Origin: Parelaphostrongylus tenuis
Taxonomy: Eukaryota > Nematoda > Chromadorea > Rhabditida > Metastrongylidae
Reading direction: 5' to 3'
Assembly (NCBI GenBank): GCA_019055375.1
Contig: JAHQIW010005186.1
Location: forward strand, 62,001-126,000
Length of the DNA stretch: 64,000 nt
In this document: positions 1-64,000 of the stretch, piece by piece
How positions within the stretch are numbered: position 1 is the first letter of the stretch
How the letters are laid out: each line of letters starts with the position of its first letter
Notes under the pieces: generated by a model
Told to the model about the DNA's origin: nothing
Databases searched by the model: none
Seen by the model: only the letters and a program-made list of their open reading frames with translations
Made by a program: the position numbers and the translations under genes

Positions 1-520
1 AGAGTAAATGTAGGTACTTCGTGCTTCGAAAGTAGCCAGTGACAACCTAGGTTCGAGGAGCACAGCTGTGGCCATCTATCTCATCAAATGCTTTAACCTC
101 GCTATGGACATTCAATGTATATTACCGATAAAAGCGGTGAAATGAAAAGAATTCGATGTGACTATCTGGTACTCAATATCTATCAGTGTGTAGGTTCCGT
201 GTAGATACCGAGTACCTGGGCCAACTATTGATAGTTGGTTGCTGACAGATAGATGTGTTGATGCATAGCAAGAGCGATGACAAAATATGTGTCAGTAGTG
301 CAACGGGTTAGAGTACGCGCTCCCGACCAGAGTATAAGGTGGGTTCGAGCCCCGTCTGACGCGAAAAGTTTTAGAAATCACTCTACATCACTGGACGTCC
401 GATATAGTCTTTCAGGATGTTCACAGCCCTTCCGAGATTGGTACGTTAGTGCTTTACGCACGTTCCCGCGGTATCGCTCGTTTCATCAAAGGCGCACTCC
501 TCACACTGGCCACTACTTCA
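1..520. repeat. Decayed copy of hammerhead family 2, interrupted
   Basis: Positions 1-115 resemble 11400-11520, and 411-515 resemble (reverse strand) the hammerhead-bearing repeat at 12740-12860. Here the catalytic core is mutated (TTGATGA, GGAAC). A tRNA-like repeat (297-362) lies between the two parts. Confidence 0.5.
297..362 (+). repeat. tRNA-like repeat (family C)
   Basis: A-box-like GCAACGGGTTAGAGTACGCG and B-box-like GGGTTCGAGCCCC spaced as in a tRNA, matching the two tRNA-like arms at 39903-40094. There is no credible cloverleaf with an anticodon arm, so it is a tRNA-derived repeat rather than a tRNA gene. Confidence 0.5.
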
Positions 521-750
521 AAGAGGGAGACGTTGTAGTGATAGCAAGTGATGTTGTATTATCACCACTTTTTCCAGTCGATGGAACGGTTGGTAGTCTG
601 AAGGACACAATACAGGAGAAGTAGAAACGGCTATAAAAAAGTAGAAGAAAGCACGTTGGACAGAAAAACTAATTCGAGTGACTGAAAACGCTCCAATCCA
701 TTTAATTCTCCAGACTTCGGAGTACTTTCAGTTCCTCTAAACTTCGATAA

Positions 751-1113
751 TATCACACCGTAAACAAGCAGTTTGGTGACGAATTATTTCTTTTCACGGA
801 TGAACTTGGAAGGCACCCGATCTTTTACAATTCCATTGCTTACGATCTACTTCGATGAAATGATGCCACACGGAAGCTGCGAAAAATTCAGTGGTCTTGG
901 TATTCAAACATCACATCAAACTTCAAAAAATTTATTCAGAACAAGGTAGGATATCAGCGAACTGCAGATAGATGGAGATCAACAGGAAAGAACATTTCCT
1001 CATTCAACGAAACGTACGGACATAAAACAGAGGAATATCTAGATGTACTCGAAGTCCTTCAAGAAATCGGGAAAACGTCCTATCAAATGAAAGAGCTAAT
1101 CAGTGATATCTAG
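751..1113 (+). pseudogene. Decayed coding remnant, unrecognised protein
   Basis: One frame reads about 120 residues of protein-like composition (for example FGDELFLFTDELGRHPIFYN and later EEYLDVLEVLQEIGKTSYQM) to TAG at 1111-1113, broken by a TGA at 856-858 and preceded in frame by TAA at 748-750. There is no start codon or splice logic I trust. It may come from a retroelement capsid/gag region or a dead host gene; I do not recognise the family. It sits among repeats. Confidence 0.4.
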
Positions 1114-1509
1114 GATTATTTACACATCAGAATCACATCTAGATATCCATCCACAGTTACAGTGCCCCATTAGCATGGTATGATACAGTTATTATATCTT
1201 ATATAATACTTAACACAGACACATTCAACAAGTGACTATACGGACTAGATCAATAGTGCCTTCTTCCTTTCGAAATAGTCGACATTGTGACATTTTCGCC
1301 GCGAAGTCTTCGGACTAACTGCATATCTTTTGGCATAATTGTGACACGGCGAGCATGTATTGCCGCAAGATTAGTGTCCTCGAACAAACATGTCAGATAG
1401 ACCTCGGTAGCTTCCTGAAAAGTGTAACCTAGAGAAACGACAAAGCATGTTCCAAACTGTGGCCGTGAATGTTTCAACAGATTCTATGGGTAATCCTTTC
1501 ATTATTATT

Positions 1510-1690
1510 TGAGCCAACATGTCATGTGGTCTGGTAAAGGCTCTTGTACAGCCCGAGACACGTGTTTCGTCCTTACAGACTCATCAGCCGGGCAGAACCC
1601 GTCGTCTGTCGATCTTTTCATAGTCAGTTCTCTTGGGAGCGTCACACTCCTCATATGTAGTTATCGACGACCTACGTTTTACACTCTATG
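1510..1690 (-). repeat. Partial copy of hammerhead repeat family 1
   Basis: Shares the CATGTGGTCTG end, the CTCTTGTACAGCCCGA block and the ribozyme with copies at 4722-5112, 12190-12535 and 22793-23160. It is truncated at the end distal to the ribozyme. Confidence 0.65.
1551..1593 (-). ncRNA. Hammerhead ribozyme motif, family 1
   Basis: Read on the minus strand: helix I GCCCGG, core CTGATGA, helix II GTC..GAC, GAAA, palindromic helix III ACACGTGT, cleavage base C, then TCGGGC closing helix I (one G-U). All invariant core bases are present. Family fact: CUGANGA and GAAA with this three-helix order define the type I hammerhead. Activity is inferred. Confidence 0.75.
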
Positions 1691-1734
1691 CCAGGTGTCT
1701 ATGTCATTCACCTAACACAGAGTGTTTTCTATGG

Positions 1735-1795
1735 GTAATTATTATAATAATAATTAATTAATAATAATAATAATTAATTATAATTATGTTTGTAT
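1735..1795. repeat. AT-rich simple repeat (TAA/TTAA)
   Basis: Low-complexity run of TAA, TTA and TAAT units. Confidence 0.8.
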
Positions 1796-2525
1796 TATTC
1801 TATGGGTAATTGCAAACATATTAGCCTCCTGAGCACTGCGCTGATTTCTCACCCCGCAAGCGATAATCGCACGGCAATAATGTGGTTTTATTTTTACTAA
1901 CGAAGGCCAGTAGCATTTGCTTGCCACGTGCAGCGTCGCTATCCGTGGTCCACCTCTAAACTACGCGGTGGTCGAGGGGTTAATGAAATTAACATCTCAC
2001 CTGTAGAGCCAATAGAGCACTTGCCTGCCATCTGAATTCATCACTGATGTTACGTTTCTTCAACACCTGCAGCAATTTCGTATATAGAACCACATTATGA
2101 GCAAACTTTACACTGATATTAGTACCTCTCTGGCAACGTCTCGCACGACCCTCTGAAATGGTAGGCGTGGAATAACCAACCCTGTTGTACGCTGAAGATG
2201 ACGAATCTCTCGCAGGGCTTTCACTCCACGAGCTGTAAGGAAAGGAAACAAAACCTCGACGTTCAAACAAACGTTTATTGACAAGATTTGAAATATGGGT
2301 GCAAGCGTGAGATATGACAAATGACTCATGCGTGTCGTGGCATTTTGGACGGTGCCGCTCCTATATGACTAATACACAAAAACAAAGGAGAGAATTGTAA
2401 CCTATAGGCATTTAGCAGCAACTTGCACATCTCCAATCTGTAAAGCAAAGCGAGGACGAAACTATGATTTCTGCTCTCAGTCGAAATTAGTATCTCTGGA
2501 TGGAACGTGTGTGTGTGTAAAGAGA

Positions 2526-2725
2526 ATTAAAGGATAAAGCCCTCGGTTCTTGGTCCTGAGGGATGCATCACACATTCGCCTCACCCAGCATCGTCTGCGT
2601 TGAGTGAATGTATACTGGCCTTCACACCTACTCCCAGTGGCCTGCCGGTCTATCTGGTCAGTGCTGCTAACTTCCCAAACAGTCAGGTACCAATTCACAG
2701 ATTGCGGAGAGGTGGAAGGGGTACT
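2526..2725 (-). repeat. SINE family A, truncated
   Basis: Contains the family tail in reverse (CTCGG start, GTCAGTGCTGCTAACTTCCC) but lacks the tRNA-like head. Confidence 0.55.
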
Positions 2726-2884
2726 ATAAGGTTATAAGGTGACAAATGAAAAACCTATTTCATCCCTGGAGAGGGGTCTTTCATAGGAGTTTTAGTAATC
2801 ATTCGAAAGCTAGCACTTCAGGCATCAGCCCATTTCAGACGTTGCTACACAAAGGGGATCTCTTGTGCTTATTTTTCACCGAAT

Positions 2885-3480
2885 AGATCGCTTTCTTTGG
2901 ACTATTAGTGATCATTTCTAATTCCAACGCTATGTTATATCTGAAAAGACCGAATCTATGAAACGCAGCACGTAAAATAAGTTAAATTCTCATCTGCGAT
3001 CAAGGGGGCATTGGCCTATCCACGTGCTCGCGCGTAAGGCGCCCACGTGAACTACTGACACGATACTTCTCTACGCGTTCATAGCCGCAAAAATCGATGA
3101 TTATTGCGTCATCGAGTGGTTACCTCAATCAGTCGCACATGAACTGGTCAAAAACCCCCATGATCGTAGATGGAATACAGCTTATTTTATCTACTGTGTT
3201 TCAGAGAAACGGTCTTTTTACGACAAGCACAGCATTGGAATCACTATCGATTACGCTTTTGAATGGTCATTCCAAGTCCAAAGAAGGACTGTTCACAGAG
3301 AAATAAACATAAGAAATCTCCTCCTGGAGCAAAATTAAAAAACGCTTTTCGAAAACCGGCGACATGAGGCTCTGCCTGAAGTTTCAACCTTCGGATGCTT
3401 ACTAATACTCATACGAAGAGCTCCTCTCCAGCGAATAAGTCAATTTTTCATTAATCCCCTTATAACTGAAAAGATCTGTG
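2885..3480. repeat. Dispersed repeat, paired with 16320-16720
   Basis: Shares TTCTTTGGACTATTAGT, CACGTGAACT and TTTTTCGAAAACCG-type blocks in the same order with 16320-16720. No coding capacity recognised. Confidence 0.5.
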
Positions 3481-4423
3481 GAAGGCTTCGCGAGCCTTGA
3501 GCGCGGGATCAAACTATCGAACACGTATGTTGCACAACATTCCTGTCCATTGCGCCATACCTGTTGCTGACTATATTATAACATTGCTATGAAGGCGATA
3601 AAACGAACAATTCGTCTAATTTCATGTTTCTAATCTCAGTTGATGAGAATTAAATATCGTCGATGATAAGATCGCCTTTGATTTACTAAACACTTTAACA
3701 CCTACCAACATGCCGCGCCGCTTTCAGAACCTTTGGATGAGTTTCACCGGTGGTGTGTAGTCTTCTTTTCGTGTCCAACTTCCTACTAAGTGGTAATTCT
3801 TGGTGCCTTATAGGCAGCTTCGCAGATCTCAAATTCTTCTGACGAACCATTCTGGAAATGTATAACATATCAAATAGATTTACCATCGTTTGACCAGCTG
3901 TTTCCGCAGACCCAAACTGGACGGAAGCGTGTGGATGCTCCACCCTCCTCTGCTCCGACTACTCGCCGACTACAGTACTACTTTTTGTTGCAAGACTACA
4001 CGCGAATCAGTTCAAAACTTAGGTGAGGGTCATATAAGAGAAAGTGGTATTGTAGCTGCGCTGATCCAGACACAGGAGGTGAAGCCGTTCTTACGCCGGC
4101 GGATACGCTCAATTCGGGTCCGCGGAAGTCAGCCGATTAAATCACGATATACGACGGCTACTGCAGATGAGAAATCATAACGAAGATTTTTATAGGGGAT
4201 CTGACAATAACTAACTCTTGAGTGATATGCAAAACTTGGAGAGCTTCGGACAGGAGCCGAACTCGCGCCACAGCCTTTCCAGAAATACGGTTTGCTATCA
4301 CTCTTCCTGTGATACATAAGGTATAGTGCACTTTGCAGTACCTCTATTATTCAATCAGTGCCAATCCCTCATCGCTAGGAAGAACTTATTTCACAACACA
4401 TAGCAAAAGATCAGAGGATGATA

Positions 4424-4710
4424 AAGAATAAAGCTCTCGACGCTGATAACTCCCTGTAGGAGATGTCATGCATCCGACTTCATCGAGTATCTATGAGCGA
4501 CTGAAAGCATATTTGGACTTCACAATGACTCGCAATGTTCTATCAATGTATCAACTCAGTGCTGCTATTCTCTCAAACAAGTCCGTCACCGACTGGCCAG
4601 CACCCCAAGGGATGAAAGGCTTAGTAAGCCATAGACGCGACTTCGCACCATCAAAACTCCGTGTATGTCACAGGGCACATCGGACCCCTCTGCCACACAG
4701 ACCGCGGTAG
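4424..4710 (-). repeat. SINE family A copy
   Basis: Reverse-strand copy with diverged tRNA-like head near 4650-4700 and the family tail (CAGTGCTGCTATTCTC block). Diverged enough to be old. Confidence 0.55.
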
Positions 4711-4721
4711 AAATTACTGGA

Positions 4722-5112
4722 TGAATGGGACACATGGTTTGTTGATTGGCTCTTGTACAGAGCGACGCATGGGTTTCGCCTTGAGCAGCCTCGTCAGCCG
4801 GGCAGAGCCCTTCGTCTTTAGCCAATTCTTTCGGGTGCTTCAGTTCCCCACTAAGAGTAGGCGACGACAAACGATTTACAAAATTGCCGTCCAGTAAAGC
4901 CAGAGCAATCGAGTGTACAACATTGTCGATCTAGTGATTTTTCACCTGACGGCAATTATGTGAATCGTTCCTCGTCGCCTACTCTTAATGGGGGACTGGA
5001 GCACCCCGAGAGGATTGGCTAAAAGACGAAGGGCCTTCCCGACTGACGAGGCTGCTCAAGCCGAAACACGTATATCGGGCAGTATAAGAGCCCATTAACA
5101 CACCACATGATA
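4722..5112. repeat. Palindromic copy of hammerhead repeat family 1
   Basis: Two inverted arms, each ending in the CATGTGGTCTG-type sequence, meet near 4920. Each arm carries a hammerhead region: decayed on the minus strand (about 4758-4800, helix II short by one C) and good on the plus strand (5038-5079). The arms also share CCTACTCTTA and the GGTGCTCCAGT-type block. Confidence 0.7.
5038..5079 (+). ncRNA. Hammerhead ribozyme motif, family 1
   Basis: Helix I CCCGA/TCGGG (5 bp), core CTGACGA, helix II GGCT/AGCC, GAAA, helix III ACAC/GTAT (one mismatch), cleavage base A at 5074. Core bases are complete; helix III has one substitution relative to the palindromic ACACGTGT of sister copies. Confidence 0.75.
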
Positions 5113-5867
5113 TAATGGTTTAAATGATAATTATGAGACATACTGAAATTTGAGCGTGGTCTTAAGCCCTAAGAAAGCAATCGAAACGAACGGTGAGATG
5201 GGACACATTTGATTGCTCCGTGAAAATCTATGAAACGCAAAAACGTGAATGAGCTAAATTGTCGCGTATGTTCCAGAGATGGAATGTCTAGAAACATGGT
5301 AATCTAAGCTTGCCTCAACCGGTCAAAACCTGTCGAATTTCAAGTCTTAACAACGAAACTCATACGTTCCTGTACGGACGTGTTCAACCGTTTGTTTTAC
5401 GTCCTTTCTCACTTAGATACCTAGATGGTCCGTCTTCACTAATTGTGCGGACGCCAGCACATATTCCAAATGATTTATTGCTGGTCGTGCGTATAGTATT
5501 ATTCGGTTTCCTGACGTAACTCTGTAAGGATTTTTCAAGTCTTCATTTTATCGTTTCCAAGGAATGGTTTTCGGCGGAGGATCCACGGCTGGGCTTCCTA
5601 CTAGTTGATTCGGCGATGGTGTTAGGCCCAAATCAAAAGCAGAGATTAGAAAGAAAATCAACCGACCAGCTTACGGATGATGTAGAAGCCGAAGGCCCAT
5701 TTCTCACTGACATCCATATGACGACTTTATGATACCCGTGAATCTTAAATCCAAATCTCTTCAACAAGTCGTTTATCCACCTCTGATCTCTAACGAAGCG
5801 AATGCACTCTTCACAGAAGAAGTGAATAACAATAAAATCAAACTGACCACTGAAAGGCTAAAATAAG

Positions 5868-6140
5868 AGCGCATGTGACGCAGCAGTTAGAGGTGCTCTC
5901 CGTCGTAGACGAGGTCGATGGTTCGATCTCGCTCATGGCTCACCACGCCGCTCATCCCTCCGGGGTCAGCAAATTGGTCTAAGACTTGTCTGAGAGGAAA
6001 AGCATCACCTAAATAATACAGCGGGTGGCCCCGCGAGGCATTGTAAAGGCCAGATATGCATTCAGTCACCTCATATGAAGTTAAAAAGTGAAGACGAAAG
6101 CATGGCGCATCCCTCAGGGATTGCTTCCGAACGGTTCTCT
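5868..6140 (+). repeat. SINE family A copy
   Basis: tRNA-like head with A-box GACGCAGCAGTTAGAGGTGC and B-box GGTTCGATCTCG, then the family body with TCATCCCTCCGGGGTCAGC and CCAGATATGCATTCA. One of the fuller copies. Confidence 0.7.
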
Positions 6141-6229
6141 CTTGGTCATCCAATTAGTAAAGCAATATTATTAGTTGCAATGAAATGTACTAGTCATAAT
6201 CCATTATGAGTAGGTTCTTCACATTGGAA

Positions 6230-6475
6230 AGCCATGATCGAATGGTTGCGATGCTCGTCGCAGCGCGCATGGAGCCGGGCTACACTCCCAACTTTTTACG
6301 GCGCTCAATAACAACGCCTCATAAAACGCCACAACAAGGCTATCGTCGAGATTGCTAGCAGACTCGCTCAACCACTATTCCACGACGTTTAAGAAGAGGA
6401 CGAAAAACGAATTGAATGCTAGAAGTACTGGGATCCGCAGAAAGAAGAAAAGATTAAGAATCAACGTATCACTTA
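6230..6475 (+). repeat. SINE family S copy (tRNA-Ser/Leu-like head)
   Basis: Head CGAATGGTTGCGATGCTCGTC and tail AATTGAATGCTAGAAGTACT match reverse-strand copies at 37400 and 51590, which have the clearer A-box GGCCGAGTGGTTA. Confidence 0.5.
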
Positions 6476-6555
6476 CGAAATTAATTTGTGCGAGAAATGG
6501 CAGCTCATTATTCAAGAAGCTAAGTGATTTGCAAGACTTCCGAAACTAGTAAGGA

Positions 6556-6612
6556 GTTGAACCGGCGCCCACCCACACCGGAGGCGTGCACTACCACTGC
6601 ACTACCAACGCC
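6556..6612 (-). repeat. tRNA-like repeat family B, partial
   Basis: On the reverse strand reads GTTGGTAGTGCAGTGGTAGTG then a GCCGGTTCAAC B-box. No functional anticodon stem visible. Confidence 0.45.
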
Positions 6613-6754
6613 GCTCTGTCACCACTTTCCCCTCGACAGCTGGACTGGGTTCACTGTCAGTACGTGGCGCTTACCAGACTAAATCCGTTCAAGGTTGGCT
6701 TGCTGCCAGCTTCGATGCATTACATCGAAGAAGTGCTCGAAGTATAGCGGTAGC

Positions 6755-6826
6755 CCCTGTGGTGTAGTGGTAGCACGCGTCGCCGGAAACGGTGAGGCGC
6801 GGATTCAACTCCCGCCTGAGTCGCAA
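6755..6826 (+). repeat. tRNA-like repeat family B
   Basis: TGGTGTAGTGGTAGCACGCG (A-box) and GGATTCAACTCCCGCC (B-box). Same unit as the tandem array at 9904-10563. Confidence 0.6.
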
Positions 6827-6964
6827 AGCTTTGCATATCACTTAGCTTCGTTGGATATACAGACTGCAACATCACAGCAAAGCTATATGGGTATTCAATA
6901 GAAAAGTCGTCTTCTAAAGCAATGAAATCAAAGCAAAACATGGCACATTAGGTTTCAAAGATAA

Positions 6965-7080
6965 ATTTCGAGTAGCATAACTCGGAGGGTTTATTGAGGG
7001 TTAACTCAACATCAGAAACACTAGCGAATTTCGCAGCACCATAATCTGAAGGGTTTACTAAGGGTTAACTCAACTATAGG
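6965..7080. repeat. Two-copy direct repeat with GGGTTAACTCAAC
   Basis: Two neighbouring copies of about 50 bp each contain an AGGGTTTA run followed by GGGTTAACTCAAC. They abut the GC-rich segment upstream of unc-112. Function unknown. Confidence 0.5.
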
Positions 7081-7119
7081 AAAATACAAGCCTGTAGCAA
7101 GGCCGGAGGATCCGGCTGA

Positions 7120-7360
7120 TAGCGGTGACGCTGGCGCACGGGTGGCTGGCAGTGTGGACGAGTGGCGTGACGCCGACCCCTGTCGTCTGCGCCTGCCGCG
7201 GAGCGTACGCAGCGAGAACTGCGGCTCCGTCGTCGCAGCCGCGCGCCTCGTTTTGAGCTGGAGCTGCGGTTGGCCGTGGGTCACCACACGCCACCCCGAC
7301 GCTCGACCCTGTCCGTGCTGTAAACGCGCCCACACACCCGCCCTCTCGACACATCTTAGC
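7120..7360. other. GC-rich segment upstream of unc-112
   Basis: About 240 bp of markedly GC-rich sequence with many CpGs, in a window that is otherwise AT-rich. All open frames here look like composition effects, with no domain or splice logic. It could be a promoter-proximal region of unc-112, 1.4 kb upstream of the ATG, or the body of an unrecognised repeat. A second GC-rich patch of similar flavour lies at 17650-17790. Confidence 0.35.
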
Positions 7361-8194
7361 CTGGCCTGGCCAGCTGAGCCCCTAGTCTCATTCCATCGAT
7401 CCTTAGTGTTCTGTGCTTCTGACCGGATGTCTGAGCATCATTGGCGTGGTTCTTGATCGACTGATTTATTTGATCTGCTGGTGATCTCTACCGATTTCCT
7501 TTGTATACCGCGGCATTTACCAAATTGTGTCAAAACATCAGTGACCACCGCCTTCTCAGAGCCTCTTGAGAAGCACTTCATATCTTTTTTTGGCTTTTTT
7601 CTTTACAATAATTGGCTTTCGATCTACTCCGATCGCTTGAAAATCCTCAAAATTTTCAAATTCTGACGTTTTTTGATGGTTTTGATCGTTTTTATTTGAG
7701 TCTAGAAGTGTCCAGATTGATAGACACGCAACCCACTCAGACACATCCCTCTCATAAACTCCACAAAAAACCTTGAACAATGAATTTTGGCCTCAGCTTC
7801 CTCCTACTCTCAAAGGGATTGAGGTTCAGGGTTTGAGGGCCCGAGTGTTTATGACAGGGTTTGGTCCGCTTGAGGGTTTGTTTTGAGGGCAATGCGTATC
7901 GATTTGACCTCTCCGAGAGGGTTTGAAGAAGGCGAAATCGTTAAAGCAGACCGAAAGCTGTAGGGTTTTGAGGATCTGTAGATCGTTGGTCGATCACTTT
8001 TACAGCGATTCGAGTCATTGATGACTTTTTTGCCCTTTGTTTTGAAATTTCATTGCTGTATCAATTTCATTCTAATTAGATTTAGAATAGCTGAATGTAA
8101 AATTATTAAAAAAAGAGAGAAATCAGAAAGTGAAAGTCAACGAGTCCATAAATTTTACCGTCCTTAACAATCGTATACAGCTATCGGAGGGCTT

Positions 8195-8480
8195 GTAGCG
8201 CTTCAGGCGCAGTGGTTAGCGGCTCTGTGTGACGCACAGGTGGACGAACAATCGATGGTCAATGGTTCGATCCCGCGCCTGTGGATCATGCTTACCAAGC
8301 CTTCCATCCCTCCGGGGTCGCTGAATTCGTACCAGACTCATCCGGGAGGCCAACAGCACCGGCTTGATCTATCCATCGGCCACCGTGAGTCGTTGCGTCA
8401 GCCTCTACGATGCCATGAATGAAGCTCAATGCACGCCACATTCCCCTTAGGGATCGATAAAGGTCGAGAGCTTTAGAGAG
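8195..8480 (+). repeat. SINE family A copy upstream of unc-112
   Basis: Head CAGGCGCAGTGGTTAGCGGC and GGTTCGATCCCGCGCC, then family body with CCATCCCTCCGGGGTCGCTG. Lies 300 bp before the unc-112 start. Confidence 0.7.
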
Positions 8481-8769
8481 CTTTTATCAGAGGATTTGAC
8501 AGCAGTATAAGATCGTCAAGAGAGCTTTCATTGTGTTTTGTTTGTTTTTTCATACTTAAGAATATATTAATACTTCATTTATCTTCCCAAAAGTGCAAAA
8601 GATTTTGTTATCTCCGAATTTAAAGCGATTTTTGACTTCTTCATTTGAAATGGCGAGATTATCGATTGATCATCGATCGACTATCGATCGAACATTCTAT
8701 GTTTTAAGCGGCCGGCCGGCTGCTAGTGCTGCGTCGTGTTGTATTTGCATAAAACCTTAGTCACCCGCC

Positions 8770-8788
8770 ACCTCCACCACCGTCTCAG
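8770..8788 (+). promoter_or_regulatory. Likely trans-splice or 5' UTR splice acceptor at unc-112 start
   Basis: A pyrimidine-rich run ends in CTCAG directly before the ATG. In nematodes an acceptor touching the start codon usually marks spliced-leader addition. A cis intron in the 5' UTR would look the same. Confidence 0.6.
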
Positions 8789-9021
8789 ATGGCGCATTTG
8801 GTTGTGGATGGCCTAGCGACTAGCGATGGATCGTGGAGCCTTCCGATTCTCGTCACCGACATGAACATCCAAAGGTTCGATTCCGGTAGCTTCCGGATGC
8901 ATCCGAGCTCTTTTCTTTGCTTTATTCGTCATTTATCTCGTTATTATGACGTTCAGGAGCCTCTTCGTGCGTGGTGATCTACACGTTGGTGGCCTAATGA
9001 TGCGGCTTGTGGATGACATAG
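8789..9021 (+). CDS. unc-112: unc-112 exons 1-2 (F0 domain, N terminus)
   Basis: Exon 1 (8789-8874) opens with MAHLV and reads through a segment ending NIQR. Exon 2 (8957-9021) continues with a segment ending LVDDI before a consensus GTAAGT donor. Exon 1 ends on two bases of an Arg codon that exon 2 completes, and exon 2 ends on one base that exon 3, 8.3 kb away, completes to Asp. The start is chosen because the ATG directly follows a CTCAG acceptor and matches the family N terminus. The exon 1 donor (GTTCGA) is weak. Confidence 0.92.
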
Positions 9022-12000
9022 GTAAGTTCCGATCGATTTTGAGAGAATTTCAGTCATTTTGTCATTTTTTCGAGGTCATATTCAATTTCATCTGTCATTA
9101 TGAATACCGTTTTGTCTTAATTCGTGTCTAGTTCTGCGCTTACTCAGATTTAATCTTCTTTTCGCTTGAAATCTGGCGTTATGCGAGCCAATTTGTCATT
9201 CTAAATGGCAGCTTCAGCTCAAAATAGTCATGTGGCTTGTGAATTAGTCGATTTTTTCCCACAATTGAGGCCATCTTGAGAGTTTTGTTTGGTGCGATTA
9301 TGTTTGGACGATTGGATCTCGGCAAGCTTCCGGGGTAATGCCGCCTTCACGCCATTTGGTGGCTCTGGTGTTACACTCTGAGATCCGCCCGTCGTAGAAG
9401 AAACGCTGGCAAGCACATATAGTGGTGATTAGTGGCTCCGAAGCAAACATCATTGTGGAATGACATTTTTCCAAAAGGCGAAAACATACCTCTGGTGAGG
9501 AATGTCTTGATCTTTTATAGATCAAATGAGCGGTGGCATACGTAAGAGATGGCTAGGAATTCTCCGGACCTTTTTAGTTTTTGTTGATTATTTTTCGTGC
9601 ATTTAATTTTTTGTTTTCACTATCGCTTAGAGCAGCTTCTTGCGGTTATTTTGATATACAACACTTATACATTCAATTCCAGTGTTCCTAGTATTATGCT
9701 GCCTGTTTAGCAGTGTTATGAGTTTCAAATGTACCTTAGAGAATTGCGAGGGAGGCAAAAACTCGACCTTGAAGCGGGGGTTGAACCCATGTTTCAACCA
9801 TACCGGGGCGCCTATTACCGTTACACCACCGAGGCCCCGTTCACCTACCACTCATACCAAATAGCTCTTTATCATAGCTATCAGCGACCAACTTCTAACA
9901 GGTGGCCTCGATGATGTAGTGGTAGCATGCGCATCCACGGTATGGGTGAAACGCGGGTTCAGCTCCAGCCTGAGGTCGAAATTTTGCCTACCACTCCGTT
10001 CTTCTAGAGCAGTATTTGAAACATGAGAACACTGCAAACAAAGCAATGTAAACATAAGAAATCTGGAAATTTCATAAGTACGATGGCTGCCAGCTTAACT
10101 GGGATTATAGAGCAATATTGCTTAACCGACCAAAAACTTTTGGTTGGTGGGCTGATGGTCATGATTGAGAGATATTGAAGAATGAGTGGTGGGTAAGCGG
10201 TGGATTCAATGGTGTAGTGGTAGCACGCGTCCCGGTACGGATGAAACACGGGTTCAAGTCCCGTCTAAGGTCGTATTTTTGCTGACCGCTTAATTCTCTT
10301 AGGTTTATATGTAACATCATAACACTGCGAAAAATGCAGTAAATATACACGTATTTCGAATATTACTTATCAAGTGGCTGTCAACACAGCTGGGTTTATA
10401 AAGCGAAATCGCATACACGACCAAATTTGTTAAAGGTTGGTGGCCGAGAGGTATCATAGAAATATTGAAGAATGAGTGGCGGTGCGGCTATATCTCTGTG
10501 GTGTAATGATAGCGCGCGTCCCGGTACGGATGAAACGCGGGTTCAACTCCCGTCTGAGATCGAGTTTTTGCTCACCACTCGATTGTCTGAGATATATTTG
10601 GAACATCATAACACTGCGAATAAGTGGTAAAGAAACAAGAAATCTTAGGCTTCTATAGTAAACGGTGACATGCTAAGAGATGTCAATATTGGGTTGGCCA
10701 GATTTTTTCCAGACTTTTTCTTCATTGTCGGTAGTTTTCATTCATCCAAGTCTCTGTTTCTACTATTGTATTGAGCAGCTTCTTGCGGTTATTCTGGTAT
10801 ATAACGCTTAGACATCTGTCCTTAAATGGAATTGTCCCAAGAGCAAAAAAGTATGTTAACGCTACACGAGTCTCGTTTGTGTTCAGATGCTGCTTTGGAA
10901 CGCAATGATACTCGTGTAGCATCAACAATCCTTTTTGCTCTCGAAGCAGTTCCATCTTGAAGCAAATTTATTTGTGTTATTATCAAAACAACCTCAAGAA
11001 GCTGCTCTAAACGATAGTAAAACGAAAACTCAAACGCATCAAAAATGTTTAGCAAAAAACGAAAAGGTCATTTCTTGCCAACCCATTAGGTCTAAAGAAG
11101 CACCACTGCCGTTTTGGACCTCTTTCTCTTCGTTTCAATGACAACACCGTTACATTGGAATGATGTTCTAGTCATGAAGCTGCTTTATAGCACATCAAAC
11201 ATTTCCATCTACTGAGCAGTTGCAGTCTAGCTGTCCAAAGCGTTCTTGAACATTCCCCTTCTTTATAACAATGCAGAAACAATCATTGTAAATATGCGCA
11301 ATGAAAGATAGAATGTTAACGGTATAAAATGACCATATATCTATTTACTTAAAGTGCATACAGAGATATGAGGATCGATCTGAGCGCGTAACATATCACC
11401 ACGCAAGTAAACTGGATACCGCGTATTTTGAAGGTAGCAGTGCCAACTTAGCCTCAGGGAAACACAACTGTAGTCATACATCTCGTTGATAGCTCTTAAC
11501 CTCGCTGTAAACATTCAACATAGTCTATGAGAATGTTTATAGCTGTTTCGAGGTTGGTATGTCAGTGGCTTATGTACGTTTTGGCCGTATCATCCGCTTC
11601 ATCGGAGCCACACGCCCTATAGGAACCATTCCACAAGTATAACCTACTTACATATCTGTGAGCCTCCTAGATTAACTGAGATTACTAGAACCTTTGACTC
11701 GAGAGTCGTTTAGTTTCACATGACCTTTCCACGAACTACTCCGTTTCCTTCCCATAACCTTTTCCTTGATGCGATAGCATCGCTTTCACATGCAAGACAT
11801 TTTATTCCTTTCACATCGGAGTGTGCGCTTGGAGCTTTTTGTGCTCTAAACTTTCTTTCTGATCGGTTGTAGGCCTGTTACCCTTTGGGTTCCCCTCGGT
11901 ACTGCTCTTTTTTTACATAGAGCCATCGTGGCCATTCCGTACATAAGCCTGACCCGACTATACGCCGCAGTGGTTCGGTAATTTAGTAGTTCCATAATTC

Positions 12001-15000
12001 CAGCCTCCCGGTATCCAGTTATTCAGTGAACCTACTCACTCAACTACGTATGGTGATACTGCTATTGTATTGTCATTATTACTGTAAGCAATTATATCCA
12101 AAATATGAGTTGTTTTCTCGTGATTACGTGAAGAGACCCGCGTGACAAAGGAGACAAGCCACTACAAACTGGGAGCATCCTATTTCGAGTTAGGGCTCAG
12201 ATAACAGTTATGAGATATGTTGAAATTTGAGCGTGGTCTCAAGAAATCACTCGAAAAGAACCGTATAATATATTTCAAAACACCAGCCAAGAGCAATCGA
12301 GTGTACAAAAGGAGTGCTGTTCTAGTGATTTTCACTTGACACCAATGTAGTGTAAATCGTTCGTCATCGCCTACTCTTAGTGTGAGGACTGGAGCACCCG
12401 CAGAGGAATGGCTAAAAGACGAAGGGTTCTGCCCGACTGAGGAGACTTTCAAGGTCGAAACACGTGTATTGGGCTGTACAAGAGCCCATTTAACAAGCCA
12501 CATGACAAGTTGGCTAGATCGCAATTATGAGGAACTTTGGGCTAGTTTTTACTGTGTGCTAGAGACTAACGCAAAACTCAGTACTGCACTACATCAGCCA
12601 ATATACGCCTCACACTGAACTTTGTAGCAAGGATGGGGAGACGTGGTTTTTGGTGATAGCACGGAGATGGATTTCACTGAAAAAGTGCTAATAACACGAT
12701 ATATCCCGTACGATCACCACACTCCCCTCTCCTTCTATAAGGTAAGGTTCATTGTGGAGCGCGTGGCTCTGATGAAGCGGGCGATACCGCTGAAACGTAC
12801 GTAAGCCACTGAACTGCCAACCTCGATAGGCTTCAAACATTCCACAGCATTTCTCTAGGTTTCTTGCATTTCTTCTGTCTAGGAATCAAGAAAGGGTGGC
12901 CATAGTTGGGATTTAGTTGATAAATTCTATTGACAACTACTTTCTGATTTTGGTAAGTTTGAGCGAAGACCTATAAATTATAATTTAAGATAAAGATTCA
13001 AAAGATCAGTAAGTGAACGAATGATATCACTTTTTGTTGATAACTTCGTTTAAAAAAAGAGACAGTGCTAATGAACGTTGTATTTAAGTGAAGTACGCAT
13101 CACTAAACACCATTATGCAAATCGCGCGTGTGGCGCAGGGGTTAGGGGTGCTCTGCGACGCACTCTTCGATTAATTGGTGGTTAGATCTGAGTGCAGGGC
13201 TCAGCAAGTCTTCTATCCTTTTAAGGTTAATTAATTGGAATCAGACTCTTCTGAGAGGATAGCAGCACTGATCTGATGCATCGGTAGGCCACCACGGGTC
13301 ATTATAAAGGTCAGATATGCATTTAATCACTTCGAACGATGGTTGATTAAAACGAATGTATGGCGATATCTTAGATATTGATCAACGGCGAGAGCTTTAT
13401 CCCTAATCCTTTTCCCACTTTGCTGATCAACAATAAATGAAATTGTCCGCATTCTTCACAATTCCCCAATCATATAGGTTAGGAAGTAACATTTGAGGCC
13501 CTTTTCTTTATTCAAAACTAGCACTGTGCTGGTACTTTCTTTTTCTTTAGAAACTCGATGGTTAACGTTTCGGCAGCAGCGCCTTCGTTAGAGCCTAGAC
13601 GTTTATCTCATACCATATCTGATTACTCGGTTAATATTTCGTACTCATCAAAAATTCAATGGAAAATAAATCAGCAGTTTAGTCATTCTGAAAAGCCCCA
13701 CCTTACCTATTTTTATGAAAGTGGTCACCGGTCGAGTGTGACACAATTTGTAAAGTGAACCACACTCAGACTAGAAGATGAATCAGAGATAAGGTGCCAT
13801 ATCACGTGTTATGTTTAGGCATTCCCCCTCCTATTCATTTCTGGTCTTTTGCGGTCTATCTAAAAAGCCTCAAGGATTTTTTAAGACTAGCCATCGAGTT
13901 TCAAGTAAAAGAAAGAAAGTACCAACCTCATGCAGGTTTTAAATAAAGAAAAGGACAGTTCGTAGGCAAATTCGCATTTCTTCAGCCATGCCGAGGTTTG
14001 ATAGTCGGACTTTTGGGTTATAATATTTGATGATCACATAGTGGATAGTGAAGGTAGTGTGGCAGGTGGTTTGAGATTGTTAGCCAATCGTTGATTTTCA
14101 ATGAAGAATAACTGCAGTATGCGGTTTCCCTGGAATCTAATAGAGATCTTTAAGCTGAACCAAGTCATTTTTCTGCCACATGTCGCATTTTTCACAAAAT
14201 AGGTTCCGCCAGAGGCTAAGATTCTAGGTTGTCGATTTATGCTAGTCGTTGCACTGATATGTGTTCATGTTACATGTGGCTCCTTTCCCACCTGTGACTT
14301 CTTTACTACTCAGTCGTAGCAACTGACGGGTATGTTTTGGACGCATATTAGATGGGATAAATCTTTCGACCTTGGTCAACCTCCTGAGAGACACGCCATC
14401 CATCCGTCTTCATAAATCATCATTCGAGTTAATTGAATGTAAGTGTTGCCTTTACAATCACTCGTAAAGGCTTACTGATCTATCGAGTCAGTGTTGTCAT
14501 CTTCTCAGACAAGTCTCATACCAATTTGCCAACTCCGGAGGGATGGAAGACATGCTGAGCCATGGACGCGGGTTCAGACCATCGACCACATGTGTGTCGT
14601 AGGGCACCGCTGACCACTGGCGCCAGGTTCTAAACGTCCAGATTGGCGATTTATGTTGATCGTCACGTTGAAATGCATTCTTATTCCCACTTGTTACTTT
14701 GCTACGTAGTCGTACTAATGTGTCATTCCGGCCCTTAGTCTTGTATAGATTGTACCTTATCTTAGTTGATTATGGAACTCCTGAATGCTCGTAGAACTGC
14801 TCCATAATTCGTTCTCTTGACATCAAGGCAAACTGTAAAGGTAAATCGTAAAATGACATAATATTAGCATCTCACAGACTCACGTAGTGCATCATTATGA
14901 AGGAAGTGTTTCAAATAAACAAATAGCCTTTGGACTATTCAAGGATACTAAGTGATATGATACCTTTTGATCACAAGCACGAATTGTACTGGAGTTCACC

Positions 15001-18000
15001 TATACCTAGGTGCGTGCTACCACTACATCACCAAGGCCACAGCTGCGTTCTCTCTTTTGCCTATAGAAAAGATCTAAGCTATCAGCAATTAGCCTTCAGT
15101 GGGCTAACGCTCTCTGGTCTGTGCTACTGTGCCCTTCATAGGGTAGATTTTTCGAGTATAGATTCAATTCAATGGGTTGAGGAACGTCTTATCTACTGTG
15201 CCGATTTGAAAATTCCTTAAGCAAATAAAAGATGGTGAAGCGAACAGTGGAAATCCACGCCTTTTTGTCACGGCACTTCCTCAGTGCGAAACTGAAAGCC
15301 GTATCATCAAGTCCTATCGTTTTCAATATAGAAGAAGTGTAAAGCTCTCGGTATTGATCAGTCTCAGAGGGATGCGCTATGCGTTCGACTTCCTTAAGCA
15401 TCATTAGAGGAGGGATTCAATGGAGGACATCCGGTTTGTTGAAACAATGACGCGCCGTCTTGTACCGATATACTCTATGTCTCAAGCCAATGCTGCTGCA
15501 ACCCTATCAAGCAATTCCAGCACCAGCTTGCGGACCCTGGAGGAGTTCAAGGCTTGACGAGCACGGAATGCCGGATCGATGCAGGAACTACGACGACGTG
15601 TCTATCGTGGGAAACTTCAGAGCTATGCGGTGTGCCCAGCCACCCTTTTTGTGTTTCGATACATTTCGATGGCTTTTGTGTTTTTAGAAAGATTCACATC
15701 AGTGGTTCTCCATCAGCACCTTCGTGACGATGTGAACCCTCAGGAGGTCGTTTCTAGTGGGATAGAGTGGCCCACAGAGGCCACTCTTTCTGACGGCTTA
15801 TGTTGGTGCTCAAAAGTTTTTTTCCTAAACATCGTGTAATCTTTTGATAGCTTATTTGATGCAAGCATAAAAACCGCAACTCATACGTAGTGGAATGTTT
15901 TTCTAACAGTTTTCCGCTGAAATTTCATTTTTTCTCTTGAGACTTTTGCTATTGAAAGGACTGCGGCGTAGAGAGCGTAGCCACTGAAAAGCCACAGAAA
16001 TGTCTCTTGCTCCATATAAACTGCCATCTTATGACGTTTGCAACATCGTTTTTGGCAAATCTTTATTTTTTTAAAATTTCCGTTGCTAGATGATTTCCTA
16101 GGGCATGTGTGGCGTAGTGGTTAGAGGTGCCTTGTGACATGAACGTGGATCGATGATTTGATCTCGCGCTCAAGGGGCCTCAAGCCTTGCATCTTTCCGG
16201 GTTTAACAAATTGACCTCAGATTTGTCTTGGAGGATCGTAGAACTTGATTGATACATCTCGCCAGGTCACCGAGAGTCATCGTAATGTCCAGATTTGCAA
16301 TCAGTTGTCGCCGGCAGAGCTTTTTCTTTGGACTATTAGTAATCATTCGATAGCGTTGTTGTTGCTGATTCCAACGCTGTGTTTATATTCTGAAAAGAAA
16401 AAATAGTTTCTCTGCAATAAAACAGGGAAATAAGTTGAATTCACTTAGGCTAGCAAAGGCGTCTTTGGCCAATTCACGTGTAGGTGGATGAGGCGGCTAC
16501 GTGAACTGGCGCAATGGTCATCGATTTTCGAGTACATGAACGTGTAGAGAAGTATTGCGTCAGCATTCCTTCTGTAATACGTCAATAAAGGCTTTTTCGA
16601 AAACCGTACACGTGAGGCTCTAGCCAGAACTCTGAGCTTTCACTGATCACTAAGAAACCAGTAAAAAGTTCCTGTCCAGCGATCAAGATCGGTTTTCATT
16701 TGTCGCCTCATAATGGACAAGTACCAATCAGTCATCCGTCGTATTTCTTGCAGAGCTTATACAATGTTGAATATCCACAGCAATATGAATGCATAGTGGA
16801 ATTTGTTTCTTTTCATATACAAGAGTTTTATACCCTCTGAAAACATGGAAAGGTTCATAGAAACTCATGAAGCATATGTAGAATGAGAGAAGTGAAGAAG
16901 TTTGTCCCAAATACAGAAATAAATATGATCATGTAATGAGAATTGGGTGCAGATTTAACATGCAAGACATTGCGGCCTATATGACCTCCACTGGGGCCAT
17001 AGCTAGTCGCGCAAAGGATTAAGCGTTCTTTTTGGGTTCACCACTACACATCCGATTATCTTACGATGTACTGTCTTGACGGGCAGTGTTACGTAAGCAT
17101 TCCGTTTTGCAAAAAGACGGGTAGCAGAACAGAAACTACTGTAGCTCAATAGATTAGCGCTTGTCATTGGAAACTGTGGGATGGGGGTTCTTCAGGTTTG
17201 AAGTTTCGCAAATCAATTAGCATTTTTAGAATTATAGTTCAAGTATCATACCATTGCTAAGGAGCAGTTGAAAAACTCTTAATTACAGATATCTGTCTGA
17301 ATTGACCTCTAATTGAATGATGTCATTAGATGAACATAGGATATTTGTAGATGTGACGAGGGATTGGTCTGATCATGCGTTATGGTGGCCGGAAAAGCGT
17401 CGTTGGCTTCAGCACACCCGCTCGACACTCGACCAGTGTGGGGTTACCGCAGACACCAAATTGGAGTTTACACCGATGCATAAAGATGCAAGGTTGGTTA
17501 GTTCGTTTCTATTTGAACCTTTCGCTACGGCGGCCTTTTTGATTTGAAAGCATTCGGCCGATTACGAAGAGTTCGTCTCTTCTCTTCTGCCATGGTTTAT
17601 CCCTTTAAGGACCCAACGGTACCTTTCGTATCGCCCTGCGCGACGTTATAACTCACTCAGCTCCTGTAACGACGGCGTCGCGTCTAGTGGTGAAGCAGGC
17701 ATAGACAGCCAGTCATGCAGATGTAGCCCTCTGAGACTGCTGCGCAAGCGACGGCGCGACGCCGCCTGCCTGTCAACGCTGGTCCTTAGAGGGTTATTTC
17801 GCTTATTCCATTCATAACATTTCTTCGGCAGCAATTTAGAGCTCTCCCTATGCAAAGATCTCGGTCTGCGAGATGATCACAGGTTTTTTGTTGGAGATCG
17901 TACCTATCTTCGTAAGTTGTGCGAAGAACGTGGACATTCTTGTACCGTCGTTGGGACAAATCATAGCGAAAGGATAGCTGTAATTAGGTATAATCGTGTA

Positions 18001-21000
18001 AATATCTCGTTTATAGGGTACAGCTTCCGGACAATCAAGTTATTGAAGCTCGTTTGGATTTTTCCGTTAATGCTTTCAAGGCAACGCAGAAACTATGTCG
18101 CGATCTAGGAATCAGACATTCAGAAGAACTAGGATTGAAGAGGTAATTCCAAGCTTACTTATGACCATTTTCGATTTCTGCTATTTTATAATCAAAGCTT
18201 ATCCATTCTAGGCTGATTCCGCCTGATATTCTACGAAAGGGGACCTATGAGGCCGAGAATTCATCGGGACCGCAGCCTATTCGGCCCGGAGAAGTGATTT
18301 TTTCCTTCGTATGACATTGTCCTCTTCCGATGTGTTGGAGCGATCGCTAACTCTGTCTTCGTCCATTAATTGAAAAGTGCGAAGGTGATGTCATCTTTTC
18401 CTCATTTGTAGGAATCCGTCGGTCCAATGACGTTGAGGAAGGCGACTCCAATCTTTGCCTCGCAGACTCAGATTGATGGTCGTGTGCGTCGAGGACAGTC
18501 ACCTGCCCTTTCCACAAGTGGGCATATCTTCAATGCTCATGAAATGGGCACGTTACCAAGGCATGGAACTCTTCCCAGAGGACTAAGTCCTAGTCCTGGT
18601 GCTGTGAGTGGACTTGAAATATTCAGATAATAGCGTAAAATTATATTCAAAGTGGTTTGTTATAGTACAATGGAACAATGGGTCGTGTGCCAATCATGCC
18701 TAGCATAAGTTTTTGTGAAGGTAAGATTATCACTTGTCTCTAAATCGCGTTCGCTTATCATTTAACTCTCGGGGGAACGCGTGTATCCTATACGACACAC
18801 TCACCTTTTCATCTCTTTTTTCGCTGGATAGAGCTTTTCCATTGGTCTTTCAGTAGTCACTTGATAGCATGAGAAACCGCAGTTCTAACACTAATCTTTC
18901 CGTTTTGAAGGGCTTTGGTAGTGCGCTGTGGGAACAAAGATAAGATGACGTTTCGCGCCTGAAGTAGTTAGCTCTTCGCTTGACGTTCACAGCGGATTTG
19001 TTCGTGGTCAGATTTCTTGGATACTATAATGCTGCAGTAACATGGAATATTCCCGAGCAGACCTCTGCAAAAATTTCTCGCATAAAAATTTTCATTCTAT
19101 CTAACGAGTTCCAACCGAAAGGGCAATAAGATTGCGTAGTAGATGCGCCCTTTTTATTCACACAAAGGATTTTCATATGCGCAGAAAACAAAAGAGGGTA
19201 TGTAGGAGAATTTGGAGCATCAAAACAACTGGAGAAACCCAGAACTTTTCCAAAACGGCACAAAAACCTTGAATAAAATAAAAGAATTGCGCGTCCCGAT
19301 TTGAATGCGGCTCTCAAATTGTTAAGGAACAGTTAGTAAAGGACGTTATCTGGTTTTCTCACTGTTCACCTCTTTTATTAGGACTTGAAAATGAGCAGTT
19401 TGATATGGCTCTTGTGCACACTCCACGTCAAGCAGCAAATCGTGATGCCATCCTCTTTCGTCCACAGAACTACGTCGAGAAGGCGGCTCTAAACAGAGGA
19501 TGGTTGGACTCAAGCAGGTTAGTTTTTCTGATTTAATAGGTTTTCTATAACACCTCTCTTATAGCAGTTATGGTATCAAATTATATATGCAAAGGTGCTG
19601 AGTAATATGAAAGCTTTCGATCGCAGGCTGGAGTTGAACCCCCGTTTTACCCATAGGGGAGGGGAGCGTGCTACCAGTGCATCACCAAGCTCAGTGCCGA
19701 TAATGCTTACCAGGCTAGTCCGTTAGCGAATGGTTGTTGACAGCTTCATCGCATTATTTCCAAGAAAGGCTAGAAGCAGATCAGCGGCCACGGTGGTGTA
19801 GTGTGGTAACACACGCCTCCATATTAGGTGAAAAGCGGGTTCAATCCTCTTCGGTGGCCGAGAGTTTTTTCTGCTTATATGATATGGACTGTTACGAAGT
19901 CAGGACCAGTAGATCATATGTCTTAATGAATTCAGATCTTTAATGGAACAAGGTGTGTTCGAGGGCGACATTGTTTTGTTACGCTTCAAATACATGACAT
20001 TCTTTGACCTCAATCCCAAGGTATGAGGTATCTGATATTCTCTTAATGACTTAAGAATATCAATTATATAAAGGCTAACGCATAAAGCAGCGTTTTTTAG
20101 TATGATCCTGTTCGTATTAACCAATTATATGAGCAGGCGAAATGGTCCATATTATTGGACGAATTCGATCACACGGAAGAAGAAGCTACCTGTTCGCCTC
20201 CTTGCAGGTAATCAATGCGTTTGCCCTTAGATTTTTCGTAGATCTATAGGAGCTGTGTACGAAGTGATTGGAGGCGTCCTGCGACACACTCGTGGTCGTT
20301 GGTTCGATGCCGACCCGAGGGCTCATCCAACCTTCCTCTTCCAGGATCGGCGAACTGATATCAGACTTGGTTGAGAGCATCGCAGCATTAACATGATATA
20401 TCGGTAGACTACCACAGTCATTGAAAGGCCACGCACTGAATCACCTCAAATGATGTTTGATGAAGTTGAGCGCATGACGCACCTCTCAGGGACTGGTCAT
20501 CGCTGGGAGCTTTGTTTTGGATCCTTCTTTATAGTATCCTATTTCAATCAATATTTATAGTTGCAAGCAACGTTACAACGAGATTCTCCGGAACCGGAGG
20601 GACCAGTGAAGGATGACGTCGACATGATGCTGGACGAATTGGTCAGTGGATGGGAGTTTCACTGAAATTTATCGTTACCTAAAAGTGAGATGATTTGTAT
20701 TTGAAGTGAATTTCTTTCTTACTTGCAGGAACAAAATCTCGACGCGGCCGCTCTTGGTCGACGATCTGATCTAATGCAAGTTCCGGAGCTTGCTGATTAT
20801 CTCAAGTATATGAAGTAAGCTTGTAGGGACTAACTAGTTGCTTATTAACCAGCCCATCCATGCGTTAGTTATAATTCGTCATACACTTAGACCGAAGAAA
20901 CTTGCTGCGTTCAAGGGTTTCAAGCGTGCTTTCTTCTCGTTTCGTGATCTTTATCTCAGCTACTACCAGAATTCCACCGATATCAATCAGCCGCCTCTTG

Positions 21001-24000
21001 GGCACTTCTCTCTAAAAGGTTAGTTATGTTGGATCATCACTCATGGTCTCTTTATGTGGCTGTATAGTAAGAGCTTTGTCACCATAATAGTTCCATTTTA
21101 GGTTGCGAAGTTAGTCCCGATGTCTCCGTGTCACAGGCGAAGTATCACATCAAGCTGCTTGTTCCTACAGCTGAAGGCATGACCGACTTCGTGCTCAAGT
21201 GCGACACGGTAGGTTCTCCTTAATGAATTGAATTTATTCATTCAATTTTACACGAATCTTCATCACAATCTACTGTGCGGATCCTAGCTTGTTTTTTGGA
21301 TTTGTTTGCTCGCATTCATCCTCCACAAAATTTGCTACGTCATTAGTCACTGTGCTATGATGATGTAATGAAATATCTGCTCTCAATTCGAACATCGTTT
21401 TAGGAACACCAATATGCTCGATGGATGGCAGCATGTCGCCTTGCATCAAGAGGAAAGTCTATGGCCGATTCTTCCTATCCACAAGAGGTGGAGAGCATTA
21501 AAAACCTACTCCATATGCAAAGTGCGAGTAAGTTGATTTGAAGAATTTGGAGTCACGTAGACAATCCACGTTTTATTTCTAAGCTAAACATGAAGTCATT
21601 AGAATAAAGTTCATTCGAACTTGTGACCTTTGCGGGGCTTCGCTTTTTCAGAGCTGGGAGAACCATGTTGTCTACAAGTCAGTCAGCCTAACACCTGCAA
21701 TACTTTGACAGCGAAAAATCATCAGGCTTGATTTCTGTCGAAGTGATGTAGGTTTTGGCTGGCAGAGTTGTAGACAACGTGGTCTCACCAGACTGAAGAA
21801 ATTCAAACCACCGAAACATGGACTGTTTGAATAAATTGTATCATAACAACCTCATGTTGGGCTTTCAAGTAGACATTTTATGATATTGAACAATGCCGAG
21901 ATTAACCCTTTGCGAGCGCTAAGGAGTATTTTGATCCGTGATGCTAATTGCTCAGTTCGGAGACTACGAGGATTGATGCGCGCCTCCGATAGTAATCCCG
22001 TTGATTATGAGCTTTGAAGAAACGTGGTTTTTACTAAATGATGGAATATCAGTAAGAAGACTTTTGTGAAAATGATTTGGGTAAGATCGTCATCAAAGTT
22101 TTCTCATAATCTACATTTGCTAACGGCAAAACTACATCGTTGTAAAATTGAACATATTTCCAGGTGCATATTATAGGTGCTACTGAACATTTGTGCTCAT
22201 TTATTTATATTTTTGTAATCAATCGATTGCTAAAGAAATTGATATATTAACTATTATGCTTATTTTGTGGAAAAACTTCTACTAAAGTACATTCTAGTTC
22301 CATTTTAGTTTTGCATTTGAAGTAGATTTTCTTAACGTAACGGATTTTCTGGTACTATGTAGTGAAATCTTGATCACAGGCAATCTCTGTCTCTCCAGAA
22401 AAATTGAATATCATTGGAGAGATTTTTGTAAACTTAATTTAGTTGAAAGAACTCCGCATTGTCTTGAAAATCTTTGCTCTCCAATACGAATTCTGTGAAA
22501 TGTAGTGGCGTTCTGCGGAATGTGCCTATGATTCTTTGGTTTTTTTTTTTAGACAAGAGCTCACTAGTACATTAGAAATCGTTCGATAGCTTAAGAATGG
22601 AGATCTTAGTACCGTATATGGTTTCTAAAAAAACTTTAAGTTTACGTTGCTGTAACAGAATGAAACCATGCTTATCCATAGTGAGTATAAGTTGACACAC
22701 AAAAGCTAGCACCCTTAGAACAACAGGGAGAAAGTTTTCTTCATGTTTCTACAGAGATCTTAACTCCTTAACGTAGTAGTCAAAACCTCATATTAATTAT
22801 TTGAGCCGGACCTATCATGTGGTCTGTTGATGGGCTTTTGTATAGCCCGATACACGTATAATATTTCAGAAATACCAGCTAAGAACAATCGAGTATACAA
22901 CACTGCCGTTCTAGTCATTGTTTCATTTGACGGCAGTGTAAATCGTTCGTCGTTGCCTACTCTTAGTGAGTAACTGGAGCACCTTGAGAGAGGATACCGC
23001 CTGACTGACGAGGCTGTTAAGGCTGAAACACGTGTATCGGGCCGTACAAGATCCCATTGACAGACCACATGACATGTTAACTCAAATAATAGTTATGAGA
23101 TATGTTGAAATCGAGCGTGGTTTCAAGGGAACACTCGAAACGAATAGTATAATCGAAACATTGTTGATTGCTACTACTGAGTAGCATGTTATGCAGTGTG
23201 AAGATCGTTTTTGACCAATAAAACAATCATTTTGTTATTGTTTTGTCATGTTGCAAGCAAAAATAGCCTCATTGAAATCTCTTTCATCATAACCTTCATT
23301 GACCTACAATTAAACCCTCCTAAATGGCGATACAAATTTGAATCTCATTAGAAATACCACACTGTCCTTGAAAAGCGCCCCACCAGCGCTATTTGTAGCC
23401 GTCCGACCCGCTCTCAGCCGAAATTGGCTGCTGTGGGCAAAGGGTTCATAGATAGTCAGTCGGTCTGGGGAAATACTATAAGTTGCACTAGCACTTCTGT
23501 TCTTCACTTTCTCTCATTGAATCTTTTCAGCAAATGGACGGAACGAGAATAACGCAATGCGTCGTTCGACTCCGGTAAAACTGCCAAACGAGTTCAATGT
23601 GGAAGAGTACGTCTCGCAAAGATATGTTCGGAAAGCGCGAAGCAAACAGGCTGTCCGTTTTTATACCTGTTCATACTCGTCTTGAACTCTTCTCCATGTA
23701 TGAATTTACCAACTTCGCCCTTTCAGCTACAACAGCGTGTCGTCGATGCCCATGCAAATGTCCGTCAGTTGTCATCTACCGAGGCGAAACTGCAATATAT
23801 CCGAGCATGGCAGGCGCTCCCCGAGTATGGCATGCACTACTTCATCGTACGCTTCAGGAACGGTCGAAAGGCAGATTTAATCGGTTTGTCGACATCAAAT
23901 TACTTTCGTTGTGTGTTCTTTATGGTGTAATTTGGTTCAGGAATCGCTATTAACCGATTGGTAAAGATGAACATGGATAATGGTGAGAGCATAAAGACAT

Positions 24001-25240
24001 GGAGGTTTTCGAATATGAAGAAATGGCACGTGAATTGGGAGATTAGACATTTGAAGGTATTCCAGCTTTCCCGTTGTTCTTATTCTGAACAGCAAGGTCA
24101 GGAAGCATGAGTAATCTGCAAAGCAAACTTCAAGTCAACAACTTACAAATTAACTTATTTGACAGAAGCTTCCACCGGTTCACTCTACAAAGACCGGCGA
24201 TTGCCTTCGGTGAAGAACTGGGAGCGAACAATAATAACTAATTTAGAAAGAACTAGTTTGACCAGCTTCCTGTAACATTCATCAAGAAAGCAACCTCATG
24301 TTCCAATCGAATCTAAGCTCAAGTCCAAAGATTTTGATGATTGAGGGTGAGATGGAGAGGGGTCGTATAAGTCAAGAAAGGAGGGAAATCAGAGCTTGAA
24401 AGTAGTGTGCGAGTTGCATTCTTCCGATAATTATTGAGCACGCGTTCATGGAATGGGTGAAATGCGGATTCCACTCCACTGGAGGTCCGGTAGATCTATC
24501 TGTATACTACCTGGCATCCTTGTATTACTGGAGTAGGCAACCGACTTTCGCAATTGTAGTCACGAACCTTGTGGTTTTTTTGTACAAAGTAAGTTAGATA
24601 AAACTGCTAAACATGTTTACGCCGCATAACTCATCGTTTATTGCTGTTTCTGTTGATTTAAAGCTCCAATGGAACGATGTATCCTAGTGGGTGCATGTGG
24701 CGCAGTGGTCAAAGATGCACTGCTACGCACACACACGTGGTCGATGATTTGATCTCGCAGCAAGGAATCACCACTTCTTCCATTCCTTCAAAGGTCGGCG
24801 CTGTTGGTACTTGTCTTGGATGTCTGGAGAATAGCATTACTGATTTGATAGATCGCTGGACCACCGAGAGTAATTTAGGCCAGATTTGCATTCACTAATC
24901 TCCAACAATGCTTTATGATATCCAATTCATAGCGCATCCCTTTTAAATCTATCAACTCTGAGAGCTGCATGCTTTATTTTTCTTCATAAATATAGATATC
25001 CTTGCAGATCCAGTTCGAGGATGAAGATGTCGAGTTCAAGCCATTGTCGGCTGATTGCAAGGTTATTTAAGACAGTTGTTGAACTAATCATCTTACAAAA
25101 CCATTTGTCAATACACTGATTGATTTCAGATTGTACACGAATTCATTGGTGGTTACATATTCCTGACAATGCGAAGCAAAGAACAAAATCAAAATCTTAA
25201 TGAGGAGCTCTTTCATAAGTTAACTGGTGGATGGGGATAA
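8789..25240 (+). CDS. unc-112: UNC-112 / kindlin (fermitin family), 20 exons, one frameshift
   Basis: Focal-adhesion FERM protein. The family binds beta-integrin tails and, in worms, links PAT-3 integrin to PAT-4/ILK at muscle dense bodies. Exons read: 8789-8874, 8957-9021, 17351-17492, 18017-18142, 18212-18293, 18412-18603, 18666-18720, 19382-19517, 19936-20020, 20101-20207, 20561-20641, 20729-20814, 20891-21018, 21102-21208, 21404-21527, 23531-23649, 23727-23883, 23941-24056, 25008-25061, 25130-25240. Phases agree at every junction except after exon 10. The exons total 2159 nt, one short of 720 codons, which is about the length of C. elegans UNC-112. Order is F0, F1/F2, a PH domain inserted in F2, then F3. 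All donors are GT except intron 16 (GC). Identification rests on long stretches recalled as near-identical to the worm protein. Confidence 0.95.
9760..9838 (-). repeat. tRNA-like repeat family B, inverted to the array
   Basis: Reverse strand reads the family A-box and GGTTCAACCCC-type B-box. It faces the forward array that starts at 9904. Confidence 0.55.
9904..10570 (+). repeat. Tandem array of tRNA-like units (family B), about 295 bp period
   Basis: Three forward tRNA-like cores begin near 9904, 10200 and 10492, spaced about 296 and 292 bp. Each has a GTAGTGGTAGCA-type A-box, GGGTTCAACTCCCGT-type B-box and GAGGTCG end. The spacers are homologous (ACATCATAACACTGCG, then GAATGAGTGG before the next core). 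The structure looks like head-to-tail dimers/trimers of a SINE. Confidence 0.7.
10690..11085. mobile_element. Foldback mariner-type MITE
   Basis: Ends are the inverted pair TGGGTTGGC / GCCAACCCA. Internal arms are also inverted: GAGCAGCTTCTTGCGGTTAT pairs with CCTCAAGAAGCTGCTC, and CTACACGAGT with ACTCGTGTAG. No transposase. A fragment of the left arm recurs at about 9620-9690. Confidence 0.6.
11380..11640 (-). repeat. Decayed copy of hammerhead family 2
   Basis: Reverse strand keeps helix I GTGGCT/AGCCAC but the core is CCGATGA and AAAA, so it should be inactive. Its outer part matches positions 1-115. Confidence 0.55.
12190..12535 (+). repeat. Hammerhead repeat family 1, near-complete unit
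   Basis: A unit runs from TTATGAGATATGTTGAAATT through CGCCTACTCTTAG to the ribozyme and the CCACATGACA end, where the opening sequence starts again in degenerate form (CAATTATGAGG). The implied monomer is about 316 bp. Sequence that precedes the ribozyme here follows it at 23090, as expected for head-to-tail units. Confidence 0.65.
12431..12474 (+). ncRNA. Hammerhead ribozyme motif, family 1
   Basis: Helix I GCCCGA/TTGGGC (one G-U), core CTGAGGA at 12437-12443, helix II GACTT/AGGTC (one wobble) closed by TCA, GAAA at 12457-12460, palindromic helix III ACACGTGT, cleavage base A at 12468. All required core bases are present. Confidence 0.8.
12614..12860 (+). repeat. Hammerhead repeat family 2
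   Basis: Body shared with 28420-28580, and in decayed form with 11540-11640 and 411-515. The block 12614-12655 is the reverse complement of the sequence before the ribozyme at 28430-28470, so the copy is partly inverted. Confidence 0.6.
12763..12809 (+). ncRNA. Hammerhead ribozyme motif, family 2
   Basis: Helix I GTGGCT (12763-12768) pairs with AGCCAC (12804-12809). Core CTGATGA, helix II AGCGG/CCGCT with loop GCGATA, GAAA at 12792-12795, then palindromic ACGTACGT as helix III and cleavage base A at 12803. Every canonical element is present without a mismatch. Confidence 0.82.
13120..13420 (+). repeat. SINE family A copy (intron 2)
   Basis: Head GTGGCGCAGGGGTTAGGGGTGC, weak B-box, family body with GGTAGGCCACCACGGGTCAT and CAGATATGCATTTAATCAC. 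Confidence 0.65.
13529..13925. repeat. Foldback repeat with ribozyme-like core (family 3)
   Basis: Ends invert: GGTACTTTCTTTTTCTTTAG near 13530 against AAGAAAGAAAGTACC near 13922, with CATCGAGTTT-type sequence inside. The left arm read in reverse holds CTAACGAAGGCG...GCCGAAACGTT, a one-base-decayed hammerhead core. Related to 60150-60455. Confidence 0.5.
14385..14625 (-). repeat. SINE family A copy (intron 2)
   Basis: Reverse copy with the tail block GTCAGTGTTGTCATCTTCTC, CTCCGGAGGGATGGAAG and head remnant GTGTGTCGTAGGGCACC. Confidence 0.6.
14990..15043 (-). repeat. tRNA-like repeat family B fragment
   Basis: GTGCGTGCTACCACTACATC is the reversed A-box of family B. Confidence 0.45.
15337..15405 (-). 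repeat. SINE family A tail fragment
   Basis: AAAGCTCTCGGTATTGATCA and GAGGGATGCGC match the reversed 3' tail of family A. Confidence 0.45.
16105..16330 (+). repeat. SINE family A copy (intron 2)
   Basis: Head GTGTGGCGTAGTGGTTAGAG then family body, decayed at the 3' end where it meets the repeat at 16320. Confidence 0.6.
16320..16720. repeat. Dispersed repeat, paired with 2885-3480
   Basis: Same ordered blocks as the copy at 2885. It directly follows a SINE A copy here. Confidence 0.5.
17351..18720 (+). CDS. unc-112: unc-112 exons 3-7 (end of F0 and F1)
   Basis: Five exons with short introns. Exon 3 carries the [18 protein letters not shown] block at the F0/F1 boundary. Exon 4 begins at an ATAG acceptor and restores RVQLPD. 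Exon 5 ends in RPGE before a GTGATT donor. Exon 6 holds a low-complexity Ser/Pro/Arg linker ([20 protein letters not shown]), which corresponds to the disordered F1 loop of kindlins. Exon 7 is only 55 nt. Intron 7 carries fragments of the repeats seen elsewhere in the window. Confidence 0.93.
19382..20641 (+). CDS. unc-112: unc-112 exons 8-11 (start of F2), with missing base in exon 10
   Basis: Exon 8 holds [20 protein letters not shown], exon 9 the [11 protein letters not shown] strand, exon 10 [16 protein letters not shown]. Exon 10 (20101-20207) is 107 nt and reads EEEAT then CSPPC, while the shifted frame reads LFASLQ, which fits the family and joins in phase to exon 11 ([13 protein letters not shown]). 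One base is therefore missing near 20190. Intron 8 holds two opposed tRNA-like repeats, and intron 10 is almost wholly a SINE. Confidence 0.9.
19622..19862. repeat. Two opposed tRNA-like family B units in unc-112 intron 8
   Basis: A reverse unit (19622-19693) and a forward unit (19787-19862) lie about 95 bp apart. The forward A-box carries an extra T (GTAGTGTGGTAACAC). They fill most of the intron. Confidence 0.55.
20245..20520 (+). repeat. SINE family A filling unc-112 intron 10
   Basis: Head with GTGATTGGAGGCGTCCTGCG and GGTTCGATGCCGACC, then the family body. It occupies roughly 275 of 353 intron bases, next to the exon with the missing base. Confidence 0.65.
20729..21527 (+). CDS. unc-112: unc-112 exons 12-15 (PH domain)
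   Basis: The pleckstrin homology domain interrupts F2 and in kindlins binds phosphoinositides at the membrane. Exon 12 ends DYLKYMK. Exon 13 begins [19 protein letters not shown] and covers the first strands, exon 14 covers [19 protein letters not shown], and exon 15 has the closing helix with the invariant Trp ([20 protein letters not shown]). Splice sites are consensus and all four phases agree. This is the best-preserved block in the window. Confidence 0.95.
21600..21905. repeat. Decayed foldback, ribozyme family 3, in unc-112 intron 15
   Basis: Ends and order (hammerhead-like block, ATAAATTNTATNATAACA, CATGTTGGGCTTTC, ATGCCGAG) match the fresh copy at 45991-46573. The cores are decayed (CTGAAAA; CTGAAGA with unpaired helix II). 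Confidence 0.5.
22793..23160. repeat. Hammerhead repeat family 1 in unc-112 intron 15
   Basis: The ends ATTATTTGAGCC..CATGTGGTCTGTTGATGG and its inverse near 23050-23095 form long inverted repeats. The left arm stops exactly at the ribozyme cleavage region (ATACACGTA), and the right arm holds the full motif, followed by the start of a second unit. Confidence 0.68.
22999..23042 (+). ncRNA. Hammerhead ribozyme motif, family 1
   Basis: Helix I GCCTGA/TCGGGC (one wobble), core CTGACGA at 23005-23011, helix II GGCT..GGCT with two wobbles, GAAA, palindromic ACACGTGT, cleavage base A at 23036. It lies in the sense strand of an unc-112 intron. Confidence 0.72.
23531..25240 (+). CDS. unc-112: unc-112 exons 16-20 (end of F2 and F3, C terminus)
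   Basis: F3 is the PTB-like subdomain that engages the integrin tail. Exon 16 ends RKARSKQ and is followed by GCTGTC, so intron 16 appears to use a GC donor. Exon 17 starts [15 protein letters not shown] and carries [18 protein letters not shown]. Exon 18 has [20 protein letters not shown], exon 19 is 54 nt, and exon 20 ends HKLTGGWG with TAA at 25238-25240. Intron 15 (2.0 kb) holds two ribozyme-type repeats; intron 18 holds a SINE. Confidence 0.94.
24437..24490 (+). repeat. tRNA-like repeat family B, partial
   Basis: GAGCACGCGTTCATGG and GATTCCACTCC-type B-box; in intron 18. Confidence 0.4.
24690..24975 (+). repeat. SINE family A copy in unc-112 intron 18
   Basis: Head GCATGTGGCGCAGTGGTCAAAG, family body with CATTCCTTCAAAGGTCGGCG and CCAGATTTGCATTCAC. 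Confidence 0.62.
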
Positions 25241-25770
25241 CCTTTTTCAATGAATATCTTTTTCTATTTTTTTTCTTCAGCATAGCTGGCCTGCGTATCT
25301 TACTCTAGTGATTAAGTGACCTAAATAATCTGAATGGCTACCGTCTAAATACGTATATCATTTTTATTTGTATTCTGATGCTCACTGGATTTCGTCATGT
25401 TGACAGTCCAGGTTAAATGTCTTTTCTCTTTTGGCATATTTCCAATTTGATTTAAACTGCTAAATTTGACTTATCGTCATGGAACCATCGTTTTCATCCT
25501 TTCCTTTCTACAGTACAGAATTAACTTTTGAGAAATTAAGTGCGCGAAAATCCTTTTTATTTTGGTAGCTCTAGCTCTCACTGCTATAGCTCTCTAGCTC
25601 TCGCTCCTATAGATTTTAGTCAAGCCACTTGTTTTAATATAACTGATTCATAATAACTATAATCTGAATATTCCATGACGTAGTTACTTTCTGAGAAAAA
25701 CTGTCAAAATTTATATGTGCCTTATAAAAATGTATTTGTATTTCATGGGCGGCAATATTAATATAATGTC

Positions 25771-25776
25771 AATAAA
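25771..25776 (+). terminator. Possible polyadenylation signal of unc-112
   Basis: AATAAA lies about 530 nt after the stop codon in AT-rich, otherwise featureless DNA. It is the first canonical hexamer I noticed downstream, but the spacing is long for a worm 3' UTR. Confidence 0.35.
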
Positions 25777-26428
25777 TCTTCGCTTTTAGTTTCTTAGCCC
25801 ACTTTGAAGTCGTCTCATCTGCCACTCTGAATGGTTTTACATAATATGATTAAGTGACCTAAATAAGGTTCTGGTTAAACCACGTGCCATTTAGACTGCA
25901 AGAAATTCTCATTCGAAGAAAGTGCTGACAGAGCGGTGATCTTGGCAGTAGAGTAATTGCTATGGGTGATACGCGGGATTAGCTTTCACATAGGTTTAAA
26001 CGTTGTGAATTCATACAACACTCTTGGACATACAATAATGTTATCTAGATATTAGTTTGATAGCCGACTTTCCTTTAGATTGCTAATCAATCATATCTTC
26101 TTTGTCAATTGACACAGCTTCACGAAGTTTTTATAAAACAGATTTATTAGGCTGACGCTGTGACGGGTTTCGTCTTCATTGAAGCTGATTGGTTCGAGTC
26201 GGATTTCTTTCGTAGGAGCGCTGCCGTGTGAAGCTTGTCAGTACTGTCGAACAAATCGGAAGTGGTCAGAAATTAGTATCGTCCGTTATGCGCTAAGCAT
26301 ATAGAAACCGTTTTGGCCAGTAACTTACTGGCACTAGAAATGCCCTAGTTCGGCTAGCCAGGAATTCTACAGAGAATCATCACGAGTGGCAATTAACGTT
26401 ATTGATAATGATGAGCAAAAATTTTCAG

Positions 26429-26515
26429 GCAGCAGCCAAAAGCGCTGATGCCAAGAAACGAATCGAATACAAGAAATGTTGGGATCTACAGAATGAGCCA
26501 TTTGTGATTGTGTAG
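26429..26515 (+). CDS. Orphan terminal exon candidate
   Basis: After an AAATTTTCAG acceptor the frame reads AAAKSADAKKRIEYKKCWDL and then a short tail ending FVIV and TAG at 26513-26515. Composition and acceptor look genuine, but I found no matching upstream exon. It could be the end of a small gene starting in 25300-26400, or an alternative 3' exon. I do not recognise the protein. Confidence 0.35.
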   Translation, partial: AAAKSADAKKRIEYKKCWDLQNEPFVIV

Positions 26516-27333
26516 AAGAGTACAGAGAGACTCCTTAGCGTTTCTTCAATCGCATTATTAAATTGGTGTTCCTGTGGAATTTAGTGAATTTGAAAAATCT
26601 AATAGAATTATGTTTTGATGGTGGACATACAGTGCATGAAAAAACTTGCACAGTACGTAGGAAAAGGAAAAGTGGGAAGATAATTAAGAAATTAGAGACG
26701 AAAATTGATTTGTAGTGAGAAAACTCTAACCAAGGAAGGATGGCATTACTTTGTGAGGTGGAGGAGTGAGCAAATTGGCCGGCGTGAGTCAACTCATAAC
26801 TGTCGGTAGTTCAAGCATCATTTAAATTGGAAGGCCATCAAAAACTAACGTCGATTTCTGCGTCTTAATTCCGACAAAAAGCTCAGTGTAGTGAGTTTTG
26901 ATGGTTGCTCGTTGTGAAATGAGCCTGAGGTATCTTGGAAGAGTGGCATAGCTGCATTAGAACGCTGCTAAGCTGTGCATACTTATATATATAGAAGAAA
27001 TCTTTTTACAATCATCTTTATAGGCGGTGAATAGGACAAATGATTAGATTGACGAAAAACAAATATCACATGCAATTCTAATGTGCCTTGGTGTGCTGCC
27101 TTGACCAATTAGAAAATAAATCAAGTCAATTTTACATTTTACAGCGTTTTGCAGGGAAGGAAACATGATATAGCAGCAGCTTAACCCATAGTGCATTCGT
27201 CCAAGCATTGTCTTTGAAACAAAGTAACCCATATCAATGTTAGTTATTCTTGATTTCTTCTCCAAGCTCTTCAGATGAAATTCAATCGATTTGAGCGAGA
27301 ACTATCGGTCCTTGATAATGCGCAATGAACAAT

Positions 27334-27729
27334 CTACTCAAGCCACTTCTTGTTCTTAAATTCGTCACCAGGAACTCTTAAGTGGGGAAGTTTAGCAGAT
27401 TTGATTCTGGTCGTAGAGAACCACTGATCCTGAGAAAGTGTAATACTAGCCTCAATCATGTGGTAGCCGTACTCGTTCGTCTTTCTACTAGTTGCTAGTT
27501 TGTGATTGGCGACCAAAGGAGTTTCAGGTTTCACGGCAATAACTGCAGTTGACTCTTTTTTTTCTTCGCTTGTTGATGTAGACACCACTCCATAGACAAA
27601 GCCAATTAAATAGTGCAAAAAATAAATTGGAATGAGTAGACGTAGACATAAAGCGAAATGACTTTTGACGTCGTCAAGGAAATCGAGACGCGCAAAACTG
27701 AGCCCACCGCTTCGGTTTTTGCGTTTGTT
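27334..27729 (-). CDS. Candidate exon of a membrane or secreted protein
   Basis: The reverse strand stays open for 132 codons from just after a TAG (27730-27732) to a stop at 27334. The early part has a long hydrophobic segment (CLRLLIPIYFLHYLIGFVYG) and then a polar tail with KPETPLVANHKL. There is no ATG in frame before the hydrophobic part, so it would need an upstream exon. Not recognised; 132 codons without a stop is only moderate evidence. Confidence 0.3.
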   Translation of the reverse strand, partial: NKRKNRSGGLSFARLDFLDDVKSHFALCLRLLIPIYFLHYLIGFVYGVVSTSTSEEKKESTAVIAVKPETPLVANHKLATSRKTNEYGYHMIEASITLSQDQWFSTTRIKSAKLPHLRVPGDEFKNKKWLE

Positions 27730-28229
27730 CTAATGTTCTAAAAGAAATTCTACAATCTCATCTTATACAACAAATACACCGCAGCTTGGGATGCGTTAAG
27801 AAAATAGAGAGTACTTCCTCTCCTTGTAATAGCAGATGTTTTCATGTTCTCCTACATCACGAAATCATTTCCAAAAAGACTTGTCAAGGAACAGATAAGC
27901 GCACCGCACAGCATTAGTATTTGTATTCAAACGGCACGAACAAATCTCCACATGTTCGTGACTTCGTCACTCATCTTCTATCTTGAATAGCAAGAATTTT
28001 CTTGATCTTCTCTGTAAGTGTTTACCAAGAAGAAACTTTCCTTTCTTTATGAATATATGGCTGCTGTACTTGCCGTATTTTAAGATATAGCCTGCGGCAA
28101 CGAAAAAGTCTTTCATGGCGGATCATGGCAAGACCAAGCACTCCATTGAGCTAACCTTAAACGCACAGAACGAATTCAGCAATCAATTCTTAGTTCTCTT
28201 TTTTAAGTTCTTGAGGTTGTGATGATTTC

Positions 28230-28304
28230 TCTTTCTTCCTTTCTCTCTCTCTCTCTCTCCCTCTCCCTCTCTCTCTCTCTCTCTATCTCTATCTCTCCCT
28301 TTAT

Positions 28305-28341
<37 letters not shown>

Positions 28342-28345
28342 TCAC
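28230..28345. repeat. Compound microsatellite (CT)n-(AT)n
   Basis: About 60 bp of CT repeats followed by about 45 bp of AT repeats. Confidence 0.95.
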
Positions 28346-28419
28346 TGCTATGAATTGGATTTTCACATATTCACTACCAGTTCTAATTCATGGACTGAAA
28401 AAAAAAGTTGATAACGCAA

Positions 28420-28580
28420 AATCACGTGCTATCACCATAATTAATGTTTCTCCATCCTTGCTACAAAGTACGGTTTAGTGTGGAGCGTAGATCACTGACG
28501 AAGCAGGCGACATCGCCGAAACGTATGTATGGGTCTGAATTACCAACCTCAGGAAGGCCCTAAACATCCTCAAAGAATAT
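28420..28580 (+). repeat. Hammerhead repeat family 2, weaker core
   Basis: Matches 12735-12850. The core CTGACGA (28495-28501) and GAAA (28518-28521) are kept, but helix II is preceded by four unpaired bases and helix I pairs poorly, so activity is doubtful. Confidence 0.5.
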
Positions 28581-29564
28581 TGAATGTTTAAACCGAGATT
28601 TTAAAACATTTGAAGAGATGGATTTATTAACCGAATTTTGTTCAACATAGTAGTGTCTCCTCATAAGTGTCATCGAATTATTCCGCCAAAGTAGATTTTA
28701 TTACGACACGATTCGCATCATTTTCATAGAAATAACCCCATAGTGGATGTTGGCGCTTGACATATCAAATATTATTCATAAGCTGTATTATGTCGAAATG
28801 CTACTCAATCATGAGGCGATGTAACCGCTTTTGCAAGAGAACATAATAAGGAAGTAGTAAGCAAATAACGATAAACATAACGGCATAGTAAAAATAAATA
28901 CTAGCTATAGATAAGACAAAATCAACCACAAGTATGCTGAGATATGGACAAAGCTTGGAACTTGATGTAAGCGAATCCGCAATTCTATCCGATAGCTCGG
29001 ATGTTTCCGATTACACCATCGAAGCCTCTTCTCTGTAGTTCCTTGAGCCAGGTTGAGCCGAATCGGTGTTCTCATCAATCACCCTTCAACGGGAGAACTT
29101 GGAAAGCAGAAATCGCACTTGAACCTAGATTAGCAGGAAGCAAAATAATTAATTCAAAAGCAAAAAAGAAAATATCAAAACGTTTTTTTCTGTTCTATGC
29201 GACTCGTTGCGCAAACATCAGCACATGTTGCATTCGATCATCTCTGGGCATGTATCAGCCAAGAAAAGTCTCGGATTTTGCGTATGAATACGTCTGTTGC
29301 TTAAGGATTTTCCTCTTATTGTGAATGTCGTTGGAGGTTGGTTTAGGCGACTTTCCCAAGATAATCAGCCTAGAGCGTTCTTGTGTTTCCGCTTGTACTG
29401 CGTTCAATAAAGTTTTCGCAGACAGGTGTGATATATAATTGGAAATCACTGAGGGACAAGAGGCTTGGTGAGCCCGAAGCGGGTCAAACCACCACCATTC
29501 CCGTGGTGATTGGCTTTACTATTACTGCACTATGAACCTCTTGATTTTAACGTAAACGGATAAA

Positions 29565-29865
29565 AGATAAAGCTGTCGGCGTTAATGAATTCGTGAGAAA
29601 TCTACCATGATTTCATGTTTAATTTCTAGTTCCGTTCGAGGTGATCGAATTCATATCTGGCCTTTACAATGACTCGCGGTGGCCTACGGCTCTATTGAGT
29701 CAGTGCTGCTTATCCTCCCAGTTATGTCAGCGACCAGTCCGGTATCAGTATACCGACCCTGGAGGGATGGATGGTTTGGTGAGCCATGAGCGTGAGATCG
29801 AACTGTCGACCGTGTGAGGGACGCAGAGCACCTCTGACACTGAGCCATACGCGGTCTGAATAATT
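29565..29865 (-). repeat. SINE family A copy
   Basis: Well-preserved reverse copy: CCCTGGAGGGATGGATGGTT, GAGATCGAACTGTCGACC (reversed B-box), CACTGAGCCATACGC (reversed A-box). Confidence 0.65.
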
Positions 29866-30504
29866 CAATGTAATGTTTGGAATAAGAATGCAAAAAAGGA
29901 AGAAATTATGATTTAAAGTATCGTGGAGTATATTGCACAAAACAAATGATTATTCAATGAATAATAAGATAAATAAGCGCATAATATGCAACATTTGTGA
30001 TAATACATCGATTAAATAAGGCAAATAATAATACAATTACATTATCAATAATAAACTATGAAAGCCGTTTCCTAACAAATTATCTATCGATTTTCCTACC
30101 AAGATTTAATATTAAGAAAAATTTCCCGATTTCATATCAGTTTAAATCGTTTTGAGTGGGTCTGTAAAAGAGCGGTCGATAGCACAGGCTTCATTCATTA
30201 TAAAAGTCGCAAGCTCGACTGCCGGTCAGCACAGCGTCAGGTGAGACCACCATCTGAATGGACTGATTATTTTTCACTCGGCATAGATTCCTTTAGAGGA
30301 CTATTTAGCCTCAAGGGATCGACGGAACCGAGGGAGGCCGCTTCTGAAGAGTCCTAATAGGACGAAGTAGGCGCCTATATAGCACTAGACCTATCGGCTT
30401 AAAACATATCATGTCCTTATCAGATCAAAATCTCTAGTGTTCTTGCTGCATTTTTCGTAGTGTTATGATTTTTAGTAAATACCTAGGAGAACTAAGCAAT
30501 GAGC

Positions 30505-30610
30505 AAAAACACGACCTCAGGCGGGAGTCGAACCCGCGTTTCATTCAGACGGAGCACGCATGCTACCACTACACCAGGAGGTACATTCCCGTCTGAGGTC
30601 GTATTTTTGC
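30505..30610. repeat. Head-to-head tRNA-like family B units
   Basis: A reverse unit (about 30511-30585) is joined directly to the end of a forward unit (CGTCTGAGGTCGTATTTTTG). This suggests a rearranged tandem array like that at 9904. Confidence 0.55.
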
Positions 30611-30802
30611 TTACCACTCGATCCTTTTAGGCATTTATGAAACATTATGACACTGCGCAAAATGCAATGAAAACACTAGAAGTTTGAAATATTACTTATC
30701 ACAATGGCTGTCAGCTTAACTGGGTTTACAAAGCGGAATCGCATACACGATTAAACCTGTCAAAAGTTGGTGGCTGATAGCTGTTATAGAGATTTTGGAG
30801 AA

Positions 30803-30870
30803 CTGTGCTGTAGTGGTAGCATGCGTGCTCGGTATGGCTGAAACGAGGGTTCCACTCCCGTCTGAGTCGT
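30803..30870 (+). repeat. tRNA-like repeat family B
   Basis: CTGTAGTGGTAGCATGCGTG and GGGTTCCACTCCCGTC, preceded by the same spacer sequence as in the 9904-10570 array. Confidence 0.55.
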
Positions 30871-31298
30871 GTTTTTGCTCACTACACAATTCTCCTAGGT
30901 ATTTGTTCAACGTTTCCTATTGTTCATATTCTGTTTCTCATAGCTCTCTATCAGTATTTTTCTGTCCCTCGTCTTGTCGATGTCGCGTGAACTGAGCAGG
31001 ACAAAAAGGTCCCGCTGCAAAATTCTAGCGATTTTCATTTGGAAATGAAGAAGTGTGGTCCTAAGTCACGTTTGAGTGGAACTAGAATAGATTCTGATCC
31101 ATAACATAATTGACGATTATGTTCTTTTTTCGTCAGACTAAGTTTATGACTACCGTTTAGTGATTGGCTTAAGATGTTAATATCACAAATCTTTGGACTC
31201 GAGAAAAGCGGTCTCAGCAGGAGTATTGTTGCGAAATCTACCACATGCACTATCTGCAATAATTACGACTAGCACTGACATATCGTGAACGATAAACA

Positions 31299-31380
31299 GT
31301 GCTGTACGACAATGCAAGACCACAAGTAGCCATATGCAACACTATGAAAATTAAAAGATTTATTGAACGAAAGTTCACTT
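31299..31380 (+). pseudogene. Tc1/mariner transposase catalytic fragment
   Basis: Reads LYDNARPQVA followed by a basic helix, matching the second catalytic block (H/DNARPH) of mariner transposases. Flanking sequence does not continue the family, so it is a fossil. Confidence 0.5.
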
Positions 31381-32280
31381 GTCTGACGTGCTTCATAGGG
31401 CTACCAGCAGGCAGTCTTGATGTTTCAAGAACCTTAGCAGATTTTGTGAAATTGGAAGTCATCAATCGACCATATGTGATTGCGATGTAATTTGAAGTAT
31501 ACTTCTCTAGTGGGCAACAAACGTTCCTGAAAAGGAAAAGTTTATCTCCACAAAATATTATTTTGCTCACTATCTCGGGAACACCGCATTTAGAGCAGTG
31601 TTTATGGAAGACGCTGAAACCGAGTGAAAAATATTGGCCATGCACGCAATGAAGTCGCAAACATGTGTCCGTTAATTAGAAAACAAGTTATAATTCCATA
31701 GGAATTCAGGAAGTCATTACTACGAGAGTCCAAAACGAAGCGCAAATAATATCACCTATTACATCTGTCGTTTTGTTGATTGTTAAAAGCATTGAACGTT
31801 TCATCTCTTCCAGTCACGTACGTTAGTAGTTCAGTGGGATCTTCTCGTCTTCTTACATTGGGTCAGTGGTCTTCCTGCACCGTGAGTGAGCGATTGGCAA
31901 TCCTGAAAAATCCAGCCAATTATAAATCTTGCTCATCGATTCTCGTTGGAAATCTTAACCTGCTCAGCTCACCTGGTTTTCGACGATTCGGCGTGTAGAA
32001 CAATATCTGTGACTTTTGATTGTTGGCGGATTGGAAAAATCGGATTTTTTCTCATCACAAATTATTGTTTTATCCCAGCACGTCTTGCAATCGAATTTCG
32101 AATTGCTACTGGAAAATCTTTTCTTTGTCATGAGCTATAAAATATTCCACGCAACTATTCTCCCTGCAATGTTGACAATCTATGTTGTCCCATTCTGATA
32201 TTCACATGATTTTATGAAGGGTGGTAGTAATGATTTTGGTAAAATGGAATCGCCTTGTCGAACGGCTCTTACAGTGAGAT

Positions 32281-32874
32281 TAGGTCGTTCTGTAAGCTTT
32301 GGCACCAGAGCAGTAAACACCAAATTTGATAACCAGAAGTGATTAGAATTACATAATTTTGTATCGTTCAAATACGCCTTTTCTTGTAAACATTTTGTCG
32401 TAGAACTTTCCTATACTTGCTTCGAGATAGAGCTGTCTTCGGAACTAATTCGCTTGCTGCTCATTCACGGATGACGCGTATGGAAAACTGCTAGTGAATA
32501 GGCGCACAAGATTCGTGGGAACTTGGGGTGATGATACGGTTGCAGAAAGGACGGCTGGGAAGTAGTTCAAAAATTTCGCAGCTGGAGAAAACAGTCTGGA
32601 AGATCAGTTGCGTTTGGGCCGTCCATCGGAACCTCCATTAATCGTGTGCGCTGCTTCACGAGCATCTTCGCCTACGTGCCATTCGTGCATGAGTACCAAG
32701 CGAATTTGTTCCCACGACACCTCCATCTTGAAGCAAGTATAAGCAAGTTGTATTTCAAAATTCAGGAAAAAAAGTGCAATTGAACGATACCAAAATCATG
32801 CAGAATTGATTATTTCTGATTGATAAATATGAGGTTTACTGATCTGATGCCAAAACTTGTGGAAGTACCCAATA
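32281..32874. mobile_element. Foldback mariner derivative
   Basis: Inverted arms over 100 bp begin TTAGGTCGTTCTGTAAGC (left) and its diverged inverse (right, CAAAACTTGTGGAAGTACCC). The middle reads GDDTVAERTAGK, a stop, then FKNFAAGENSLEDQLRLGRP on the plus strand, which is the helix-turn-helix to linker region of a mariner transposase. Homologous to 60505-61030. Confidence 0.65.
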
Positions 32875-33015
32875 ATTGATTGGAGATAGCCGAATCACGC
32901 AAAAGCCCGGTACAATATAAGAACTGATTGATAGAATATTAGAATATTCGTTCGACTTAAAGCTGTTTATTACAGACGAGTAGTTATTAAAGTTGCTCTA
33001 TCAGACGCTCTTCAG

Positions 33016-33160
33016 CTGACAATGGTCATGATACAAGCCGAGGATCTACCAGCAATGGATCTGATGGGACATCAGATTCATACGTCAAGCTTTTTCTTCT
33101 TGCCGACAAAATGGACAAATTTCAAACGAAAGTGCAAAGAAAATCACTGACTCCACGTCT
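33016..33160 (+). pseudogene. Broken duplicate of the synaptotagmin C2A exon
   Basis: After a CTCTTCAG acceptor the sequence matches exon 61462-61629: LTMVMIQAEDLPAMDL. It then loses one base (CTGATGGGACA against CTGGGTGGGACA), which shifts the frame, and it diverges after AAATCACTGA. The intron sequence upstream and a mariner foldback are shared too, so this is a segmental copy and not a retrocopy. Confidence 0.8.
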
Positions 33161-33374
33161 GTACATGCAAATTAGCTTGGAAAGATAATTTGAGAGCATC
33201 GAGTATTATCAATTTGGCCGTAACAGAAGAGATCTTGTGAATTTTTATTTCGTTCTCTTTTGTGTGAACGGATAACTTTGACGTCTTCTTGCAGTGGCTT
33301 TTCCCAACTTTTAGCTTGATCTTAAAATCTGGGCTTAGATTTGCATTGTAATCATTGATTTAGTAATAGATTCG

Positions 33375-33650
33375 CGCGTGTTGCGCTGTGGTAAAGGGGA
33401 CAATGCACAATATACACGTGGTCGCTGGTTTGATCCACGTTGATCCAAGATTCATCAACCCTTCAATCTTTCCAAAGTCAGCAATTTGGTACTATTTCGG
33501 CAAGAGGACTGATTTGATAAATCACAACTTGATATTATTAAGCCCTTCACAAGTCGATGTCTATTTCACTTCAATGATCCTCGTTCAAGGCGAATGTACG
33601 GCGCATCCCTTGCGAATTAATCGTATCGGATGCTTCATCCTTTGGTAGAT
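33375..33650 (+). repeat. SINE family A copy
   Basis: Diverged head GTGTTGCGCTGTGGTAAAGG and family body ending GCGCATCCCTTGCG. Confidence 0.5.
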
Positions 33651-35028
33651 AGTACATAAATACATGAGCTTTTCATTGAGACTCCTTCACGAGGAATCAT
33701 GCAAAGACTAATACAATATCATGGTAAGCACTAGATTGTTAGTTGGCTAAGCTTTTTTGATTGACATCTGAAGATCTTGCCAAGTCGTTTTCTTAAGCAG
33801 ACAACTATAAGCTATTTTGAAGGGGTCTGACATCACTCTATTGAAATTTCTCTTTTGACTGTGGCAGCGGGTCTGAATGGGCAAGTTGAACTTAATCTCA
33901 CTTGAGTTGATTCTGAGAGAGGAAGTGATAACTCACTGGTTGACACCCAGAGACGTCTCCCCACCCGTGCTAGTGTCTTTGTTTCTCGCCGTTAAAGAAT
34001 TTCCATTCGAGATTTCTGAGTACCAGTGTAAATCAATGCACATAGCTATTGAAGCACTTTTACTTCAGATACATAAGAGTGAGAGTTGAACTCTTTCCGC
34101 CTCATGGTCGACTAAATAGTAAACAGTGGCGATTACTTATTTATTCTTTAACGAATCTATTTTATTTGTGTGAGTTCGGACAATGAATTCGCATTTAGCA
34201 GCGAGACAACACAGGAAGCTTCCTAAGGAAAGATGATCCTTTTAGCAGCCGCACGACGACCAAATCACGTTTGGCATGATCGCTACAAGTACAAGAATCA
34301 GCGGTTGACGACGATCTGCTCGTCATCACTTCGTTGAACTGTATGTCGCGTACCATAGTCGTTTTCGTCCCATAAAAATGTATTCGAATCGATTCATTCT
34401 ATGTTTGAACAGATTTGTTCTCTACCTTATAGTTGTTGATCGCCGAGCGATCCTACTCTATTCGATTTCTGCTTTATTTGTTATATTGTGCGATATGAGC
34501 GTTTGTTCTCATCAATAACATATTCGATCCGAAACAGCGTGGCACTTTCAGTCATGCACCGCTTCCATGTATTGGGACAGAAATCCTCGAGCTCTGGAAA
34601 TTCTGGACTATCACCGAAATTATCTATGAAGATTTTTTCGTGAGTGTTTCAATTTAATTGTTTGTATTTGTTATCGAAAAATATCATCTGTTGATGGGCA
34701 AATGATGATATCGTTAAAGATGATCTGGTTAAAGCAACATTTTTTAAACTCTAGCCTGTCAAGTAACGTTGAATCCACATAAAGTAACGTTGAAGCGTTG
34801 CGGAAATTTTGAACGCATCGCTGATCAGTTTATTTTTGTCAAGATTCCTTTCAAGAAACCAAACTGCCTACTGGCATTACGGTTGCAAAGAAAGTTTTGA
34901 GGCATGTTGACAAGCACGAGATAACTCCCATGATTATCATGGGCATATTACAGCTTCTTATGTGGGATTTCCCACTGAAAGTCTAGATATTATTCAATTT
35001 TATTTCCACTTTGTTACAAGTTTCCGCC

Positions 35029-35210
35029 ATGTCCAACGATACAATCGAAGTTCGTGTTTTATTGCGTCATTATTCAAGAAAGGGTCTTTCACAGCGAGCT
35101 GCAGTCGATTTTTCAACGAAGTCGAAGAAATGCTACTTTAATCTGATTTGAAAGTTGGCGGACCATTGGTAGAAAGTTACAGATAACGATGGCCTTTTTT
35201 CGAAGAGTAG
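35029..35210 (+). pseudogene. Internally deleted mariner transposase
   Basis: An ATG opens SNDTIEVRVLLRHYSRKGLS, resembling a transposase N terminus. Within 40 codons the sequence jumps to LADHW, a stop, KVTDNDG and then an FEE-type end with TAG, resembling the C terminus. The catalytic middle is absent. Fits an internal-deletion derivative. Confidence 0.45.
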
Positions 35211-35897
35211 TTATTATTGTTTTTGTTTGGGATTCATGCATAAATTTTCAATTTTTAGCAATACTCTAAAGCTATCCAGCCTACTAAAACGTTTCTTTTC
35301 TCAAACTCACCTTACTTTCTCTGCACTAATTTTACTACCTGTAAATTTTCGATCCTCTTTAGGATTTCTTTACTTGAGGATTGTTCTACGAACTACAGTG
35401 AAAAGCACTTATTCGTGTAATTGAGTGAGCGCTCACATGGTGGTTATAACCTGAAATGTGGTTCGATATGAGTTGATCTCCTCTTGTTGGCGTAAGCACA
35501 CTCGTATAACACTCAGAGTATTCAAAAAAATACATTACAGGCTTTTAGTTGTTTTCTGCAACGTTTCCAGTTGCAGTGGGGTGGCAATCATGAGAACGAC
35601 TGCGGAAACATTCTGTAGATTTGAGAAGAGCTGCTCGTGTTAGCAAGTGATCCTTTGACGGCTGAGTGTATCGTTTTCCGTACATGCGTGTCTCAGAAGT
35701 TTTCCACCGCACATGAAGACCTCAGTGCAGGCACCAATTTTTTGGCTCGGTACTATGCCTTCCAAACATTTCCCCTCTTTTGGTTTGAACTTTCTCCGGG
35801 CAGAACAGAAAAAAATTGCGTCAAGCAACAGAATGATGATCTCGAAAACCCGTTCGCCTTTCGTAAACTGATTACTAACTTCTTGTTAGCCACTCAC

Positions 35898-36005
35898 ATT
35901 GTCACTGGTTGGCCGTGAACAGGTCACATTCACGCCTTCAGTATTGTTGTTAAACGCCTGAAGCTCTATTTCATCATCTAGTTTCCTTCTTATTTCGTCA
36001 AAATC
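35898..36005 (-). CDS. Candidate internal coding exon, unrecognised
   Basis: On the minus strand a TTTCCACAG acceptor is followed by exactly 36 codons (DFDEIRRKLDDEIELQAFNN and onward, ending RPTSDN) and a GTGAGT donor. Both splice sites are consensus and the exon is in phase 0 at both ends. The neighbouring exons were not found. The protein family is not recognised; it may belong to a gene nested on the opposite strand. Confidence 0.4.
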
Positions 36006-36349
36006 CTGTGGAAATTGAAATAGCTCATAGATATGAATTTGACAAATTAAATGTGTTACAACCGTTTTTTTTTTAAACTGCACTTTTCGCCATTTTTCGA
36101 AGATTAAGTAGCGTAACGGGATAAGATGTTAGCCGTGCGTCAAGATAAAAACTTGTTTCCGTTTTATATATTTGATTATGCATCACAAAAAACAGTTGAA
36201 CACGTAAATTCATCAGTTAAAAACACGAGGCGGCACAGCGGTTGTTTGTCCTCACGTCTGACAGCGCGTCACGTTTTCACCATTGACTAATTCTCATTTC
36301 TGTTGCTTTTAAGGGTGGTTCATAATCAGGGTTCTAATATTCAGTAAGA

Positions 36350-36600
36350 AAAAAAGCTGTTGGCGTTAATCAGATCCGAATGAGTTATGGACTCGCCTTC
36401 TTTATGCCTTGTCTGAGGTGACTGAGTGCATATCTGACCTATACAATGACTGACTATCGTTTAGTGATGTATCAAGTTAAAACTGCTATTCTCCTACACA
36501 AATCTGGTGTAACCTTGGCGACGCTGGAGGATTGGAAGTCCCGGTGTACCCAAGTACAAGGTCGAATCCACGTCTCTAGTTTGTCTCATAGTGCATTAGC
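36350..36600 (-). repeat. SINE family A copy
   Basis: Reverse copy with GTTGGCGTTAATCAGATCC, TGACTGAGTGCATATCTGAC and diverged head. Confidence 0.5.
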
Positions 36601-36839
36601 CATTCATTAAATAACATGCTCCACTGATTTTCACCAAAATAGAGCGACTGCTGGCACTTCAAGCAGCTTGGTTCCTCCCGTAGAAAAATAGATCTTTGTG
36701 AGCGAGAAAGAATCGATGTCACAACAGCGTGAAGTTTGAAAAGTAGAACTTATGCGCGATGTACACATTTGACAGTACTCATCTATTGTGCATATTCATG
36801 TATGAACATATTACTAGGTAAGGAAAAAGTTCGTTAACA

Positions 36840-37150
36840 CCTACTGAAAACTCAATTACATATGAAAAGAATCAACTGTTAGACTAGAGACCATAATTAC
36901 CCATGATTTTCTGCCAACGATCTGCAGGATTCCAGATTTGCTCGAAATGTCATTTCTTGGGCTTTGGAAAAATAAGTCGTGATATCCCTCTTCAACTTGA
37001 TCAAATGTCTCGAATTGGCGTCCACGTAGGAAATGTTCTACTAGGCGAAAAGACCATAATTGGACGGAGTAGCATCTGGACTGTAAGCTGGGTGAGGAAA
37101 GACTTCGACTCCCTCCAATTGATCAAGCTTTTCCTTCTTTGCTAAGTCTT
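36840..37150 (-). pseudogene. Mariner transposase C-terminal half, decayed
   Basis: Minus strand reads EVFPHPAYSPDATPSNYGLF, then HFLRGRQFETFDQVEEGY and ILQIVGRKSWV, which follows the order of mariner transposases (HPPYSPDLAPSDYHLF, then the C-terminal region). It is 5' truncated and has lost frame. Confidence 0.6.
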
Positions 37151-37399
37151 CTTTGCGCTGTGACGTTTGGTATTGTTTACTGAAACACCACGCGCTTTCG
37201 ACGAATCGTTGTCGGCTAGCATTCTTATTCAGGGTATATTCCTGAGGGCACGTAAATTTCAGAGATATTCTCAAAAACTCAAAATAACCGACGTTGTGTT
37301 GTCAAACAGGCATAAAATCTGAATATTTCGCGAGTGATGATGAGCTTTTTCCTCAACCTAGAAATTCGGATTCGTCATATTTTACTCGCCTCACACTTC

Positions 37400-37640
37400 T
37401 TTTTTTTTCACAGTGCAGATCCCAGGACTTCTGACAGGCAAGTTATTTTTTGTCTTCTTCGTAAATGCCGTAGAATACTGATTGAGCACTTCTCTTTGCA
37501 ACTTTAAGGGTATCCTGGCTGTGGCGCCCCATGAGGCGTTCCTTGATGGCTGTCATATAATGCTGGGCCGCAAATTTTAGCCCCGCGCCGCGACGAGAAT
37601 CGCAATCACTCGGCCGTGGCCTGTCCTTCCGGATTCATAG
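37400..37640 (-). repeat. SINE family S copy (tRNA-Ser/Leu-like head)
   Basis: Reverse strand has CCGTGGCCGAGTGATTGCGA at the head and a tail shared with 51590-51830 (TACTGATTGAGCAC, TATCCTGGCTGTGGCG). Confidence 0.55.
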
Positions 37641-39004
37641 TAATTGTAAGCTTACCTTGAGGAAATCTCGGTGAAATTCGTAATCAATACCCACGATATC
37701 GCTGGTCTTCTAATATTCTTCTTGAGCAAAAACTTATGCCAAAGAATCTTCCCCATTTTTGGAAACCGGGAATTGAACTACGCGAAGTGGTTAGTGGTGC
37801 AGCACTTTGAAAGGCAAGGTACTTTTCAAGCATCAACCAAAGCAGCACGTAAAATGTATAGATACTTTTGCAGAGGATCATTACGACAAAACGAGTTTGA
37901 TGCACGAATCAATGAGATCAGGTAATGAGGTGTATTGTAAAACGATAAATGGTACCTTTATGAGCAGATAGGATCGTTGATTTCAATTAAAGAGGATTGT
38001 AGACTCTTACTAACAACTAGTGCGGAATTATTTAACAGTACTATCTAAGGTCAATTTTAGCAAATAAATCAAAGTCAACTTCCTTAGATAAGCGGAATGG
38101 CTTGTATCATCCAAGACGAACTGCTGGCAGAATGATTGCAAGCGGGAAATTCTGAGCAGCATTCGGTCGATAAGTGGTGTGCCTTGACATAATTAATTTC
38201 CGCTTCTAGGCGATATAATGGATTCGTTGCCATTTGAAAAGTTAATCGCTCTTTCTAACGTAGCGGTTTTCATCAGTTCCCCTTCCTAAACCAAAATTTT
38301 ATCATCGTACTTATCACAGTAGCTTACTTTACTTTCACCGAATGCATCAAAATAATGGTTAAAGGAAAGTCACTCACGAAAAACTACTCTGCTTTTACCT
38401 TCGCATGAAAAAGTGGTATTTTTCTTTACCATTCACCTAACACGGGGTTGATAAAATGTTTTATTCTGTTAAAGTTTGGGTATCCTTATTCAGGACGGAA
38501 CAAAAAAGTCGATTGTAGGCAGCAGTTGGTCCTCGTCATGACAATCCGTAATCGCCTCTTATACATTATTTTTGGTGCAGCTAATCTACGGCGAAAACGA
38601 TAAGAAAACGTGTTTTGCTTTTGTTGGTCGAGTGTTTTCGTTCATTGGCATAGTTCCATTGCTCTCAATCATTATTTATGCGCTCTAATTGGCTCAGAAT
38701 GTGCCGGAGTGCTAAGCATTTAATCCTGTTAAGTGAGCCACTACGACTTGACGGTGGCTGTCACAAAATTGTTAGTTTAGCCGCTTTTTTCAGGAGACTG
38801 TTTATACCACAGAGAATGAAGTGTCGTTTAGGATAGTTTGACAGTTTTGAATGAAGAGTGTAGGAATTACAATGCTGTATTTCATTCAATTTCCTGGCCA
38901 CATTCAAAACAAGTGATTTAAGGAAATGAGCTGGCGCTTGAACTCGAGAGGCTAAGATGGATTGCATTATCTAATAACGTAAGGGCTCACCTTCGGCGCT
39001 ATCA

Positions 39005-39090
39005 TAATAAAGGAGGAAAAGCAATCTTTTCAGGAAAAAAAAGCATAATAAAGGAGGAAAAGCAATCTTTTCAGGAAAAAAAAAGCAAGG
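39005..39090. repeat. Tandem duplication of a 40 bp unit
   Basis: ATAATAAAGGAGGAAAAGCA.. is repeated twice almost exactly, ending in A-runs. Looks like replication slippage. Confidence 0.85.
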
Positions 39091-39287
39091 AAAAGCAAGA
39101 AAAGTTTTTGAACAACTAAAGTTTGTGATGAATTCTCAAATTCAATTCTTCATTCTCTTCATTATTGTACTGTATCTACAACTAACACCGCAAGCTTGCT
39201 AATTTCAACAAAAGCGTTCATTTTCTTTTCACAGTTCTGCATGTGCTGATAGAATTTGAAGGGTTTTCTTTTATGTCAGTCACTAAA

Positions 39288-39590
39288 GCGCATGTGGAGC
39301 AGCGGTTAGAGGCGCTTCTCGTCGCACACAAGGTTGAGGGTTCGACTAGCGCTCACGGCTCACCAAGCTATCCATCCCTCTGAAGTTGGTAAACTGGTAC
39401 AAGACGGGTCTCAGACTTGTCTAGGAGGATAGGTAGCAGTGACTCGATACAGCGGAAGGCCCTCCACCAGTCATTGTAAAAGCCAGATATGCATTCAATC
39501 ACCTCAAGCGAAGTTAAAAATTTAAGGTGAATGCATGGCCCATCACTCACGGGTCGATCAGCGCCAAGAACTTCATACTTTATATTTATC
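39288..39590 (+). repeat. SINE family A copy
   Basis: One of the better copies: head CATGTGGAGCAGCGGTTAGA, B-box GGGTTCGACTAGCGC, then a nearly full family body to GGGTCGATCAGCGCC. Confidence 0.68.
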
Positions 39591-39861
39591 AATCACTTAT
39601 CTGTCTAGTCGATGTGAAGCTGTGGTTGCTTCTGAACGGCACCTTGCAATGCTATTACTCTTTCCGCTCACACTTTTATTAACTGAGGCACCACTAATAT
39701 CATAAAAACACCTTATTGCAGTACTATGAGGATCAACTAATAGTAGATCACGAAATTTCCGGTGATCTTTTGCATCGAGATTACTACAGATTTTTTTGAA
39801 GTTATCACTGGGATATATCGAAATTCATTTTATTTGACCGCCTCTTTCGGTAATATGATCT

Positions 39862-40133
39862 TATAATATACCCAATAATGTAGAGTGCTGAGCAAAAACC
39901 CTTGCGCCACCCGGGATTCAAACCCAGGTCTCACTCTTTTCCGGGAGCGTGTGCTGAACCGTTGCACCACGGACGCTCGTTTTGCACAGCACTCTTTCTA
40001 CGCTACAGATTGTTATCTGTCAACAACCTGGTACAACGGTTCAGCACGCGCTCCCGAAAAAGTGAGACGTGGGTTCGAATCACGGTTGACGCAAGTGTTT
40101 TTGCACAACACTCTACATTATTGGGTATATTAT
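39862..40133. repeat. Palindrome of two tRNA-like family C units
   Basis: Ends are exact inverses (ATAATATACCCAATAATGTA and its complement). Each arm holds a tRNA-like block (reverse 39903-39977, forward 40031-40094) with B-box GGGTTCGAATC-type and A-box CAACGGTTCAGCACGCG. The central spacer is about 50 bp. Confidence 0.7.
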
Positions 40134-40289
40134 GGAATAGTTGAGTAGTTGTTCAACATTCATTTACTCCCTCCTCTCACTACACAGTACAGCGTGAAAT
40201 ACAGCCGCAAGAATGTTGATATACAAGCTAGGACCTTGAGGAAACTTTGAACTCGGAACTATCCTATCTGAGGGTTCACGTGTGGTGAG

Positions 40290-40375
40290 TGAAGCTAGCC
40301 CCGCACCGCGACGAGAATCGCAATCACTCGATCGCGGTCCAGCCGTTCGGATTCATAGTAACTGTAAACTTACCC
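40290..40375 (-). repeat. SINE family S head fragment
   Basis: CCCCGCACCGCGACGAGAAT and CACTCGATCGCGG match the head at 37575-37620. Confidence 0.5.
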
Positions 40376-42979
40376 ATCCAGGCCCTCGTTCTACTTTTCC
40401 CTTAGCCATTTCCTTGCCATTGAGAGAATGTGATCGTTAAAGCAGTTTCGTAGCTCAGTCTGCTCAACTATCCGTTCGTCCAGTATTAGCCACTCTGTCT
40501 AATGTTGCCGAGGTAAATGAATGGCGGCGCAGTGCTTTTTATCAACCGATACCCGACCTAGATTCTAGATAAATTTTGTTAATTCGTTAGCGGTAGTTTT
40601 ATACGCAAACACTTGCTGTTTAGCAAAGAGCTCTCCCTCATAACCATATTTGATGGGAATGTAGCTTCGGGAAGTCGTTAAATGATTACTGCTTGAATTA
40701 CGAGAAAGCCTGCCGCAGAAATTACTTTTGAACGTGTACTGGTATTCCGCTCCAATCAAGTCATACAGCAACGACAGTTTTCTTATGAAACTTAACTTCA
40801 TTTTTTTCTTCTCGAGTTTGTGAGGTTTAATTTTTCTTTTTTGCCACATGGATGCGTTAAAGGAATACTTTATCTTTTCTTCATTCAAAAAATAAAATGT
40901 GGTGTATGTTTATTAGCAATTATGTAATTTAGTAACTTATGTTTTACTTATTCAGCACATAAAGCATGTGATGTATAGAATACAATGCATTTGGTGCACA
41001 GATGACCACTTCCAACGATCAATCAATATATCTTGATTCAAATTAGAACTTCTTCACCAATATAGAATCTGCTAGGTTTTCCCTACAAGAAAATAGTTAT
41101 CATCCCTTACAAATGGATCTCAGAATTTCTGGAGTTTGTGAGATATAGTTCGTTTCTTTTTTGTAATATGGGAGTGAATAGCGCAGTAGCAATGATGCTC
41201 GTCATCACGGGCGCGGTACTGCTACTTCCCATCTCTCCACAGGCTCCTCACGCCTCGCATCCCTCCGTGCACTCGGAATTAGTGCCCAACTCTTCTGAGA
41301 TTAGACTATCTGCAATCCAAATTGGGAACGCTTTAGCCCAGCTATCTCAGAAACAATGGAGAATTGTTTCGACCGACATTCAACATTAGTGATAGTGGAG
41401 AGGAATAGCGTGGTGGATAGTGATGGGTGCTATCAGGAAGCACGATTCGGCTTCCTCCATAGACACTCTCCTGCAAGTCCACGTGGTGGCGCCTGAGCTC
41501 GTTAATTTCCAAGAGTCTTGACCAACATTCTATGGCATTCATAAAGAAGACGAAGCAGCCAAGTAGTGATCGAAGCGACGCACAAAATGCTTAAAGATTT
41601 CGTGGAGGATGAATGCGAGGAAATGAATTGAATGCAAGAAGTGCTGAGATCCGCGCAGTATATGTAAGGACATATCATTTAGAGATTTTCATTTAGGTCT
41701 CATACATTTGACGAAAAACAAAGTGAACAGATGGATCCCTCCAGCACGATACGATGACGTTTTCCAATTTACACTTCATATTTTATTTGCTGCTCTTCCG
41801 TTCATGATTTGAAAACAAATTTCGCTATCAATTCTTTTGAATTTTTTTCAGGACCTGCTTCAGTTAAAGTCACTGTTTAGTTCGAAGCGAAGCTCTTGGA
41901 AATTCAGAGGTGGAACCTCTATAGCAAAGTTTTTTCTGTAATTATGGATAGCTCTTATCTCTCTCCGTATTACGTTAATTATCGAAAAAGTGGCATTGGA
42001 CGTCACAAGTTCATCAGACTTATCCTTTCCCATATCTTTCAAATAATATATATTTGTAGTTCTGACTCTTTCGAACAGTAATAGAGGATCAGCGTCGATT
42101 ATCCTAATATTCATCGGTTCGTGATAGTCGCAAGATCTCCATCGTCATCATGACTCGTTTATTCAGTGTGAAACTTTTCGGATCAACATCGCACTCAACA
42201 TTCGAGCCTCTTACATTTCTCAGTGTTGCTCAACGTTCAAGTCTAAAACCGTGGAAAAAGGTCATGCGATTTTTGCAAATAAAGACACTCATTTTTCATC
42301 TATCGAGTCATCACTGCAGACACTGTGCAACAAATACAAGCCTCAAATGGCAACCAACATGTAGATAAACATTGAGTAGACTCATAGTACTAGAAGCAAC
42401 GAAAACATGTTTTTCAAAATACCTCAGAGAATTTGTAAGCGTAGGAATAGGCTATTGTTCATGGATTAATCAATATCAGTTCACTCGATTTTTCTACGTG
42501 AAATATTTTTAGGTGTCTGAAAAACTTCGTTTTTGGTAATTCTCAAAGTTTTGTATAAGTAATCAATCTCTCTTGAAGATTTTGTCGGTTTCTCATCGTT
42601 ATTCTCCGCTTTTTAGGCGTTTTTTTTATCTCTATGGTCTTGTCCAGGTAGCCGTGAGCAGAGTAGATGTCTTCATTGGGATGACTTTACCTTAAATTTC
42701 CATAGGTAAGAGCGATCTGTGCTGGAAAATGAACGTGATAGTAATTCTAGTAATTCTTGGCAATTTTATTGACTCAGTAATTTTTATTTCTTGTTATCGT
42801 TGAAAAATAAAAGAAACTTTATGAATTATTTCATTGCCAAAAAGCGCGAGTTTATCCGTGTTTTTATTGCAAACATCAAACCGATCATATTTATGGAAAT
42901 GAAGGATAATTTAGTTTGTTAACTACTACATTAGGAATCGCATTATTTACTTTATTAGCAATAAACTAAAAAAAATCAG

Positions 42980-43314
42980 TGGACTATGATGACAACCAAA
43001 GCACTATTAATGACTTTCTGTATTCGATTTCTACCCACCACAACGTCGATTTTTTGAAGGAATGGCTTGCCGTCCAGCGCGGAATATCCATGTTGTTGAC
43101 GACGCAGGAAGAGAAGCGAGTTGAACGGAAGTCCCATGAGGAAGAAAACGAGGGTGGAAACTTGATCGTCAACGTGATGTCCTTCATTATGGCACTCTGT
43201 CCATTCTTTTTTATACTTCTTTATCGAAAATTGCAGAAAAGAGACCCTCATCTGGGGAGGCAAAGGCATGAGATTATGGAAAAATCGGAGCCAATTTCCG
43301 GAGTAAAATATAGG
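42980..43314 (+). CDS. Candidate exon of a single-pass membrane protein
   Basis: Open between an AATCAG acceptor and an AGG/GTATGG donor. It begins DYDDNQSTINDFLYSISTHH, passes an acidic/basic stretch (KRVERKSHEEENEGG), then a transmembrane segment (VMSFIMALCPFFFILLY) followed by RKLQKRD, the usual positive-inside order. The acceptor lacks a good pyrimidine tract, and the reverse strand is also open here. It may be an alternative N-terminal exon of the synaptotagmin gene downstream, but nothing in the sequence proves this. Confidence 0.4.
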
Positions 43315-45990
43315 GTATGGTAACAGTGACCTCATACTTGTCATCTAGCTGAATCCAGCCATATTGAAGCGTATTAACTCCGCCCCGTGCTCTGTCTCGA
43401 CTCGGCTCCGCCTCACAAGCAACGGAGACGGGGATCGATGCCTCACACGCTAGAGTTTGCTTTCTTCTATTAACTTCTATTATTCACTAACTACTTTGTT
43501 TTTGTTTACTGGTTTCGCCTATCTAGAAACTCAACGAGGTTTCAGGTTATTAGGATTTGAATATCACGAAAGTGAGCAAATTTCGTGTAGCTAGAAATGC
43601 TCAATCAGCTTTCTTTCATATAAAACCAGGCGTGCTTTGAATTACTCTAGTAACGAAATATGTGGGGAGAATTAGGAAGATTTCGTTTATCGGTAAAGAG
43701 TGTTTCCAGAGAGGCGAAGTTTGCAGACGTATTGTGGTCACACAAAGCCGAAATTCTTGACTTCAGTCAGTGTAGAAGTACTAGGCGCAGTGATTGTAGT
43801 TCATCCAACGGTGCACACCATTGTTTTTTTAAGCTTTCTAGTGCTCAGAAATTTTCTGTATGTTTGCTCCTGACAGCTGCAATATTTTTTTTAATCCATC
43901 CCATGCACGACTTTGTTTCTTTAACTCTTTGAAAACTCGAGTAGTTTTTGTATGTCTGTCTCCTGACGCATACAATATTTTCAATTCATTCTCTAAAACG
44001 ACGGAAAATTGCTGAACAGAAGCCATCAAATGCCCTTTTTCAGCTGTTACTCAAAATCTGAGTGAGATCTGGAAAGTTCACACTCTCATTCGAGCCGCAG
44101 GTGGTATCAATGTAATTCCCCTGTTTAGAGTTCCTCGAATAGGCTGCAGCTGATCGCGCTAATTTTAGTGCTGTTAAAATCATTCGAAGATTTATTAAGA
44201 TACATATGAAACAATTAGTAGAAAATTAGCCATAATAGCGATAGATTATGTATGCGTGTGCCTAATTACATTGTTCTATTTTCGCTCCAGTAACTCCAAA
44301 TCGTTCTGACAGAACAGTTTCCTATTGAACATTGAGTTATAGCGTCCTAAAAGAGACTGGAGAAATTCCGACAAACTGGTGCAATGAATTTGAGCATATT
44401 CTGAGGCCATTGAGATCAAATGCGATTTTGAAAGGACCATCAGCTTGGATGTTGTTCAGCCTGTTTATTGTGATTTCATCGCTACAACGTGTTTTACCGA
44501 TATACAAAAATTTTGTAAGTGCAGTAGGTAGAGCGGTCTGTAAGGCTTTTAATGGTAGATATTAAGTGAACACTATTTTTAAAATTTCACTGCATTTCCC
44601 GAAAGGAGATTTATAACCGATATTTGAAATGTTCACGATCTCGCAGAATAGGTTTAGAGACCTCTTTGCATATAATTTCTCAATGCAGGCCTCATGATAG
44701 GGCATAGTAGGACTTCGGGGTGGGAATAATCATAAGTGTTTTACCATTCCTACAGCAAGTATGCTTGAAACTTCAAGACTATAGAGGGTATGATGGTGTC
44801 ATGTTGCCGACGAAACATAGTAAGTCTTTCGCTAATTCATTTTCGGTCGACACTAAGTATCCGTGAGAAACGATAATTAAAACGTGACCTCTATCGAGTT
44901 TTTCTAATTGAGGTTTTTTTTCCCGTCTATTTCGCATTTTTCTCACTCATCCTCCACAAGGTGCAAATCAGTCGTTCTCTTCTCGTTGTTTTCGTCCAAT
45001 TTCACGGCTTCCACTTTCTGATGCCCTCCGCTATTATGCACAACTCTTGCTCAATCAAGCGCACACTGGAGAACAACAACCCTCCGAGTACGTCTGTCTT
45101 TGTGGATTCACACGTTTAGTGTTGAGGCTTTCCATGTTGCCAGCTGGATCTAATTGTGCGAAAAATTCCTTAATGAAGTGAAAACCAATTAAGATAAAAG
45201 AACTCATTGTACAAACTTTGTAAAAAATCTAGGGATGGAAGGAAAATGAGTGCCTTTCTGGATGTAGTCAATCTGCTTCTTCCTTTTGAGTCCTTCTTAT
45301 ATGACTTGTGCGATAACTTTGAATTCATGCTATTCTTGGTTCGAAGTTAGTGCGCTAGATTCGTAGTCCTCAAGGGGCTTCGTCTACTGTCTTTTTATAG
45401 AAATGCAGTAGGGAGAATGGTGGTGGTGACTATTATTAATCCGTCGAGTGGACGAAAATGTTCATTCAGGCCAGGCAAAACAAATAAGCAGCGCTGAAAT
45501 TGAAACCGCCTCCAAAAACCTCCTATTAAATCTCTGTGAAACGTAGTGTAGCCTGAGTATCAGTCGTAAGATTTCAATACCATGGGCTTGTTTTTGAAAC
45601 GATCCGTCTTCTAAAGACGAAGTCTTGTGCTCTTCATTACTTTAATTTTATAGTGGTAAATTATAGACTTTTGGAAGCTTTTTCCATAATGTCCCCCAAT
45701 ATGATGGCAACGGTTGTTAGGCAATCGTCACTTGTATGTGCAGCACACTCTTACGGTTCTCAGTTAGGGCCGGTGAAGACGACTGGCGGCTAGGCTACTT
45801 CCAGAATATTTCCTTAGGTGAACTCTTATAAGTGTTGTTGGAATCATTCAAATTTGGTGTACAGTAAATGGAAACGAACTCTTTGACGTACTTAATAGTT
45901 AGCTTTTAGAGGCAGCAGCCACTATAAAGCGAACTATTAAGAAAGCGCTTTGATTTTACCTTGATACTTTCCCAATCTTAGTTTATTATT

Positions 45991-46573
45991 ACTGTTTTTC
46001 TTCTTTAAGCAAAACACGAGGTGTTATAATAAAATTTATTCACAGCTGACGTTTCGGCAGTTCGCCTTCTTCAGAGCCTGGAAAGGTCAAATTGTCCGCA
46101 ATCCAATAAGCCAAACACCTCCAACACTCTTTTAGAAAAAATCACCAGACCTAGATTTCAATCGCATCAAGCACAAAATCAACTCTCAACATACTCACCG
46201 CTTTTTATATGTGTTCCACTGAATGATTCAAGTGGAGACAACCGCAAGGAGATCACATAGGCTCGTAATGCACCTTACACATCAAAATAACAGTCTTATA
46301 TACTGACTAAAATCACGTGTGATAACAAGGCATTCCTCCCTGCGGTTCATAGTTGGATTGAAAAAAAAACTTTAAAAAACTTTAAAAGAGTGTTGGAGGT
46401 GTTTGGCTTATTGGATTGCGGACAATTTGACCTTTCCAGGCTCTGAAGAAGGCGAACTGCCGAAACGTCAGCTGTGAATAAATTTTATTATAACACCTCG
46501 TGTTTTGCTTAAAGAAGAAAAACAGTAATTATATTGAAGCATGCCGAGGTTAATAGACAGTCGGTCTTGGGAA
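45991..46573. mobile_element. Young foldback retroelement-like repeat with 13 bp target duplication
   Basis: Two 144 bp arms (45991-46134 and 46383-46526) are identical inverses by eye. The direct repeat TTAGTTTATTATT occurs at 45978-45990 and 46574-46586, so the insert is 45991-46573 with a 13 bp target-site duplication. Each arm holds a hammerhead-like core (CTGAAGA, GGC/GCC, GAAACGTC), and the tail ATGCCGAGG recurs in copies at 13985 and 21890. Long, variable target duplications and hammerheads suggest a Penelope-like relative, without coding sequence. Confidence 0.65.
46439..46473 (+). ncRNA. Minimal hammerhead-like motif, family 3
   Basis: Core CTGAAGA (46443-46449), short helix II GGC/GCC with an extra A, GAAA (46462-46465), palindromic ACGT helix III, cleavage base C, helix I GGCT/AGCT. 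Its mirror copy is at 46044-46078 on the minus strand. Helices are short, so function would need dimer formation. Confidence 0.45.
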
Positions 46574-48344
46574 TTAGTTTATTATTTTATCAACAATTTC
46601 ACTGAAAAAGGCAAATCTATTAATCTATAATCTAATCTACTATTTTGAGCTTTAATTCTCGCCGAATATCATCATAATCTCACATGCCGCAGCATAATTT
46701 TAGTTTTACAGAGTTGCTCACAACCCATGGGGACATCAGCTACACTATTCAGTTCCTTATTACTTCCACAGACAAGTCTGCCACTAGGTTCTTGTCTTCG
46801 ATATACCTTAAAATCATTATTGAAATCAGTGATTCTTATCGAAAACTTGATACTTTCGTTTTCCTGCACCTTGCTTCAATACAACCAACCATATCTCGGT
46901 CGTTTAGACCTCTTTAACTGTTAATTTTAATAGGCTCAATCTGATGAAAAGGAAAAGGGAATAATAGAAGCTAAAAAGCCAACGTCTGTCCTTTTAGTGA
47001 AGAACTAATTTAATTTGCCGTCTTTTCATATCAACACATTGAGATACTCTAAGCATGTGCCACAGTGCTCAGAGGGCAATCGCAGAGAGAGTGTTTAGTT
47101 AGAGTTTAAGAAAAAAGAAACTGGTTATTCTTGGAAAGCAATAATGAAATGACCGATGTTTTCCAAAGTTGCGATGTCATAAATCCTTCTTCCTATATCC
47201 AGCCATTTCACGAAAAATCTAGACTTTCGAAGTTTTCTATTTTGACACGAAAGAACGATTTTCTGGCTCAAAAACGCTGTGCATATCTGGGCCTCAGAAT
47301 GACTTCGGAAAATCAGACTATTTTCTTTTGAAAAATTTAGTTTCGTCGAACTGTGATCAGTGAAAGAAGGAACCTATCCATACGCATTCAATGAAATCGT
47401 CTTAGTTAGATAGCCCTCAACATGCTAATCCGCACTTTTGTTTTCCTCTTTTTGCGCTGCAGATTGAGTTTCTACTGGGAATTCCTTTCCTAGTGCGATA
47501 GGGTTCACACGATTTTAGTGCTTTCGTCTAGCTACTCTCAACAAAGAATTCGGAAACTCATAGAATTTTGAGCAACTTTCGTTCTGTTTACTAACCGGAT
47601 ATTCACTGAATGATCTTTGAATGGAACCCTAAACTAACTCTCTATCAATGCTTTGGCTTGCGTTGCCAAGAATTGCTTTATTAATTTGAAGCACCGTAAT
47701 GCAAAAGTTGGCTTCTCTGAAAACTCCAGAAAATGGATTACTTTTTGAGCAAAGATCTAAAAATCACTTGCACTCTATTCAAATCTGTAATTAGTACAAT
47801 CAAGGCTTCAAAAACCAATTAATGCATCTTCGAGACTTGCAGACACTAGTAATTTAATTTTTTGCAAAAAAGTGGGCAGAACCCGAAGAAAAAAGCGAAC
47901 GCAAGATTTCCTCAATGTTGGTCTTTGAATTCAACTTTCTGACTCTCATGTGTGAAAGTCGAGATGTGTTGGGTGTGGTCTTTGAAGAGATTTTCATGCG
48001 AAAGTCGAATCTACTTAATTCACAACATACAAAATATTCTCCGTCATTTAATCTTCGTTCATTGCCATCTCATAAATTCTTGAAATGATTTGATTTCATT
48101 TTGGCTAATCAGTCCACTAATCACTTTAGAAACAAGCACTTGCTCGCTATCTACAGATGCGAAAGAATTTCTTATTGGTAAAACGAAAAAACGGCAAAAC
48201 CTCATGGAGAAAATAGTATAGATTTTACAATCCTCACTTTTGTTTACACCTTAATTCAATTTCATTGCAGAGTGCAATATGAAATACAATCTTAAGAATG
48301 CTTATATATGCGTAAAACTAAAGCCGAGCTGGCTTTGAACCCGT

Positions 48345-48361
48345 GATTATACTTTCCACAG
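48345..48361 (+). promoter_or_regulatory. Likely trans-splice acceptor of the peptide gene
   Basis: TATACTTTCCACAG ends at 48361, 15 nt before the ATG at 48376. A second acceptor-like TTTCATTGCAG ends near 48271. Confidence 0.5.
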
Positions 48362-48375
48362 CTCAAGCTCGTGCT

Positions 48376-48600
48376 ATGTTCCTCCCCAGCAAAGTTCTTG
48401 CGCTGCTTTTCCTTCAACTATGTTTTAAAGTTATCAATAGCTTTCATTATCCAACCGTCAACGAAATTGATGTTGCGAGAGTAAAACGCTCTTCAAACCC
48501 GATTCGGTATGGACGAAGTTCTTCCATTAACGCCGAGCAAATTAGTTCATATCCAGGGATGGGTAACGAGCACTCGAAACAATTGCCTCATTATCTTTGA
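48376..48600 (+). CDS. Secreted peptide precursor, predicted RY-amide neuropeptide
   Basis: A 74-residue open frame. Residues 1-22 form a clear signal peptide (MFLPSKVLALLFLQLCF..). After a short spacer, residues 37-38 are the dibasic site KR, followed by SSNPIRYG and Arg. This is the standard proprotein-convertase site plus Gly donor for C-terminal amidation, so the predicted product is SSNPIRY-amide. A TTTCCACAG acceptor ends 15 nt before the ATG, a typical spliced-leader position in worms. One peptide copy only. I cannot assign it to a named nlp or flp gene. An internal GTAACG near 48562 could be a donor, so the C terminus is less certain. Confidence 0.65.
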   Translation: MFLPSKVLALLFLQLCFKVINSFHYPTVNEIDVARVKRSSNPIRYGRSSSINAEQISSYPGMGNEHSKQLPHYL

Positions 48601-49638
48601 GAAAAGAGAAAAAGTCGTCTTATAATACTTCCGCTATCGTCTCTCCTAATTCCATCGGGTCTTAGAGCTAACCGATTCAGCTCTTCTAAATGTAGTTTTA
48701 TAGCCAAGTTGTTGACAATTCGGATAATCCTCTCGAAAACAAACTAAGTCAAGTCATAGAAGGAAAAATGAAGTAAAGTGAAAGCAAAGCTCACAGTTAT
48801 TCAGGACCACCCTCAGTAATGCTGTTGCTTATTTGACGTCGTAGCTCTCTTTACAGATATCATGGAAGTTTGCAGATGTTAGATTTGTCCATATTGAATT
48901 TTGTGTAAAAGTTACCACCAAACATGAGGACCATTAGCCTTGGGTTTTAGGATGCTTGAGAAAAACACGTAAGAAAACACTCAGATTTGTCTATAAGTGG
49001 ACTAAATATTTTTTGACCTTTCAATATTATTTGATCCTTTGCACTTGTCGATTTTTCTCAAAACCGCAAACATTTTTACTTTTTCATAGTGAGTCTTTTG
49101 CTCTTAATAGTCAGATGACTATCCTTCACATAAATACTGACTCTCAAAGGCCATTAGAAATGATCGAATTCGTGTACGCGCTTAGCTCAAGCCCTGAGGA
49201 TCTGTCTTGTCTGTTTAATAATGCGTTCAATTTGGGATGAGCATAGCTTTTTCTAGAAACCCGAGATATCCTTGTCATGATGTGACGTTCCTGAATATTC
49301 GCCACAGGCGCTTAGCGGACATTGTAAATCGCAAAGAATCTTACTGTAGACAGTTATTGCAATTTTTTTTGAATAAAGTTGCAATTATTATATCGTGACA
49401 GTTACGTATGTTGTACAGACTACGAAGACGCTTTGGTTCCTTATGGCCACCTCAAGTCGAATTAGGTTCTAAAGTAGTTTTATATAACTTATGATCTATA
49501 AAAATTTCTGGCAGTAAAATTTGGTACTTCTCTCTTTTCACTGCGTGTTAATTTCGGAGTAGTGTATCTATTGTCACGCTTCTGCCTATCAAAATTTTTC
49601 GCGCCTTTGTCAAAGTTTTTTGATTGTTGTGATCTGGA

Positions 49639-49816
49639 ATGTCTATCACAAACGAAGAAGAAGACACTAGAAAAGCCTCTTTTTGTTGTCCATCAGCCGA
49701 TGATATGTCAGTCATTTTTTTTACTTCATTCTGTTTCATCGTCTATGTCCTTCTTACAGTAGTCGCTCTCAAGATTCTCTTCTTATATGCCTATAAAATT
49801 TTGTTTAAGAGAAATA
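49639..49816 (+). CDS. First-exon candidate: short N terminus plus transmembrane segment
   Basis: ATG opens MSITNEEEDTRKASFCCPSA, then a hydrophobic span (about residues 23-51, VIFFTSFCFIVYVLLTVVAL onward) followed by YKILFKRN and a GTAAGC donor, phase 1. Short polar N terminus, Cys pair, membrane span and basic cytosolic start fit a synaptotagmin N terminus, and C2A exons lie 8.5 kb downstream on the same strand. The phases do not join directly (phase 1 to an exon needing phase 2), so at least one linker exon is missing or the link is wrong. Confidence 0.45.
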
Positions 49817-49927
49817 GTAAGCTTCGTCCAAAACTGTTGGAATCTCAAGATTTATCATGTTTTTACTGCTTTTTCGCAGTGTTACAATGCTTTTATTATA
49901 CCTAAGAAAGGAGTGGTTAGCAGAAAA

Positions 49928-50000
49928 CCGATCGCTGACGAGAGTTGAACACTCGTTTCATACATCCGAGACGCATGCTACCACTACACCATCGAGGCCA
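49928..50000 (-). repeat. tRNA-like repeat family B
   Basis: Reversed B-box GAGTTGAACACTCGTTTCA and A-box GCATGCTACCACTACACCAT. Confidence 0.55.
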
Positions 50001-51084
50001 CATCATACTCACCACTGTTATAATTATTCTTATTCTTAGAAAATTTCATCACATCTTTCCCATATGTGAATGTTTTTTGCTATCATTAAACATTGTTTTA
50101 TTTGAATTATACCTATCTAAAATGAAATATTTTGCGCACACACTCTCCCCCTCTTTTTTTTTGCAAATCATAAAGAAATAAGACCTCGATTCGGAATCTC
50201 AGACCGAAATGCTGTCTTTAGACTATCTCACCTACTTAATAATGTTATGTTAGAGCATCAAGTTACTGCACGGAAATCTCATTTCCGATCTCCATGCCTC
50301 GTCTGCTTTCATATTCGACGTAAATAACATTCGAAAATCTTGCCATAATAATATTTTATTTATGCATAAGAGCTTTACGATATAAAATTCCACCAGAAGT
50401 AGCTACACTTTAGTAATTTTCACCGTGCTCCTTTCGTGGTAAGTTTGAGGATACCGACGAATCAGATGGCTACGTAATCATTCCCTTGCCTCGAACGCTT
50501 CTTGGAAAAGCTTTTTACATGCGTCCTTTCCTGCTATAATTAATTACGTCTTATTCATGTTCTACTGTCTGCTGTGGTTGTTCGTTTATAAGCTTCTCTT
50601 GAGATTTCAGTAGGCTTCATCATCTGCGGGATTGACTGAGAGATGTTTGCGGTCTCAAATGTGAATAAGCCGGAAGGCGATGCAATTCAGTTGAGAAAAA
50701 AGCGAGTGCGATTTAATTGAAGTCTTGACTAGCCTCATAGCGATCATGGATGTTTTTACATAGACTCTATTGTTCATCCATATTCTTTAACACACATTTA
50801 AGCCAGCCTAGAACCTTGCCAAGCCATATAACTACAACCGCAGCATTTGAAATTATGCTCATATTCTGGACTTCCTAACAAATACTTTCTCTTCATGATC
50901 GAGCTGCATACATTTACTGCTAGACATATAATCAAGGCAAGAAGATCGCCGAATAGGCGCCTAATTGATGTTACATTGTCGATAAGCTTACACGAAGTTG
51001 TTAGAGAGAGAGAGATCTTTATTATAACTAACGAGAGTAGTCTTGTCATCATCAAAGTCACGAAGAATTGAGTTGAAATCGTCC

Positions 51085-51290
51085 GTCTGAAGTGGGTAAA
51101 TTGGCACCAGACTTGTCTGGGAGGATTAACAGCACTGACTCGATGCAGAGGTAGGTTACCGCGAGTCTCTGTAAAGGCCAGATATTCTTTCGTTCAAATT
51201 AAGCAAGGTTTAAAGTTGAAGACGAATGCGTGGCACATCCCTCAGGGATTGATCAACGCCAAGGAGTCTATGGTTATCCTTTTACATATC
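51085..51290 (+). repeat. SINE family A, 5' truncated
   Basis: Starts at the body (AAATTGGCACCAGACTTGTC) and runs to CAGGGATTGATCAACGCC; no tRNA-like head. Confidence 0.6.
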
Positions 51291-51559
51291 TTGCTATGCT
51301 CTAGGTTTTGCATAAACACTTGTATTGTTATGTCCTATTCCCTAGAATAATCCTGTTGACGGGAAGTTTCTGACAGCCACCTATTACACTTTAAACAGCT
51401 AAAAGAATGGAGGAGTAGGCCGCTATGATGAAGTACGAAATGCGCTGCTTTGGAAAGGTATAGTCGCAGTTTGAATTCGTTGTGCATGGATTAGATCCCA
51501 GTTTCGTCCGCATCTCAGCATTCTTATGGTTATATTTCCTATCGGGATCAATCATGTGA

Positions 51560-51830
51560 AGAATTTGTTTTGGCACTTTATCATCCGTCTTCGGTGTGTT
51601 TTACTTTTCACTGTGCGGTTCTCAGTACTTCTAGCATCCAATTGTTTTTTTGGTTTCTTCCTGGACGTCATAGAATACTGATTGATCGCGTCTCCTTGCA
51701 ATCTCGAGGATACCCTGGCTGTGGCGTTCCATAAGAGGTTGCTGACTGCTGGAGAGTTGGGGTTGGGGCTGGAACTCGGCTCGACGTGCGTCGCGATGAG
51801 CATTATAACCACTCGGCCATGGCGTTCCCT
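51560..51830 (-). repeat. SINE family S, best copy
   Basis: On the reverse strand begins CGCCATGGCCGAGTGGTTAT, a good A-box of the tRNA-Ser/Leu type, and ends in the family tail (AGAAGTACTGAGAACCGC). Confidence 0.6.
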
Positions 51831-51999
51831 CATGTCAGACTGTGGCGTTAAACAAGGATTAGAGATTGGATTAAATCAGCATTTTTGATCACCTATGAGT
51901 GTTGATAAGCACTCATGAGGTTTGCAATATCACTGCTAGCACTCTGGCTTCAGAGCCCTAGCAATTCATGTCGAGTGACCGTAACAGCTACTTCTTACG

Positions 52000-53580
52000 C
52001 TCTTCCGTGGTCGCATCGAGTTGACTTGAGCAGGGCACTACACGCATGTGTCAATCTAAATTTATAGTTCCCCTTATACAGAATGACTCTTTATTGATTG
52101 GTTGGTTAATGGAGATATCTAATTTTCTCGAAGAACTATATTTTCACTGAGCTCAAGATATTTGTTGATGCATAAATATTAGCGCAATCAGAATACGTAG
52201 TGCCAAACCGCGATTTAGAGAGATTTTTCTCAGCGTATCCATCAGACTAGCCGACGCTGGTCAAGTTATTAGTGATACTTGATGCGCGGTTCATCCCCTT
52301 CCAAGCATATCACGGGTATTAGTGTTCGGATACTCTTTAGTTCCCACGACGTTCACTCCACCACCCTTCTCATCTATTTTCACAATTTCTCAACAGTGAT
52401 GGCTTGTTTCATCTCATATTTGAATTATGTTGATTACTCAACCAGTTTAATGTTATGATCATCTTATTATCTCCTCCATCCCTCATTTCTGGAATACTCG
52501 GTGCGTGGCGCGTAAGATCTTCGACGTACCTGAATAATCATCCTAGATCTCTACTGCATGGGCCTTAAAAAGCCCATGCTTCCTACCATTTTCTGAATAC
52601 AGAATGAAGAATCTTCAAGAAACGTCAGGGTAATTAAACGTAATCCTATTCAAAACTTTTTCTAATGAATTTTTAAGGTATATCTCTTGGAAGATATAAA
52701 TGTGAAAGGAAGACGTTTAGCATTAATGGGAGTTTTATTCAAAATTTGTTATGGGCGCAGCCATTGAGCACCAGTTTCTCTAGCCGCCCATGAAGAGCAT
52801 CAATCGCCTCCATCATGAAATCTTCTGCAATGGAAAAGAACTTCTTACTTCTGTTTTCCAAGTTTAGTCGAAGTCCTCAATTTAGTAGGCTATGTTTTGC
52901 CCTTCAGCCAACATCAGAGATATAAGTTATACAGTGTCGAGTCGGTGTTTTTGGTTGGCCACTGCGTAGCATTCATAGCTTAAGACATAGGCAATCAGTT
53001 TTTCGCAGACTACAATAGGCGATTGTGGAAAGCCGTCATCTTACAAAGTTACCAGATCTTCAATATCTTCCCAAAGCGTAATGATTGATAAGATTTTATT
53101 TTGTAGTGTGACAAGGTACCTTTCGCCATTCATGATATCTCGAAGCATGAGGGCTCACGATCCTGCCCGAAGTTTGACGCCATGAGTTTTGCATAATTCT
53201 CGATCTTGTTTGCTCCAACCTTAGTCTTTCGTATCTTCCAACGTCTTCAAAATTCGAAAACATAACGCTGTACTTTGTAACGTGACATTAACTGTGAACG
53301 TTTATGGACGACAGGACATCCATCTGATTTAATACGACTCCCAATTTTCAAAAAATCACTCGATATGCAATAAACCGTATTTACTTCCTATAAATGAGAA
53401 GTATGCACATAAGTACTTTACAAACATATTTGCTCACTTATTTATATATTATACACGACCCGTCATCACAACAATCTACCGCCCCCGTCTCAAAGTCTTG
53501 CTTTCCTGGCATCTATCCTCCACGAAAGTCAGTAAACATTTCACGTGCTACTTCGGCTCCTGTTTGAGGACTTCGTCTTC
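52000..53580. other. Unassigned stretch
   Basis: No exon recognised. A short reverse-strand frame near 52735-52860 (IAEDFMMEAIDALHGRLEKL) looks protein-like but has stops on both sides. The end (53480-53640) resembles the tail-like sequence also seen at 57530-57665. Confidence 0.35.
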
Positions 53581-53641
53581 TTCAAACTGTCATAGAATGC
53601 TGGTCAAGATGATTGTCCTTGAAACTTCGACGTCGCGCTGC

Positions 53642-53735
53642 CGATATATATATATATATATATAGTATATATATTTCAATGTATATGTATATATAGATAT
53701 ATACATACGTATATTTACATATAGTAAGTTATATA
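53642..53735. repeat. AT-rich microsatellite
   Basis: TA/TATG/TACA runs. Confidence 0.9.
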
Positions 53736-54297
53736 ATATAATAACACTTTCATAACGTGATACTTCAAATGAGCGAACCACTTTTCAGTCGCCCTATGCA
53801 AATTGGTTTTCGTGTCCGAAATCAATCACAACTTGTTCTCCATTGCACTAGGACTTTCTTCATAGAATATACTTTATTCAAATTTGTTTGCCCCAGTGAA
53901 TAAGCATTCTTCTACATGTCCTTCAATCAGTCTTATAGAGAGGAGCAGACTTGCCATGCATCTCATCTGACAAGTCCGACAATAATTTTGGCATTTTCAC
54001 AGTAAAATTTTCATTCCTGTATCATCTGAAGAAGTTCGTTTCTCCAGAGCTTCAATTCTGGAACTCAGTGGACTGCTTTGAGCAAAATTCGATCTTACCT
54101 ATCCAGCTCATTGTCATGCTAATCGGAAATCGCGAACGGTATTCTCAAAGGTTCTCACCGTTCGTTTAGAACGGCACGTTGTTTGAAAAAGCAAGACAGT
54201 GACAAACGAAGCAAGTACAAGTCGTAATCGAGTGAAAACCTACTGTGGATAGCTACCTAAATAAAGTATACATGACATATCTGGCTAAAGAATCACA

Positions 54298-54460
54298 TCA
54301 GATATCATCTTCTTGCAGATCAGCAAGCTTTACTGATACTCTTTTGTCGATGACAGCAAGCAAATGCGCTGGCTGGCAAACATCTGGACATAAATACACC
54401 AGATTGGAGGGTTTTTCAATTATTACATCATCATCTAAAATTATATGCACTACTCGGCTA
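54298..54460 (-). CDS. Candidate 3' terminal exon, unrecognised protein
   Basis: Minus strand: after a TTTCTACAG acceptor the frame reads SRVVHIILDDDVIIEKPSNL and onward (LAVIDKRVSVKLADLQEDDI) to TGA at 54298-54300, 53 residues, needing two bases from an upstream exon. The composition is strongly protein-like. A possible upstream piece (AVEVRSSFRGKYCSSQ) lies near 54500-54560 but ends in a stop. It could be a real gene end or a dead copy. Confidence 0.35.
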
Positions 54461-54781
54461 CTGTAGAAATATGCCCCTATTTCTGTACTGATCAGTAGCT
54501 ATTGTGACGAACAATATTTGCCTCTAAAACTGGATCTAACCTCCACAGCCGTCAAACCTGTGTCAGGCGACGAATGATCAGCTCCAAAACTGAGTTAGAT
54601 TAGCTCGGTGAATGAGACACTAGTGTGAAAGACAGTGATCAAGGGCTGAAAGCATTTGGGAGCGGAGACGCGTGAACGTTTAACTTTGACGTTTTATTTC
54701 TGAGATTCCATGTTTTAACTGCTCTTTTCACAGCCTTATGATGCCTCACATATACCCAAGTCAATTGAGTGGTGAGCGAAA

Positions 54782-54860
54782 TTTCGACTTCAGACGGGAG
54801 TTAAAGCTGCGTTTCAACCATACAGGAAGCGTGTGCTATTACTACTACACCATATAGTCA
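54782..54860 (-). repeat. tRNA-like repeat family B
   Basis: Reversed family B unit with decayed A-box (GTGTGCTATTACTACTACAC). Confidence 0.5.
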
Positions 54861-55259
54861 CCGCTTACCCATCACTCATTATTCAATATTTCACTGGTTT
54901 TTCCTCACTCTGTTCACACTCAGTTCACTTAGTTTTATTTCATGCTTTTCAGTTTCTATCAAACTTTCTGCAGCAGTCTAATCGCCGACTCGATCTAAAG
55001 TAGTGAGCGGAGCAATTTGACTTCTAGTGCACCTTTCACCGAGTAAACATTGCGCTCAAGCCTTTGATGACCACGTCGCCAAAACAAAGCTTTGTTGAAT
55101 TAGGTCGGAGAAGAATTGGCCACAGATTATGATAATCGTATCTCAGCCAAGTAAATAGACTGAGAATCGATGCTGCAGTTAAAACAATGAATTAATGCGA
55201 CTAATTTCTCAAGATGTTTTCTTAGTAGTTGGCACCAAACTCGCATTATTTTGATTTTC

Positions 55260-56700
55260 CACCTAAGAATACTGCTATGGTCAGCGGTAAACGGAGTTGG
55301 TAGCTCGGATATCTTTTTTCACTGCAGCTGCTAATGCACCCTGATGACGAAACAATGACGAACATATCGACATTAAAAAATCATTGATACGTATATATAT
55401 ATATTATATATCTGTATATATGCTATATATATATGCTATATATATATATGTATATATATATGTATATATATACTGCAAGTTTCTCCAGAAATTTCTGTTA
55501 TAAATATTGTTAAGATTTTTGTTATAAATAAGACCATCGAAGACTATTGTGCTAGTATAGTGTTTTCTCTCTGACATCTCATATTGTGGAATTTATGTGT
55601 TAGGTTTGTCCCCATGATTTCTTCCGCATCGCAACACTTTTGATATTACATTTGATATCTATTAAAGAAATCAATAAGACAACAATATTATGCCATCATG
55701 ATCAATAACATACAACTATTTACTGGACAAGGATTGAATGTCTTCTTCCCAGAATGAGTGAGGCTGGCGAGAAGAGAAGTCGATGAGGTCAATTCTGAGG
55801 TGATTGTAGTCATTGAATTTTTCCTTTCAGAAATGCTGCTTTAGAGCGCGAAGGAGAAAATTATTTAATGGAGTAATCTCAAGGCATAAGGTAGATGTGG
55901 TCTTGGTGGGGTCCAGTTTCTCTAAAACGTGACAAGTCGACTTTGCAACGTGTGCTCGAGCGTTATCCTGAAGAAGGGGAATAATAACAATTTGTTAATG
56001 CTGTAGGCGACGGTTACCAGAAGAAACAGCGCGGCAACTTTTTTTTTGTGAAGTTGTTAATGCACCCTTATTACGGAATGGCTAGGAATATACCGACATC
56101 AAAAATACTAAAAGTAGCAATATATACTAAGCTAGTACCTCTAATGCAACTTTTTACAAAGACTGTATGATATCTGACATGGATAAAATTATCAATGGTT
56201 CTTAGTCACTTTCCTATTGCTCTCTGACATGTCAACTTATGAGAATCACGTATTGGATTGCCCCATGATTTCTCTCGCATTTCGAAACCTCGTTGATTCA
56301 GTTGCTATTCATTTTGAGACATTAGTTGATCAGCATTTATATCACCATCATGATCAATGATATGCAAGTATTTGCTGCGCAAAGATTGGATGTCTTTTAC
56401 TCAAAAAGAATGAGGCCTATGAATAAGGAATTTGCTGAAGTACCTAGATTTTTCTCCGCAAATACTGCTTCAGGGCGCTGGAGATATGATAATCCGATGG
56501 AGCAAAATCAGGGCTATAAGGCAGATGTAGTGTCGTGGTTGAGCCCAGTTTCTTCAAAATGTGGGTGTCGACTTTTGCAACGTATGAGCGTTATCGTGGA
56601 GAAAGGCGACACTGAGTCGTTCCGATTCAGCCGTCATCCGGAGTTGCTCCCGTAGACGTTGGCATTGATTGTGCTTGTTGTCGAGTCCCTGGAATAGCAT
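55260..56700 (-). repeat. Tandem duplication (about 720 bp) of a mariner remnant
   Basis: Landmarks recur about 720 bp apart: GTTAATGCACCC-type at 55333/56056, CCCCATGATTTCT at 55610/56262, AAGGATTGAATGTCTTCT at 55730/56383. Copy 1 reads QDNARAHVAKSTCHVLEKL on the minus strand (about 55890-56000), the mariner DNARPH block. Copy 2 has an APSDYH-like relic near 56490. Both are riddled with stops. Confidence 0.6.
55388..55475. repeat. TA/TG microsatellite
   Basis: Alternating TATATG and TATA units inside the first tandem copy. Confidence 0.9.
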
Positions 56701-56997
56701 ACCCTGCCGAAACAGCATACCTGCCAATCTCATAACACCGAGAGCATTATCCTCCGAGCATGAAACTTGGCTTTGGTCACGGTGGCGGGTTTGATTACTA
56801 GTATCCTTCTAACCCATTCCCTGACTGAAGCCATTAAAACATTTTCCAACATACTACAGCCTTTAATTTCATTTAAAATTGAAAAACGTTCAATGAAACA
56901 ATAGTGCGAAAAAAAAAGCGTAGGACAATATAATAATTCCCCATATAATTTTCTAAAAAAGTTCTCTGAAGCCTTACCCGAGGTTTGGTATGCCAGA

Positions 56998-57044
56998 GGC
57001 CATACACTCGTGTTTCGGAGGTCTCGCCCTCCTCGTCAGTGGCC
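56998..57044 (-). ncRNA. Hammerhead ribozyme, left arm
   Basis: Minus strand: helix I GGCCA/TGGCC (5 bp, perfect), CTGACGA, helix II GGAGG/CCTCC with loop GCGAGA, GAAA, helix III ACAC/GTGT with loop GA, cleavage base A. No mismatch in any helix. Confidence 0.85.
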
Positions 57045-57068
57045 CACGCCCCTCATTAAGCCCTCAGG

Positions 57069-57114
57069 GGCCACTGACGAGGAGAGCGAGCCTCCGAAAC
57101 ACGCGTGTATGGCT
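57069..57114 (+). ncRNA. Hammerhead ribozyme, right arm
   Basis: Helix I GGCCA/TGGCT (one G-U), CTGACGA at 57074-57080, helix II GGAG/CTCC, GAAA at 57096-57099, helix III ACAC/GTGT with loop GC, cleavage base A at 57109. Differences from the left arm sit in loops or keep pairing. Confidence 0.83.
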
Positions 57115-58365
57115 CTGGCACACCAAATCTCAAGAAAGGCTTCATACATTCTTAAGAATTATATTGAATGTTTATTGCGAGGTTCTTAAAGCAGTCAATG
57201 CCTTGGATCGATTCCCATGTAGTTCTCGGATTTCCTGTAAATGCTGCAAAATCGTGATGGCAATGGAATTGCGAGAAGCCTCTTGATATAACGAAATTCA
57301 AAATCACTAGTAGGAATCGAGGAAAGCTTTTTTAATCCTAAATAGAATTCAACGTAGGATTAATTGTAATGCTGCTAATTATCTGTGTTAGACCTGATTG
57401 ATCTTCTCTACAGTTGCTCATAGGGAATGCTTCACCTTCATGACTTTTTGATCTATGAGTCAGATTTGATTATTGTTTATTTATTCCACAAGATCCGTTA
57501 TGATGATTTATTATGCGTATCGCCGCCTTGGACTTGATTCATATCCTCGCATTCATCCTTCACATAGGTCTTTGAACATTTTACGTATTGCTTCAACCTC
57601 TGCCTGAGGATTTCTTCGCTTTTATGAATGTCGTGGAATGCTGGCCGAGACAATTCTCATTATGATCTTAGACGCGACGAAGCTATGACGTTCCTGGACA
57701 ATCAGTTGATTGACTGAAAGAAGTTGCTAGGAAGGGAGATCGGACTAGCGCCTTGCTTATCATCTTACTTCTAATGCATTACATCATTAGCCGCTGCATT
57801 ACTCCGCCCCATTAGCTCCTAATGTCTTGATTTGTTTTATTTGTATATTTGACCATCTTTTGCGGATTCCAGTCCTTTCTACTCTGACCGTCGCCCTGTA
57901 TCCAAATAATTGGATACGGCAGTCAGCTGGGGATTTTGTCTTCTTATATTTATGAACACTGGTCCAATTGCTTCTTCTTTGCAATTTCCTGATAGGCTTC
58001 TGCTCAAACACAGGCAGTTACCGGTCTTCATAGATCTATAGTCTTCTGCTAGATGTTTTGTATTTTGTTGTCCACGAGGAAGAGATAGGAGACTTGGTTA
58101 GCTCAGAGCTAGATTGAAGCAATAGGTTCACTGATCACTGCGATTTCGGGTGTGTTTCTCAACTTTCACATCGTACTAGAAGGAAATCGTTTCTCAGTTA
58201 GTAGAACCAGTATACTCGTCGCTATATGAGACCACCACCAACAACTTCTCACACGTTTGTTATCTTTTGCAATAAGTGAATTTCACTCTTTTCTTTGTTA
58301 ACCATTCACTATTTTTTTTCAAGTTTGTTATAAAATGTTATAAGTCATCAGCTTGAGCTTTTCAG

Positions 58366-58459
58366 GATGTCGTTATCAAAAAAGAAAGAAGATGAGAAGG
58401 AGAAAAAGTTTCTGGGGCGGCTCTCATATAAATTAGACTATGATTTCGACAAAAACGCT
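58366..58459 (+). CDS. Synaptotagmin exon (linker and start of C2A)
   Basis: Between a GAGCTTTTCAG acceptor and a GTAAGT donor the frame reads MSLSKKKEDEKEKKFLGRLS, then YKLDYDFDKNA. GRLSYKLDYDF is the hallmark start of the synaptotagmin C2A beta-sandwich, preceded by the usual lysine-rich linker. It ends in phase 0 and joins exon 61462 exactly. The ATG at 58367 follows the acceptor by one base, so it could be a trans-spliced start of a form without a membrane anchor, or simply an internal Met. Confidence 0.85.
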
Positions 58460-60149
58460 GTAAGTTGAATTCTATGAATTTTCCGTCTCTACATATTTTC
58501 TCAAATTTTTATTTACGCTAATTGAACTTATCTGACGTGAATAAATGGACCAAATATAGAGAAAAAGACGTGTAATGGGGCGTTTATCATTCTTAACATC
58601 GATGGAGGCGGAACAATTTTTGATACTTTTATAATGTTCAAATTAATGATAAAACGTGATAAAAGTGCGAGCGTAGTGAAAATCACACAGTCATTCATCG
58701 TTGGGTTGTATATACGAACATTTTGAGAATGAAAAAGAGTTTTGAGAAGGAAGAAAGTTCGTGAGGCATTCCTTTTTCAAGGACGAGAACACTTGAAGTG
58801 CTCGTGGATGGCCAAAATGTCTTTCAAGGCTGCACGAAAAGATTATAACTTCCTCTAAAAAGCTGGTAGATTCGCGAACTCCGTACATTGCGTGGCGATA
58901 AATCTTCCAAGCGCCTAGTGCCTGCTTAAATGTGGAACTTGTGGGTGGGACAGAGGTTTGCTATGCTTTGAAATCATAAAGGTCCTAGCTTCAATCTCGC
59001 ATCAATTTCTTGAGTTTCTTATGACTTCTTAGGCGGAAAATTATCCCCAGACAAGTTTGGATAATAACAATACTGAGTTGGCTCATCATTTCTCAGTATA
59101 ACTTGAAAAAAAGCAGAAATAATCTTAGAGTGAAAAAGTTTTGGAATTAGATACCCTTTTCCTGTAATTCTGGTAGTTCAATTTAGAATTAGAATGGCAA
59201 CCTGTTTGCATTAATGACTTTATGCTATTCATCAGCGTAGTGGATTTTTTCAAGGATTTAGAAAGTTACTCACATGTTATCCGCTTTACGGTCTAATGAA
59301 TAAATCGCTCTTGAATATTGCCCATTATTCACAGGCATGTCGAAAATTCTATGCACTCTAAGTCCATTCCTTAAGAGCAATTTTAGTCAGCTGAAGATTC
59401 CCTAGCAAAGACGTCCGTCCTACTGGCTTTTTGTGAGGACACAATCGAATGAATAGATAATGGTGGATAGCGTTCTCATCTCGAATTGTTGACATGAGCA
59501 TGACAAGCAGGTGACATAGCAAGCAGCTTTTCGATGAGCAACAATTCCAAGAAGCTCAGTGTTAAGGGGCTCCATTGAAGAAATTGAGAAAATAGTGAAA
59601 ATCTAATAATGTGTCTCAGCCAAACCTACAGCTAAGACTCAATTTTTAGAAATTCAAAACTTCCTATGATGTCACATTGGACATATTTTATTTTATTGGA
59701 ACATCGCAGGTTTTGGGCGCGATCAAGCAGTCCATGCTCTCAACTTATTGCTTTCACACATGTGCTATCATTCTATCTTGTATGACACTAGCGCCTGTAC
59801 AAAAGTTCATAGCGAATGAGTTCTATTTGCGTCGACCAGCATCCAAAATATGCCTTTACCTAAGTTGCAAATTCAAGCACTCAGAAGAAAGTATACTGAT
59901 CCAAGCAGGGGAGACCACCACAAAGAACAAGGATGCGCTCAACGTTTCGGCGTTCATCAAATGAATTTTTTAACATATGAGCGACCGAGTATGAAGAAAG
60001 TGATTTTGATTTAAAGTAAGCATAAAGAAAGTATTTGAAACATTCGTCACAAATTTTCAACAGTCTTTCAATAATCTCGGCATGAGGAAAGAAATATAAA
60101 AATTCTTATGAACTGTTCTTTTTCTCTAACCTAAGTTTGCACGAAATCG

Positions 60150-60455
60150 GTATTTCACCTCTCTCAAAACTTTATGACCAACGTTTCGACGACCCCGCCT
60201 TCGTCAAAGCCTCGGCTTATACATCTTACCATATCAAATTAATCCGTTGATATCGTATTCATCAAGATCCAAGAGAATCCAATAGTATTTCATTCCTATT
60301 CTTACAGAACTGTTAGGTCGTCCCATAAGTTTTAGCATAAGATATTAACGGAATAATTAGATATGGTATGATATATACGTCTAGACTCTGACGAAGGCGG
60401 GGCTGCCGAAACGTTAGCCATCAAGTTTTGAGAGAGAAGAAATACCAAACTTGTG
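60150..60455. repeat. Foldback repeat, ribozyme family 3
   Basis: Arms CTCTCAAAACTT..AACGTTTCG and the inverse near 60395-60440. The right arm has CTGACGA, GGC..GCC, GAAACGTT; the left arm core is TTGACGA. The middle contains a mariner-type end (TTAGGTCGTCCCATAAGT). Confidence 0.55.
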
Positions 60456-60504
60456 CAAGTTTTAGTTAAAGAGAAGGACAATATGTTTCTATCTTTACCG
60501 AACT

Positions 60505-61030
60505 AATAGGTCCTTTTATAAGTTATGATACTAGCGCAATGAACACTAAATTCAATAATCAGAAGTAATTAAAATTGCATGATTTTGGGTACAACTTGTC
60601 TTTATTCAACTTAAGATGGAGCTGTCAGGGTAACAAATTCGTTTACTCCTCATGCACGAATAGCGTGTAGGGAAAAATGCTAGTGAAGAGGAGCGCAAGA
60701 CTAATGGAGCTTTTCTGGACGCTCGAGCGCGACTGATCTCTCAGAGTGTTCTCTTTACGAACCACTTCTTAACCGTCCTTTGTGCAACCGTACCATCGCC
60801 CTAAACTTCATTAATCTTGTGCACCTCTTCACTAGCATTTTTCCCTACATGCCAATTGTACATGAGTAGCAAGGGAATTTGTTCCTAATACAGCTTCTTC
60901 TCAAAGTAAGTAAAGGCAAGTTGTTCGCACAATGTTCGCAATTGAACGACACCAAAATCATGCAGTTTAATTCACTTCTGATGATAAATCTGGTGTTTAT
61001 TGCTCTATTTCTTTATGGAACAACCTAATA
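60505..61030. mobile_element. Foldback mariner derivative, sister of 32281-32874
   Basis: Same arm sequence (TTGAACGACACCAAAATCAT, ACCAGATTTATCATCAGAAG-type inverse). The minus strand reads KINEV, a stop, GDGTVAQRTVKKWF (60700-60870), the helix-turn-helix region of a mariner transposase. Confidence 0.62.
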
Positions 61031-61044
61031 ATTAACATACCTCT

Positions 61045-61330
61045 AGCTTCGAGTGTTTCTTCAGACCACGCAAATAGTTCAGTATGCCTGATAGTTTTTT
61101 GAGATCTTTTGGGACCATGCACGTGATCTCTTATGGTGAATGATCCGTTTGAAACGTTCGTCATCGACTCCTCTACGTAAGGAGGTTCTTACGCGAGAGA
61201 ATTGATTCGGAGAAAGGCAATTTGACAACTAACAAGGCTGCAAGGCCGAAACACGTGTATCATATAAGTACCCATAACAGACCACATTCATGGTTCAAAA
61301 ATGACTAGGCTTCCTAATGAATAGTTTGTA
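61045..61330 (+). repeat. Decayed hammerhead repeat family 1 in synaptotagmin intron
   Basis: Contains CGACTCCTCTACG-like and GCAAGGCCGAAACACGTGTA, then CAGACCACATTCATG. The core is CTAACAA, so it should be dead. It is absent from the matching place in the duplicated copy near 32880-33010. Confidence 0.6.
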
Positions 61331-61461
61331 GGTAACCAAATCACGCAAAAACCAGATACAATTTAAGGATAAATTGATGAGATATTAGGAAATTTGTTTG
61401 ATTGAAAGCTGTCTATTAATGATGAGTAGTTACTGAAGTTGCTCGAACAGATGCTTTTCAG

Positions 61462-61629
61462 CTGACGGTCGTCATAATACAAGCCGAGGAGCTACCAGCA
61501 ATGGATCTGGGTGGGACATCAGATCCATACGTCAAGCTTTTTCTTCTACCTGACAAAAAGAAGAAATTTCAAACAAAGGTGCAAAGAAAATCACTGAATC
61601 CTGTATTCAACGAAAGTTTCACATTCAAG
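61462..61629 (+). CDS. Synaptotagmin C2A exon
   Basis: Calcium/phospholipid-binding C2A domain of the vesicle-fusion sensor. After a CTTTTCAG acceptor, 56 codons read [40 protein letters not shown], then [16 protein letters not shown] before GTCAGA. The loop 1 calcium-binding aspartates (AMD and SDP) are both present, as is the polybasic KKKK. It joins exon 58366-58459 in phase 0. The rest of C2A and C2B lies beyond the right edge; no further exon was recognised to 64000. I cannot tell which worm snt paralogue it is. Confidence 0.93.
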
Positions 61630-61639
61630 GTCAGATGTC

Positions 61640-64000
61640 GAGTCTTCCATTTATTCGTTGACATTAATGAACTTCCTTGAATTATACAACGAAGGCAGAA
61701 CTGTGAAAACATTGAGCTACAATTGATGGTCTGCAAAGATAACTTCAGCTCTTATAGTTCTGTTTTCGTACGTAAACGAGGGTTTTGCTCACACAATTGA
61801 ACTTGTAGCTCTTTAGTACGGGATCTCTTATGAGCAAATAAATTTAAAGTGAAGGAAAATACGATCATAGCTGCTAACAAGAAGGGAAATCTAAAACGAA
61901 GGCAATATAACCTCACTTTTACGTTTACTATTTTTATATCTCAGTCGAAGTAAACGTATTCAGTTGCTTGTAAACCGCATCCTCTTAAACATTCATGAGA
62001 ACACGTAAATTCAGCGGAGGCCTGATTTTTTTTTGAATGTGCGGAGCTCTATGGCTTAACCCTTTGATATATACTTCCAGGGAATGAAATTTAGTTCAAC
62101 GTTGAATATGAAATCGGCCAGACAGCTCAAAAAAGCTTAGCTTTAGTGTGACAGCTTGATGGGAAAATGAAATTCATCCTTTGTAAATTGTATGAGCCTC
62201 CCTTGTTTAGATGAGAAAAATTGAAGCAATAATGAGACGAAGGAAAAGGTTGTAATTAGTAAAACTAGCTGTGATATGAACGGAAAAGATGAAGCAGTTG
62301 TAAAGATAATAAGATTGGTCCAAGCAGAAGTGGCTGTTTAGTGTACAAGGTGTTGCTAAAATAATGTTTGCCTTCTTTAAGTTCTCAAAGCTTCCATCTA
62401 ATCTATAAGGCACGACATGAGCTCAGTACAATGTATTCATTAAAAACAGTAAAATCGCTTTCAACTTTAGATAAATAGATCTCAGCTCATATTCTATGAA
62501 AGTTAGAAAGAGATGAACATCCGAGCATTTTCAAATTGTTGCTTACATCTAAAGAAGATTGTGGTGACTGTTAGGCAATCGGCGCGGTTTATCATTTGGT
62601 GCAATTTTTAGTTGGTAGCGGAGCGATTCGACCAAAAGTATTGTGGGCAGCTCAAAAAATTCACTAAAACCCAAAGCTCTTCTACCAGATCAGCATCAAT
62701 TTAGTGAAAAAGACCGCAACACACAGTAAGCCTAGTAGAAATTAATTCGTTCGGAACAGCATAGTACGTTTTGTACCATGAATATTTGAGTGTCTTTTTC
62801 TCGAAACAGAGCTTTTCGACCCGACTTTTGGTAGCCATACGATAACTTGAAAGCCGCCAATCTCAATACTACGCTTCGTATCTAAAAAAGTCGTCTTAAT
62901 GTTATGTAGCAAGAGAATAAAATTGGACAGCTTTTCATAAGAATTTCAATAGTCGTTTGACAGCGCGAATCCCATATTTCTGAAACTGGAATTGCTTTTA
63001 GAATAATTTACACATAGTAATTTATGCAGAATTTCCATACACTGCAGTGGTGTGAGCAGAAAGAATATCATGTTCCATACCCGAAGTACTCAGTTTTGCT
63101 TGAATTTCACGCCGCATTCTTCATAACTTCATAGCGGCAATAACTAACTTGTCAAAACAAGAGAAAATTCTTAGGTGATTTTAAGTTCCCAAGAAATTTG
63201 GAAGTGACATTATCTAGACAAAGATTTTCTACTAAAGTAACTTGGATCACGCATAATTCCATAAACTTGTTTTTTTATTGAAAACTTCCCTACACTGCTG
63301 CACTACCAAAAACAAATTTGTTTCCCTCGCGTCCTGCGTTATTGCGTGCATTTTCGCAATTTATCTGGAACTATTCTCTCCGCGGTTAAAATTTCAGGTT
63401 TTTTATATTGCACATGCAGAAAAAACTTTGTTCTAGTGCTCTGTCGGCCTAGGCTTTCCGTTCACACTTTATATTACTGAACAAACAAGTTACTAAGCCT
63501 AAGCCTAAGCAGGCTAATTCTAAAAACGAAAGCTTATGCACGTGCGAAAAAGTCTTCATAGTAGTTAATTCTTGGATAGTTCTTATTTTTATATTGTTGT
63601 GAGTTTCCTACTTAATTTTCCTACTTTACTAAACAACCTACTCTACGAGTTTCCTACCTAAAGTTTCCATTCTCTGGCGAGCGCCTTACTTTGCCGTTCT
63701 TCGAAAACACCTTTTTATAAAGCTGTAAAATTATGTTTCACATCGGCCGCGCCGCTTCATTCTCATAACGCGTATATTCGCTGGAAACACGAAAAGCATG
63801 TGAAGTGTAGAGAAAAACTTGTAGTATCTGAGTCAGTCGTTCTATCTGTGGTTCCTTCAAAGCGGAGAAAAATTCTCAATCGAATAACAAGTTGCACTCC
63901 ACATGTGTAACCCGTCAGGTTCATCGAGTAGTCGCCCCACCCGTAAGTTAACCGACAAGCAGGCCACCGAATGTGTGAAACCTGATCTTATTTTCCCTGA
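61640..64000. other. Non-coding stretch, nothing assigned
   Basis: AT-rich, presumably synaptotagmin intron. Apart from the telomere-type repeat I see no exon, SINE or ribozyme. Confidence 0.5.
63493..63510 (-). repeat. Short interstitial telomere-type repeat
   Basis: CTAAGCCTAAGCCTAAGC, i.e. three nematode TTAGGC units on the reverse strand. Confidence 0.75.

What the first reader, a model, noticed from the sequence alone, without database searches (positions are those of the whole stretch)
12190..12535. Ribozyme repeats look like head-to-tail units, suggesting a retrozyme-like system
The block TTATGAGATATGTTGAAAT..GAGCGTGG precedes the ribozyme at 12206 but follows it at 5130 and 23095. 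The units therefore behave like monomers of a circular or tandem repeat, here about 316 bp. With a palindromic helix III (dimer-type hammerhead), this matches retrozymes and Penelope-like elements that yield circular RNAs. At least three ribozyme families share one 64 kb window, which is a high density for a nematode genome.
Basis: inference. Interest (0 to 1): 0.88.

Follow-up and report, generated by a model that had tools for sequence, protein, structure and literature searches.

The report
Ribozyme circles copied into worm genome
A 317-base self-cutting RNA element in a roundworm genome appears to be copied round and round, on both strands of the target DNA, by the machinery of Penelope-type jumping genes, which points to the long-sought helper of such ribozyme elements.

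Summary
The block precedes one hammerhead and follows two others because copies are cut at different points of one 317-bp head-to-tail unit. The genome (481.5 Mb; SL2 RNA hits suggest a nematode) gave 6698 first-look candidates, 40 scored. Of 59 elements built from these, a pattern sample and the window, 36 are two copies joined head-to-head; no plain tail-to-tail pair was seen. Target duplications scoring 9 or more flank 14 of 59, 0.61 expected. Copies mostly end at two RNA positions about 50 nt apart, one per arm in 22 of 36 pairs. Autonomous Penelope-like elements are abundant; the one read whole has the same head-to-head layout, a duplication of 9-12 bp, a tail on one arm, and a hammerhead at nearly the same distance from both end points. 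There are 384 tandem ribozyme pairs, control 0. In three selected young loci, complete units differ by no substitution within a locus but by 2-4 between loci, as if one RNA circle was reverse-transcribed repeatedly on both target strands. This is a nematode retrozyme family with structural evidence for Penelope mobilisation. Circular RNA itself was not testable.

The parts
12189..12534 (+). Family A copy of the finding: one 317-bp unit (12208-12524) plus partial repeats of its ends; outer limits by eye
   Evidence: no clear target duplication (87 of 200 controls as good)
12412..12495 (+). Type I hammerhead region of that copy; predicted cut between 12468 and 12469
4736..4897 (-). Left arm of family A head-to-head pair, no tail; hammerhead core at 4797, decayed
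4898..5197 (+). Right arm of the same pair, with the block (tail) from 5131
4725..4735 (.). 11-bp target duplication, second copy at 5198-5208
   Evidence: 0 of 200 controls
22787..22857 (-). Left arm of second head-to-head pair, no tail
22855..23154 (+). Right arm of second pair, hammerhead core at 23005, block (tail) from 23093; no clear duplication
1495..1726 (-). Single 5'-truncated copy with the best-scoring hammerhead (1551-1593)
1482..1494 (.). 13-bp target duplication, second copy at 1727-1739
   Evidence: 0 of 200 controls
61045..61105 (-). Left arm of a third, decayed head-to-head pair; limits by eye
   Evidence: score 49.5; no clear duplication
61140..61320 (+). Right arm of the third pair; limits by eye
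   Evidence: score 70
45991..46573 (.). Family C: truncated insertion of an autonomous Penelope-like element, minus arm then plus arm with tail, a hammerhead motif in each (46074 -, 46443 +)
   Evidence: up to 98% identical to PLE loci
45978..45990 (.). 13-bp target duplication, second copy at 46574-46586
   Evidence: 0 of 200 controls
21571..21905 (.). Older family C pair, minus then plus
60177..60480 (.). Family E inverted pair with a hammerhead motif at 60388
13500..14014 (.). Family E pair; 13771-13881 matches a PLE locus next to its GIY-YIG frame
57014..57098 (.). Family D: two hammerheads head-to-head
12730..12824 (+). Family B hammerhead element beside the finding; related copies at 28455-28550 and, inverted, 11520-11616 and 433-574

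Best explanation
Family A is a non-autonomous hammerhead retroelement of the metazoan retrozyme kind in a nematode, moved by the machinery of Penelope-like elements (PLEs). Proposed cycle: a multimeric transcript is cut by the hammerhead into 317-nt units that are ligated to circles (inferred). The PLE protein cuts the target and starts reverse transcription at one of two inner positions, about 67 and 118 nt after the ribozyme cut (end positions shown, enzyme inferred). cDNA is made from both cut target strands, once or several times round the circle (inferred from unit clones). The two cDNAs are joined 5' end to 5' end, which leaves a head-to-head pair inside one target duplication (structure shown).
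For: 36 of 59 elements are minus-plus pairs with no plain plus-minus pair; 22 of the 36 have one arm of each end class, 12.3 expected, p 0.0002. Target duplications scoring 9 or more: 14 of 59, 0.61 expected, 12 of them on the 36 pairs. 49 of 99 arms are longer than one unit and 86 of 99 run across the predicted cut. 384 tandem pairs, control 0. Three young loci: complete units 0 substitutions apart within a locus (45, 6 and 3 comparisons, both arms), 2 to 4 between loci. The PLE locus read whole has RT and GIY-YIG, head-to-head arms, a tail on one arm and a duplication. In 31 PLE loci 24 of 34 measured arm ends lie at the short position and 8 at the tail position. Published PLE inserts have the same layout (PMC3846280), and a purified PLE protein extends both target strands and starts inside the RNA (PMC11167929).
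Against: No RNA evidence of any kind. Old copies do not show that doubled ends come from one molecule: 0.825 identity within arms, 0.816 to other elements, 0.849 to the partner arm. No covariation beyond shuffles in family A, and the window unit folds no better than shuffles. The purified PLE used unprocessed RNA, did not need its ribozyme in vitro, and showed no difference in start site between the two strands, whereas here most pairs have one of each. 15 of 99 arms end elsewhere and 22 of 36 pairs have no duplication scoring 9 or more, two more than the 24 minus... see full report (12 of 36 have one). Family A and the PLE share layout and spacing, not sequence. A tRNA-like repeat in the window also shows minus-plus order in 2 of 5 adjacent pairs, plus-minus in 0, so the order may not be peculiar to ribozyme elements.
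Confidence: 0.78

Rival explanations
1. PLE machinery moves the units, but the template is a linear multimeric transcript of an existing tandem array; no circle takes part and the hammerhead is a passenger.
For: The purified PLE uses unprocessed RNA and its ribozyme mutants insert as well (PMC11167929). Tandem arrays exist in the genome. Old copies cannot tell the two apart.
Against: In three young loci all complete units of both arms are identical in substitutions, with variants proper to the locus. Each would need its own uniform source array, and the arrays themselves need an origin.
Confidence: 0.13
2. A LINE-type enzyme moves the units like a SINE, and the head-to-head pairs are twin priming of the L1 kind.
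For: Target duplications of 9-17 bp also fit LINE insertion. Inversions of the 5' part are known from twin priming (recalled; PMC2837659 seen in a search listing only).
Against: The two arms overlap and usually both contain the ribozyme region instead of splitting the template. The two end positions and their distance from the ribozyme cut match the PLE of the same genome. LINEs of this genome were not examined.
Confidence: 0.05
3. Satellite expansion, fold-back self-priming or assembly artefact produced the inverted and tandem copies.
For: Head-to-head palindromes in PLEs were read as self-priming (PMC3846280 Discussion). The assembly has 5105 contigs and long palindromes are hard to assemble.
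Against: Single duplications flank pairs. Inner ends differ between the arms: 2 of 36 pairs agree within 5 nt. Outer ends differ by the tail in 22 of 36, which a cDNA copied back on itself would not give.
Confidence: 0.04

Closest known systems
Metazoan non-LTR retrozymes (Cervera and de la Pena 2020, PMC7229834)
   Same: Type I hammerhead in a non-coding unit of about 170-400 nt, low G+C, tandem copies, duplications longer than 4 bp, coexistence with PLEs.
   Different: Here most insertions are head-to-head pairs with two preferred 3' ends. The sections and passages read do not describe that, and the text has no occurrence of 'nematode'. No RNA was measured here.
Penelope-like elements (PMC3846280, PMC11167929)
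   Same: Head-to-head inserts in one duplication, optional tail on one arm, hammerhead, internal start of reverse transcription.
   Different: Family A has no protein frame and no pLTR-ORF sequence. Its arms can hold several whole units.
Plant LTR retrozymes (PMC4918200, search listing; PMC7761336, passages)
   Same: Hammerhead-bearing non-coding unit thought to move through circular RNA.
   Different: Those have type III hammerheads, LTRs and 4-bp duplications; here type I and 9-17 bp.

Membership tests
Metazoan non-LTR retrozyme | Type I hammerhead | tested here: met
   Rfam Hammerhead_1 above cut-off for the copy at 1551-1593; descriptor 6 sites against 0.005; the majority of the 51 aligned copies keep the core.
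Metazoan non-LTR retrozyme | Unit of 170-400 nt, G+C below 50%, no protein frame | tested here: met
   317 nt, 43.8% G+C; no frame that covers the unit in sense orientation (one search lists only a 114-aa antisense frame there).
Metazoan non-LTR retrozyme | Tandem copies | tested here: met
   384 pairs at unit spacing; arms of about six units. In the sample of older copies only 5 of 99 arms span two whole ribozymes, three of them poorly aligned.
Metazoan non-LTR retrozyme | Target duplications longer than 4 bp | tested here: met
   14 of 59 with score 9 or more, 0.61 expected.
Metazoan non-LTR retrozyme | Tertiary contacts between loops 1 and 2 | not tested
   Internal loops are present in the alignment, but contacts were not modelled.
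Metazoan non-LTR retrozyme | Expressed as circular RNA | not testable with these tools
   No transcriptome at hand. The young unit folds as a circle well below shuffles, 0 of 200 as low, which fits but does not show it.
Penelope-like element (family A) | Own frame with RT and GIY-YIG | tested here: not met
   317-bp non-coding unit; family A is not filed as a PLE.
Penelope-like element (family A) | Insertion layout: inverted copy head-to-head, one duplication, optional tail on one arm | tested here: met
   layout as in PMC3846280.
Penelope-like element (locus L091) | RT plus GIY-YIG, pLTR repeats, hammerhead | tested here: met
   892-aa frame with PF00078 and PF01541; 105-bp direct repeat; hammerhead motif at 6510 (+) and 1493 (-).
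Plant LTR retrozyme | 4-bp duplications | tested here: not met
   Clear duplications are 9-17 bp.
Plant LTR retrozyme | LTRs, primer binding site, polypurine tract | not tested
   No search was made for these motifs.

The most novel reading that the evidence does not exclude
One RNA circle serves two PLE reverse transcriptases at once: one starts at each of two sites about 50 nt apart, each is primed by one strand of the same target break, and both run round the circle several times. That would be rolling-circle, double-strand target-primed reverse transcription, and it would explain inverted arrays of identical units inside a single duplication.
Probability: 0.5. Interest if true: 0.9.

Novelty: new variant of a known kind. 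Interest (0 to 1): 0.8.

Why it matters
Which enzyme moves animal retrozymes is open. The 2020 papers name PLEs as strong or likely candidates, and one says that the repeats show no motif to deduce the partner (PMC7229834 Discussion; PMC7761336 passages); a 2024 review leaves it at LINEs or PLEs (PMC11722881 passages). Here the insertions themselves bear the PLE layout, in a genome with abundant PLEs, and young arrays appear to record the copying of single RNA molecules. That makes circular template, start sites and both-strand priming directly testable, and adds a nematode to the hosts named in the papers read.

Tried and rejected
Covariation of the hammerhead within family A: cells paired 89.2% against 22-49% for slid structures, but no measure beyond the shuffles, so not used as evidence. 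Fold of the old window unit: ordinary. Doubled ends within old arms as a test of one circle: inconclusive; young arrays were used instead. RNA ends at the ribozyme cut: 3 of 99 arm 5' ends within 4 nt, so templates were not linear monomers starting there. A crowd of inner ends at phases 280-317 and 0-19 (40 of 99) is unexplained. Genome searches for family B, for the young unit and for the tRNA-like repeat as a control did not complete, nor a count of single ribozyme sites. The local control is small: tRNA-like repeat 2 minus-plus and 3 plus-plus; repeat R1 1 minus-plus; repeat R2 3 plus-minus and 1 plus-plus; family A 41 minus-plus, 40 plus-plus, 30 minus-minus, 3 plus-minus.

Limits of the counts. 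Only 40 of 6698 candidates were scored, which favours long copies. The second sample is 13 exact 37-mer sites, one of them already held. Before the counts I dropped L012 and L028 (duplicates of L011 and L027), L051 (duplicate of L013) and elements scoring under 140. The five window elements were added by hand without that threshold; the 61 kb pair would have failed it, and its ends, like some others of the window, were set by eye, two with the duplication in view. End classes were fixed after seeing the data. In the pattern sample alone 5 of 7 two-arm pairs have one arm of each class (my reading). The three young loci were picked from the first 100 places listed because they showed arrays. The minus-plus counts were made by eye.

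Papers: PMC7229834 abstract, sections 13, 14, 17 and passages; PMC11167929 main text; PMC3846280 passages and Discussion; PMC7761336, PMC11722881 and PMC8969392 passages; all others search listings. PMC4209133 and PMC8557442 are not held. Seven searches gave listings in which I saw no head-to-head retrozyme arrays and no nematode retrozyme; most subscription papers are not in the library.

Full report
What was claimed and what is there. Aligned to a tandem ruler of 12208-12524 (317 bp), the copies at 5.0 and 23.0 kb run through the same circular order with different start and end points, and the 12 kb copy starts a second round at 12525. A strict descriptor finds 6 hammerheads in the window against 0.005 on average in 200 shuffles. 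It was written after the copies were seen, so the contrast is somewhat flattering, but its size is not in doubt.

Anatomy in the window. Three of the five family A insertions are pairs in opposite orientation joined at their 5' ends: 4736-5197, 22787-23154 and, much decayed, about 61045-61320. The first lies inside an 11-bp target duplication. The single copy at 1495-1726 has a 13-bp duplication, and the family C pair at 45991-46573 has 13 bp (each 0 of 200 control pairs). The other seven elements tested, among them the 12 kb copy and the other two family A pairs, have no clear duplication.

The genome. The window lies in an assembly of 481.5 Mb in 5105 contigs. Two SL2 spliced-leader RNA hits lie above the curated cut-off, and the window holds a synaptotagmin C2A exon. 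This is an animal and, since SL2 is a nematode RNA (recalled), a nematode; the species is unknown. The unit query gave 6698 first-look candidates, of which 40 were scored, with 91 matches. From 39 regions round these, 13 pattern-chosen sites and the window I built 59 elements after dropping duplicates and weak ones: 36 minus-plus, 11 plus, 10 minus, one +-+ and one -++, with no plain plus-minus pair. A cruder count over held sequence gives 41 minus-plus and 3 plus-minus neighbours. Duplications scoring 9 or more flank 14 of 59 against 0.61 expected from exchanged flanks: 12 of the 36 pairs and 2 of the 21 single copies; their bases are 77% A+T. The other 24 pairs have no duplication at that score.

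Two end points. Of 99 arms, 44 end at unit phase 30 or less (median 11), 40 at phase 45-88 (median 62) and 15 elsewhere. That is about 67 and 118 nt after the predicted ribozyme cut at phase 261. Of the 36 pairs, 22 have one arm of each kind, 12.3 expected, p 0.0002. Inner ends are scattered: 2 of 36 pairs agree within 5 nt. A cDNA that folds back and copies itself would give neither pattern. Partner arms are slightly more alike (0.829, 33 pairs) than arms of different elements (0.806, 566 comparisons; p 0.003).

The autonomous partner. A GIY-YIG search gave 1723 candidates; 150 were scored, all above the cut-off, with open frames up to 902 aa. By my reading of that table 20 neighbouring opposite pairs within 6 kb are minus-plus and none plus-minus. 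One locus was read whole (L091). It has an 892-aa frame with RT (PF00078) and GIY-YIG (PF01541), a 105-bp direct repeat, an inverted 5'-truncated copy that is 99.8% identical, a hammerhead motif in both arms, a 12-bp identity at the flanks (9-12 bp of duplication, depending on where the arms are taken to end), and a tail on one arm only. In L061-L091, 24 of 34 arm ends lie at the short position, 8 at the tail position and 2 elsewhere; one row, the 5' repeat of L091, was left out, and three loci (L074, L078, L084) did not align to the ruler (my count). These positions lie about 63 and 107-119 nt after the predicted cut. In the four loci besides L091 with both arms in view, three have one arm of each kind. 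Family A thus has the PLE's end architecture at nearly the same distances, without its sequence. The window's family C is a truncated insertion of such a PLE, up to 98% identical.

Literature for the layout. In Adineta vaga the typical Penelope insert is completed by an adjacent inverted pLTR, flanked by a 9-bp duplication, with a 31-bp tail optionally present on one of the inverted pLTRs; the authors read the palindromes as self-priming (PMC3846280). The purified PLE protein PAc cuts and extends both target strands and starts reverse transcription inside the RNA, at two sites that correspond to the ends of the tail, without difference between the strands (PMC11167929). Both-strand priming explains head-to-head pairs with one duplication; the present data favour it over self-priming. 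The one-of-each pairing seen here is not predicted by the PAc result.

The circle. 384 pairs of the ribozyme core at the unit spacing lie in the genome (207 + 177), none for the reversed pattern. Three young loci were fetched, chosen from that listing for their arrays. L092 has arms of 6.15 and 6.05 units with a 15-bp duplication. L093 has 2.6 (with a large deletion) and 3.5 units with 16 bp. L094 has 2.1 and at least 2.4 units and runs off its contig, so no duplication could be sought. Complete units differ by no substitution within a locus (45, 6 and 3 comparisons, both arms included) but by 2, 4 and 3-4 between loci, apart from length changes of one base and the deletion in L093; one mismatch lies in the outermost partial unit of L093. 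Variants found only in L094 among the three occur in units of both its arms. So each insertion looks like a clone of one 317-nt molecule. A circle read repeatedly is the simplest source; a perfectly uniform tandem transcript is the rival. The ends of these arms lie 70-81 and 115-131 nt after the cut, one of each kind in L092 and L093. As a circle the young unit folds to -95.2 kcal/mol against -69.9 (sd 5.3) for shuffles, 0 of 200 as low; the old window unit does not stand out, 131 of 200 as low.

What remains inferred. Ribozyme cutting, ligation, expression and the identity of the enzyme were not shown. Old copies do not discriminate, family A shows no covariation beyond shuffles, and PAc did not need its ribozyme in vitro. 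Assembly of palindromes is error-prone, though the duplications argue against artefact. A tRNA-like repeat in the window shows a similar order in a handful of copies, so other non-autonomous elements may use the same machinery, or the order may have a more general cause.

Verdict. This is a member of the retrozyme kind in a nematode, with an insertion layout that the retrozyme papers read here do not describe, and with structural evidence for a partner that those papers only proposed. In the Against line one clause is garbled; the figure is that 12 of 36 pairs have a duplication scoring 9 or more and 24 do not.

Noticed in passing
window 9707-10630 and 30451-30902: A tRNA-like repeat stands in minus-plus-plus-plus and minus-plus-plus order at about 280-300 bp spacing, like the ribozyme units; no hammerhead but a weak Rfam hit at 30338-30385 (19.5 bits, cut-off 34).
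   Followed up: partly
window 32294-33154 and 60530-61632: A fold-back repeat sits just before a synaptotagmin C2A exon in both places; the second exon is open (61465-61632), the first is decayed.
   Followed up: partly
G000 family D hits, e.g. C1934:61140-65136 and C3278:41082-45111: Family D arms also stand head-to-head: by eye 10 minus-plus pairs within 4 kb and no plus-minus, two of them about 3.9 kb apart as if bounding a longer element (40 of 1910 candidates scored).
   Followed up: no
L035 509-1091: The only +-+ triple in the sample, and L060 the only -++; how such triples arise is not explained.
   Followed up: no
unit phases 280-317 and 0-19: 40 of 99 inner (5') ends fall in this stretch: a pause, an RNA end or a limit of the first round; unexplained.
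   Followed up: no
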